From contig JALJCO010007141.1 in NCBI GenBank assembly GCA_023101725.1, positions 186,001 to 250,000 of the forward strand: a stretch of DNA of 64,000 nucleotides. The letters run 5' to 3'. The DNA is from Atherinomorus stipes. Its lineage: Eukaryota; Chordata; Actinopteri; Atheriniformes; Atherinidae. The position numbers and the translations under genes were made by a program. Each line of letters begins with the position of its first letter. Position 1 is the stretch's first letter. Below, piece by piece: positions 1-64,000 of the stretch. The notes beneath the pieces are model-generated. The model did no database searches. It had not been told where the DNA came from and saw nothing but the letters and a program-made list of their open reading frames with translations.

Positions 1-300
1 CATCCATCTATACATGTGTCCATGAAATTATGTATTAATCCATCCATCTTTCCACCATCCATCCATCCATCCATCCATGGACCCATCTGCTCTTCCATTC
101 ATCGATCCATTCTTGCATCCCTCTGTCTATCCATGCAGCCGTCCATTAATCCATCCATCCATCAGTAGAGCATCCATCCATCCATCCATCCATCCATCCA
201 TCCATCCATCCATCCATCCATCCATCCATCCATCCATCCATCCATCCATCCATCCATCCATCCATCCATCCATCCATCCATCCAGTCAGTCATCCAGTCA
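1..300. repeat. (CATC)n tetranucleotide microsatellite
   Basis: Nearly uninterrupted CATC/CCAT repeats, purest at about 170-283, with degenerate flanks. An 80-codon frame at 77-319 reads as a repeated His-Pro-Ser-Ile pattern and is only the repeat in translation. Confidence 0.97.
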
Positions 301-1066
301 TCCACATCTGTCACAGTGAGACCTGTCATCCTTTTATAGTCATTTGATCCTGACGCTTTGACATTGTGTGGTTTTATTTCACTTTTGTTTCACTTACAAA
401 ACAATAAGGAAAGTGAACCAAGTATTGGCCTGTCATTGAAATCAAGTGTGGTCTGCTACTGTCCGACAACAGCTGTTGGGTGTGTGCTCTCTGTCTCCTA
501 CAGCAGTTGCTTGAAGGGGATGATTTGGAGCTGCAGGAGCAAGAGACCGGATGGGCACCGTCTCTTTTTTGGACTGCCCAATCAAAGTTAAGACAACACG
601 CAGCAGAAATTTGGAAGAAGCTTAGTTTTCTGGTGTTTGTAAAAGTTTCTTTGGTTAGTTTTAAACTTTAAACCATTTAAACTTTTGTTGGTTATAAAAG
701 AGGAAATGAGAGGGTGCAAACATCCTATCCTGGTATTCACGTGACCAGGCTTGCTAGTGTAAACAGACCCGTAAAATATCTGTTGTGTGTCTATGGTAGA
801 ATGTGAACCTTCATCTACTTGTTTTTACACTGCTATGATTTCTCTCGGTTTTTCTTAAGAAAAAAACTTCTCATCTTGTTCTACATTTATGTGGAAAGCC
901 TCTGTGTCTCGGCTGGAAACGGACACGAAACATCACTGATACTCAAAAACTGTCTGCATGCAGCAGACTGTGTCACTTAGAACAGAAGCTGGTTGAATAT
1001 GATGTATTTTGCTGGAAAACAGGAGTAACAGGCAGACTGTTATTCAGCAGATGTTCAGTTAATCAG
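301..1066. other. No recognisable feature
   Basis: AT-rich sequence with short chance frames only. I see no repeat termini, splice-flanked frame or RNA-like fold here. Confidence 0.5.
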
Positions 1067-1068
1067 TA

Positions 1069-2005
1069 GTTGGGTTTCCATTACACTTTTTTGAAAAATA
1101 GAAGCAATTTTTCTTAAATTTCGAAAAAGTACAATTGCAATTTGTAGGTGTTTCCATTGAATGGTATAAACCGTAATTCTCATAAAATCCCGTCCTGCGA
1201 GAGTCCACTTTGAGGAGTGTTTCAGAGCTACTGAAAGCAGCGGATGATCATTCAGGTAAAGTCCGTATGTACGGAGCCTCTGATCACATCAGCAGGGAAA
1301 AAACACTTGTGGCGACTTCAAGAACAGATGCCCGAAACGTAACACAAATTAAAACCCCTCAGGATCAACTTCTGGAGTGTGGATGTCATTTCTTGATCTT
1401 GTATTCGACTTTTATCCAGCATGAGTTCCTGACTGATGTGGCGATGCAGCTGCTGATACGAAGGTGCAGTCATACGATGTTATCCGTATGTTTTATTAAA
1501 TCCTGGTGACATATAATTAACATGTGGGAACGAGATAACCGAGTCGTGGTGTTACAAATGTGTGGAAATGACATTAACAGCTTGTGGCCAGTCGTTACTA
1601 CTTGAAGAACTTAAACCATCTGTATAATGTCGAAATAAATGAACTCAGCTTGCTAAGTTACGGCGATTTGGGGATTTTTCATATATGTGACTAATAAAAC
1701 TTCCCCCATCTCTCCGATTTCACAGTTAATGCTTGTAAATGATCATATTCATCATAATTAAGAAGAAATAACTGGATTTTAATCCCCCACATCATGCCCG
1801 AAGGCGTGTAGTTGCAAAAAAAAATGTTTCCGTTACGCTTATGTGAAAAACTGCTTTATCGAAATGTCTGAATTTACGCCTCATGAAAGCGTAAAAACTT
1901 TTTTTGCGATATTTGAGAGTTTTTTTAAATGTAGGTGTTTCAATAAGCGGTTTTTAATTGCGATATTTGGGTTTTACGCAATTCCAGATGTAATGGAAAC
2001 CCAGC
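1069..2005. mobile_element. Non-autonomous DNA transposon (937-bp MITE, TA target)
   Basis: The left end GTTGGGTTTCCATTACA is matched by the inverted right end with one mismatch in 17 bases, and both ends are flanked by TA (1067-1068 and 2006-2007). Subterminal copies of a TGTTTCC motif occur near 1149 and 1824, and stretches such as TTGCGATATTT recur inside the right end. There is no transposase; the 99- and 137-codon frames inside resemble nothing I know. The TA target fits Tc1/mariner or ISL2EU-like elements, and I cannot decide which. The boundaries are firm and the superfamily is a guess. Confidence 0.8.
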
Positions 2006-2007
2006 TA

Positions 2008-4642
2008 CTGTGTTCATGTGTCCTATATTACAGTTTTGTTCAGACCAAACACGATTTGGGCATCAAAAACGCGCCTCATGGCCAAAGTTTGGACACTGTT
2101 TCACTAAAAAGTCAGATGCTTAATTCCCAGCGTCTTGACGCCCCCGATGTGCGTCGAGGGATGTCCAACCAAAGCGCGCTTGACGCGTGTTGGGAGGAAT
2201 TTCTCCTTTTTTTCCCCCCTGTCACCGGTCTGTTTGCACCATGGCAGATGCAGTAGAGAGTGCGGCTTGGCTTAATGTGGTAAACAAAGCTAGGGTATGT
2301 TGTTGTAGGGCATCTCTGCTCTGTGTCTGGGTTCACCAGAAAATTCAAGGTGTTCTGAATGTGACCAGTTTCACCATTTACTTCAGGAGCTGCGCGCTGA
2401 TGAGGGGCGCTTTCAGCTTTCACAAAACACTTGTCGGATTAGTCTATATTGCATGGAATGACTTTACTCATCATGTAGATTTCCCACCCACATTTATTTA
2501 CGGCCTTCTTACACGCCATAGGAAAGAGAGAAGAAACTAAAGTTCTCAGATGCAGCAACCTGAGCTCAAATCTGATCATTTTCATAACACCAAGCAAAGA
2601 ACTAGTTAAGCTAGACTTTTTTCATCCCTTTTCCCTCCATCAGTTGGGTTCATCATCCTTTTAATTAACCTGAGTGACAATAAAAGATCACATTTATCAT
2701 GTCCCATTGGCCATTTACTCAACTGTTGTTTAAAACCAACTGCTGTTTAAAGTAACTTTTTTATCTCAATAAATGCTTTTCAGCATCCCTGTGGGGCTAA
2801 ACAAAGTGTTTATGGAGTGATTCAATGTTTCCCCCCCTCCTTCCGGCATCTCTTGCCTGTAAGCAGCACTTGCAAGTCTGCCTGGGCAGATCCGGCATAG
2901 ATCTTGCAACAACAGAAACCGCTGTACGGCACCCAGGTCTCCTATCCACCAAACTGCTTCCAGTGGTGGTTCGAACCAGAACCAGACTAAAAACCTGTTC
3001 TTTTGCTTACCACCACCTAAACACTGGCTCCTGGCTCTCAAAACCAACTCTTTGCTCGACCACAGTGACAAAAAACGGTTCACAAAGCTTGTGCTGCCTG
3101 GGCGCCGGGTGGAACTCCAAGTCTCACGGCCGAATAGGCTCAATAATCACTTGTCATGTCCACAAAAAGTAAATAAAAGTTTGTTTTCTTACCTGCTACT
3201 CGCCAACACCAGATAAAAATATAATCCACGGCACGGTAAAAAGTACCGCTGCAGGAGACACAGGACTCTGCTTTGAGCGGAGGGAGACGAGCTGCTGCTA
3301 CCAACGTAGCAAAGTAGCATCAACAAGCTAGTTAAAGCTTTGAAATATATTCAGGGATCAAAATAGAGGAAAGGGAGGTAGAGAAGACGTCTGTGTGCTG
3401 TGGGGGGGTAGGGGGAGTACAAACTTTACGATAGTGAAAGGACACCACCAGGGGGAGCCCTGAGCTGAAGTTGCTGAGTTCTGCTTTAAAACAGAGAAGT
3501 GGGTTGTGAGGCTGTGCTTCTTCTGCAGCTTTAAATCTGTATGTAGCGACAGAATAAGCTAATGTTAATGCTTATTATTAATACATGGAACAGGCTTCAG
3601 AGAGGTATTTTTTACGACAGGGCTTCATGCATGGATTAACTGACTGCCTTGGAACCTCTATATCATTAAGATGTATATAATCATGATCACACTGTCCTCA
3701 GGAGATCATGTAAAATTTACATAATCAACCCAAATGTGTGAGCGAGTTTTATGAAACTGCCGGAAGATGTAATATAGTGCAAAAGGCAGAAGTTAATCTA
3801 CTGGATTACAATATGAAAATGTTTTTGATGCTCTTTAAAGTCAATATTACCCTGAAAATTTGTAGCACAGCCCAGTTCACCTGCTGTAATTCCTTTACTC
3901 CCAGGACAGATGTGAGTCTGATCATTTAATCAATCTTTTGCAGAATGATCTCATCTTAAAGAGCCTCAGCTTCCCAGCAGAGTGAACAATGTGCGGTGAT
4001 CTCTCATATCCAATCAAAGCATCCGCTCTGGCTTGGTGCCAGATAAAACGGAGACTGATCCTTTCAGACAGCCCGCCACCGCAGCCGTGGAAGCCCACCC
4101 AGCGTTAATTTAGTGTGGAGAGCAGCCTGGCAGATGAACTGACGGGGGATTGATGATGTCTCTGTGTTTAATTACTCTTATTTGTGTTTGTGATATGAAT
4201 TTTTATTTAAATCCTTTTCCTTCATCAGAGAAAATCAGTCACGTTGATTTACGGACTCACATGCCCCTCACTTAGCTGTGTATCATTGGTGTATTAGGGA
4301 AACCTTCAACGTTAGAAAAAAAAGATGTCCTCAGAGAATACTGTACAGCCAGAGAATGACTGCAGTGACCTTGCAGTGCAGAGTAGAGATGCCATTTTTA
4401 AAGTGCATTCAGAGTGTTGCGTAGAAAAGCCTCAGCAGATAATGAACTTGCACACACACTTGCAGTAAAAATACCCTCTGGTTTTTGGAAAAGATGCCTG
4501 AAGAGCTGAAAAAAGACATGTCTTACAAGCATCAGAATCGGTTAAGGAGGGACACTTAGTAAAATATACATGTTAAACATATGGGGTTAATGCTGGGTTA
4601 CAAACAAACCAACCTGGGTAGTTTTCCAACCCAGCACTGGTT
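2008..4642. other. No supported gene; possible old repeats and a CNE-like block
   Basis: Overlapping frames on both strands at 2112-2540 and 2766-3172 show no family resemblance and disagree in coding direction, so I treat them as chance. The block at about 3380-3495 (CCACCAGGGGGAGCCC region) looks like the edge of a dispersed fish repeat, but I find no matching inverted end. The stretch 3940-4180 is discussed in the findings as possible conserved non-coding DNA. Confidence 0.4.
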
Positions 4643-4657
4643 AAATATTGGACAGCA

Positions 4658-5789
4658 GGGATCTGTATCTTGTGTGTGGTTGCTCTTGCGGTGTTGATGT
4701 CTTGGGTGCCCGTGTCTCGATGTGGATGCGGTGACGGTATATCTTTCAGCCCTAGTGTTGGGGTAGGTGTGTGGGGAGTGTGTGTGTGAGCGTGGTGGCG
4801 GGGTAGGGGGTGGTAGAGGTGGTGGCGCCCTGGTGTCAGGTGTGTGGGGCAGGGACGTTGGGGTGGGGGCTGGCCTGCCCTGGGGGGCGTCGTCTGGGGG
4901 GTCCGGTCCTCCTGGGTTTCAGTTGGGCCGCCCGGGTCCGGGGGGGGGGTGGCTGCTCCTGGGCGCTTGGGCCCTGGGCCCGGCGCCCGGTGGGGTCGGC
5001 AGCTGCTGGTCTTGGTCCGCTGGGGCCTGGGCCCCCAGACTGCAGGGGGCTCCGGCTGGGGCCGCCTTTTGCCGCCCTTCGGGGGATGCATGTCCGCTCT
5101 TTGGGGAGGGTAGCTGGGAATCTGGGCCTCTGGGTGGCTGCTGGGGGCCTGGGTCGTGAGCCTTGCGGGCTTCCTCCTCCTTGCAGAGACGAGGCTGCAT
5201 CTGCATGACTGTATCACCACGGAGCACCCTTTGTTATGCATGTTGACACTGTGACACTGCTTCCCATTGCGATGACTAGGTTGTACCTCTTCTCTACTTC
5301 CCATTGCGATGACCAGGTTGTACCTCTTCTCTGCGTAGTTCTGCGTGTGTTTGTATGATCTGAGGATATTTAAGCCACCTGCAGGTCCTCCTGTAGGGGA
5401 TTGCTTGATTTGTTTTCCAACAGAGACCTTGGTTGTTTAGGGATTGCTGTACAGATGTACCAGTGAACTGTGTAAGTGGATTCATGTTTTCTCTCCTCAC
5501 TCTGTTCCTCTTCCTTACTCCTTTCTCTCTGTTTCACTTTCTATCATTACCTCTGTTAACTTTCATTTCTCCCTTGTCAGGCCCAGCAGTATGAAATGGA
5601 ATGGTGTAATAGACAAATGTTTAAATTAATAAATAAAATGAATAAACATGATATCAAGTGGAGCCTTATGTTCATAAAGCTCCGCTTGGTAAAGCAAAAC
5701 TGTTCAACAGAATAAAGCAATCAGATTTCCATTCTGCTTGCTTCGATGCTGGACAGGACAAGAATAAAAAAAAAAAAAAAAAAAAAAAA
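4658..5789 (+). mobile_element. GC-rich poly(A) retroposon, copy 1 (5'-truncated)
   Basis: A 1.13-kb insertion ends in about 25 A residues and is bounded by a perfect 15-bp TSD, AAATATTGGACAGCA (4643-4657 and 5790-5804). The host sequence reads on across the insertion (a CCCAGC / TTGGGC-rich fish repeat). The 5' part (about 4750-5180) is very G-rich on the sense strand; the 3' 450 bp are ordinary AT-rich UTR-like sequence. It is homologous to the inverted, longer copy at 14952-18350, with the 3' ends about 95% alike by eye. Poly(A), a 15-bp TSD and 5' truncation point to target-primed reverse transcription by L1-type machinery. No RT is present. The 130-240-codon Gly/Trp or Pro-rich frames within are composition artefacts unless shown otherwise. 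Confidence 0.88.
5261..5334 (+). repeat. 37-bp tandem duplication inside the retroposon
   Basis: Two adjacent units begin TTCCCATTGCGATGAC at 5261 and 5298. The same duplication is present in the second copy at about 15400-15475, so it belongs to the family and is not a local event. Confidence 0.85.
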
Positions 5790-6311
5790 AAATATTGGAC
5801 AGCACACATGTTGGGCTAAATTGAACCAACACATTGAACCAACAACAATCAGGTTGTGTAGGAGCAAAACACAATAGTGTTTTGAATTCTAAGTAGTGTT
5901 GCTTTCGTCAACTAAAATTATGACGAAATATCTTCGTCAACGAACCTTTATCACGTGACGAAAACAAGACGAGACGAAATGTTAATCGTGGTCTTATGAC
6001 GAGAACTGTAATCAAATACAATGTTGATGAATAAAAACTAGACTAAATGTGGTTCACAAAACGAAAACTCTGCTAAAAATTTCATTCATTTTTATTAACT
6101 AAAAAGAGACGAGACGAAATAACGCTATAATGTTAAGTTGCATTATATTTTTCTGTTTCCTCGCACTGCTGCTCTGACCTCAGACGCAGGCGACATCAGT
6201 TCCTCAATCCCCTTTTCAAACTTGCGGCATTATTTAGATGCAGTGGGTCAAAGCAGTTTGTTGGAGTCAAACAGTGAGTTGGAGTCATGCCTGGGTTGTT
6301 GGGGAGAAAAC

Positions 6312-7672
6312 CAGGGCTCTAAATTAACACTCATCAACCGGCCAAATGCGGGTAAAAATTGAATTTGGCTAACAGAAATAAAATCTTACTTGCCACTTTG
6401 GCCGGTGACTAGAAAGTAAGTTGCTTCCTTTTATTTTTTTGTTGCTGCCACATATTTCCTCTACTTCGCTTCACTTACTTCATGCATTAAGGCAGGTAGA
6501 TGTGATGCTGTACGGTAACTAAGCAGTACGGTAACTATCACAAAGAATTTGTTGTCTTGCGTGAGGTATGATCTGGCTTTAGCAAATCAAAGGATTGATC
6601 TGTCTACAGGAAGATAGCATGCACTGTGTGAATATGCAAATTAGCCATGTGCACGCCAGACAGAATAAGGACATACTGTCACTTGAGAAGTCGGCTGTTC
6701 TAAACATGGGTAGCAAGCGAAAACTAAACTACAGTAGAGCAGACCACTTGCACACTTTGGATTCACATCCATAAAGGTGGCAGGCTTCTCAGAGATGAAG
6801 ATACTGGTGCAGGTCAGAGACCAAAGTGGCCCACAGTGAGAGCATGCAGCCACCAAGGTGCTTCTTTGGAAAAGAAAGACTGAATGTTTGCACAGCTTGC
6901 ATCTATGAAATATTGTAATGTTAGAGGCCTTCTCCATATCGACAAATTAGACTGGTAATATGCAAAAATCAGAGATTTTTTGTCACTGTTTCAAATAACC
7001 GGTGTGATGTTGAGAACTGCAGACCAATGTGTGACAGCTTGTTAAAGCAGGGATGCAGTTCTCTGCAGGGTGAAAACCTGCATTGCTAAATAATGCATCC
7101 CTCTTTTGTGTTGATATTCAAATAGCTGGGGTTAAAATGGGATTTTCTACATTTATTTTGGCTATTTTGACATATTGGTGTGAGTTTTGTTTGTAACTCA
7201 TATCAGCCATTAAAATATGGGGATGCAAATGTCAACCTTAAAATCAGCAGCAGGCTTTTAGTAAGCTCTTTTAAGTCATATCTGACCACCCAAAACCTGA
7301 TAAAGATTTTTTTTTTTCTGCATGATGTGACTTGGACACTCAGTGATTTAAAGTGGGCATGCAGTTCTCAGCATCACACCAATGATAACAAGAGAGATGA
7401 GAATCACAGTGTTTAATGTAACGGGTTAAATGACATTGTTCCGTGCTGGGAAAGAGGACATTAAAAATTGTTTTTGTTGTTTAGTGCTATGATGACTGAA
7501 AACATCACTGTCTAAAGAAGTGTGTATCTAACTAGGCTATTTTAGATGAATCAGTAACATAAATTATTTTTCAAAAAACAACTTTGGCTAGAAGATATTC
7601 CATTTGGCAGATAACTTCACAAATCCACCACCCACTTTGGCTAGTGAGCAACACAGTTAATGTAGAGCCCTG
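6312..7672. mobile_element. hAT element nested in the outer element, 1.36 kb
   Basis: The ends are CAGGGCTCTAAATTAAC and its inverted partner GTTAATGTAGAGCCCTG. The flanking 8-mers are GAGAAAAC (6304-6311) and GAGAAAAT (7673-7680), 7 of 8 identical, which is the 8-bp TSD expected for hAT. The subterminal repeats contain TTTGGCCGGTGACTAG / TTTGGCTAGTGAG. No intact transposase is visible; the 98-codon minus-strand frame at 6641-6937 has no recognisable hAT motif. Confidence 0.85.
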
Positions 7673-7779
7673 GAGAAAATGAAGAAATGATATCTGGACA
7701 ATAAAATAATGAAATTGAGGTAAGTTAACATTAAGACATTAATGTGACTTTTCTTTACACAGTCCAGCCTCAAGTATGT

Positions 7780-8085
7780 GTATGTGGGCACGTTTTTGCA
7801 ACATTGTGGGGACCATCTTCTGGATTATAACCATCACCGTGGGGACGTCTTGCCCTCATGGGGACATTTTCCCGGTCGCCATGGGTATGAACCCCGTTTT
7901 GAGGGTCAAGATCAGGTTTTAGAGATTAAGTTACAATTAGGTTTTGGTTAGGAGGTAGGACACGGGTTCGGTTTAGGCAACCAGTTATGGGTGTTAGGGT
8001 TAGGGTAGGGGGCTAGGGAATGCATTATGTCAATGAATGTCCTCACTAAGATAGCTGTACAAGAATGTGTGTGTGAGAGAGAGAG
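7780..8085. repeat. Dispersed fish repeat rich in GTGGGGAC and GGTTAGGG
   Basis: Contains GTGGGGACC, CCGTGGGGACGTC, a GGGTTAGGGTAGGG run and GTCCTCACTAAGATAG, ending in GT/GA microsatellite. I recognise the general pattern as a common fish dispersed repeat but cannot assign a class. Confidence 0.5.
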
Positions 8086-8162
8086 TGTGTATTATTTTTG
8101 TGTATCCACAACATTACACATTGAAATTTATGTTAATTAGCCCTAACTGGGGGCTTATTTAA

Positions 8163-8787
8163 AGGGGAACTTTGTTTTTTTTCCAATCTGGACCTATTTT
8201 CCAGCATGAAATATGTTCATTTACTCACCCAGACAGTTTTGGTGCAACTTGAATTCCTTCGGGAGATATTTAGATCCATCAAGATCAGCATATGCGCCAG
8301 TGATGGGGCAATTGTGTGCAGCCTCTAAATAAGGCATATAAATCCTTCATTTCACCAATGTTTTGCTATGAAACATTAGTCGGACCCCCCTGTGAGCTCA
8401 AAGCGGCTTTTTTCGTGGTGATTCTTCATTATTTACAGACGTTTCCTTATTATGGTGTCGCATAATTGTGACGTCATCAAAGCTGTTGCAGTAAAAAAAG
8501 ACTGTAAACACGGATGAATCACCATAAAATAGCCACTTTGATCTCACAGGGGGAGTCCGGCTAAAGTTTCATAGCAAAACATTGGTGAAATGAAGGATTT
8601 ATATGCCTTATTTAGAGGCTGCACGCGGTTGCTCGTCACTGCCATTCTATCATGCATACGCTGATCTGGAGTGGATCTAAATATCTCCTGACGGAATTCA
8701 AGTTGCACCAAAACTATCTGGGTGAGTAAATTAACATATTTCATGCTAGAAAAAAGGCTCAGATTGAAAAAAACCTGAAGTTCCCCT
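8163..8787. mobile_element. TTAA-flanked foldback MITE with about 270-bp arms
   Basis: TTAA (8159-8162 and 8788-8791) flanks the ends AGGGGAACTT and AAGTTCCCCT. The arms, about 8163-8428 and 8512-8787, are inverted copies of each other at roughly 85-90% by eye, separated by an 80-bp loop. TTAA targets are typical of piggyBac and Kolobok elements. The 93-codon minus frame inside is a shadow of the arm. Confidence 0.85.
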
Positions 8788-8794
8788 TTAATCA

Positions 8795-8935
8795 GGAAAC
8801 TTCTAAAAGTGGCCCTGCGACACACTGGCGACCTGTCCGGGGTGTACCCTGCCTCTTGCCTGATAATAGCTGGGATAGGCTCCAGTAACCCCTGCGACCC
8901 TGAACTGGATAAGCGGTACAGAAAATGACTGACTT
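8795..8935 (+). mobile_element. Retroposon 3' tail (LINE/SINE-type, CTGGGATAGGCTCCAG)
   Basis: Holds TGGCGACCTGTCCGGGGTG, CTGGGATAGGCTCCAG and GGATAAGCGGTACAGAAAATG in the order known from 3' ends of RTE-type and other fish retroposons. The 5' part is missing and no TSD was found. Confidence 0.7.
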
Positions 8936-9297
8936 CTATAAGTTTATCGTAATATGATATAGTTTGTCTTATGAAATGGGTTTGACTAAAAGAAGAATTT
9001 GGGTCAATCTATACCAGGTAATCATAATAACTGGGATAAACATTATTAAAAAGAGATTAAAATCATTGACTAAAACTAGACAAAAATGTCTTCAGTTTTT
9101 GTCGACTAAAACTCGACTAAAATAGTCATGAGTTATTCTGACTAAAATAAGACTAAAATGCTGAGTTTTAGTTGACTAAAACCTGACTGAACAAAAGAGT
9201 TTGAATGTGACTAAAGCTAATAAAAACAAAAATGACAAGTTTGACAAAAAGATTAGACTAAAACAAAACATAAAACAAGCTGCCAAAAACAACACTA

Positions 9298-10789
9298 ATT
9301 GCTAGGGGCTCACAGTTATCTTTATTTTATTTAGGTTGGGTTTCCTACAGGCAAGAGCCTGTGTTTGGCGACTTGAACTCAGAATGGCTGTGTTTAGTAT
9401 TGCTATGTTTTGTTGTGTTTTTCTGGTTAAAGTATACATTTATGTTTATGACTTAATAGAGATCTAAGAATGTTGTTTGAACAGCTTAAGTCAGAAAAAT
9501 GTGTTATTTAAGTAAGATCTAATTTAATTCATTTGGTTTTACTGTTTCTTTAAGAGACTGGCAGATTTTCTTTAGATGCTTACTGCAATGTTTAGTTTTC
9601 TGGGCTGGGTTGTAAAAGCAGTGATGGAGGCGACACAGTTTTTGTAACCGCACAGTTGCTGTAAGCTTATGACGGCGGTATCAGCCAGTGTTAGTTGTTG
9701 TCTAGCTGTTTATTTACATGGATCACTCCTGTATTCATACAGTCCTGTGAAATAAATCTATAGGTTGCAAAAACATCTATTCATGATGAGATCATAAGGC
9801 ATGTTCACTGAATTTACCTATACAAAAGAGTAGATAGAGAGTCAGACACAGAACAATAGCCTGAGTGGCCAGCATCTAATGTTTATTCCATTTCTGACAG
9901 ACGCGGCATCTATGGTGGTGGGTTTACCTCCTTGTACAGTCCCTCACACTCACAGTGCCAATAACATTCAAGCTGAACAGAGTCTTTCAACAACTTTGGC
10001 TAAACATGAACATAAAGGCAGCAAAGCACATACTGTCACTCAAATTTATGACAACAATCATAAAAGGTTGAATTCTGTATACTTGTACCTACTTATGAAA
10101 CTGTCTGCACTGACATGAAAAGAACTTTTGATTTTATGGTTGTAAACAAAGACAACAGGTTGTACAAACGGTGCAGGAAGGTTGGGAAGGCTGGGGACAC
10201 CAAGAAAACACATCAAACTGCTTGGTTATATAATTTCAAAGAATCAAATAAAAGAGCATGACTGCCCTTCAGATTCAACCATCATTCAACTTCTATCCTT
10301 TAGTTACAGTAAATGAACTTTAGCCTTAAGAGAATCAGATTAAAAGTGCATCTCTTCTGTGTGTCTTTGACATATGTGGAAAACAACAACAAAATTGAGC
10401 TGATGCATTCCACTTCTTTTGAGCACATACTTTAGGTAAAGAAATCTTGTCTCCCCTTTTCCTGGTATTAGAGATCATTGTGCAGCTTACTTACAGCATC
10501 ACATGCCTGTGCCTATGGTTGGTGAGACATCGGCTTCCAATGGCTTCAGACTGGTGTCTCTAAAACTTATAAAATCATGACTGGTCCCAAAAGCTTCACT
10601 GCATATCATATAGGTACTCAGTTTTACGAAAGAAACGAGAAGTTTGTACCTGTAAGAGCATAATCATTTTTAAGGAAATAAGGGTTAATTTCAATTCTCA
10701 TCGGTGCATTGGAGTTTGTTTGCTTGTTTTTCTTTTTTTTTTTCAAAACAGTTTCATGATGTTAATGAGATTTTCCCTTTTTACCATAG
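9298..10789. other. No recognisable feature
   Basis: Single-copy-looking AT-rich DNA. The 79-codon frame at 9879-10118 has no recognisable motif or splice context. Confidence 0.45.
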
Positions 10790-11089
10790 ACTTAATACGA
10801 GGGATGAACCTTCCACTCATGTGACCCACTGGTTTCTGAAGAGCTAAAAGTGAAGCCAGTTGGGTGTTCTCACCACGTTGCATGTGTTGTCACTCCCGGA
10901 AAATACAAAAAAATGGGCAAAGAGGCCTTGGGGCAAATGATTGACAGCCAATGTACTATGGGCTGTCAATCCGAGGCTGTGCAGGGTGCACGCTGTGCTA
11001 ACCGAGCTAAACTGAAGACAAAAGGAGCTAACAAAGATTAGCTCCCTAATATGTGGGTTAGAGGTGAGGCACACTTGGACTTGTTGTTA

Positions 11090-11465
11090 GCTGACTAAAA
11101 ACCACCAATGTGCTGCTCTGCTACTGGCTGCAGCCTTCCTGGCAGCAAGTTTAGAACTCGCTAGTAGCCACCAGCCGGCAGGTCGGCATCCGGCAGACAC
11201 CCAATTATGTGTAATTTCATGATTAAATAACATCTAAGCTGATGAGTTATATAAAAAAAATCATCCCTCTTACAGCTAAAAATTATCTTTTGAACCAGCC
11301 TGTAAACATGTTTACAGTATTTCTGCTGTGACGTTGGCCTTTTTAACATCTAGTCTATGGGGATTTGCTCTGTTTTGGAGCCAGCCCGTAGTGGATGAGG
11401 AGTGAACTGCAATGTATTTACACTTCTGCATGGTTTCAATTTACTCGCCGGAGGTTGCCGCTTAC
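11090..11465 (-). repeat. Dispersed repeat family A, copy 1
   Basis: Reads inversely to 31505-31720: both carry the blocks GTAAACATGTTTACA, the GTCACAGCAGAAAT region, CCCCATAGACT and a GGTAACCTCC-like end. The core region is clearly homologous in opposite orientation. Full borders and class are unknown. Confidence 0.6.
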
Positions 11466-11870
11466 TTTTCACCTATCTCTTATTCTGTACACTAAGGTCA
11501 ATGTGACCTGCAGTATCATTAATCTATTATTCACAGGTCAGCAGACATTCATAATCTGGTACTCATTAGTGGATGGAGCAAATATTCACTGGCTGCCTGA
11601 TAACAAAGGGAAGTCTATCAGGCAGACAGACTAATGCTGATCACACCAAGGAAAAGATCTTCACAACCAAGGAGAAGACGTGTGACCTGCCTAGACGCAA
11701 GGACTGATAAACCTTGGTATAAAACATTTCTGCTCGGACACGTGATCAGGGTCCTCTTCAGAACTTCAAGCAGGCACCATGGTCTCCAAGATCTTTTGGA
11801 CAGGGCTCTCCGGGTGCAGACAGGAGTGGTTGCAACTAATTCACCTTTCCTTAATTTATCCTTTTTTTAA
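11466..11870 (+). repeat. Dispersed repeat family B, copy 1
   Basis: Shares CAGAACTTCAAGCAGG and a following block ending in CAGGTGCAG-like sequence with 43180-43345. Both copies then run into AT-rich sequence with CATTATTTATGTACC-like motifs. Frames of 78-79 codons here carry no known domain. Confidence 0.5.
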
Positions 11871-12432
11871 CTTCACTATTTGTGTACCATATTATATTAA
11901 AATATATATTTTTTTAGAATAAACTGGCTTAAAAATACTCTTAACTTGGCATGGTCTTTTTTTTTTTTTATAATTTTTTCTGCCATGGCAATGAAAAACA
12001 AGAGAAAAACCTTGGAAACAAAACAGATTTAGAGGCAGCTCAGGAGTCAACATCTGTCCAACACCTGACAAAGTGACACAGGGGTAATTATATTAAATTG
12101 TCACTTTCTTGTGTTGTTTTAGACGGTTCAAATCAGCGGGGATTGCCGACTCACCACTAAAAAAATTGAGGTTTACAACTAATAGTTTACATTGAATCAC
12201 AATTAAAGGAGTTATGACATAGCAGTAAAAACTAGATCATGTAGTTGACATTACTGCATATGTCAATACTCCCAAAAAAAAAAAGTAACTTTTTACAACG
12301 GGGGATTGTTTTGGCACGCTAGACCTCCCTTCCTCAGTAATACAGTTGGGTGCGGTAATGATATACAGCTTTACCCGGAGAGCAAGTTAACTTCATTTTG
12401 ATTGGCTACACCTTATTTGGCTAAAACCTTAT
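11871..12432. other. No recognisable feature
   Basis: AT-rich sequence with short A and T runs. No repeat ends or coding signals seen. Confidence 0.45.
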
Positions 12433-12436
12433 TTAA

Positions 12437-12829
12437 AGGTAGAGTCCGAAGTTTCCCCCCTGAAAATAAACGTTAGACTTGTGCAAGTGAAATCCGTCTC
12501 AAACCGTGCCTTTGGGCCTTGACTCAGGTTAAGTGGTGCGTTAGAATGCAACTTCCTCTCCCCCGCCTCTAATTTGCTCTTTAGCAAGAGCAGAGGGTGG
12601 ACGGAGGGGGCTGTTTGCTTGATATGTGCTCTTATTGGAGCAATTGAACTATGTAGAATGATAAGCTGCTGTCTGATTCAACCGTTCTTGAACAGAGAGA
12701 CAAAGCTGACAGACCATAAACAGGAACTTTGATACTCACTCTGAACATTCACATGGCCTCATCAGTGCATAACAGATTATATTATACCCACAAAACCCCA
12801 GAAAAGTGAAATTTGATGTTATGGCACCT
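12437..12829. mobile_element. TTAA MITE, 393 bp
   Basis: Flanked by TTAA at 12433-12436 and 12830-12833, with outer sequence AGGTAGAGTCCG on the left and ATGTTATGGCACCT on the right. The right end is a familiar fish MITE terminus; the left end matches it inverted only over the first four bases, so the copy is old or chimaeric. Confidence 0.6.
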
Positions 12830-12833
12830 TTAA

Positions 12834-13737
12834 ATGTGGTCATTTATTCATTTATTTAAATTACATGAATCCTACATGAGTGGGTTTTCTTCTGTGCCCA
12901 CAGGTGGGATAATTAACACAATATTAACAGAGCAGTTGTGGGGATGTAAAGTAATCAGAAGAGCTGCAATAACCACTTTTTTTCTTCCTTTTTATGATTA
13001 CTGTACCTAAAACTAAAGAAATGATTAAAACTATTGTACTGTATCAAGTCCTGCAGTAAATGGTAAGTAGACTATATTTCCAGCCATTTTCAGTAAATTG
13101 CTTCTACACTATGAGTTACATTCACACACTTGGCAGTCATCATGAGGTTCAGTGTATCACTCAAAGACACATTCTTTGTTGATGAAGTCAAAATTCAAAC
13201 CACCAACCTTCTGATTACCAGAAGACAACCCTGCCATCTGAACTAGTCACTGCAGTATTACTCCACTGCTGAGCTTCCCTGTTTAGCCATCAGCTTCAAG
13301 TATGACACACAACAGTTTGGAGACATGTAGAGTTATTCCAATATTTAAACTGATCAATTAACTGGAACTGGTCCTAGCTGTCCCTCATCTGCCTCCGGGT
13401 ATCTAACTCCTGCATTTCCCTCCCTCCTCCCAATGGAGGTGATTGGATGGGGAGTGGGTGGGTTGGAGTCAGAGGTCCTCAGTGTTCCATTTAAAGTTTT
13501 AGAAATAGTTCAACTAGAAGTATGAAAAATGCAAAAAGATTTCATATGGCATTGCTGAACAACCCAAAAATATTCTGGGTAAATTTTGTCCCTACGACAG
13601 ATTCACTTAGAAACTATTTGATTTTCTGCAAAATTCCCTCTCAGAATCCTTCCAGTCCCAGTCTATCTGTGCTGCAGCTCAGAGTCAGACACGTAACGCA
13701 CATTACATGATGCTGACTCTCAGTGGTACATTCATTC
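12834..13737. other. Unassigned DNA with possible tRNA-like SINE trace
   Basis: Around 13190-13260 the sequence ATTCAAACCACCAACCTTC followed by a CTGATTACCAGA block resembles, on the minus strand, a decayed tRNA-like B-box region. This is too weak to call a SINE. No coding signal. Confidence 0.3.
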
Positions 13738-13832
13738 ATTCATCCAGCCTTCATTCCATCTATCCATATATCCATCCATCCATCCATCCATCCATCCATC
13801 CATCCATCCATCCATCCATCCATCCATCCATC
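13738..13832. repeat. (CATC)n microsatellite
   Basis: Pure CATC repeats from about 13766 to 13831, with degenerate flanks to the left. It lies just left of the duplicated 1.1-kb block. Confidence 0.95.
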
Positions 13833-13856
13833 GGTCTGTCCACTCAACACACCTGA

Positions 13857-14945
13857 CTCAAATTAAATGGCTCCAACAGTCTGAAGTTCTGCACCATAAC
13901 TCCATCTTTAATCACCTGATGTAAACATCTTTCTGTGCATGTCAGAGAGGACCATTCTGCTTAAATGTTAGCTCACATACACACCATATAGGAATAGGAT
14001 AATTCCCCTGTAAACTGCTACCCTGATATCTTAAACTGGAATGATTTCATTCTGAATGGGGGAAAAAGTCTCTATGTAAACATGTCAATGATGGAGGTTC
14101 CTTAAGCTGACTTCAGTTCGCATCCATTGCCCACTTGACTGTACAGAGGCATCCCAGTACAAATCAGCTTTGTACTGGGATGCCCCTTCAACCCACCAGT
14201 TGAAGTGGTGGGAGAGAAGATGATAATCCTGCAGGTTTATAATTACCTGACATCTGCATCAGGAGATCTATAATGACAGCCCCCTCCTCACCACCCTACA
14301 CTGACAGCACTACAGAGCAGCGACAGGCTGCTGCACCAAAGCATGAAGGAGCCCTGAATCCTGCAGCAGTTAGACTGGAAACCAGCACTGCTCCCGGCAG
14401 ACCACAAACACTAAACTAACACACCATAAAACCCAATATAATTGATTAATGTACAAACATAGAGCCCTATGAAATCCGCGCTCACGGAATCACAGAATTG
14501 AACATTAAAAACGGAATTTATTATAAACGCGGAATGTCACGGAAATGAGCAACGATTTCCAAAAATGTTTTTTCTTTATTAAAAGGGAAAGCTTTGCCCG
14601 GAAAAATGCTCCAAGGGGGGGTCACTAGGCTGCAGAGCGCACCCACCCCGTGCGTGGGTCCACGAGGAAGCCCTGCGGTGTGGCTTCACCAGCTTTCCTC
14701 CTGGTTATTTAGCCAGACCGACCTCCGTAGGCGTTTGCTCTTTGATCACCTTTCTGGTTGTTGCGCATCTACTGGTAAATTAAACGCAGCCTATAAACAT
14801 CTCGTCATCAGGTGTCACATAGTTAAAAGTGAGATTTTCTCCGCTTCGACTTGGTGCTGCAGGTTTGGACGTAACGCTGATGTTTCAGAGTAAAACGTGA
14901 TTCAGAGTCTGCACAAAGTGTTTCATTTTAAAAATTGGCCGGATC

Positions 14946-14951
<6 letters not shown>
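13857..14951 (+). repeat. 1.1-kb direct repeat, copy A (giant TSD candidate)
   Basis: Begins CTCAAATTAAATGG and ends GGATCAACTTT. It is repeated at 18351-19447 with only three differences that I can find: G/T near 14612, and two single-base insertions in copy B (near 19306 and 19342). Copy A passes directly into the oligo(T) of the retroposon at 14952-18350, and copy B starts directly at the retroposon's other end. Copy A contains the left 492 bp of the hAT-like element whose full length (18954-20675) is seen only with copy B. See findings. Confidence 0.95.
14150..14182 (+). other. Perfect 14-bp hairpin
   Basis: CATCCCAGTACAAA and its exact complement are separated by five bases (TCAGC). The same hairpin lies in copy B at 18644-18676. 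No oligo(T) follows, so it is not a Pol III terminator; function unknown. Confidence 0.7.
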
Positions 14952-14980
<29 letters not shown>

Positions 14981-17900
14981 GTCCTGTCCAGCATGAAGCA
15001 AGCAGAATGGAAATTGATTGCTTTATTCTGTTGAACAGTTTTGCTTTATAGCGGGCTTTATGAACATAAGGCTCCACTTGATATCATGTTTATTCATTTT
15101 ATTTCTTTATTTAAACATTTGTCTATTACGCCATTCCATTTCATACTGCTGGGCTGAAAGGGAGAAATGAAAGTGAATAGAGGTAATGATAGAAAGTGAA
15201 ACAGAGAGAGAGGAGTAAGGAAGAGGAAGAGAGAGAGAAGAGAAAACATGAATCCACTTACACAGTTCACTGGTACCTCTGTACCGCGATCCCTAAACAA
15301 CCAAGGTCTCTGTGGAAAACAAAACCAGCAATCCCCTAAGGAGGACCTGCAGGTGGCTTAAATATCCTCAGATCATACAAACACACGCAGAACTACGCAG
15401 AGAAGAGGTACAACCTAGTAGCGCAATGGGAAGTAGAGAAGAGGTACGACCTAGTCATCGCAATGGGAAGCAGTGTCACAGTGTCAACATGCATAATAAA
15501 GGGTGCTCCGTGGTGATACAGTCATGCAGATGCAGCCTCGTTCTGCAAGGAGGAGGAGCCCGCAAGGCTGCGACCCAGGCCCCCAGCAGCCACCCAGAGG
15601 CCCAGATCCCGCTACCCCCCCAAGAGCGGACATGCATCCCCCGAAGGGCGGCAAAGGCGGCCCCAGCCGGAGCCCCGCAGTCTGGAGGCCCAGGCCCCAG
15701 CGGACCAAGACCAGCAGCTGCCGACCCCACCGGGCGCCGGGCGTCCCGGAGCGGAGACAGCGCCGGGCCCAGGGCCAAGCGCCCAGGAGCAGCCACCCCC
15801 CCCGGACCCGGGCGGCCCCCGAAACCCAGGAGGACCGGACCCCCAGCGGCGCCCCCAGGGCAGGCCAGCCCCCCCCCCAAAGTCCCTGCCCCATACACCT
15901 GACACCAGGGCGCCACCACCTCTCCCACCCCTACCCCGCCACCACGCTCACACACACACTCACACACACCTACCCCAACACTGGGGCTGAAAGATATCCG
16001 TCGCCGCCCCCACAGAGACACAGGCACCCAAGACATCAATACCGCAAGAGCAACCACATACAAGATACAGATCCCCCTGCGCCCGCCCCGCACAAAAAAC
16101 CCCGGAAGCCACAAACAAAACCGCACCCCCCACAAGCGCCCGGCCCCCACCCCGCAGCCACACCGCACCGCACGACACCAAGTGCGGCACGAATACCGAG
16201 GTACGACCTCCGCCCACCCGCCCGCCCACCCCCTCCGTGTCCCCCCCAAACATACCCCACTCCGTGCACATCCCACCTCCCCTCTCCACCCCGCACTCTC
16301 CTCCCCACCGTCCACCTACCCCCACCTCCCTCCCTTAACCACATGCACTCCCACATACTGCACCACCCCTCCCCACCCCCCCAACTCGCCCCCACCTCCC
16401 TATACCCCCAATACCCCTGTCCCCCTACAGGCCCCGCCCTCCTTGCCTATACACTCCGCCCTCCTTCCTGCCCCTACGACCATCCTATAGACCTCACGCA
16501 TGCCCTCCTTCCTCCTCCCCCTTTCTTAACCACTACCCACTTCCTCCCTCTTCAGCCCAAGTTCCTCCCTCCCATTTCCTTTCTTATTTTTCTCACTACC
16601 CCCTCACTCTGCCCATGCCCTCGTGCCTCCTGGTGGTAGCTCGGGCCGGGGAAGGGCCGCGAGTTCCAAGCCCCCAACCGTTCCCCCCCCACCACCCCCC
16701 CCTCCCCCACCCCCGGCGCAGCAGGCCAGGCATCCCCCAGGCCAGCAGATCCCCCGCAATGCAGCCAGCCTTAACCACTGGCGCGTGAAGTAGCCACTGT
16801 CCCCCCTCCCCAGAGCGCCCGGGAGACCGGGGTATGAAAGGACCCTGTCCCCCCCCACTCCCCACTAGACTGTGTGTGTAAGATGTGTGTTGTTTGCAGT
16901 TAAAATAAGGGGCAGTGCAAGTCATGCCGGGAGTGGGGTCGCGTAGGGGGCATGTCCCCCCAACCGGCCCCTCCCTCCTACCACACACTATATGGCCCGC
17001 CCCTCAGAAGTGGTTGTGGCTGTTGTTATTTTATGTGTTTAGGTGTCTAAGTGTGGTTAAAACTGGGGAGCAGGCTGCCTCTAGACGTGGCAAGCAAAGG
17101 CACTTTGGTGCCCTCCCTCACCACGCCCGCTTGACACGCTCCCTCCCCAAAACCCTGGTGTGTGTGTGGGTAGAGAGGGGGGGGGGGGGGGGGTCTTGGG
17201 AGGGGAGACCAGGGGGGTATGAATTCCCCCCTGGAAGAAGAGCCGTTACCGGCATTAGGTCCCCTGCCCCCGGGTCCCCCAGGGCAGAAAGGGCAGGCAT
17301 GGCCGCCCCCACGGCCCGGCGTCCGGCGTTCAGCACAGAGGGGCCAGCCTCAGCCCCTGGGGGCGCTCGACCACGCCAGGCCAGGGAGGGGGAAAAGGGA
17401 CGGAAGCGGAAAGGGTCGGCGGAGGGGCCAGAGTCACCGGCCCAACATCCCAGGCTCGCAAACCCCCGAGGCAGAGGCTGCTTTTTTTTTTTTTTTTTTT
17501 TTCTTTTTCTTTTTCTCCCCCTTTCCTCCCCCCCCAACCTGACACACACAAACCCCACCAATGCACCACCACCCCCGCACCCAAACACCCATCATCCATG
17601 CACCCCCACCCACCCACCCATCTCCACAACCCCCCACAGGCAGCCACACACACACACAACCGCATTCACGCCCCCCTCCAGTCACACACCCACCCACACA
17701 TACCAAGGACGAGGACCGCGGGGCCACCCAGCCCCCCCCACGCCACAAGTCCACCGCCCCCAGCCCCCGGACCACGCGAGACCAACCCGTACGAGACCAC
17801 CAGCGCAGGCCAGCCCCAACCGACACAGTGGCCAGGCGGGACAGGCACCCGGCGTGGAAAAGACCCGGCCACCCCGCAACCCCCCACCTCCACACACTAG

Positions 17901-18350
17901 AGCTGAACGATATGGACAAAACCCCACACCCCGACAGCCACGCCAGACACCCCAACATCGATACGACACGACATGACCACGGGTCCGCCGAAAACCAAGC
18001 ACCCCGGCGGAAAGCGCAGCTCCGTCCGCGACCCCCAGAGCCCCACACGCAGGACAAGCACAGGGGAAATCCCACCCCCCACATGGCCGCTCCCGCGACA
18101 CCAACATCCCGGATGCCCACATCCCGACACAGACACGACAACGATACACCCCCCAGCCCCACCACACACACACCCCCCACCAGCACACACACCCGCACGC
18201 ACACAGCAGAGGCGCCCCGGCGCAGTGACTAGGCGTCACCAGGTCGTGAGGACCGGCCAAATCAGAGGAGGCACGTCCCGCCGGCCCGCCCCCCCAGCGC
18301 CAAGCCGGGTCCCCCGGCCCCGGAGGCAGGGGCCACCCCGGAGCCCACCC
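14952..18350 (-). mobile_element. GC-rich poly(A) retroposon, copy 2 (3.4 kb)
   Basis: On the minus strand this element runs from a G-rich 5' end at 18350 to a 3' poly(A) seen as T residues at 14952-14976. Its 3' 1.1 kb is homologous to copy 1 (4658-5789), including the 37-bp tandem duplication. The 5' 2.3 kb are new: strongly G-rich on the sense strand, with a 17-base C/G homopolymer at 17177-17193, an oligo(T)/pyrimidine tract at 17472-17525 and many GTGTGTG tracts. A GCTGAA-GATAT block followed by similar sequence occurs twice (about 15985-16055 and 17900-17970), suggesting internal duplication. Overlapping frames of up to 378 codons on both strands are Pro/His- or Gly/Trp-rich and contain no RT, endonuclease or gag-like motif, so I do not annotate them as genes. 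It is probably non-autonomous and mobilised by an L1-type enzyme. Confidence 0.8.
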
Positions 18351-19447
18351 CTCAAATTAAATGGCTCCAACAGTCTGAAGTTCTGCACCATAACTCCATC
18401 TTTAATCACCTGATGTAAACATCTTTCTGTGCATGTCAGAGAGGACCATTCTGCTTAAATGTTAGCTCACATACACACCATATAGGAATAGGATAATTCC
18501 CCTGTAAACTGCTACCCTGATATCTTAAACTGGAATGATTTCATTCTGAATGGGGGAAAAAGTCTCTATGTAAACATGTCAATGATGGAGGTTCCTTAAG
18601 CTGACTTCAGTTCGCATCCATTGCCCACTTGACTGTACAGAGGCATCCCAGTACAAATCAGCTTTGTACTGGGATGCCCCTTCAACCCACCAGTTGAAGT
18701 GGTGGGAGAGAAGATGATAATCCTGCAGGTTTATAATTACCTGACATCTGCATCAGGAGATCTATAATGACAGCCCCCTCCTCACCACCCTACACTGACA
18801 GCACTACAGAGCAGCGACAGGCTGCTGCACCAAAGCATGAAGGAGCCCTGAATCCTGCAGCAGTTAGACTGGAAACCAGCACTGCTCCCGGCAGACCACA
18901 AACACTAAACTAACACACCATAAAACCCAATATAATTGATTAATGTACAAACATAGAGCCCTATGAAATCCGCGCTCACGGAATCACAGAATTGAACATT
19001 AAAAACGGAATTTATTATAAACGCGGAATGTCACGGAAATGAGCAACGATTTCCAAAAATGTTTTTTCTTTATTAAAAGGGAAAGCTTTGCCCGGAAAAA
19101 TGCTCCAAGTGGGGGTCACTAGGCTGCAGAGCGCACCCACCCCGTGCGTGGGTCCACGAGGAAGCCCTGCGGTGTGGCTTCACCAGCTTTCCTCCTGGTT
19201 ATTTAGCCAGACCGACCTCCGTAGGCGTTTGCTCTTTGATCACCTTTCTGGTTGTTGCGCATCTACTGGTAAATTAAACGCAGCCTATAAACATCTCGTC
19301 ATCCAGGTGTCACATAGTTAAAAGTGAGATTTTCTCCGCTTACGACTTGGTGCTGCAGGTTTGGACGTAACGCTGATGTTTCAGAGTAAAACGTGATTCA
19401 GAGTCTGCACAAAGTGTTTCATTTTAAAAATTGGCCGGATCAACTTT
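18351..19447 (+). repeat. 1.1-kb direct repeat, copy B (giant TSD candidate)
   Basis: Second copy of 13857-14951, about 99.7% identical. At its right edge it continues without a break into the rest of the hAT-like element (GCTTTCTGTCGAC), so the original, uninterrupted order is preserved here. Confidence 0.95.
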
Positions 19448-19993
19448 GCTTTCTGTCGACTGACTTACTTCTATCCGCTCTGCTCTGGATGGACGCGGTT
19501 TCAAAGCAGCAGAATACAGGACAGAGCAGTTTCCCCATGATTATTAGCCTGTGTGTCCGGTGATCTAACCCGGACATGAGTTTCTTATGGTCTATGGTGT
19601 GGACCACCATCTGTAAATCAGTACTGTTCTGAATTATGTATTGTTTACTATAGACAAGTTTCACGGCCTAAACCATGGGAGCCGCCATGTCTGCTTGTTT
19701 CTGCCAATGGCTTCCGGTTACCACGGTTACAGATATTTTACACTGAGGACATACACAAATCAACAACTCACATAGGAAGAGCTCCCAAACTCGCTGACTG
19801 AAAAGTGGATATTGTTAAACCCAAAAAGCGGTCTTGGACATTTTGTGCCATACGTTGCTGCAGCAGCTTGTGAAAGCTATTAAATATGAACCTTGTAAAC
19901 GGAGCGAACTCACCATAGGACGGCAGCCACGCAGCTACATGACCGACCACTGGGTGCAGCCCGCTGTCTCAAACTCTCCATTCTCCCTAACTC

Positions 19994-20024
<31 letters not shown>

Positions 20025-20675
20025 ACTGTAACCACCACTCAAGCCTTCTGACAGGAATTATCCAGACACAGGCTCATTGAACATTTGTCTTCGTGGACAC
20101 TAAACTGCCGTGTGTATGTCGCTATCAACACACAGCCGACTGCGTCACTATGTAAGTCTATGGCGTTCCTGTTTATCACCAAAATATATTGCTAGTTGTA
20201 ACATCAGGTCATTTCATCATATTATCCTCCCAGTTCAGTGTAGTAGCAGATGAGGAAGTAATAAAACATGTTCTTTTATAAGAAATAAATGAGAATGTTA
20301 CCATTTTAGTGACGTCACTATTCAGTGTAAATGAATGCAGATATTATCGACTGAAAGCGCTTGGCAGAAATTGATTGACTGCGCAAGAAAAACGGAAATG
20401 TCCGTGAAACTTCTCTATTGGCTCTTTTTTTTTTTTTGGTTGTATAAACTTGTGCCATGTTTTTGCCTTAATTATGTTTAAAAGCGTGAAAGCATTTAAG
20501 TTGGTAATCATAACGGCATTAATTGGCTAAATTTAACTGTACACTGTATTGGTGTTGAATTTGTGTAAAATTTATAAAGACGGAATTCTCAAAAATCAAA
20601 AACGGGAAAACACCAAAAATGGGAAAAATTAAAACAGAATTTTAGAAAAAATTAAACAGATTTCATAGGGCTCTA
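18954..20675. mobile_element. hAT-like element, 1.72 kb, host of the retroposon
   Basis: The left end TAGAGCCCTATGAAATC is exactly inverted at the right end, GATTTCATAGGGCTCTA (20659-20675). Subterminal regions on both sides carry CGGAAT / ACGGAAATG motifs in opposite orientation. The flanking 8-mers do not match well, so the TSD is uncertain. A 28-base oligo(A) at 19994-20021 may mark another old insertion. The frame at 19834-20031 has no transposase motif. Confidence 0.65.
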
Positions 20676-20689
20676 CATACATCAGACAC

Positions 20690-22833
20690 ATCGGCACCTG
20701 GTCTACCTCCCTCAGCACTTTGCACCTCTGGCTCATTCTTTCATCAAGCTACCTCCCAGCTCACTGGACTCTTCCATCCCCCTAGCCCTCAGCCCTGCCC
20801 ACCCCTCTCCTTTACAACAGCACAGGTGAGAACAGAGCTCAGGAAGATCAAGGACAGGAAAGCTGCTGGGCCAGACGAGATCAGCTCCAGGCTCCTCAGG
20901 TCCTGTGCAGGTGGACTGTAAGGAGTTATGGAGCATGTCTTCAACCTGAGCCTCAAGCTGAGGGTGGTACCACAGCTCTGGAAGACCTCCTGCATGGTAC
21001 CAGTGCCTAAAACATCGGACACGAGAGAGCTCAGTAGCTACTAGGGCTGCAACGGTTACTCGAGTAATTCGAGTAACTCGATTCATAAAATTGCTCGAGG
21101 CAAAATAACTGCCTCGAGGATTCGTTAAATTCACTCTTTGCATTTTGCGCATCCGCCTGGATGGTTTTTCTGTTGCACAACGTTGATGAAAGGGACGTTC
21201 CGCCCGGACTGGTATTTCTGTTGAACATAATAGCTTTATGGTGATAACGTAACTAAAGTGGAGGGAGGAAAAACTGTATGGGACCCTACAAACTGGACCG
21301 AAAGAGAGAGGAAGCACAGTACCCTCTCCGCGGTTCGGTGCGCGCGTGATCCATGACATAGAAATTATATAAGTCCTTTATTTGTATAATCTGTGGATTT
21401 GGCTGCGCCTGGTCAGTAAAGGCAGTTCAGAGCGGGTCCGTCTGCTCTGCGCTCCGTGTGCAGCGCGGCCTCCGAAACTTAACAAGACCGTTTTTATCAA
21501 TGGTTTAGTCGCCATCGAGGACTCGCAGCTCGAGCCAGAAGCACGCTGTCGCAGCTCTCCTCTAAATATGGGCGTCGAGTCTGTTTGTGACAGAGCAGCT
21601 TCCAGAATCAGCTCTCATTAGTTCAGATAGGAGGAAATCAGACGTAGAAGTAGCAGAAAGCATCCGGTGACTTTCAATATAAAAGCCCCTTCAAGTTTAC
21701 AACTTCAACTACATCAAACGTTACATTACCAGTGATACCAGGTTAAAAGTCTATCAGAGGGTCTCAGCAGTTGTTTTTCTTTTTTTAAAATTTTCATAAC
21801 AATAAATAAATGATTTTTTTTAAACTGCTGGGAGTCGGTTCAGCAGGTGCTGATCATCCTTTCTTGTTAATACATTTATACTGCTAGTGTTGTGGACTTG
21901 AATATGTATTTAGGTCCTCTAATGAACGGCCAATTATTTCCATTTCAGTAAAGCAGAATTAAATGTGCAGATGTGGAAGCAACAATTAAGTTTTTGGCTA
22001 AGAAACGGGGGGGCATCAGTGCTGCATTCAGGGAAAACTCAGCACTGTAGAACTCTGAAAGCTAGAAATTCTAGCTCTTACAATCAATTTAAGTTGTGAA
22101 ACTTAAAAAACTTGCAAAATGTCCAATTTATCCGATTACTCGATTTATCGTCAGAAGAATCGCTAGATTACTCGATTACAAAAATAATCGATAGTTGCAG
22201 CCCTAGTAGCTACAGGCCGGTGGCTCTCACGTCCCATCTGATGAAGACACTGGAGAGACTGATCCTGGGACACCTTCGCTTCACGGTGGGAACCTACATG
22301 GATCCGCTGTAGTTCGCCTACCGGCCAGGGATCGGAGCAGAGGATGCTGTCATCTTCCTGTTAGATCGTCCTCTGGCTCACCTGAAGAAGTCCGGCAGCT
22401 CTGTGAGAATCATGTTTTTTTATTTCTCCAGTGCCTTCAACACCATCCAGCCGGTGCTTCTGAAAGCCAAACTGGAGAGGGCTGGGGTGGACCGTCACCT
22501 GGCCAAGTGGATCCTGCACTATTTCACAAACAGGCCCCAGTTTGTGAGATCCCTGGACTGTGTGTCTGACCTGCTGACCTGCAGTGTGGGGGTCCCCCAG
22601 GGGACTGTCTTGGCCCCCTTTCTGTTCACCCTTTCTGCAGACTTCAGACACAACACAGATGGCTGCGTTCTGCAGAAGTTCTCAGAGGACTCTGTGATCG
22701 TTGGTCTGATAACCGAGGATGACGATGTGGAGTACCGGACACTGACGCAGGACTTTGTGGACTGGTGTCTGCAAAACCACCTCCTGATCAACGCGGGGAA
22801 AACCAAGGAGATGGTGGTGGACTTTCCCACACC
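20690..22833 (+). pseudogene. LINE reverse transcriptase relic (CR1/L2/Rex1 group), split by a hAT element
   Basis: Part of a non-LTR retrotransposon ORF2. Upstream of the hAT element the frame reads KIKDRKAAGPDEISSRLL and then a stop; downstream it resumes with YRPVALTSHLMKTLERLI, then FSSAFNTI, the GVPQGTVLAPFLFTL block and QDFVDWCLQNHLLINAGKTK, the classic order of RT motifs. Removing the hAT element and one TSD joins the codons exactly as SSYRPVAL. It is inactive: the first catalytic Asp is Tyr (FYFSSAFN), the usual F-x-D-D box reads FSED, and there are stops. The 5' and 3' parts are missing and a Tc1 fragment abuts at about 22834. The clade assignment is from memory of RT block sequences and is not firm. 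Confidence 0.85.
21042..22205. mobile_element. hAT element, 1164 bp, perfect 8-bp TSD
   Basis: The ends TAGGGCTGCAAC and GTTGCAGCCCTA are inverted, and GTAGCTAC flanks both sides (21034-21041 and 22206-22213). Subterminal CGAGTAATTCGAGTAACTCG and GATTACTCGATT arrays are typical of hAT-Ac/Charlie-like elements. It interrupts a LINE RT frame, which proves the empty site. No transposase: the 79-codon frame at 21382-21621 shows no motif. Confidence 0.95.
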
Positions 22834-23354
22834 TTGCATTGTACTTGGTGACGTATGGCTGACATACAGCTGCTCGACCATGGAAACCCATTCCATGAAG
22901 CTCTCTGCGCACTGTTGTTGAGCTGATTTGAAGGCCACATAAAGTTTGGAAGTCTGTAGCAATTGACTCTGCAGAAAGTTGGCAACCAACTCTCACCATG
23001 TGCTTCAGCATCTGCTGATCCCGCTCCATCAGTTTACGTGGCCTACCACTTCGTGGCTGAGTTGCTGTTGTTCCCAAACACATCCATTTTCTTATAATAC
23101 AGCTGACAGTTGATTGTGGAAAATTTAGGAGCAGGGAAATTTCTTGACTGGATTTGTTGCACAGGTGACATCCTATCACAGTCCACGCTGGAATTTACTG
23201 AGCTCCTGAGAGCGACCCATTCTTTTACAAATGTTTGTAAAAACAGGATGCATGCCTAGGTGCTTAATTTTATACACCTGTGGCCATGGAAGTGATTGGA
23301 CTTCCTGATTTCCATAATTTGGGTGGGTGAGCAAATACTTTTGGCAATATAGTG
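22834..23354 (-). pseudogene. Tc1-like transposon 5' fragment with transposase N-terminus
   Basis: The right end (GGCAATATAGTGTA) is the outer end of a Tc1-type TIR with its TA, and the 45 bp inside it read as the usual inverted repeat. On the minus strand the transposase starts near 23200 and gives SSQEISLLLNFPQSTVSCII, GRPRKLMERDQQMLKHMVR, then VRRELHGMGFHGRAAV: the paired-type helix-turn-helix DNA-binding part with its GRPR AT-hook-like link. The catalytic DDE domain is absent because the copy stops at about 22834, where it meets the LINE relic. A short upstream frameshift region precedes the domain. Confidence 0.9.
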
Positions 23355-23464
23355 TACAATGTCATCCATTAAAGATATTATGGAAGATGTTTCTTTCAAC
23401 TTTTTTTTCAATATTCGATAAAATTGGGTTTACTACCCCATAGGCTATGATTAATTAAAAGCTT

Positions 23465-25224
23465 ACCGTACCGTCTTCTTCCGCGATCGGGTCGCGGGGG
23501 CAGCTGCCTAAGCAGGGAAGCCCAGACTTCCCTCACCCCAGCCACAGCCGCCAGCTCATCCGGGGATATCCCGAGGCATTCCCAGGCCAGACGGGAAACG
23601 TAGTCCCTCCAGCGTGTCCTGGGTCTCCCCCGGGGTCTTGTCCCGGTGGGACGTGCCTGGAACACCTCACCAGGGAGGCGTCCAGGAGGCATCCTGACCA
23701 GATGCCTGAGCCACCTCATCTGGCTCCTCAAAATTGACCCACAGCTCATGGCCATAGGTGAGGGTAGGAACATAGATGGGCCGGTAAATTGAGAGCTTTG
23801 CCTTCTGGCTCAGCTCCTTCTTCACTACGACGGACCGATGCAGAGTCTGCATCACTGCAGGCCGCCGCACCGATCCGTCTGTCCATCTCCCGCTCCATTT
23901 TTCCCTCACTCGTGAACAGGACCCCGAGGTACTTGAACTCCTCCACCTGGGGCAGGACCTCACTCCCAACCCAGAGAGGACACTCCACCCTTTTCCTGGC
24001 GAGGACCATGGTCTCAGATTTGGAGGTGCTGATTCTCTTCCCGGCCGCTTCACACTCGGCAGCAAATCGCTCCATCGAGAGCTGGAGATCACGGCCCCGA
24101 TAATGCCAACAGAACCACATCATCTGCGAACAGCAGAGACTTGATCCTGAGGCCACCAAACCGGATCCCCTCAACACCTCGGCTGCGCCTAGAAATCCTG
24201 TCCATAAAGGTTATGAACGGGATCGGCCACAAAGGGCAGCCTTGGCGGAGTCTAACTCTCACCGGGAATGGATTCAACCTACAGCCGGAAGTGCGGACCA
24301 AGCTCTGGCACCGGTTATACAGGGATTGGACAGCTTGAACAAGGGGGTCCGGCACCCCATACTCCCGGAGCATGGAATCCCTGGGGGACACGATCGAACG
24401 CCTTCTCCAAGTCCACAAAGCACATGTAGACTGGTTGGGCGAACTCCCATGCCCCCTCCATGATCTTGAAGAGGGTGTAGAGCTGGTCCACTGTTCCACG
24501 ACCAGGACGAAAACCACACTGCTCCTCCTCAATCCGAGATTCGACTATCCGACGGACCCTCCTCTCCAGGACCCCTGAATAGACTTTACCAGGGAGGCTG
24601 AGAAGTGTGATCCCCCTGAACTGAAACACACCCTCTGATCCCCCCTTTTGAAAAGGGGAACCACCACCCCAGTCTGCCAGTCCAGAGGTACTGCCCCTGA
24701 TGTCCACGCAATGATGCAGAGGCGCGTCAGCCAAGACAGTCCCACAGCATCCAGAGCCTTAAGAAACCCCGGGCGGATCTCATCCACCCCAGGGGCCCGG
24801 CCACCGAGGAGCTTTTTGACTATCACGGCGACCTCAGCCGTAGTGATAAAAGAGTCCACCCCTGAGTCCCCAAACTCTGCTTCCTCTTCGGAAGACATGT
24901 TGGGGTTCAGACCCACGACGTCCCGAGTTGAGGTCAGCAGCCCACCATCCCCACTGTACACAGTGTTGATGGTGCACTGCTTCCCCCTCCTGAGCCGCCG
25001 GATGGTGGACCAGAAACGCCTCGAAGCCGTCCGGAAGTCGTTCTCCATGGCCTCACCGAACTCCTCCCATGTCCGAGTTTTTGCCTCAGCGACCGCCAGA
25101 GCCGTGCTCCGCTTGGCCCACCGATACCTGTCAGCTGCCTCAGGAGTCCCACAGGCCAGGAAGGCCCAGTAGGACTCCTTCTTCATCTTGACGGCACCCC
25201 TCACCCCTGCTGTCCACCAGCGAG
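23465..25224 (-). mobile_element. Rex3-type RTE retrotransposon, 5'-truncated, 13-bp TSD
   Basis: TAATTAAAAGCTT flanks the copy at 23452-23464 and 25225-25237. Minus-strand frames give, in order, the pre-RT region (from 25204: TFRRLRRGK-like RRFWSTIRRLRRGK, LLGGRAPGVDEIRPGFLKAL), FRGITLLSLPGKVYSGVLER, EEQCGFRPGRGTVDQLYTL, VDLEKAFDRVP, RQGCPLWPIPFITFMDRI, the FADD catalytic box at 24119-24130, FKYLGVLFTSEGKMEREMDR and the C-terminal RWRDYVSRLAWECLGISPDE. This is the Rex3 (RTE clade) ORF; the endonuclease domain is lost through 5' truncation. At least three frame changes (near 24560, 24390 and 24090) and further ones near 23750 make it a pseudogene. The 3' end is short and abuts the TSD without a long simple tail. 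Confidence 0.95.
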
Positions 25225-25237
25225 TAATTAAAAGCTT

Positions 25238-28035
25238 TCAAAATATAAATATTATTATACATCAGCTGTGAAAGTAATAGGGCTGGGAAAATATCTGCCA
25301 ATCATCTCTGCATTCCTTACATTTTTCATTTGTCTTTTGGCCCATCAATTACTTTTACTACCATAGTATGAGTGATTGACAGTCAATTCAATGGGTAAAA
25401 GGCAAGACTGATCAATGAGAGTGATTGATTGGTGAGAAGTAATACTGCGTGCTGGAAGCTGCTTACCCTCGTCTGATGTTTACAGCAGGTAGCTAGCATC
25501 ATTCTAGTAGCAGTTAGCAATGTTCAGACAATGATATTCCTTTTACTTGCGTTTGTGACATGATGGGAGAATCTGTACCTGCTGTCTGCTAAACACCAGA
25601 GTGGCTCGTGCACGTTATTGTGTGGCCGCGGGAGGGAGCTGTGAATCTTGGTCTTGCACATGCTCATTATTTTTAAAAAAATTGCTAACACTCTCTTCTT
25701 TTTGAAATGCTGAAACATCTTCTATACCGCTTTTAACTTGGAACAATTTTTTATTTCTTATTTTCTTCTTCTATGCAGACACTTCTTTTCTTTCTAAGCA
25801 ATACCTTCTCTGAAAAATACTTCATGTGGATAGCTGCATACTTTGCTGCAGAACTCCAGCTGATTTTTCTCAATCTTGGGGAAGCATTATCAGTGCTCTC
25901 CACAGAACATTAAAGAATTTATCATTTCATTCTGATCAGTATCTTGGCTTCCTTCATTCTTACTCTTCTTTTATGCATGTCTGTAGCTATTAAAAATTTT
26001 GTACCAATAAATATCACTGAATAGCTGTCATATTAAAAACTATGATGGTCTTATTCTTCCAACTCTCTTCCCTTTAGTCTGTTGTATGTCATTATAACAA
26101 GATATTTTCTTGCAATTGCTGTAAGTCACAGTAATGAGATGAGTCTTTATATTTTTCTTCTGTGTGTGCAGCTTGTTTCTGTAATCATGGCTTTGTTTAA
26201 TTTCTTTACTCTATCCGAGCCACTGCTCTGCTCTTTTTTCAAGCCCATAAGGTGTCATCTGTACATCGCCACAACAGGCATCATTGTCACACTCTGTCAG
26301 GAAAACGCAACACCTGACAGGCATGCATGCAGAGAAATAAAAGGTTTCCATGTGCTTAATTTTTCTCAGTAAAGTAGACATCGTATCTCACACTGACACA
26401 GTGACAGTTGCTCAAACACAAACAAAACTCATCCACAACCACCCTTTCTGCACACACTCAACACTTGCATGCTCAAACTCCAAAATTTGTCAAACAAAAA
26501 AGCAGAAGAGAGAATGGTAATCCCCCCGGTCGAATCTTTGAGGGAAGTGATGACTGATACATCCAAGCAGCTGCACTCATTATTGTTCACTAATTGTCTG
26601 GCAGGACAAATCACTTCCACCCTGCAGTGACTGTTTGGAGTGATAACACTATCGTGCCGTGGCCCATTTTTTGTTTCGTCTGTGTGCACATCATTCAGCA
26701 GTCTCCTGTTAGTCATGAAATCCAATAGAAGAGACGGTTTGCAAAGGACTGATACCTCAAGGGCAAAGTTCTGTTCATCGTTTTTGAGTCACCTTTTCAT
26801 CTGCAACAGCTTTATGCTGCAGAGCCGGAGTGTAAAGAAGTGGAGGTTTGTTCACCCCCGTCCTGCCTGGCGCAGCCTTAAAGAAGTGAGAATCACATGC
26901 TGAAGTGTAATTCCATTTGATGACTTCTGGTGCTTCACACTGTGTTCTTTTCAAACCACCAGCACTGTCTGCGCCCAGCCTTTATCTCCCTCCACTGGGA
27001 GAATCATCATTATTTCAACTTGTTTGTGTGCTGAAAGCACAAGAGCTGCTTGTTCTTCAAACGGGCCTGTGGTCCAGCTAATGTTTGCTGCTACAAATCC
27101 TCTGCGACAGGAAACTAAGCAGATCTCCTGCTGCTGAGGACAGAATGGAAGACAACTCAAGAGAGAGGGCATTTGATTTGACGAGGAGGTGGGCAACAAA
27201 AGAATCACTGCAGATGCTCTAATAAACAGCATCAGCATCAGGATGTGCTGTTAGAGTGCCTGCAGCCACAGACGGACAATCAACATGGATGACGATGCTG
27301 CTCAGGCCTGACAGGGGCGTCACTGTACCGACTTCTGGCGCCAAATGCACACTGGGAATGTGCAGGCAGAGTGACATGAAATAAAACTCTGAGATGCAGG
27401 CAGGAGAGATATGGAAATACTGAAAATACACCAAGAACTGCCAGCAACCGCAGCAGAACTTCACCGAGGAGCTGACTTATTCATTTTTAAACAACTCTTG
27501 ATGTTAGCTTTAAGAAGTCACATTTCAGGATTACTTCATCACAGGAAAGAGGAGAGCATTTGCAGCTGGTGACCAAACCAGATTCATTTTAATAAGTGAT
27601 TGCAATGCTATTTTTGTTGAGGTTAGATAGACTTGTCCAGAGTTTCTCGGGTTTATACCCTGAAACTGAAAAAAAAAAAAAAAAAAAAATCAGTTACAAA
27701 TGCTTAACTGTGTTTCTAATGTAAAAATAAACTTGGTCTAAACAACAATGATTTCGAAATTTTATCTAAAATAATCAATGCGTGCAAAACCAGGGGCTTA
27801 GGCCACAACTGGCAGTCATACAACACAAATAAATGTCTTTAATAGGGGATGGAGACAATAATAATTCATAAATGCATTAGTTTGCATTAGAAGCAAAGCG
27901 GAACCTTTGTTAGGGCCAATCTTCTGGCACAACCAATTATGCTGATGGATATGAAAAAACTCCACGACTTTGATGCTATATTTGGCAATTTTTCAGGCCC
28001 TCTGATAACTATATATATAAATACATATGTATATA
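25238..28035. other. Single-copy-looking DNA, no supported gene
   Basis: Frames of 60-98 codons occur on both strands but show no domain, codon bias or coherent splice sites. A 23-base oligo(A) lies at 27667-27689. The moderately GC-rich stretch 26600-27470 could be conserved non-coding DNA. Confidence 0.4.
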
Positions 28036-28520
28036 TATTTCATTTCTAATCAGCCAATCACATGGCAACAACTCAATGCATTTAGACATGTAGACATGGT
28101 CAAGACGCTGCAGTTCAAACCGAGCATCAGAATGGGGAAGACAGGTGATTTAAGTGACTGAACGTGGCATGGTTGTTGGTGCCAGACGGGCTGGTCTGAG
28201 TATTTCAAAAACTGCTTATCTACTGGGATTTTAACGCACAGCCATCTCTAGGGTTTACAGAGAATGGTCCGAAAAAGAGAAAATATCAAGTGAGCAGCAG
28301 TTCTGTGGGCCCAAATGCCTTGTTGATGCCAGAGGTCAGAGGAGAATGGCCAGACTGGTTCGAACTAATAGGTAGGCAATAGTAATTCAAATAACCACTT
28401 GTTACAACCGAAGCATGCAGAAGAGCATCTCTGAATGCACAACACATTCAACCTGGAAGCAGATGGGCTACAGCAGCAGAAGACCACACCAGGTGCCACT
28501 CCTGTCAGCTAAGAACTGGA
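28036..28520 (+). pseudogene. Tc1-like transposase relic, N-terminal part
   Basis: ATG at 28132 gives MGKTGDLSD, then a 2-base deletion shifts the frame; the following frames read ERGMVVGARRAGLSISKTAY-like sequence, SRVYREWSEKEKISS and DARGQRRMARLVRTN. This is the N-terminal HTH region of another fish Tc1-like family, different from the copy at 22834. It breaks off near 28520, just before the inverted-repeat element at 28557. Upstream leader TAATCAGCCAATCACATGG also fits that family. Confidence 0.85.
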
Positions 28521-28556
28521 AACAAAGGTTATGATATTGTAACTGTAGTTATACTA

Positions 28557-31496
28557 ACACAGGCGGAGCCCTCTACTGGACTTTATGGGTACAACTCTCC
28601 TCCAATCACATACACGCGATGGCCCACTGAAATTTTCATGTATACGTAGCTGGCCAGTAGGACCCCTTTTCCCCCTAGCAGGTCTCAAAGCAGGTGCATC
28701 GCCAGGTGCCCTCATTCCACCAAGCTTTAGCGTAAGGCGAAAGAGTATGGGATCAATATCATGCCAGAGACAATTTGTGTGACAAAAAAGACTTTTCATG
28801 TAAAATAATGTTTTGAAGTTGTTTAAAACAAGTCGTGCTTGTAAAACCGTTATGAACCCACAGAGTCATTTTGTGGTTGTGTGAGAAAGCTTTGCCTGCA
28901 GAAATATTATTTGCAAACATCTAGATCAGTTTCGTAGCTGTGTTTTATTTTTCTGTGTGTGAAAATTAAATTTGTACCTGTAAAGGTTTCGCCACTCAAA
29001 AATATCTGCATGAGTGCGACACCTAGGGCTCGGGTGCAACACTGCACCTACGAGCTCACAAAACAAAAACCATACAACCACAAAACATTTTTACGGATTG
29101 AAGAAAAGTCAAAGTCGTGCCACTAACAGCCAATCAGGACACTGCATTCTGGCAAGCCAAATGATGTGCCAATGATGTGGTGGATTGATGATGACGTGTA
29201 TTTTTGGGGACAAAGAAGATACCGCTAGCAAAGGCTCTTGGCAGCTAGCAGTCAGAGCGCAGTGGCGGCGACATACTCGTAGCAAGAGGCTGTTCAATCC
29301 GAGGCCTGCCACTGATCTGATTACTAACAGGCCTGCAGCAGTAACTTAGTGGCTGGTGTTGACAAATGAGAAGGCGGCTACTCGCAGAAGAACTCGGCCA
29401 GTTATTTTGGTGTTGATGGCCGCAGCTTATTGGATCGTATGTTGTAGTGGACGTGCGTTAGCTTTGGAGAGGCTAATGACTAGCACATCTTTGAAAAAAC
29501 AAAAAAATAAACAAAAAAAAAAACTAGCACATCTTTGCTCGTCCCACTGGAAGCTGGCAACCATTTAAAGCTGAGTCGAAAAATGCTCTGGTTACCGTGT
29601 CAAAGCCCCCTTAAAAAATAAAAAGAAAGAAAGAAAAGCAAAATCATGTTTTACTGGTAGGTTGTGCAGTAAGCTGCCACCACATAGCCTACTGTTTACT
29701 TGGTTGCTGCAGTCAGAAAAAAAAAGAAAAGAAAAAAAGGAAAAAGAAAAAACGACGGCTGAAGTCTTCTATAAAAGGCATGTGCAACTATCTGGTTAAT
29801 AAGGAAAGTAATGTAAAATTCTTTGTGTTCCTTTCACTGATGTGAATAGCCAGAGCTACCTTGTACATTTTCAGTTTCAACGGGCTCGACTTCCAGGGAG
29901 TCCACATATCTGTGCCAGCGCGTTCAGATTAAATGCGATGTCGGTGTTAAAAATGCATTTAATGTCCAAAGTGGGACGCTGGGCCACATAAAATCAGACA
30001 CAATAGGCTATAGAAAATCTTAAAGAACCACTTTCTAACGACCAGACTGATCAGATTCTGATCATCCTTGTTGACACAAAATTTGTGAAAATTCCTATAT
30101 TATTTAACAGCCTAAATAAAAGGACTAAATTGTATATGAAGCATGTTTATTTATTTTGCATATATTTTCAGTTAACATGTTTACTCTTTATTTCACGTTA
30201 AAACGTATTATTTACATCACCAAACTTCTAATTTCTGATCTTCACTCGTGTCTCTCTGGCATTCACTAATGGCGCAGGGATTCCCCGACATCGTCTCAGT
30301 CACGGCTATAAGCACTGAGACTTCCACAGTCACTGGAGGCAGGGGATGACTCGATCTATTGGCATGACGCTCTGGCGCTTCCTTAAAAATTACGCACAAA
30401 GCTCGGCTGCGTTTCTTTCTTTTATTAAGGTGCCTTATAGCTCACAGGATGTGGGACAAACTGTTTCATAACAGCACACTTACCTTGGTGCCCACAAGCT
30501 TTGTGTAGTAGTCAAAAAATGCTGGCTACCCAGCCCTTCTCTCCTCTCTCTGGCAAAGCAGCCGTGTGACTATGACAACTCATTTGACAGCACAACGTGT
30601 CACTGATTACCACCACGTGATCCATGCTAGACATCACCATGGCAACCAAAATTAAACTAATCATCAACTCCGTGATCAAACACCAAAACGATATTTACCC
30701 TATGGTTCTTACAAGCATCACACCTTAAAAATGCAGAGGATTGTTTTACATGAACAATGTTGAAATCCAGAAGCGCACAGTCCGCTGTTAACGCATCGCA
30801 CAGAAAAACACTCCCAGCATAAGTTGACGGACTGCGGCGCAAGTGGTGTCAATCGGGCATAAAGGCTTTACAGATATCATAAACTTCATAAATAATGAGG
30901 ACGTGTTTTTTAGTGGATGCTTTTCACCACAACTGCCAAACTTTGACAACTGTCGCCCGCAGGCTCCTGCAGGTGGCGGTTCTCCTGAAGCTGGTGACGG
31001 AACTCACTTTGGAGAAGCGAAGGATTTTTTTTTTCTTCAAATAGGCCGTTTTTACAATACGGGAAATTTACAGAGTCCCGAGAGAGAGACGACAGGGGAC
31101 CAGGAAAGGTTGGCGGAGGCGCTCCGGGGGAGGACGTCTGATCCCCCTGGCAGGGGGCTCAGGTGATGGTGGAGAAACATGGTTTGGGAGTCGGAGGATG
31201 GTTGTGGACACCAAGAGGAGGCCAATGGCCAGAGGGGAGGAGCGGCTGCCTGGGCCAGAGGAGGGCTGTGGAGTCCTGAAGGAGCCTATGGCCAGGAGTG
31301 CGGCTGCCACGGACTGGGATGGATCCACAGCCAGTGAGGACACCAGCCATCACGAGCGCCTTTTTGCATTTTAGTCCACGCATTTAGACACGCCCTACTG
31401 GCTGGCTATGTACATGAAAATTTCAGTGGGCCATCACATGTACGCGATTAGAGGAATGTTGTACCCATAGAGTCCAGTAGAGGGCTCTGCCTGTGT
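28557..31496. mobile_element. 2.9-kb element with about 105-bp TIRs, class unknown
   Basis: The left block 28557-28661 (ACACAGGCGGAGCCCTCTAC onwards) is inverted at 31392-31496 with about 85-90% identity, sharing the GCCCACTGAAATTTTCATGT stretch. Weaker inverted similarity extends outward (GTTATA near 28548 and its partner near 31500), so the true ends may lie up to 30 bp further out. No clean TSD. The interior holds no recognised transposase: the 107-codon frame 30843-31166 and the GC-rich part 31070-31360 resemble nothing I know. It lies next to a Tc1 relic and may have inserted into it. Confidence 0.75.
29608..29753. repeat. Purine-rich simple sequence
   Basis: Two tracts of AAAGAAAG and AAAAAGAAAAG type at about 29610-29640 and 29717-29753, inside the 2.9-kb TIR element. 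Confidence 0.85.
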
Positions 31497-31504
31497 GAGA
31501 TATA

Positions 31505-31960
31505 ACTAAGACTACAATTTGCACAGACCAAGTGGTAACCTCCAGTGGTCAACTATGAGGCTACCCGGAAGAAGTAATTTTTTGTAGTTCTTCCTTTATC
31601 TGCTAGGGGCTGGCTGCAAAACAGCACAAATCCCCATAGACTCCCATGTTAAAAAGACCAACTTCACAGCAGAAATAAACATGTTTACAGCCTGGTTCAA
31701 AAGATCATGTAGTATATACGGTAGACCAGCAGAGGAAGCGCCAGCACCCGAGGACATAAATGTTACTGAAAAGAAAGTTATAAAAAAAAAATACCTGTCC
31801 AGGTGGACTTCGAGTCCACATTCAGTCCGAGGCGTCCAGCTGCTCTCTACCTTCAGTACAATCAACCGAGAACACGAACTTTATTCCTTCTTTGGTCTCT
31901 CCTGCGTTTTCAAGCCTCTCTCCTCCTCAGTTTTGATGCTTACAGGCTGTTTTGCTGTGG
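31505..31960 (+). repeat. Dispersed repeat family A, copy 2
   Basis: The core 31590-31705 (GGGGCTGGCTGCAAAACAGC, CCCCATAGACT, GTAAAC-type and ACATGTTTACAG blocks) is inverse to 11270-11400. The part beyond 31720 differs between the copies. The 100-109-codon frames overlapping here are treated as chance. Confidence 0.6.
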
Positions 31961-33540
31961 TATTGCCACTTTCCCTTCTGTAGACGCCATGCGGTTCTGT
32001 TTACAAGTGCTGCCGTGCACGCGAGAGAGGAGGGCGCTTCTCGTTAGAAAATGCTGTGAGTGGCTGATAGGAAACCAAAACTTATGTAGAATGAACCGCA
32101 TTGGCATGAAAAGAGCGTCATGGCATCCTTAGAAACCTAAACTAAAAAGGCCTGGATTCCTGCATATATGCAATCAATGAATGATTTATTTCTATGAAAT
32201 TACCTCTTTTAACACACGTTATACCATGTAGAAAGCATTTCTCTGAAAGAGATTAAAATAAAATCAGGTACAGGACCTTTAATGGTCTTATTTGTTCCCT
32301 TGTACAGTGTCCTTGGGTGTTTTGAAAGGTGCTTTTGAAACAAAATGTGTTCACATCTTATTTTTATTATTGAACAGCTCATTGACACATTAGGCTGATG
32401 GGAGAATGCATCGTAACTGAGTTCACATGAATTACAGCATTGCTTGTGTATTGAAAGGCAGCTCTCGTGGCCCACGGGTACAAAACAGAAAGTCTTTCAT
32501 GGCCCTCTAGATGACACTCTATGATTAAGAATTACTGACTTGGATCAAACAAACACATGAACGATTCATTCTGTGTAAAACCTGAATATCAGCTTACATC
32601 AACATCCTAACATCTTACAGGATTCACTTTGTTGTCTAAATATATTTTTTATTTTGGGAAACAGTAAATTATAATGGAGCCTGATAACTTAACCATCTAC
32701 TTTGAGGAACAAAAGCTGTTTTTTATGCTGACTTTTTCAGACTAACTTCTCCCATTTTTGGTCCTGGTTAAACTGGTTTGATCTCAGGGTTGTTTGTCAT
32801 ATAGTACCATGATTCCAAGACTGCAGAATGAAGCTGGCGCCAGAACCAGATTCAGTCCGCTTTCTGAAAATGCATGCATGTGTAGTTACGCAGGAGTATG
32901 TGAACATATAAGCAGCAGTAGATTCTTCTAAAGGTTACAAAGGAAATAAAGACTTTAATGGCCTCGCAACACAATGAGCACACCTGTGGGAGGTTGATCA
33001 TGCAGTCTGGTCAGTACCCACTGCTTTAGTAATCACTTGGCCAGATGCTGAGATGTTCTGCTTTCAAGGCTGGCTTTCATCCTCCTGAGCTGTTTTAAAG
33101 ACACACTCATGCTGGTACTTTAAATGTGTTTGGAGTGGTGATATCAGCATCAGAGCAGACGTTGCAGTGACGCCAAGTAGCGAGTCTCTCATTCCCAGGC
33201 AACAAAAAGCAGACGGATGTCTTTGTGTAGATACATTACAACAAGTATTTGCATGGTAAATATTTCAAGAAACAAGACTTTGTTTGTGTCACTGAAAAGC
33301 TCAGCCTGGTTTGGATTTTTTTCAATGTCAGATTAAACCTAATGTGAAAAATATGCAAGACAATATCATTTTCTGTACCCATGATCTGATAAAAACATTA
33401 AAAAGGTATCACAGCTGGGTAATAATACAAAACCCAAAGGTCTTTTCAAAGTCTTTTCCACCTTCTGGAAAAACAGGTGAGGTGGTGGTTACAGATCCGA
33501 TGTTATTACAACAACATGCCATATAACCAGAACATTTAAT
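31961..33540. other. No recognisable feature
   Basis: AT-rich, single-copy-looking. Frames of 71-88 codons without recognisable content. No transposon ends seen. Confidence 0.4.
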
Positions 33541-33780
33541 GTCAGTTTACCGGTGGGGGGGCCGGGCCCGTTTATGGTATGAAGGGGATCACACTGATGA
33601 GAATATGCAGTGTTATTCCAGTGATTGCAAATATTCACTTGAAAGCTCATTGTATATTGTGTAATTGGCCAAATTGTGCTAAACAGGTGTAGGCGATTGG
33701 AAATTTACAGATGCCCTATAAATAATGGTCATTCTGACGCTATTTGTTGACGTAATGGCTGAAGGAACCCCACCAAGAGG

Positions 33781-33960
33781 ATGAAGCGCTCTCCGGCCTT
33801 CACGCCAGAGGAGATGGCGATTCTGATTGAAGAGTGGCAGGTAAAAAAGCATTCTCTTGGAGGGACAAAGGGGAAAATAGACATAGAAGCAAAGGCCAGG
33901 GCATGGCAATCAATAGCGCTGAAAATGTCCCCATCCAGCCCTTGCAGTGTGCGCGACTGA
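33781..33960 (+). pseudogene. Myb/SANT-like DNA-binding relic, probably PIF/Harbinger
   Basis: A 59-codon frame begins MKRSPAFTPEEMAILIEEW and continues to EAKARAWQSIALKMSPSS before a stop. The pattern F-T-x-E-E, a mid Glu-Trp and a later A-W-x-x-I-A resembles the Myb/SANT-like (MADF/NAIF1-type) DNA-binding protein encoded by PIF/Harbinger transposons, which brings the transposase to DNA and nucleus. The normal protein is several times longer, so this is a truncated copy. The downstream sequence to about 34826 ends in CTGGGAAACGCGGCC, which looks like a Harbinger-type terminus; a rough partner GGGCCCGTTTATGG lies near 33561. The family call rests on pattern memory only. Confidence 0.45.
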
Positions 33961-34829
33961 CACCGACGCCTTGCTGAGTCCGGTTCCACCCCACTACCTC
34001 CAAAAGCTCCCCACCGCGAAGAAACGCAACATAGCCAGGCACTGCCACACTCTGGGTTCAGAAGGCAAAGTTGCACCTTGTGGGCCTCCTGATGTGTGGA
34101 GCCACTATTTGAATGTCCGCTCGATTCGTCGCGCGGTAGCCGTAGCATCTGAATAGCGCGATGACAGCACACGGGCGGCGGCGCTGAAAGTATTACACAC
34201 AGTGTGTCCGTCTCAATGGGAGGCTGTTGGTTGCTCCAGAAGTTTGCTGTAAAGGACAGATATCTGAGACGGGTATGCGTAAATGGCCATGCTTTTCCTG
34301 CCAGCAGCATGCACCCTTAAGAACAGCTGACAATTGATTAGATATGTTATGAGTCCTCATAGATATTTTGCTGTTTTTTTCTTACACTTATATGTTTTTG
34401 TTTCTGGATTGATACGCATTGCTTTATCTAAAGTAAGTGAGAGAGAGGGAGGCCTATCTTGCCTTTATGATAAATAAAGTATTTTTGTCATTTACTTAGT
34501 CTGTTTTCTTCATCAAAGAAGACATGAATGGGAGAGACGCCTAAAAAATACAACAACTGATCCGTGAATAGATCCATATTTAATAATTTCCATTTATCTA
34601 TTTTTCTTAGGGAAACAGTGGGCTCAAAAGTGACCAGTAGATGGGCCTGTTGTTCCGTTAGAGGGGAACGTTAAAGAAGGTTCGAAGAGTGGGTCTGGCG
34701 CCCGAAAATAAAAGCCCGAGTAAGGCGCATCAGGAAACGCAACGTCCAAACAAGGCACATTTAAGAAGTGACTTAAGAAGGACCTCAGGTTAAGAGTGTC
34801 TTAACTAATCTGGGAAACGCGGCCATTGT

Positions 34830-37340
34830 GAGTTTCGGTATGGTATGGGGACCACAGGAGAATCAGAGTTATTGGATTGTAAATATCACGTTTTTATGTA
34901 AATTTATGAGGTCAAAATGTGCTGCAGATGCGAGATGAAAAACCATCTCTGTTAAAAATGTATTTACTCTTCCTCCATCATGTTTCTTGTCTAAAGCAAA
35001 GTTGTGCTGACTATTGATCTATAGGTATTAACATGTCAAAGGTTAAAGGCCAAAATTTTGTGAAATAACAGAAGTGAACATGATATATCAACCTCAATAT
35101 CCCTCTAAACAATCCAAACAAATGTTGTGCATTTTTTTTTTTATACAGCTAAAACAGTTTAGGACAGTCTCAAAACAGAGCTAGTTCAGGGTCCGTAGAG
35201 GAACTTTTGGGAGTGGTGGAATGGGTTCTCTTCATGTATGTGTGATGCCATCATGCCAATATTGAGCATGGAGAAATGTTTCCAACACCTTGGTGGATTT
35301 ATGACACTAGCAAGGCAGTTCTGGAGAAAAAAGGGGTCCAACCCAGACACTTCCTTTTTGCATCCAAAAGCACAAAATAAAGTTGAAATTTGTGTTTTCT
35401 GAGATGAATCAATCTTCTGAGAGTCTTTTGAACTGAAACATTTTTCAGTCAGATTGTCTTTTCAAAAACCCTGAACCCACCCCCATAAATTCAGTGACTA
35501 AGTGTGAAAGAGGCTATAAAACTCAACAAGAAAAGATATATAGTAGGTAAGGAAAGTGTGGCTGAAACTCTCCTTGAATTTCACCTGCCACAGAAATGTC
35601 AACTTGTTGAGAATATGTTTACCTAGCTGGGTTGCCTATTAAAAGCTGATTAATTAAAAGCATGTCCCCAAATCCCAGAGACTGTGTTGTGATCGGTTAA
35701 CAGGACTATTTAAGAGAGTTTGAGGGAAGAGGTCTTAAATTGTCAACGTGTCCTTGTCCCAGCCAATGGAGGGATTAAGCAGGGGGATCAGGGAGTGTGT
35801 CTGTGCATGAATCAAAGCTGTGTTCAAATGCAAATGCTCTGCTCTGATTTCAAATGAGACAAGAAGCTGCCTTCTGCTTTGCTCTTATAATACATGCCTC
35901 CTTTGTGTGATTTTCCAAGGACTCTGTAGAAAAATTGCTGTCTACAAAGCAACAGCTGTTGAAGCGAAATGCCTTGTTTATTTATGTTTGTGTCTTTACC
36001 CATGAAGACATGTTATTTAAGCCTCATTTCAGGGTGATCAATGCTGTTTACAGATTGTACTTCATCTCATACATGTTACTGCTCTTGCTCCCATATAGGG
36101 AAATATTGCTGCTGCTGCACAAAACACACGGGTCAACAGTAAATAGTCCAATCAAGTGTAAACAGAATTAAAGCATGTCCGTGGGATTTTGCATGCCATT
36201 TCACCACAGAACCACAAACCCTTTATGGTACTTATCTCTGTACAACACACTTGATGACTCTGGAGTGTGCTCACCTTAAGTTCAAGCAGAAGCCAGCTCT
36301 CCTGGAAACACTGGAATCAGTGATGAAAAATATGCAGTAGTTGTGGGCTGCTAATGGGAACAAAAACCTTACAAGTAAATTAATTTACTTTGGAGTGGGA
36401 GCTTAGTGAGAAATTCACTGTGACACTGACCACAAAATATGTAAAAATATCACAGTGTGTATACATTTGGGATATTTGGTTTGTTTTTATACCATACTGT
36501 AAAGATCCACCTACCACCAAAGATGTCTTTTTGACTCTGAAGTAATGATTCTCAACCCATTTGAGCCTCGACCTCCAGGATAGCATAAGTTGATGCTAGG
36601 TGTTAAAGTATAAGCTCCTTTTTTTCAGCCTGGACCTTATTTATGTATTTATATGTCCACATGTGCACCGGTAAAAATTTCCTTATCTTTTCGGATGAAA
36701 TTTAGATTAAGTCATGATCTGCGTGTATCCGTACAGTAAAAATGCGAGTAAAGGGCGGAATGAATGGGCCTTTAAATAAAGCTTGGCTTAAACCAAACAA
36801 TTTTCACCATCGCAGACTTAAGATTGTAGCCTCTGAGACCATCCTGATCTCGTGAGCTTCAGGTTTTCACTCGCAGATCAGTCTGGCTACTTTCCGTTGA
36901 AGAGAATTTGGAGCATTTCACCAAACGAACGTCCAATCAGCGTTGGCTTTGAGGCGGGTTGAAGTGTGGCGTAACAAGAAGCAACAGTTCAGTCTAAAAC
37001 AACATGGCGGCTTCAGCAGATGAAACTAGCATCAGTGTGGCTATCGCTCCAGTTTTATCGGAATTACTGCCAACATGTTTCTTGTTTGCTAAGCTAACGA
37101 GCCATTGTCGGCAGCAGCAAGAGTAGCCTCACTTGTGGTTGTGTTTTTGTCGTCACTCTGTTAGTACGTTATATGCTTCGTTGATCTGATTGGTTGATTT
37201 GGCCCGTCTATCAATAGGTGGTGATAGACAGATGCCTTATCCAATCAGCTAACCAGTATTTTCGCCCCTTCACAAAACTACTCCAACGGATGATTCCCAG
37301 ATGGATATGCGTGAGCAAATCTCTCTGGTGGAGTCAGTTT
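34830..37340. other. Mostly unrecognised; a possible DNA-element relic near 36730-37340
   Basis: No gene is supported. The stretch 36820-37300, with CATGGCGGCTTCAGC, GTCCAATCAGCGTTGG and ATCCAATCAGCTAACC blocks, looks like a dispersed fish repeat, but I could not find matching inverted ends. Confidence 0.35.
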
Positions 37341-37344
37341 ATTA

Positions 37345-37435
37345 GTAAGTAAGTAAGTTTTATTTCTATAGTGCCTTTCACAGACAAGGGGACGTCACAA
37401 GGTGCTCTACACAGGGAATAATTAAAATACAGGAC
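37345..37435. mobile_element. LINE 3'-UTR tail (minus-oriented)
   Basis: AGTTTTATTTCTATAGTGCC followed by TTTCACAGACAAGG and AAGGTGCTCTACAC is the familiar 3' end of CR1/L2-type LINEs read in reverse. Similar starts occur at 49450 and 57890, where they lead into RT sequence; here only the tail is kept. Confidence 0.7.
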
Positions 37436-37916
37436 TAATGATCTTTAGTGAATCTCAGGAGTTTTACAGGAGTCGCGGCGCGCCCCCGCAGCCTCGATCG
37501 TTAAGTTTGAGATGGTAATCCACGCTGTTTTATATCAGTCTTTTCCTCGTCTTGGGCTTGTGACAATATCAAACGTGTTTGGATGTCATTTTGAGTAAAT
37601 TATGGACGCTACCCACTCAGGACACTTGAATTACATTGGACGAGCAGTATGGAGGAATATTTACAAGTTTTGTGAACTTTTATGGACCTTTTTGGTTCAG
37701 TCGCCGGTGAACTCCATTATATGAAGGTTGGGGGAAAACAAAAACCTGTCCAATCTCCGGCTGCATTTGAGATATTAAAAATGTGCTCTACAGTCTTGCT
37801 CAGCATGAGGGTAAGTAGAAAATGAATGCACATCATTCTGTGGGTATATCATTCCTTTAAGGAAGGAAAAGAACTTGTGTCACATGACACAAGAAAAGAA
37901 TTGAAAATCTGTGAAA

Positions 37917-38092
37917 ACAGGTCTGATGGGGATTGATATTCCCCAGAACTTGACCTCTACAGGTCTGATTGAGGGATGAATCCTCCTGGAACCCGGACCT
38001 TGACAGATCTGATGGAAGGATGGATCCTCTCCAGAACCTTGACCTCCACAGGTCTGATGGAGGATGTTCCTCCCCAGAGCTTGACCCTAGTT
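37917..38092. repeat. Minisatellite, about 58-bp unit, three copies
   Basis: Three to four imperfect units share ACAGGTCTGATGG, a GGATG block, TCCTCCCC and AGAACCTTGACCTC. The 64-85-codon frames on both strands are translations of this repeat. Confidence 0.85.
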
Positions 38093-38110
38093 CCAGAGCT
38101 GAGTGTGGGA

Positions 38111-41100
38111 ACATCTAGGACAGAGAACAGAACAAAGGCAGAATCATTCAAAGAAGCATTGAACGTCCTTCATGAAGCCTCAAATGCTGTCTGAGGGAGT
38201 TCTGACTGTGCTGAAGAATAAAGCTGCTCCACCAAATATTAAGTTCAACCACTACTTAGAATTTAACAAACTCAGTTTTTGTCTTTGTTTTAACAATTAT
38301 GTTTAAACATTTTTTAAATAAATAACTTCATCTATTTTCCCATAAATAAAGGGGCTGTAATAATACTGCAAGATTGACTGTCAAATTGTTAAACGAGACA
38401 GCTTAATGTATCTGAAATGGTTGTAAACGGTTGAGTTTATCAAATGAGTAAGGGGGACATTAGTAGAAAGCAAATTTCAGCAGAGCACCAGTAGCAGAAC
38501 AACAGAACAGATCCTGATCTTGGATTTGTTTGAAATGTTCAAAAAATGCACCTCAACATTTCTGAGTGTCACATTGAACTCTGTGACAAGACCAGCCTCA
38601 TATGGTCTCATGATTCTTCTCGCCAACTCACCACATATTGTATTGACCCTACACCTGATAGCTTATTGACATCTGATGATTAAAACGTCTCATGCTCCTC
38701 TTCTTGTGGTGTCGGACTGGTTGGTACCTAGCCTCCACACAGAATGGACTCCGCTTCTCAATCAATTAACCACAGCTTTTAAGGGCATTGCATGTAATTG
38801 CATGCAAATTGGGTTCAATCCTATTTGATAGAGACCCCATCAGTCTGACCCATGTATATCTGTATAAACAAGATTTAAATTCAACAGCCTTATTTGACAC
38901 TTCCATTTCCTCTGTGGATGAATCAATTAACAGCTCAACAATCTTCCACATGCAGTCCGGGCTTCTCACAAAGGGACATCTGCATGCATATTTCATTTAC
39001 CTGTATGGTGATATCGACGCTTCACTACATGACAGAGGATTCGCCATTAAACCAGAGTGTTAGTTCTCCTTTTGTATTGATCCCAGGTATTATAACCTTG
39101 TTCAATGTCTTAGTTAGGCATCTTGAAAAGTCTGGATCAGCAGAAATAAAGGTGTTGCGGGAGACAATAATTGTACAGAGACAGCAGCTCCCCTGCTGCT
39201 CCGCCACGATTCTCACTGCTTTATGAATTCTCGCAGGTGTAAAGGTTAAGAACTGTCATCAGATTAGCCATTGATTTCAATTAGTGCTGCGTGTTACTAA
39301 ACAACCTTTGTCTGGCTACGATCACTGACTTGTAGTGATCCTCCAGGCTTGTTTCCATTACATTTGATTGCCACAGGGCCCACTGTCAGTTCAGCAGCGT
39401 GATTGCTTCCAGTGCCCCTCCTCCATCGCTGTCTTTGCAGTGCAGCTGACACCACATCCAGCTGGATTCTTCAGGGAGGCAGCTAATAAGTCTATGCTTT
39501 CACACAGGTCTCAGAGAGGTAAAACAGCAATGCAAATTAAACAGGAATGAATACTAAAAATGGCCTGACTTCATCAATCAGTTACAGTTGAAGTAAATTT
39601 AAAGTTATTACACATTTTCATTCATGCTTTGGTGTCATACTTTTAGTTTTATCCCAGTCTTCTCTCCACTCTGCTCTACTCTGTCAGCAAAAAGGAGTGA
39701 TTACTATTTTTGACAGTCAGAAAGATCAATGTTTGAGATGTGTTTGAGATGTTTTGGCCTTACTGGATGACAATTCCTTCTACTTCTGCAAAAACAAAAT
39801 GTTGCGCAGTCATGAAAAGACTGATTAAAAACGTGTCTACTATTATAGATGTCTTTTCATTCCAGTTCACATTGTAACTTGAAACAGGGTGTGATGAGTC
39901 TTAGGTAAAGTAGAAAAATGTGGGACTCCAGTAGTACAATGTCTGAAAGTCTGTGGTGTACCAGAGCTGTCAATTGAGTGCACATCCATGCATATCAGTC
40001 AAATGTGCAGAAATAGAATAATAATTATGAAATTCTCATCAGAGTAAAAACACATAAAATATTTATTGTGCATTTTTGACAATGAGAACTAACTTGTAAA
40101 AAGTTAGAACTTTAAAAAATGTGAACCCAAAGTGTAATTTAGGATTACAGTTTATTGAGAATTTATAAACCGACTGTGTTGGATAACAGTCAAATACATT
40201 GTGGGGTCACGGACATCAATGATGTAGGAGATACACTGCCACCCCCAAACTGTGGATGCATCTCAAGTCTGCTAAACTCAGGCTGGATGACAAACAGAAT
40301 TATTTCAAAAGAACTGAACTGAATAATGGCTGATTTCTAAAAGGAAGAATGAAGAATGTTCTGTCCAACATCATGAGGACTGCAAAGGTTAATAGCAGGT
40401 TAACAGTGACAGGCATCAATGTACTGATACCCTCTTCAGACTGAAAAACTAGAAAAGATGGAGAAAGTAATTGTGTGAATGATGATGTGTTACATTTTTA
40501 GTCCACTTGTTTAACCCTTGTAAGATTAATGACATTGTTCCCAATGTTGTGCACATTTAGAACCCCATCAAATTTGTGGACAGGTGCAAAGACAGACCCA
40601 ACTTTTAGACCATTGGTCTTGCAGAGTTAATTAACAGAACTTAAGAGATGTATGAGCAGTCATCACATCTGTACATTTTCTCTCCTGAACTTGTGTGTGA
40701 ATTGCATACACTATTCTAATCCATATGATGTTGAAGAATAAAATGAAAAGTAGTTACATTGGACATTTTAAGTTCGATAGTTGAGTTCAAAATGTGATGT
40801 AAAGGAGGAGCTCATTCTTTTCTCTGGTACTGTAGCTTTAAACGTACAGCCAGTTTGTTCAGCAGCAGAGCAGTGAAGTATGTTTTTTGTATCATCCCAG
40901 CTGGGGAGCCACATCATTTTCATACCACGTCTTGTCTGATTCATTCTCCATCATGAAGTTAGCACTGACATATTTACCATGACACTTGAGTGAACCAACA
41001 AAACTTTTTACTTTCTTCAAACCAAGCCTGAGTGGGACTGGATAATTAAAACTGCTTGAGAAGTGTGTAAACAATGACTAACAGCTCGGATGCTTCTGCG

Positions 41101-43139
41101 GCTGTAAACACACGTGACCTCTGCTTCTCAAAAAATGAGGATGAACACATTTACATGTACTGACACAAAATGAAATCAAGCAACATAAAACAGTTAATGC
41201 ACCTGTAAAATGAGTTAATTGTTTTCAAATCCAGCTGTGATCTTTCTGCAAAAATTCTTTTGTTTACAAAAAAAAAAAAAAAATGCTTTTAGGCAGTGTT
41301 ATAATTGAACCCAATAACCTGAGGAATCTACAACATGTTCTATAGGTTTCAATCTTTCTTGGGGACCCACTACTCTATATGTCTTACGTTTACCTGCTTC
41401 AATACAGTTGATTGAAATCAGCAGGTCACTAAAAAGGCTGCTGCAGACCTTGATGAAAATTTCAGGTTGATCCGTCATTTCGATCAGTTTAGTTGGTACG
41501 AAATAGTCTTATATGAAGCATGCAGGGAACTGCAATGGTCTGAGTCACTCGTGCAGGATAAACATGGGTTTCATGTCACTTCCTGGATCAAACATTCAAG
41601 GACGATCTGAGTATGATCAAAATACATTACTTAGCTTTTAAAGTGAATTCATAAACTTTCTTCCACATCACTTTCTCTGTCAGCTATCAGTGCCATTGAG
41701 TTACATGGACTTTGGATGCATGCACAGTTCGTGGAATTGATTTATCTTCAACTGGATCACACATATTTTCATCAATTTTTCACAGCTGTTTGTCCATCAA
41801 TTCATAACAAATAAACTGTAATCATAAATTGCCTTTGAATTTGTAATTTACAATGTTTTCAAAATCAATATTCTCATAAAAATAGGCAATAAACATTCTA
41901 TATGTAATTTTACACAGACAACATTTTACTAATTGTCTTTTTTTTTAATTTATGAAAAACTTTAGATGAATTAGCATGGATATCTTGTGCGCATACATCT
42001 TGATTGACAGCTCTCTTGCAGCAAAGAAACAGACAAAAAACTGATGTGAAAGGTTCCCTCAGTTTTAACCAGCACGTGGAAACACCTCTGGTGTTTCACA
42101 TTTGATGGTGTTGTAAAGATGAGACGGTTTGTTTTCACATGTAACTGATCTTTTTTGTCAGTTTGAAAAAAGTCTCCAAGGGATGTGGTTTTTGTGTCAT
42201 TTGAGGATATTGTCTTGTTTAAAAAGGCACTCAGTAAAGCAGGAGTTTGTTTCTCTTTAGCTCTTTTTTGTTTTTTAGATGGTGCTTGAGAAATACTTCA
42301 GCGTTGAAAGAAAATTAATGACTCTCAGATAAATAAATACTAATTTTAAGCAAAATAAAAAGTCAGAAAGGTTACATTTATAGATCAAATTCCAGTGGGG
42401 AAAAACCACAAATTCAAATGCATCATTCTCCATACTGTCTAAACTAAAAATAATGTCTTAAATTTGCCTGTTTACTGGAACTTTATGAACTTAAAGAAGC
42501 CCCATCATGAAAAATGGACTTTCATGAGCTTTTAAATGTGTTAGTGCGTTAATTTCTCTCAAAATCCTTTTTTTCATTCATGCTCATTTGAGTAATCTAT
42601 ATGAAAATTCAGTCCAAGCTGTAGCTCCCTTTAAACGACTGACTTACCACCAGTCTACATACAGTGTACTGTAGATATGTGGCACCAGTCATGAAGTGCC
42701 AAATACGCTTGCATTCCCACAATGAAAACGCCCTCATGCACAGAGAACACTTGTGAGTAAAACCATATTGCTAACTCAAGGCTAACCGTTAGCCTGTGGC
42801 TTGTTAGCTAATGATATGGTCGTATTCAGGGATGTCTGTGGTACCGCATGCACTTCAAGTTGATCAGTTGATCACATACAGCTTCATAACAGGGTGGTCC
42901 ATTTTATTGTTCGATCATCCATTTAACATAACACAATTTTACCGGTCACCTTCTTTTGTGACATGCACTAAAGTTTTTGTGACCTGAAGTATGAAAATGA
43001 TAGGGGTACTCATTTATATGTTACGAGTGATTCATAATTTGGTTACTGAATGAGCCAGCAGAGCTGGACTGACAGTAAGAGTTAGACTTATGCTGACAGT
43101 ATCTAAAAACTACTTAGGGTATGGAAAGTCGCTCGGCCT
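38111..43139. other. Largely single-copy-looking DNA, no supported gene
   Basis: No transposon ends or coding regions are convincing. The stretch 39130-39540 has the look of conserved non-coding DNA (see findings). TTAAAGAAGCCCCATCATG at 42493 resembles the end of a TTAA MITE, with no partner found. Oligo(A) at 41268-41283. Confidence 0.35.
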
Positions 43140-43179
43140 TCTACGAAATTGAGAGTCTGAGGCATCTTCATCTAAACTC

Positions 43180-43345
43180 CCCTGCTCTGGAGAAACAGGT
43201 GCTGTCCCTGTCAGAACTTCAAGCAGGACACCGTGTCTCTGGGATCCTCTGGACGTGAGTCTTCAGGTGCAGTCAACTCGTAGCTGCAACTGCTCTATCT
43301 TTTCTTCATCATTTCTTTCAACAACTCAATTCATTATTTATGTAC
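43180..43345 (+). repeat. Dispersed repeat family B, copy 2
   Basis: CAGAACTTCAAGCAGGACAC and the following CTCTGGACGTG / CAGGTGCAG blocks parallel 11755-11830, in the same orientation. Confidence 0.5.
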
Positions 43346-43410
43346 CATAAATGAATAACTAAAAAAATAAACAAAATAAACAGCCTTTAAAAAAAAAATC
43401 TCAACTCACT

Positions 43411-43959
43411 ATGGCTCATAATTGTTATCTTTTTCACAACACGGTGTATACAAATATTATCCATGTGAGTATAGATTTCCCGATCAGGTTTTTCCCGGTG
43501 TGTATTTTGATTTTGATTCATCGGTGCGATTACTTCTATAATAAAATAAAATTTGGGACGGTGTTTCCCCTAGGGTGGTTGTGGGGCTCTACTAATAGTT
43601 TGATTATGCTGGGATTATGGGGGATATTTGTTCTTATTTTTGTTTCTTTATTCTTATTTTCTTTTTGCCTCTTTAATTATTTTCCATATAAATTGATATT
43701 TCCTCGAAAGGTATTTTTTGGGATGGCTGGTTATTTCTCATTTCTTGTATATATTAATGTAATCTTGTGCTATTTTGTCTTGTTTTTTAGGCGTTTCTTT
43801 TTTTTTTATTTTGGTCCCTCCGTCGGGCTCCAATACTCTTACATTTCGTCTTCTAAATATCCGTGTTCCTTTATGTTGCTTATTGTTTCAGTATGTATTT
43901 TTGCGTTGTTGTGCCTTCTTGTTTTGGTTCGTTGGTTTAATTTTCTCCCGGTGTCTTAG
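43411..43959 (+). other. T-rich open frame, 182 codons, hydrophobic
   Basis: Unusually long for this AT-rich region. The translation is dominated by Phe, Leu, Ile and Val, with stretches that would score as membrane helices (for example LIMLGLWGIFVLIFVSLFLF). T-rich DNA read in the frame where T falls in codon position 2 produces exactly this pattern and rarely gives stops, so the frame may be compositional. The surrounding DNA (43480-44035) also differs from its neighbours, with GGTGCGTCGGGGGCG and AAGGGGGGGCGCCCC. No family recognised. It may be part of an unclassified mobile element, with the A-rich strand as sense. Confidence 0.3.
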
Positions 43960-44039
43960 TGGTGCGTCGGGGGCGTTATAATACCCTGGTTTGGTGGTTG
44001 GGGAAACCCAAGGGGGGGCGCCCCTCTCCTATATAGGAA

Positions 44040-47000
44040 ATTTCCGATCTGATGGGGTACGATTATGTTAATGTGTGGGCCCGTCCCTTTGTGCCTCTAA
44101 ATGTGGTTTTTTTCTTGTCTGATAAACGTAGTTCACTGTCTGAAGTGCCCATGATTCTAACAGATAGCCTTTTGCATTACTCCGATTGCTAGCTACCCAG
44201 GTTGACCTAGTTTTCCAAATAAGGTAATAGCCAAATAAGGCATAGCCAATCAGAGTGAAGCAACTAGATTGCACTGGGACAAAAACCTGCATATCATTCA
44301 CGTGGTCCAATTCATTTCCTGAGGCGTAAAGTCAAGCGTGCTAAAATAATCCGCCGCTGTAAAATGTGATGTTATTTTTCTTTGGACAATTAGCAATATC
44401 GACTATGTGATGTAGTTTATACTCCTATGTCATCACTCCTTCAAGGAGTTTTTAAAGGCTTAGATTAATGCATTGATTCTTGTAGAGTGATAAGAGTAAT
44501 TTTCTTTGACAACGTGCTGTAAGTGTTGTTCAGCTGCTGTGAGCAAACTATTAAAGCTTTCACTCGTCTCCCCAATGGATGGCTCTAAGGCTTCTTAGAG
44601 ATGTCAGATATCAGTCATGTAAGATGTTCATGAATCATTCAACCTTTTCTCCCATTGAATTTAAAAAATAAACATGAAGGTTATACTGGGTGCCATCACA
44701 GGAACATTTTCTGGGGTTTAATCTCACTGGTACCGGGCCCCCCTTGCCAGAGGAAGTAAGAGTTTGAATGGAAAGAGATAATATGCCAAGAGTCCAAGTG
44801 GCTCATCTTCTGTCAACAATGGCACTGAACCACACTTTGTGAGAGTAAATACACCATCTGAATGTAGTAGAGAGCCCCCCCCCCTAAACTTAGCATTTAA
44901 AAGTGGCTTTCTTTTTAGTTTCTCAGTTTGATCTTTCTCTTAAAACTGGAGTTTCTACGAAAGTTAATCCAGCAATATTTCTCTCTGGCCAGCAGGGGGC
45001 AACTCATGTGGATGGCAAAAAGCACTGATGAACGGAAGAAGAGGATGAAAAAAACAAAACAAAACATGATATTTATTTTAAATTATAATCTTATAAAAGT
45101 GCAGAGTAAACAAAGAGTAAAAATTATCTTAATGCAGAGATCATGGAGCTCATTTTTCACAAGGTAATGTGTCTGAGGAATCTCTAAAGAAATTGGCTCT
45201 TTGTTCCTTCTACTGTAACTGTAACTTGACATGAATTAACAAGCTTTGGCTTTTCTTTCTTTTAAAAATTACAGGTTTAAATATCTAGGCATGAAAACAC
45301 ATTAAAACAAAAAAGAAGGAAGCAGACGTGCTCATAACAACTTTTTCTATTTTTGTAAAAACTCAGATGAAAGTCAGAAGACTTAGCCGATAGCTGCCAT
45401 TAGTTCTCCATGTTAATCCTAACAACCTCTACTTTTAGCTGTGTACAAACTGAGTGCAACTTGCTTATCAGAAGGCATAAGGCTCCATGACATCTACACT
45501 TGTTTTTGTGATATTCCACCATTTTTGACCCATTGCGCATGGGCACACAAAAGCCTCTTATCATTTAATGAGCTGATGTTGAGTGGTGTGTTCCTTCTGT
45601 GCATAGATGTATATTTACAATAAAGTTTATAGTAGAACAGATACTGTATTATGTAGTAATAGAATGACAGGAAAAAAAGACACTGATGTTAGGCAGATCA
45701 AATCACTAGCCTGATAATATACTGTACTTAACATTGCCGTCTACCAATTAAAAGACAAAGGGAAAAAAATGTATATTTTCTGTTGTACGCTTTGACACCT
45801 GCTGAGTAATTTTACAGCCAGTTTTTAAGTCTTTGATTAGAAAAACAGAAACATTGCAGTTGAACCTTAGTTTTTTAGTCTTCCTCTTACATCTACTGCC
45901 TCATCTCTGTTTATCTGCACTTTATAATTGTAGGTTTGTCTTTCAAACATTTAGCTGCATTATAAGAAAAAAAAAAAAAAGCAACAAGATGATGGAATAA
46001 ATGGGTACAATGTACAGTAATATCAGCATCCTCATTTTTCAAGTCACCTCTCTACCAAACATTCACTGGAAACAAGTGTTTGTTAATAGAAATCTGGATT
46101 TAAATCAGTTGCAATTTTTATTAGTCTCTGCTTTTGTTCAAAAGAGGAACTACTTTAACAAGCTGCAGGGATCACATCCGGCCTCCCATCTGGGAGTTCT
46201 GGCCACCACTCTTTCCTCACAGCCTCACTCCTGCATTCAGTTTCACACCCTCAGTTAAAGCCAAGACTCAAAGCCATTTAGCAGCCTGCTCCAATTCAGC
46301 GAAAACCAAGTTATTAGAAGCTGGAGGGCTAATCAGAGGATTTTGGCTTTGGAAATGAACATGCAGTCAGTGTGCGAAGCACACCCCTGTGCACCATGTC
46401 AGAAAATGCAGAGATGCTGTCACTAATCATCAGCAAAAGGCTTTAATTAATCCAGCTCTGTTGTGAAGAAGATACGCTCAGTAGTACTCAATGTCATCCT
46501 ACCAGGCTGCAGGATGATAAATAAACAGAAAACTAAGTCTACCATTAAAGGACATTCTCAATGGACTGCCCATTTCGTTCCACTGATCAAGGCTCTCCAT
46601 AGCCACATGCAACACCCAAAAAAGTGAATGTTTTCATCACTGTCAAAATCTTCTGAAAAAGATTCCTTTGGGGGAAATAGTTCACCTCTTCAACTCAGCT
46701 GGGGGAGAGGATTAGAATTTCTGTGATAGATTACAGGCTCTATCATCTTCCTCTTGAAAGGCAGGCGCAGTGTGGTCGGGGTGCCACAGCATTAGATAAA
46801 GGCTTCTTGCTGTCTGGAGTGGTAGCACCAATTTAAATATGATTTTACACTTAAAAACTGAGTGTTAGGGTAGTCTGCAAGCCGGCTAACGAGCAGATTG
46901 GTAATGCAATTATTGCTGCTCGATGAATATGGAACAAGTAGGCCTATTATTATGCATCAGGATCAGCAGGGCAGGCTTGTTATTCTATTCGTTAGTCATT

Positions 47001-48480
47001 ATAAACTTCCAATGACATCTGTCCTACTCCAACTGTTACCTGGCATGACATACAGTCTGTTAATAGCACTACCACCACTACTGTGGAGGACTGAGAGCTG
47101 TGGTGCATGCATGTGTTACAGGCTTTGAATTAGGGGTGTCGACAATATACAACAAAGTTTTCTACACGTGTAAATGGGACTATTAGCAGACGTGCTACAC
47201 GGTTACACGGCAGAGATTAATGATCTTTGGGTTGCACCTACTCATTCCACCTTACTGCTGCCATCATTGAACTCAGAGCAGGATATACTGTAGTCGGGCT
47301 AAAGTAAGGTCATAGATATTTATCATTTAATCCCCAAGAACTAAAGCGATACAACAACAAAACAAAAAAAAAAGCATTATTGGGTGTGATCCAAACAAAT
47401 TATCTGCAGAAGTTTTCAAAACAGCTGACATCAGCTGACCAGATTTTTCCTATGTTTATAAGCAACATACCTGTCTTCATACACAGGAGAAAGTCTGCCA
47501 GCTTTTATAAGCACGGATGCCTAATGATAATTCACAGATGGCTGCAAGTGTTTCTACTTGCAAGGGGCGTGTCCTATAGTGGGCGTGCCATATAGTGGGT
47601 GGGTCTTGTTAGGTTTAGGGGGAAGGGTCAGGGGTAGGGTTAGTTTTTACCGTGCTCTCATAGGTCTGGTGGGCGTGTGGTAGAGTGATGTCACACGAAG
47701 ATACGCCCACTTTGCCACACGCCTCTGTCTTGTGGGCTGCAGATGGACCCTACTTGGTGGCTGGGCTGACCTGAAAATATGGCAACTCTCAAGAAAATGT
47801 TTTTGCTGAAAGAAAGGTAAGTAGTATTTTGGTGATCAACTTTATGTAAACAGCGGCTAATGCTAGCTGTGAAATCTTCATAAGATGCTCCATAGTAAAT
47901 GCTAAACACATGCATTTGTTACAGTTACAGAGCTGAAAGCAAATTAAAATCAGCTGGTAACACGGACAGCAGACGGAGGAGATCAGACAGAGATTGTGAC
48001 GAAGTTAATTAGTTTTTTTTTTCAAAAGAAAAGGGAAAGAAATAAAGAAAACTGCTGTTAACGAGTCTGAAACTGTCCAAGTACAGACTATGAGTCTCTG
48101 GAAAAGCGACTATGTGGCTCCTTCAGTTTCTTGCACAAACTGTCTCTAACTAGTTCTTCCATCTTCGCCAAGAGCCGGTTATTTTCAAGTCCTTTATCTG
48201 TCAGGACGGCGGCATAAACTCAGGCTTCATGATATGATGTTCATAGCTGACGTTTGCAAGCAGCCGTTCACTGCAGCAGCTGCTGGATCACAGCTGCAGC
48301 TGGATCTGGATCATCATCTAACCACGCTGCTCCACTTGCGATTGAGTAGAAATGCGCTCCAATGAGCGCCAAAATACATTGATCGTACTTGTAGATTAAT
48401 ATGACCATTTAAAGTGTGGGATTGTACACATCTTTCTTACCTCACACTGACTATATCAAGTTCTTACTGTGGAGTTTTTT
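44040..48480. other. No supported gene; unassigned DNA and some repeat traces
   Basis: Short frames only. Around 47555-47725 GGGCGTG boxes with GGTTTAGGGGGAAGGG and AGATACGCCCAC look like a dispersed fish repeat with loosely inverted ends. 46330-46480 and 46880-47010 could be conserved non-coding DNA. Oligo(A) at 45966-45980. Confidence 0.35.
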
Positions 48481-48499
48481 TCTTTTCTTTTTTTTTCCC

Positions 48500-48552
48500 C
48501 TTGCCGCCACACGCCGGAAATCCGGCACGGTGCCGGAAAACTTTAAGCCCTG
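48500..48552. mobile_element. Possible hAT right end
   Basis: GGCACGGTGCCGGAAAAC followed by TTTAAGCCCTG reads inverted as CAGGGCTTAAAG plus a CCGGCACCGTGCCGG palindrome, which is hAT-like. No left end or TSD was found. Confidence 0.4.
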
Positions 48553-48907
48553 CAGTTATTTGCTCTCATAACTTAATTTTCTGGAAAAAAAACTGTACAT
48601 CAAACCCCATTAGCAACAGCCTCACCAAACTTGCATTGAAACTTACCCGATATGATGTTTACTCTGCACAGATGGCTACTTGCAGTCTGTGCCTGATGAG
48701 CTCTCCTGATGCTATTAAAATCTCTAACCACATTCTTTCAGTAATCCATAGAAAGAAATATCTGGGTCACCTGTCTTGTCACTTCTTCTGCACAGTTTAT
48801 GGATGGGATCTCTGACGGCTTGAATAGAGTCGCTACAGCATCACAAAGCACTTTAAGTGACGCAACAGGCTATGGCTGTGTTTAGAAAAATACATACATA
48901 TATACAT

Positions 48908-48946
48908 GTTATATATATATATATATATATATTATATATCAGTTAT
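48908..48946. repeat. (TA)n microsatellite
   Basis: About 20 TA units, slightly interrupted. A second AT/GT tract lies at 49406-49446. Confidence 0.9.
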
Positions 48947-49109
48947 ACAGCCATCCCGTTATACACTGTGTCATAACGAGGCCCTCATACGGCGCTGGTA
49001 CACGGGAGCAGAGTAGCACGCGTGGCACTGACCAGAAGTGTTTTTCCCGTATGTCGCTGTGAAAGATGTAGCTCTATCATTGCAGCAAAGAGCTTTTCTC
49101 CTGAGGAGG

Positions 49110-49290
49110 AGGAGATCAGCAGCAAATGAAAGGATGGGGGTCCACCTGATCCTGATGACAAGGCAGGACTTGAGGGAGTTCAGGCTTGTCCGGGAGCTGC
49201 ATTCTTTCCCACAGAGCGCTTCGAGGTTTACCTCAGGCTGACCGAGGACCACTTTCTTTTCCTGAACTGGTCTCTCCTATTGGATGCGCT
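49110..49290 (+). pseudogene. Possible PIF/Harbinger transposase N-terminal relic
   Basis: One frame reads LREFRLVRELHSFPQ and the next continues ERFEVYLRLTEDHFLFLNWS, which matches the layout L-x-R-E-L then R-F-x-x-Y-F/L-R-x-x-x-x-x-F near the start of Harbinger-type nucleases. The catalytic domain is missing and there is a frame change near 49215. Low confidence: the stretch is short. Confidence 0.4.
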
Positions 49291-49449
49291 AGGATGTTGT
49301 CAACAAGACAAATTGAAAATTGCGCCCAAATTGAAAGTTTTTCAATTTGGGCCCATCGATATCAGCAGTACTACAGCAGCATGTGCTCCCTCGCGCCGAT
49401 ATACATGTGTATGTGTGTATATATATATATACATATATATGTATGTGCA

Positions 49450-51620
49450 CAGTTGTAATAATAATACATTTAATTTGAAAGTGCCTTTTCAAAGCACCCA
49501 TGGACACTGTACAGGCAGATCAAACATTAAAAACAGGGAGTAAAGTAACACAAGCACAAAAGGTAATGCAGAAAACAAAACTACAGGAAACAAAACAGGG
49601 AAAAACAATATTGGACTGATGCATATGGACTTAGGTGGAATAAGACTGTCTGAACAGGAAGGTTTTGAGTGTGGATTTGAAAAGACGGAAGGATTCCTCT
49701 GTAGAGAGATCAGGAGGGAGGGAATTCCAGAGATGGTGAAGCAGAGCGACTAAATGCCCGGTTCCCCATTGTGACAAGACGGGCTGGGGGAACGGAAAGA
49801 TAGAAAGTGTGGGAGGATGGTAGGGAGCAGGTAAGGGTGTTGACATGAAGGAGATCAGAGATGCAAGTTGGAGCCATGTTGTGGAGGGCCTTGAAAGTAG
49901 TTAGAAGTAGTTTGAAGATGATCCTTTGTTTGATGGGGAGCCAGTGGAGTTGTTGCAGGATGGGAATGATATGATGAGAAATGGGGGTCCGAGTAATCAG
50001 GCGTGCTGCAGTTTCTGGGGGGAATTATTTGGAAGGCCAAAAAGAAGTGAATTACAGCAGTCAATGCGAGAAGTGATGAGGCTGTAACAAGGATGTAGTA
50101 GTTGGGGAGTGAGAGGGGGCGGAAGCGAGAGATGTTACGCAGGTGAAAATAGACGGACTGGGTGATGTTATTAATGTGAGACTGGAAGGAGAGTGTGCTA
50201 TCTAAGGATGACACCCAGACTCTTAACCTGAGGGGAGGGGAGGGCAGTTGAGTCATCAAGGGTAATGGAGAATTGATTGGCTTTGGAAAGGAGTGTAAGG
50301 TATTGCTACTAGGAGGACTTCGGTTTTAGAGCTGTTCAGTTTGAGGAAGTTGGATAAAAATCATAAATGGATTTCTTGCAGACAGAGGGTGAGGGGGGTT
50401 GGTAGGAGGAAGGGAGATGGTTGAGTAGAGAGGTAGAGCTGGGTGTCATCCATGTAGCAGTGGAATTTGATGTGATGTTTAAGGAAGATATAGCCAAGAG
50501 GGAGGATGTAGATGATAAACAGGAGGGGCCCTTGGACAGAACCTTGGGAGCACCTGGCAGAAATGGGGCAGGAGATGGATTTATGGGATGTGAGATGTAT
50601 GAACTGTGTCTATCAGAGATTTGAAATGAACCAGGCTAGAGGGATGTGGCTGATACTGATAGATGATAATAGACTAAGGAGAGTAGCGTGGGAAATGGTG
50701 TCAAAAGCCAGGGGAATGAGGATGGAAGAAGTAGTCCAGAGTCAGAAGCCATGAGAAAGTCATCTGAGATCTTGATGAGTACGGTTTCGGTGCTGTGCAG
50801 GGGATGGAAGCCAGATTGAAACTGTTCGTAGATGGAGCTGGACATCAGGTGGTTATGGAGTTGGGAGGCAACAGATTTTTGGGCAGAATTTTGGATATGA
50901 AAGGTAGATTGGATGTGGAAGGTGAGATTGTTGAAGTTGGAGGGGTCCAGGCCAGGTTTTTTCAGAATTGGGGTGACTGTAGAGGTTTGAGTGCAGATGA
51001 GACTAAACCAGAGCTTAAGGAAGAATGGATGATTTGGGTAATGAAAGGAACAAGTGAAGAGGAGCAGGATTTAACTCAGGGTGGACGTGAGTGGATCAAG
51101 CTGACATGTGGAAGGTTTGGATTTATGAATGGAGTCAGAGATGGCTTGAACAGAGGGAACGTCAAAACTGGAGAGGATGGTTGCAAGAGATGGGTAAGGG
51201 GTAGCAATGTCACCTCCAGAAACTGCAGCTCCAGATGAGGTCAGGTGTTTGTGGATATCTGCGATTTTGGAGATGAAAAAGGACATGAGTTTATTGCAGA
51301 AGTCATGGGATTGCATATGATGGGGAAGGGAGTCAGGAGGTTTGGTAATGGAAGTGAGAAGGGAGAAGAGGGTTTTGGAGTTGTGACTATTGGAGTGGAT
51401 TAAATTGGAGTAGTATGCAGATTTGGCAGAGGAGAGGGAGGTCTTGTACAGTGTAATGTGGACCTTGTACATATTTCTGTGAATAGTAAGTCCAGTTTTA
51501 TTGGCAAGGCATTCCAGCTGACGACCGTGAGAACTGAGTTAACGCAGGGTAGGGACTGAACCAGGGAGCTGAGTGGGTGAAGGAGACTGATCTTGATTTC
51601 AGAGGAGCATGGGTATCCAG
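49450..51620 (-). pseudogene. L2/CR1-type LINE ORF2 relic, 5'-truncated
   Basis: Read on the minus strand: linker region SAKSAYYSNLIHSNSHNSKT and SFFISKIADIHKHL (51071-51472), RT start YEQFQSGFHPLHSTETVLIK (about 50810), then broken palm sequence, SLDSTLSFQSHINNITQSVY and LRNISRFRPLSLPNYYILV (about 50200-50080), and the C-terminus LWNSLPPDLSTEESFRLFKS (about 49740). The 3' UTR ends in the usual TTTAATTTGAAAGTGCCTTT tail near 49460. Many frameshifts and deletions: most of the palm including the catalytic box is unreadable. The plus-strand frames at 50421-51238 are antisense shadows. Confidence 0.9.
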
Positions 51621-51639
51621 GAAAATATGGAGATTTGGA

Positions 51640-52045
51640 GTATGGAGTTGTGTGAAAAAGTGATTGCCCCCGAAACCTAATAACTGCCATCCTTAGCAGC
51701 AACAACTGCAATAAAGCGTTTGGGATAACTGGCAATGAGTCTTTTGCAGTGCTGTGTGGGAATTTTGGCCCACTCATCACAATTGTTATAATTCAGCCAC
51801 ATTGAGGGTTTTCAAGCATGAACCGCCTTTTTAAGGTCATGCCACAGCATCTCAATGGGATTCACGTCTGGACATTGACTAGGCCACTCCAAAGTCTTCA
51901 TTTTGTTTTTCTTAAGCTATTCAGAGGTGGACTTGCTGGAGTGTTCTGGATCATTGTCCTGCTGCAGAACCCAAGTGCGCTTCAGCTTGAGGTCATGAAC
52001 AGATGGCCGGACATTCTCCTTCAGAATTTTTGGTGTTATAGGTGT
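51640..52045 (-). pseudogene. Tc1-like transposase C-terminal relic
   Basis: The minus strand gives [54 protein letters not shown] and DEWAKIPTQHCKRLIASYPK, ending near 51660. These are the second Asp (DNDPxHT) and the Glu (NPIEMLW) regions of the Tc1 DDE domain. The copy has stops and lacks the N-terminal DNA-binding half. Its 3' end (GTGTGAAAAAGTGATTGCCC) is the Tc1-type terminus. It abuts the LINE relic on its left. Confidence 0.92.
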
Positions 52046-52196
52046 AGTGAGTCTTCTCCAGGACTCACTACACCATACCGCTACACCAGTCCTTCTCTAT
52101 AAATGCATATAGTGGTACTCCTAAAGCCAAGTGCCAAAAATGTGACGCCCACCTTATCTCACATCCACCAGCAACTGCTTCATGAGGTTCCATACA

Positions 52197-52345
52197 GCAG
52201 GGGTGGGCAACTCCGGTCCTCAAGGCCAGCATCCTGCAGATATTAGGAGTTTCCCTAAGGCAAAACACTTGTGACTTGTGTAAAACTTCATCATCAAGCT
52301 CTGCACAACAGGATGCTGCCCCTTCGAGGACCTGAGTTTTCCACA
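52197..52345. mobile_element. Short palindromic MITE (hAT-like)
   Basis: CAGGGGTGGGCAACTCCGG plus TCCTCAAGGCC and CATCCTGCAG on the left are loosely inverted on the right (CAGGATGCTG, GAGGACCTGAG, TTTTCCACA). This is a common fish palindromic element, worn here. Confidence 0.75.
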
Positions 52346-53530
52346 TACAGAATTATATAGACTGTGCTTTGAAGAAAAAAAAAAAGAGAGAGAGAAACAG
52401 AGTTGTTTTGTACCCCAACAGGAACACATAGTGTAAATACAAACTCTTGCTATTCTCTGTAAAACAAAATGATAAACCATTTGTGACTGTTTGTTGCAAT
52501 AAAACTTGCTAAAACTGTTGATGTTGAAAGAAAACTTCTCTAATGTGTTTATTGCTTGTTTGTTCCTCTTTCCACTTATTAGGTAATATATAAAACCTCA
52601 GCGTTCTAGTACCTCTTATAGCATGTTGTTGCCCTGAGGCAACAAACCAAAATCTGATGGGGGAAAATTTTCGACTGATATATTATAAGGACACCCCCCC
52701 CCCCCCCCCCCCCCCCCCCCCAAGCTCCAAAACTGGAGTGAAATATTTTTTTCCTCATAAAATAAATTGCATGCTATAGAGGGTTAAAAAAAATCCCTAG
52801 GCACCTGAAGTGGATAAGATTTGGCAAGTCAAACACTTTTTTAAACACGTTTTCGGTCTTCAAAACTTTTATTAATCCCATTATTAATCATCTGCTGATA
52901 TCTCAGGTCCTAGGTACCTTGGGTAAAATTATTGTTTTAGGCAGGCCACTGAAGTAAATTTGTATTTATGTATTCAACATTTTCAATGTGAAACAAATCA
53001 GTTTCTGCTTTCCCAATTGTATCAATATCTACACAATTATGATTGAGATTTTCCTTCCTATAACTCTTGATCAATGCTTTCTATTTTGAAACATAATTTA
53101 TATCACACCAATTCAATAAATCAAGAGTAAAACCAATAAACACGAGTTCAATTGTTTTTGTTGCCGTGAACTCTACAGTCCGAAATGTGATTCTTTTTAA
53201 CAGAAGCAGAGGTTTGCCCAACAAACCCTTAAACCTCTCCACCCTTGTCATTAATTGGGAAAACACAGAGTACTCAACTGTGTAGAGAAACCCAGAGTGG
53301 CACCCCACAGGTGGAACCATAGTTGCCGTACCATAACATCCAGCTTTTTTTTTTTTTTATCATTGGACAGTTAAAAAACTTGCATCTCTGATCATATGAA
53401 GTTTCATTGGTGCCTATGGTGTGGTCAGCTTCTACATCTGTGAAGCTCCTTGAACACTGAAAAGTACATGGAGTTTTAGAGCAGCATCTACTCCCATGCA
53501 TCCAGATGTCTCTTTTAAATAAAGATCTTG
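52346..53530. other. No gene; contains a 28-base C run
   Basis: AT-rich DNA with a homopolymer of C at 52694-52721. No recognisable coding or transposon ends; the 86-95-codon minus frames show no motif. Confidence 0.45.
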
Positions 53531-53539
53531 CAGATTTCA

Positions 53540-53836
53540 GCAAGACCATGCTGAACCACACGGGGCATCTAAGAGCATGGCTGAAAACAGGAAAAGAGCT
53601 ATACTGAACTGGCCTGCCTTTAGTCTAGACCTTTCGCCAATGGAAAACACTTGGAGCATCATGAAAGCAGGCGCTTATCTGGCTACTAAGGTCCAGGACT
53701 GTTAATGCGCTACAATCCGCCATTGAACCAGATAGGACAGCATTCCTCTCCTAAAACTTCAGCATCTGGTCTGCTGCTTCTCAAACGTTCACAGAAAGTT
53801 GGTAAAAGAAAAAGGATGCTACACAATGGTAAATAT
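53540..53836 (+). pseudogene. Tc1/mariner-type transposase C-terminal relic
   Basis: The plus strand, with frame changes, reads ELNWPAFSLDLSPMENTWSI then MK, and near the end RKLVKEK. The W-P-A-x-S-x-D-L-S-P-x-E-N-x-W block holds the catalytic Glu region of Tc1/mariner DDE transposases. Family differs from the copies at 22834, 28036 and 51640. It is cut on the right by the hAT MITE at 53837. Confidence 0.8.
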
Positions 53837-54271
53837 TAGGGGTGGCCCGAGTACACCATTATCTGTATCTGTATCTTTTAAACCATCAAAATTATCTGTA
53901 TCTGTACTCGGAGTGGGCGGGGTTTAAACCGGAAGTGGGTGTGGTTTAAGTGGAAGTGGGTGGGGTTTGACTCAGCACATAATTTTAAGTCTGAAATTGA
54001 TACGAATTGATCAGAAGTTTCTTCGTTTGTTGTTTATTTGATAACTATTTACAGAACAGCCTCAGAGTTGAGATTCAATGTTTTTGATCACAATAGCAAA
54101 GGAACTATTACAGTATTTTTTAAAAATAAAATCATTAGATGAATATTTTTCAGTACATAAAATGCATCCAGTCAGAAATTATGAACTACGAAGTATGCAT
54201 GAACAAAGTTTCATAAAAATGCTTTATCCGTACCGGATACTCGCCTGAAACAAGTATCCGGCTCATCCCTA
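53837..54271. mobile_element. hAT MITE, 435 bp, near-perfect TSD
   Basis: TAGGGGTGGCCCGAGTAC on the left matches the inverted right end TAGGGATGAGCCGGATAC. The flanking 8-mers are GTAAATAT (53829-53836) and GTAAACAT (54272-54279). Subterminal ATCTGTATCTG and GTACCGGATACTCG arrays. Inserted just after the Tc1/mariner relic. Confidence 0.88.
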
Positions 54272-55365
54272 GTAAACATCATCCTGGAACTACTTTTAAT
54301 GCCATGTTGCTGCCATATTAAAGGGACTACAAAAAGGCTAAAAGGGCTCACGGTGGCTTCTGCCCGGCTTAGGCTGAAACTCGGTCCCGGTCTGTGCCGG
54401 CAGCTCCTTCTGGCCACCGCAGTCCTCTTGGCCGTAGGGTCCCCCTCGGGATTCCCTCGCAGCGGCTCCTCTTGGTCCGGGCAACACTCCCTTCAGCAGG
54501 GGCGCCTCTGGCCGCGTCCCTCCTCTGGGATTTCCGACTGCCCTCCGGTTCCTGAGCCATGTTTCCCCACTGCCACCATCTCTGGAGCCCCCAGCCCGCT
54601 GCGCCTCCTCTGCCAACTGCTCCCAGTCTCCATGTCTCTGCTCTGTCGTCCCCTTTGTCTGCACACCAGCTTTATGTTGTTCCAAATAAGTCAGGGGAAG
54701 AGTGCTTCTCTCCAGGTGCTGCCAATCAGTTCATTAAAAGCTTCCACTCACTCCGAGATAATAAACAAGTTAAAACCATGCAAAACCACAAAAACCATGC
54801 TAAAACCAAGCTAGAGGGCAGAAGTCCAGTTTCTGGCAGCACCCGATTGCTCATCCTGTGACGTCATTGGAAATAAAATACAGGCTGATGAGTTCACTGC
54901 ACTCTCTTTGTTCACGTTAAACCACATACCAACTTTTTTGGAATATTATACTAATCTGGTGTTATAGTGAGGTACAGACAATCAAGATTTACTGAATATA
55001 AAATAATCCATAGAAAGTGATCCTTATTGCAGTCAGCAATAGGGCCTTATTCCTAAAACTCCACTAAATCCCACATTGATCTTTTCTACAAAAGAACCTG
55101 AAACAGCTGCAAACCTACTCCCTTGTGCATCAGTCAGTTATTATGTACTCGCGTAATGGTCACACCTTTGACATCATTTGCATTTGGAAGTCACCGTGTT
55201 ACTGCTCCTGCAGCCCATTCCAAACATTTGGAGGTGTCAGGAAATGAGCAAGATTGGCAATTTTATCAGACTGTTTTTCACAAGATGATGCTGTGAGCCA
55301 TGACAGAAAGCCAGAAGGCACAATGCAGAGGACTGCCTGACACGGAAGGATGCGGTTGTTTTTAA
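54272..55365. other. Unassigned; GC-rich block at 54340-54680
   Basis: A 340-bp GC-rich stretch gives open frames on both strands (171 codons plus, 115 minus), each low in complexity. It is compositionally foreign to the AT-rich flanks and could be a retroelement piece or an exon-like fragment. I cannot assign it. Confidence 0.35.
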
Positions 55366-56733
55366 CCTTCATATTATGTTGAAAAAAATTACATTGATTA
55401 TGTTGCGGGTCATTTTGACCCATACAGTGTAACCATTTAGAACAGTCAAAAAACTACGTTAAAACAATTAACAAATGTATTTTTGATCAGATAAACATAT
55501 ATAAAAGAGACAGACAGTACAATTTTAATTCCAAAACTATTTTTGATAACTATTTAGATTGAGTTGCTCTTTCTTCACAAAACCTTTTTTTTTGTAACTT
55601 GCCCCATTTGCTGAGATTATTGATGTTAATCGCCAGTGTTCTTCATGATGGACCAAATATAACTGTGCTTATGGAAATGCACTTTGCATTTCACGCAAAC
55701 GGTATTTGCTTTACTGTCCTCTTGGGAGGGACAGACCTGGTATGTTTCTGTTTCTTTACACCTGTATCTACTCGATCCTTTGTAAATTGGTTGTATAACA
55801 GGATGAAGAATGGCCCAGGCAGAGTTTGAACCCAAATCTCCTGAGCAAGAGCCATGCATGCTAACCATTTAGCCATTGAGATATCCCTGTACAAGTACAA
55901 CAGGGCGCATGATCAATTGGAGGCAGATGAGTATATGTGACCGTCAACTGTTACAATTGGATGGTACAAACTTGACTTTTTTACTGATAACTACAGTGCC
56001 AGCTGCTGGGGATCGAGCTGACCTGCCTACCTCTGGATCATGGGAGAGACAAGTGCTTTGCTCAGTTCTTCCAGGGAAAAACGACATTGGTGCAATTTTG
56101 CCAGCATCTCATTCTTGGTTGTATCACACTTTGAATCCTTCATCATAAGAAATTACAAAATTACAATCTGATCATCAAAAATATGGTGTTCTGGTTCTGA
56201 GTGGCAGGCTCTGAGATCCAGGTTCTGTATCTGAAATCTGTTCTTCTTCATCACCAGCCTGGTTAAAAATCTGTGATAAAGCTTCTTTGGCTGTAAACTC
56301 TTCTGGAGCTCATTTTTTAGAGTGTTTTCAAAGAGATCACATGAGAACATATAAATGTGACCAGAGAAAGTCTCTACCCTAACCACACCTGGCTCTCTGG
56401 GTTCCAAATATCTATTCAGATGCAAATGAAAAATATAAATGATTATGAAATCAAAATAAATTACATCAAAGAGACATGTTCATGTTTGACCTGAACATGT
56501 TCTTACCCATATTAAAGAGTCCGGGTCAAAATGACCCTTAACATCATCTTTGTATACAAAACACTGCAGAGACACTCCAGAACACATCAGAGTGTTCAAA
56601 ATTTACACATCAGTTCATGACCCCAGATGAGGAAAAGTCACAGTACCTTCATGAGGAAAAGAAAAGATAACCAGTACTTTTTTCAACACAAAAACTGAAA
56701 CGGGTCAAATTGACCCTTAACATAATATGAGGG
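55366..56733. mobile_element. piggyBac-like element, 1.37 kb, TTAA target
   Basis: TTAA at 55362-55365 and 56734-56737 flanks the ends CCTTCATATTATGTT and AACATAATATGAGGG (inverted, one mismatch in 15). Just inside both ends lie palindromic GGGTCAAAATGACCC-like motifs (about 55407-55422, 56523-56537, 56701-56716). CCYT-starting termini with TTAA fit piggyBac. No transposase: frames of up to 90 codons have no DDD-type motif. It contains a tRNA-like segment (55811-55887). Confidence 0.85.
55811..55887 (-). repeat. tRNA-like sequence (SINE head or tRNA pseudogene)
   Basis: The minus strand reads GGGATATCTCAATGGCTAAA with an A-box-like stretch and, 40 bases on, TTTGGGTTCAAACTC resembling a B box and T arm. 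The acceptor ends do not pair, so it is not a working tRNA gene. No oligo(T) stop. Confidence 0.4.
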
Positions 56734-57039
56734 TTAATGCTAAAAATGAAACTTTTTCCTGCTGAATGAAGGACTGGATAATAAATTCAAAGATGGTGCC
56801 TATGAAGGCTGTTCACATGTTGAAGAATTTTCCTAAATGTCTTGCACAATACATATTTTCATAGTGGTGCACTTTCATAGTACCACAGAACGGGAACAAA
56901 TTTAAACCCAGAGATGGTAATCCGGTTCAGAAACACTTTCTGTTATGCTGGGTTACATGGTCCTTCTATCCTGACACTAGTCAATACATCATGTATTCAT
57001 AAAAAGGAAGGAAAAAAAGTCAGACCTCTGTGAGAGCTG

Positions 57040-57534
57040 CAGTTCTGTAAAAACTCTGACCAACCTCTGCCATTTGCACCGAAAGGCAGGAATTGGTAAT
57101 TCACAATTTATAGAAAGAACGAATCCATGCCTTTATGTCTCGTCTCTGCCCCCCTCTCTCCGTCTCCCACGTGACCCCCCTGTGCGCCGCTCACTGTAAA
57201 CACATATAGCTAACGGACTGCTAACTGCTGCTGCACTAAAAAAACAAAACAAAACAACAGATAAGGTTTAAGTCTTGGAGGCGTTGAGGTTTGCAGTGTG
57301 GACTTTTTACATTGCAAAAGGAGTTGGAGGTGAGTGGATTAAAGCTTTTTAAAATGTGGTTTGTCAGCTGTTCACAATCAAGCTAACGAGCTGTCCACCC
57401 GGCTGTTATTGTTTACCTGCTCGTAAAAACATCGGCACACGTCCCTGCGCTCTGAAGGTGTCGTTTCAGGTGTAGTGTGTTTTTTAAACTGACGCTTGCT
57501 CAAACCGTTTTTCCAACATTGCCAACCCTAGCTT
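57040..57534. mobile_element. Possible TTAA MITE, right end only
   Basis: The right end CCAACCCTAGCT is followed by TTAA at 57535, and the interior TGCACCGAAAGGCAGGAATT is familiar from fish MITEs. The left border is not identified. Confidence 0.4.
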
Positions 57535-58275
57535 TAAATCACACAGATATAAAGACAAACGAAAAAAGTTAGCTAGAAAACCTTTCAGGTCCAAGGGCAA
57601 GGTTAGCTATTTTCATTTAATTGCCATCTTTGTGTTTGGTTTCTAATTCTCATAAGAAACCTGTGGATGGAAAGCATGTGGGCAGCTTGCTTAGATGAAA
57701 TGGTCTCTGTGAGACTTTTCAGATGTCATAGAACAATTTAATGAGTTTTTCAAGTCTGCTGTTTTTGATACAATTTGGATAGATGCCTGAAAGGGAGGCT
57801 TTTTGGTTACTCTTCATGACATACAGATTACAGCACTACAAAACTTTTGCAGTTTTCTCCCTGACCTGCCACCCTCCACGGCCAATCCAATCAATTTATC
57901 AACTTTATTTATAAAGTACTTTACAGCACACAAGATGACCAAAGTGCTTTCCATAAAATCAACATTATAAAAAGAGAATAAGAACAGAATTAAAAAAAAT
58001 AATAATACAATACTGTAAATGCAAATGAAATACAAAAATGTCACCACATTATCATGTTAAAAGCCAGTCTGAATGAATACATTTTCATTTTGAGCCTGGC
58101 TTTAAAAAGGCCAAAGTCTGTTATAGTACGAATGTCAGGAGGCAGTTTGTTCCAGAGTCTGGGCCCAGCAACTGAGAACAGTATAGGCTTGTACCTGACT
58201 CTAGGAATTGACGACGAGAGCTGATTTGCTGGCCTTAAAGCCCTGGTTGGGTTTTGAACATGCAAAAGTTCAGAC

Positions 58276-59403
58276 AGGGACTAGAGGCAGGAATTATGAA
58301 AGAATAAACATGCATGTCCAGTTTTTTTAATACTTATAGGTGATGAAGCGTTAAAAAACAAAAAGAACAAGCCCACCCACGTCTCTCTCCGTTGTCTTGA
58401 ACAGGCTGTGTGCAACATAAAGCGCTGCAATTCGGCTGAATTTCCCGAATTGCCCTGTGGATGTGACGTCAAATGACGCTGCATCCGCATTCCCGACAGT
58501 TTTGATACATGAAGAAGACGGTTGTGGTTAATTAAAGGGACTTGAGGCAAGATTAAGAAACGAAACTTGCTACTGCCACGACTGGCGCTTCAGGTAACTG
58601 CATAACTGTATAATGTTGTTTACTCACCATTTTCTTCGTAGTTATACTTTTTAGTGGTTTTTCAGTTGATCTGGATCGTTTGCTGATGGCAGAAGAATCC
58701 ATAACTATCGCTTACAGTGTTTGAATTTACTGTGACCGTTGTCTTCCTGTATCAAAACTCTGGATTTAGTGTCATTTGACATCATGTCCGCAGGGCAGCG
58801 CGGGAAAGCTATAATGTTGTTCACTAAGCTTTTTTTTTCGTTACACTTTTTAGTGGTCTTTCAGTTGATCTGGATCGTTTGCTGATGGCAAAAGAATCTA
58901 TAACTATCGCTTACAGTGTTTGAATTTAATGCGACCATCTTCTTCCTGTATCAAAACTGCGGATGTAGGTCATTTGATGTCACGTCCGCAGGGCAGCGTG
59001 AGAAATTCGGACACCGAATTGCAGCGCATTTTGCAGCACACAGCCTATTTCAAGGCAACGGAGAGAAACGTGGGTGGAAACGTTATTTTTGGTTTTTAGC
59101 ACTTCATCAACCATTAGTATTTAAAAAAAATGGACATGCATGTTTGTTTGTTTTTTTAATTCCTGCCTCTAGTCCCTTTAAAACACTGTAGGCGAAAGTT
59201 ATCGATTCCTCTGCCATCAGCAAACGATCCAGATCAACTGAAAGACCACTAAAAAGTGTAACTATGAAGAAAATGGTGAGTAAACAACATTATAGCTTTA
59301 GTTTGTGCACGCTCCCATGATGGCTTGGCCTGTGGCTGCAGTTACCTGAAGCGCCAGTTGCGGCAGTCTCGAGTTTCATTTCTTAATCTTGCCTCTAGTC
59401 CCT
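58276..59403. mobile_element. TTAA MITE, outer copy, split by an inverted copy of itself
   Basis: The left end AGGGACTAGAGGCAGGAATT (58276) and right end CTTGCCTCTAGTCCCT (to 59403, then TTAA) belong to one MITE whose two halves (58276-58531 and 59182-59403) flank the inner copy. It lies inside the LINE frame, which can be read on both sides. The left TTAA has been lost with a small deletion; the right TTAA (59404-59407) is present. Confidence 0.85.
58536..59177. mobile_element. TTAA MITE, inner inverted copy, 642 bp
   Basis: Flanked by TTAA at 58532-58535 and 59178-59181. Relative to the outer copy its halves run in reverse order: its left half is inverse to 59187-59403 and its right half inverse to 58276-58530. 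It also has a 201-bp tandem duplication: TATAATGTTGTT at 58609 recurs at 58810, each followed by GATCTGGATCGTTTGCTGAT. Confidence 0.85.
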
Positions 59404-59995
59404 TTAAATGCTCTAAAAACAAATAATGTAATTTTAAAATCAATCCTACACCACACTGTCAATTTGCTTATCAAACTTAAAATTGCTGTCAAAGATAACT
59501 CCAAGGTTCCCCGACAGCAGGTTTCAGTTTAGAGGAAAGGAAATGAAAATCAAAATGGGTACAATCACCAAATAAAATATATTGTTTTATCATCGATTAA
59601 GTGAAGAAAATTGTACCCTAACAACAACTTTATGTCTGAGATGCAATCAGCTAAGATTTGAAGTGCTCCACTGGTGTTTGGGAACACAGGGAGATAAATC
59701 TGCAGGTCGTCTGCATAGCAAAGAAAGGCTAAGTTGTGCCTGACTATAATAGACCCCAGTGGCAACATGTAAAGAGGGAACACCAATGGCCCCAAGATGG
59801 AGCCTTGGGGCACTCCACAAAAAGAGAGAGGAAACAATGGAGGATAGATCACCAATCATTACAGAAACAGTTCTATTTGATAGATACGATTCAAACCATT
59901 TCAGCGCAATACCGCGAATACTGACACACTGATCAAGGCAAGACAGAAGGAACGATTGGTCCACTGTGTCAAATGCAGCTGTTAAGTTCATTAAC

Positions 59996-62684
59996 CAGAG
60001 GGGGGAGGTGGTGAGAAATATGAGGAAGTACTTGCTCCTTCCTGAATTTTGTGATGGTTTGTGACAACTAGCTTATGTAAACATCTAATTGTGTTTGTGT
60101 TTTTTTTAAAAATTATTATAGAATGTTTTTCATAAGAAAATTCTGTTTATTGTCCAGAGGAGGCCTGCTTTCAGTTGAAGCTCTCTTGGACAGTGTGAGT
60201 GGGTGTGTTCTCACTGCTGATTGAATGCATTTGATTAGAGGTAGAATGGTGAATCTAGGGGACTGTAAAAGTATTCTTTTCCTTTCTACTTTCTTTGAAT
60301 TGTTAGTTTTCTTTAGTTGTGAAAATGAGAAAGACATGTTTTAACATAATCATGTTCCGTTGACATTCTCTGTTAATTGATTTGTTTTTTCTTTCAGAAG
60401 ATGTCTGAGATTGGCCTGATTGGTCTGAGGGCAGTGCCTCCAGGTGTATAGGAGGTGCTGACCAGTAGTCTGGTTCTCTCTCTTTTGTCTTGGCTGCCCT
60501 GTACAAGGGACATTGGAAGAGTTTGGTGAGCCAAATAAATGTGAAACATATTTGCTACTACCCATGCCTGCTATTGGACTTTATTCCTTTGCTTTGTCTG
60601 TTATGTTTTCTTTGTTTTTTGTGTTGACTTTCTTGTTTGTCGCACCACACATAAAACAACTAAACTATACTAAACTAACCTAAACTATTCTTTCTCCACT
60701 GACCTGCCGTCTTGCCACACGTCTTCTGCATTCCTGAATTTACTATTGTGAAAAGTAAAAGTAATAGTCAAATACACCACAGAGGAGTGGATTTGACATC
60801 GGCACTATTTTAACAACACATTTAGAGCCAAAGAGATCACAAGTTGGATGCCACAGCGAGAAAAAGGGAATTGTGTCAGAGCTGGGGCTTACCATCCGGC
60901 AGAGATATCAACCAAAAGGGGGGAAACAGTCCTACACTGCCACCCGTATTACCAGTCACACACACACACACAAACACAACCGGAGCAAAAAAAGCGAATG
61001 CATAAAACACCACCACCAGGGGTTGAACTGCTGCCTTTGGTCCTCAGCACCTGACAAGAAACACAAACAAACAATTAATGAAATAGCCACAGTGCTACAC
61101 ACTGGGGTGAGATCAAATAATCATGCAAAGTAAATAATCATGCAAAGAAAAAAAAAGGAAAACATAAGCAGTTGCAGTTTGATTAACACAGTATAATGTC
61201 TTTAATCAATTGTCAAATCCTGCAGGCTTTGGTACTTTGAGCTACTTCACACACTAGCCTGTCTTTTTCATGACAAATGTACCATGAAATAGCATCTGAC
61301 CTTTCATGGTCTAAACATTTGACCATTTCCCCTTACCCCTTTGTTGCCAGCTCCACTGTATTAAAGAACATGTTAGCCAAACTCAAACTGACACAGGTGA
61401 AAGAGTGTCAACACATCTAATAGCCTTCCATTTATGTTGCCATACAAGGACAAATATCCTCTTTGTGAAGGTTATGAAGGTCTGAGACTCCTCCTGTGGA
61501 TAATTCAGTGTTTTTCTTCAACTTTTTGTGGTTAGCATCTGTCACTGGCTGCAGCTCAGCAGTGACTTTACATACAGAACATGAAGGAAGTTTGATTCAC
61601 ACTCCGAGTCTATCAGGAGATGTTTACGCTCGGTTGCTTTTAATACATCAGCAGTGTGGAGCTGGGGTGGGAGGATTTTTGCAGGTGTAGGGGAGGAGTA
61701 GATTTATGGCTTATGCCGATACATTCGCTTCTTTCTCGAGGTCTGAGATTAACCAAGTCCTCATGTAGCAGCTCAGACATCACTGCAACTGTATAGCATC
61801 AATAGCTCGTGCTTTTGTGGAAATTGAGTTCTGCAGCACAGAGGTGAGATGTGGAAGGCTGAAAAGCTGTAGGACTTGACTCTGCTTTAATTTCAACACA
61901 GAATTAAGAGTGCTGTCTTGGTTTCAGAATTCACAACAGTGCTGATGTGCATTACTGTTAGCATGCTGAGATCAGAATCTCAGTATGGATAATGCAGAGT
62001 TGTTAAAATTCAATAGGAAGTACAGATAACCACTCCCGCCACGACAATGTTTCTGATTGCTGTTTGTTTTCTGGCAACACACTTTTATGATTATAGTCAG
62101 TCAGTCTGTTTCATAAGTTGAATGCCAGGATCATTAATCAGCTGGGACCATTTTCTCATCTTTGTCTCATCATCAATTAATGACATGGTAAACCTTCATA
62201 GTTGCGACAGATCCATGCTTTGTTCAAGGTGACGGCTCCTCCCGTCTGCTAACGTTTCCCCTCCATTGCACACATCTGCTCCTCCCTCACTGCTCTTCAT
62301 CACTTCTAGTTGGCGGCAGAAAAGAAGGGCACTTAATAAATTAATAAATAAATGATGAAATACTCTGTCCATTTCAGCTTCAGTTCCCAAACATTTTTTT
62401 TTTCTCTGAATGGGTACGAGCTCCTGTCAACCAGCTGACTTGCTGGAACAAAACAAACCAACAACAAAAACCTACGTAGGCTTTAGTTTAGTTTTCATAA
62501 CTGTTTACATTCTCTGACAGGCGGACACAACAGTAACAAAAACATGTTAGCAGTTACAGTGAAATAAATTATGATTGTGAATATTGCACTTTATAATGTT
62601 GTTTGTCCAACATACAATATCGTTTTAATTAATTAAGGTCAACATACAGTACTATGTTGTCCTGCAGTACATTCATATGAATGT
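59996..62684. other. Unassigned, mostly single-copy-looking DNA
   Basis: A pyrimidine-rich tract and CAG at about 60392-60399 (TTTTTTCTTTCAG) could be a splice acceptor, but the following frame stops soon. A short (CA)n lies at 60957-60972. No transposon ends or domains recognised. Confidence 0.35.
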
Positions 62685-62705
62685 GGGGGGGGGGGGGGGG
62701 GGGGG
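62685..62705 (+). repeat. 21-base G homopolymer
   Basis: Uninterrupted G run in AT-rich DNA. Such runs are error-prone in sequencing, so the length is uncertain. Confidence 0.9.
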
Positions 62706-62964
62706 CAGACATAGGGAGAAAAAATAAGAATAAAATATGCTAATGTTTTGTCTACAATTTATTTCAGTGTTGATATACCAAATTTATTAACTAGAAATAG
62801 TCTTGATTCAGGACAATTGGTTAATAATTTTTGAAGACTCTTGAAAATAGTGACTTTGTATAACTTAATGTAACGTTACATCCGAGACTTCGCAGCGGTC
62901 AGAGATCGGATTAAGCGGGACATTAGAGCTAGCTGGCAGGTCGTTTGAGTAGGCTACATTCAAG

Positions 62965-63662
62965 ATGCTTTCAGGCGCAGCAAAACGTAAAAAGAAAAAA
63001 AATGAAGAGGAACAAAAGAAGAAACTGCGGGGGACTTTAGAGAAGTTTCTGTCGGGCAGCCGTTCGACCGCTGTGAACCTGCTCGAGTCGGCAGAGGGCG
63101 AACCAGGCCGGGAGACGGATGTGGTTGGAGACGCTGCGCTGTTGGCGCCGTCAGCTCTAGCCATTTCGTCGCCGACATCATCAGCAGCTCCGCCGCCATC
63201 TACATCAGCTGCTTCGCCGCCGTCAACACCTGCAGCTCCGCCGTCGACATCATCAGCAGCTCCGTTGCCGTCAACACCTGCAGCTCCGCCGCTGACATCA
63301 TCAGCAGCTCCGCTGCTGTCAACACCTGCAGCTCCGCCGCCGACATCATCAGCAGCTCCGCCGCCGTCAACACCTGCAGCTCTGCCGCTGACATCATCAG
63401 CAGCTCCGCTGCTGTCAACACCTGCAGCTCCGCCGCCGACATCATCAGCAGCTCCGCCGCCGTCAACACCTGCAGCTCCGCCACCGACATCATCAGCAGC
63501 TCCGCCGCCGTCAACACCTGCAGCTCCGCCGCCGACATCATCAGTAGCGCCATCACAGAAGTACAAAATTTTTGGTCACCCAATTCAGACTCATTTGCCT
63601 TGGCAGTCTGAGCAGGTAAAGAAAAGTGAAAAAAGTACTCCTGGTTCAACAAAAGGATCAAG
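62965..63662 (+). CDS. Candidate first coding exon, ZMYM/hAT-type protein
   Basis: The frame opens at ATG 62965 with a very basic start, MLSGAAKRKKKKNEEEQKKK then LRGTLEKFL, followed by about 120 residues of Ala/Pro/Ser/Thr repeat and a less biased tail, KYKIFGHPIQTHLPWQSEQV. A Lys-rich start ahead of a short K-x-x-x-L-x-K-F segment is typical of the first exon of zinc finger MYM-type 1-like and other hAT-derived proteins, where it would serve nuclear import; the TTF zinc finger and hAT domain would lie in later exons to the right. The exon can end at AG/GTATGT (63662) or at the stronger CAG/GTAAAG (63615). The next downstream exon is not identifiable: 63713-63835 is open in one frame but the phase does not fit. 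It could be a domesticated gene or a transposon copy. Confidence 0.5.
63178..63537 (+). repeat. 48-bp coding minisatellite, about seven units
   Basis: One 72-bp and six 48-bp units encode SSAAPPPSTPAAPPPT-like repeats. The period is a multiple of three and lacks stops in other frames, so two long minus-strand frames (62865-63566, Gly/Asp/Val-rich; 63200-63868, LMMSAAEL-rich) are open as well. The plus frame is preferred because it has the unrepeated basic start and a splice donor. Confidence 0.92.
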
Positions 63663-64000
63663 GTATGTAATGATTTTTCTCCAATGTTTTTGGGATCAAA
63701 TCTCCTTGTAGAATGCAGTCTAGCAAAGCAAACCGTTGAGAGAAACATCCAGACCAGTGCAGAAAAACTGCTGAACAATCCAGAAGAGGAGCTGAGCTGC
63801 ATGGGTGTTGAATACCAGAAAATGGAAATGAGGTGATGCTTGTCCATGAAAATAAACATCTTTATCACGATAGCACACTTTCTCGTACTATGAATGTTAC
63901 TGCAAATCTTAATTTTAATTAAATCTGCAAGTTTTTATTGATCTTAATATATTTGACGACTTATTTAACTGTTCAATTTAATCAACATATTTAATTAAGA
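63663..64000. other. Putative intron or flank of the candidate gene
   Basis: AT-rich. An open stretch of about 40 codons (63715-63835, reading SLAKQTVERNIQTSAEKLLN) is preceded by a TTGTAG acceptor-like site, but its phase does not join the exon at 62965-63662. Confidence 0.35.

Follow-up and report, generated by a model that had tools for sequence, protein, structure and literature searches.

In the 64,000-nucleotide stretch of Atherinomorus stipes DNA analysed here (the window), a retroposon lies between two direct copies of a 1.1-kb block of host DNA. This arrangement probably goes back to one insertion of a 5'-truncated LINE-1-clade element, since inherited, with a target-site duplication (TSD) of 1,095 bp. 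The TSD is about 70 times longer than usual, and the insertion is presumably a germline event.

Results

Duplicated block and inserted element

The repeat and the element between its copies consist of the following parts.

13857..14951, plus strand: copy A of the duplicated target block (the 3' TSD in the sense of the element), 1095 bp
18351..19447, plus strand: copy B of the duplicated target block (the 5' TSD in the sense of the element), 1097 bp
14952..18344, minus strand: 5'-truncated LINE-1-clade element, 3' part only, delimited by sibling alignment; sense strand G-rich, no coding domain found
14949..14976, minus strand: poly(A) tail of the element, 28 T on the plus strand, the first three shared with copy A
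18345..18350, minus strand: six extra bases, GGGTGG in the sense orientation, at the 5' junction; absent from siblings crossing this point

Copies A and B form a direct repeat with 99.7% identity over a full-length alignment (1095/1097 bp), a length and identity for which chance is no explanation. The element occupies 14952-18350, exactly the gap between them. A preliminary description of this DNA had reported a retroposon bounded exactly by a 1.1-kb direct repeat whose copies differ at three positions, and the end-to-end alignment bears out both statements. The differences are one substitution (G at 14616 in A, T at 19110 in B) and two 1-bp indels, single bases absent from A after 14808 and after 14846; all three lie in the part of the block that belongs to a hAT element. 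The minus-strand orientation, with the poly(A) side against the end of A, was likewise correct (poly(T) at 14949-14976). The claim that the 5' side of the element abuts B holds in part: the inserted sequence adjoins 18351, but its first six bases, GGGTGG, are not family sequence. Each copy of the block also contains an imperfect hairpin of 43 nt that is 88% self-complementary (14145-14187 and 18639-18681).

Including the six extra bases the element is 3399 bp long, with the 28-T run at its plus-strand left end. The species' own genome assembly (1.18 Gb) was searched with the 3' part of the element, which gave 1636 first-look candidates; the best 40 were scored, and 20 larger stretches, holding the 21 best-scoring other matches of the 40, were analysed. 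Sequence upstream of the point where the element stops was present in 11 of the 12 listed copies, and about 3.0 to 4.65 kb of it was common to eight of those 11. In sibling L032 this upstream part contains an open frame of 609 aa that matched RVT_1 (E 9.8e-10) and human L1 ORF2p (8sxt; E 4.1e-48), so that a longer copy encodes an L1-type ORF2 reverse transcriptase. Poly(A) tails of 13-46 A were found by script in 22 copies examined, and the sibling start points are staggered; a poly(A) tail with variable 5' truncation is the second L1-clade trait present. Judged from these alignments, the element is a 5'-truncated L1-clade copy consisting of the 3' part of its family. The letters GGGTGG were seen in none of the 11 siblings that cross the 5' end of the element (the twelfth listed copy, L050, stops just short of it), and the same hexamer recurs 11 bases further into the element.

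Two reading frames of the element, one of 278 aa, gave no Pfam match, and no protein relative of the 278-aa frame was found at E 0.001 among 7989 scored candidates. There was no Rfam match at the gathering threshold. Pattern searches for the element or for the repeat at the left boundary of A returned 0 matches in each of 3 scans of viral contigs, and a pattern search for the element in genome_contigs returned 0 matches. A candidate internal duplication of 1.9 kb within the element was rejected, its local alignment score of 209 lying close to the shuffled mean (205, sd 13, largest 242).

Elsewhere in the window, open frames that pass the Pfam cut-off include a Tc1-type transposase and one reverse transcriptase; a second reverse transcriptase frame falls below it. 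A minisatellite at 63170-63548 has a 48-bp unit in about 8 copies and is open in several frames, and a long imperfect inverted self-repeat at 8159-8791 (81% over 654 columns) is perhaps a foldback element.

Identity of the element to the L033 reference is 92.7%. This does not make it old, as the difference consists nearly entirely of small deletions; with only 14 substitutions over 3361 aligned bases, the element is young. Substitution rates of 1e-8 to 3e-9 per site and year, applied to the one substitution per 1095 bp between A and B, date the duplication to roughly 46,000-152,000 years ago (95% range about 1,000-850,000), an estimate that is too low if gene conversion occurred between the copies.

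Target-site duplications of sibling copies

The window holds one other copy of the family.

4658..5792, plus strand: sibling copy of the studied element's family, with a 15-bp TSD, AAATATTGGACAGCA, at 4643-4657 and 5790-5804

A 15-bp TSD had been proposed for this copy, and it is present as described. Including this copy, 21 siblings of the element were examined, seven of which were not assessable: the 5' end lies outside the analysed stretch in L031, L033, L034, L040, L041 and L043, and L047 is multi-copy. Several nested or adjacent stretches of this L1 family lie within 10 kb at L047 (G000:C3134:226300-236200). TSDs of 8-17 bp were found by script in 13 of the 14 assessable copies, among which that of L045 is uncertain, the copy sitting in a tandem array, and that of L048 measures 8 bp by script and 12 bp by eye. 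In the one remaining copy, L050, any TSD is at most 6 bp and not clear, and its available flanks share no long repeat. Since 13 of 14 assessable siblings have short TSDs, the kilobase duplication is an accident and not a habit of this L1 family; the sample, made up of the window's other copy and the better-scoring half of the 40 scored matches, is biased to young copies.

Ancestral order of the locus

Outside the repeat we call the sequence to the left of A L, and that to the right of B R. Three features cross or mark these outer junctions.

13845..13890 (end approximate), plus strand: dispersed repeat crossing the L-A junction, CAACACACCTGA followed by CTCAAATTAAATGG, continuous in L052, L053 and L042
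14461..14951, plus strand: severed left part of a hAT element inside copy A, from a terminus search
18955..20674, plus strand: hAT-type element, complete by its termini, crossing the B-R junction; 17-bp exact inverted match at the ends

At the L-A junction the letters CAACACACCTGA and CTCAAATTAAATGG are unchanged in L053 and nearly so in L052, L042 has TTTGACTCAAATTAAAT, and L054, the fourth copy of the repeat, has diverged at this point. The B-R junction reads ACTTT on its left and GCTTTC on its right, and lies within the hAT element. The left end of the hAT is at about 14461 in A and about 18955 in B, and its right end, at 20674, is found only downstream of B, as foreseen in the preliminary description, where the block was said to span a hAT terminus with only the left part in A and the whole continuing from B. 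The hAT is flanked by an 8-bp repeat with one mismatch (ACAAACAT/ACATACAT). A second contig, C7266, is collinear with B and R over its first 4.5 kb and again at 26.5-27.7 kb. Because the dispersed repeat crosses the L-A junction elsewhere in the genome, and the hAT and C7266 both cross the B-R junction, the ancestral locus is best reconstructed as L-block-R, in which case the only new junctions are those between A and poly(T) and between the element and B.

Most genome-wide partial matches to the block begin near the hAT left end (query position about 625). Transposition of the hAT was rejected as the cause of the duplication, as neither block boundary is at a hAT end. The hAT also contains a run of 28 A at 19994-20021; a search for a TSD belonging to a separate poly(A) insertion there gave matches of 7 letters at most.

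No more than 2 letters are common to the end of A and the sequence that follows the element. With no second, short TSD around the element, the insertion and the duplication most likely happened together, as one event. Direct repeats of a once-single target directly flank the insertion with no further TSD, the arrangement that defines a TSD made by target-primed reverse transcription. A giant TSD had been the first explanation offered, and it is the best supported: the outer junctions are ancestral, a short TSD is lacking and the poly(A) site is T-rich. A tandem duplication with the element caught at the junction, also proposed earlier, would give the same order of parts, and nothing specific supports it. 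If the duplication came first, the element would have had to insert later at precisely the base pair where the two 1.1-kb copies meet, without a TSD, whereas a TSD is present in 13 of the 14 assessable siblings, and no element-free tandem copy was found among the scored matches. We regard this order of events as extremely unlikely.

Alleles of the locus in the assembly

An empty allele with a single block (L-block-R) was not seen among the scored matches from the species' own assembly (the best 40 for each query). The unique part of the block occurred three times, in A, B and C7266, among the best 40 of 1949 candidates, and L had one full-length occurrence among the best 40 of 5500 candidates. 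The first 30 bases of the block had two exact occurrences and another three with three mismatches, the latter being the dispersed-repeat copies L052-L054.

An assembly artefact had been put forward as a third explanation. The rival retained here is that a heterozygous L-A-element-R allele with a normal TSD was falsely joined to a contig starting with the block; we consider it unlikely, and it is weakened by the finding that A and B are more alike than the window and C7266. Several observations are in its favour. C7266 (49.9 kb) starts 3 bp after the start of the block and runs on into R, which places an assembler break at this point, and among the scored matches a second contig exists for R but not for L. 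The first 2 kb of C7266 are error-rich. The middle of the element looks poorly polished as well, with 138 small deletions relative to L033 crowded there, 67 of them in two adjacent 300-bp bins; three other siblings compared with L033 have 21 (L032), 21 (L037) and 27 (L041) in all. Over its central 701 bp, identity of the element to the 39 other scored copies is only 84-88%. The crowded deletions and this low identity are best read as poor local consensus.

Against a false join, the ends of the element are cleaner (counted in 300-bp bins, small deletions number 3 and 1 in the first two and 4 and 6 in the last two, compared to 36 and 31 in the worst), and the window contains no N. The contig break at the junction of the element and B could be caused by the high-copy repeat there, and a contig starting where C7266 does is also expected if the other haplotype too has that repeat directly to the left of B. 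Neither the six filler bases nor the truncation point common to the element and L050 is predicted by a false join.

The divergence between the copies was compared with that between haplotypes. In clean sequence the window and C7266 differ by 18/2467 to 27/3467 substitutions (0.73-0.78%), and A and B by 1/1095, fewer than expected between haplotypes (Fisher P 0.004-0.009, the range for four definitions of the clean sequence, its start chosen by the analyst). With the first clean part of C7266 alone, leaving out the second stretch (14/1201), the difference is weaker, P ranging from 0.014 to 0.14 with the start. The copies do not differ at the level of haplotypes, as a false haplotypic duplication would require. 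C7266 agrees with B at both 1-bp deletions in A; at the A/B substitution it has the letter of A together with an adjacent further difference, in noisy sequence. As A and B differ less than the window and C7266, they most likely lie on one haplotype.

Junctions and proposed mechanism

Two further features adjoin the ends of the duplicated target.

19444..19449, plus strand: presumed first-strand nick, CTTT/GC, the poly(A) priming site, from its likeness to tabulated L1 sites
13729..13832, plus strand: (CATC)n microsatellite, from Tandem Repeats Finder; its end is 24 bp short of the block's far boundary

L1 nick sites such as CTTT/a and GTTT/g have been tabulated (PMC5223499). The near site, CTTT/GC, matches only half of the consensus and is a plausible place for priming, though no statistical proof of it; among random positions 23% equal its score, and three T would be present at about 10% of random breakpoints. 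On the other strand at the far boundary, ATTT/GA lies at a distance of three bases. Counting sites up to 3 bases away, 29% of positions equal the best endonuclease-like score of that boundary, and 11% have TTT/R. Proximity of the microsatellite to this boundary is a post hoc observation; the fraction of the window within 25 bp is 0.7% for its two tetranucleotide arrays and 5.3% for any listed array.

The dispersed repeat across 13857 has another copy at L042 (G000:C2324) into which a sibling L1 has inserted, and the presumed nick in the 5' flank of that L1 is ATTT/GA. This L1 family appears to have used the ATTT/GA motif there. Insertion of the same family in that repeat would also be compatible with an unequal crossing-over between two insertions of one family in the same orientation, at 13857 and at 14951 on different chromosomes. 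Such an exchange yields the same anatomy with hidden short TSDs, and an AATT/AA site lies 8 bp inside the start of the block. It requires, however, two polymorphic insertions within 1.1 kb and a rare exchange; a site as good as AATT/AA is found at half of random starts, and neither single-insertion allele was among the scored matches in the assembly. The crossing-over is very unlikely in our estimate.

For the single insertion with a long TSD, the preferred course is that a stalled cDNA was captured by a distant DNA end. The L1 endonuclease would nick the plus strand at ACTTT/GC, and the T-rich end would prime reverse transcription on the poly(A) tail. The cDNA would stop after about 3.4 kb beside a G-quadruplex-forming run, presumably by stalling. 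Its end would then be joined, with six filler bases, to an end of the other strand or of a sister chromatid 1,095 bp away, against the usual 10-15 bp, and fill-in or replication may have left the whole 1.1-kb block on both sides. The distant end may have come from either source, as a nick in the other strand and a sister-chromatid end (the model of PMC7058536) would give the same product.

The truncation point of the element adjoins a predicted G-quadruplex motif, just downstream of the run. A second copy, L050 (G000:C641, at about 4710), is truncated at most 6 bp from this point at the same motif, and it is without a kilobase TSD. The six filler bases and the repeated hexamer fit error-prone end joining or slippage. 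We claim no microhomology at the 5' junction because the six extra bases intervene.

Discussion

The outcome itself is not new, since cell-culture work has already yielded kilobase TSDs both for L1 and for a LINE from zebrafish. The zebrafish element, ZfL2-2, is an L2-type LINE. In wild-type DT40 cells it produced a 1228-bp TSD in 1 of 25 insertions (PMC2666801). That event resembles the present one in its almost equal TSD length and in involving a fish LINE, and it took place in repair-proficient cells; it was recovered in a reporter assay, whereas here an L1-clade element is found in a genome assembly. For engineered human L1 in NER-deficient cells the median TSD is 1495 bp, and in HeLa cells TSDs over 100 bp are given for at most 10% of L1 events (PMC5223499). 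The NER-deficient events (18 with a direct duplication of more than 1 kb) share with ours a 5'-truncated L1, a poly(A) tail and a T-rich nick site, presumed in our case, but they concern a reporter element in cultured repair-deficient human cells (PMC5223499), and ours an insertion in a genome assembly. The longest TSDs reported in PMC5717806 measure 3450 bp in CSA-complemented cells and 29,902 bp in CSA-deficient ones, and extremely long TSDs have been tied to 5'-truncated L1 in HeLa cells (PMC2912911, citing earlier work).

L1-mediated tandem duplications in human tumours (PMC7058536) are alike in that one L1 event bridges both copies and a nick motif, presumed in our case, lies at the poly(A) side. 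The sister-chromatid model proposed there gives the geometry seen here, although its example is somatic and spans 22.6 Mb (PMC7058536). Ordinary insertions, with TSDs of 8-17 bp in the siblings and 8-18 bp for Alu in human sperm (PMC12633430), use the same kind of machinery, the siblings being of the same family; they differ from the present one in TSD length. We found no naturally occurring kilobase LINE TSD in fish in the titles and abstracts searched, a search that most subscription literature falls outside.

Recombination between long TSDs could remove an insertion, a possibility raised in PMC5223499. If so, there would be less reason to assume that clean loss of retroposon markers never occurs. 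It is conceivable, and in our view quite improbable, that G-quadruplex stalling in the G-rich 3' region of this family often leaves a long-lived cDNA end to be captured by distant ends, that kilobase duplications are a regular germline product, and that recombination between the TSDs erases such insertions without a scar. Erasure of this kind, if true, would hide how frequent kilobase duplications are.

The locus is a young example, found in a genome assembly, of what has been described in cultured cells and tumours, and independent sequence fixes its ancestral order at both ends. Loci of this kind are open to misreading as segmental duplications or assembly errors. A LINE can duplicate a kilobase of host DNA, and here part of a hAT element was copied and a severed end left behind.
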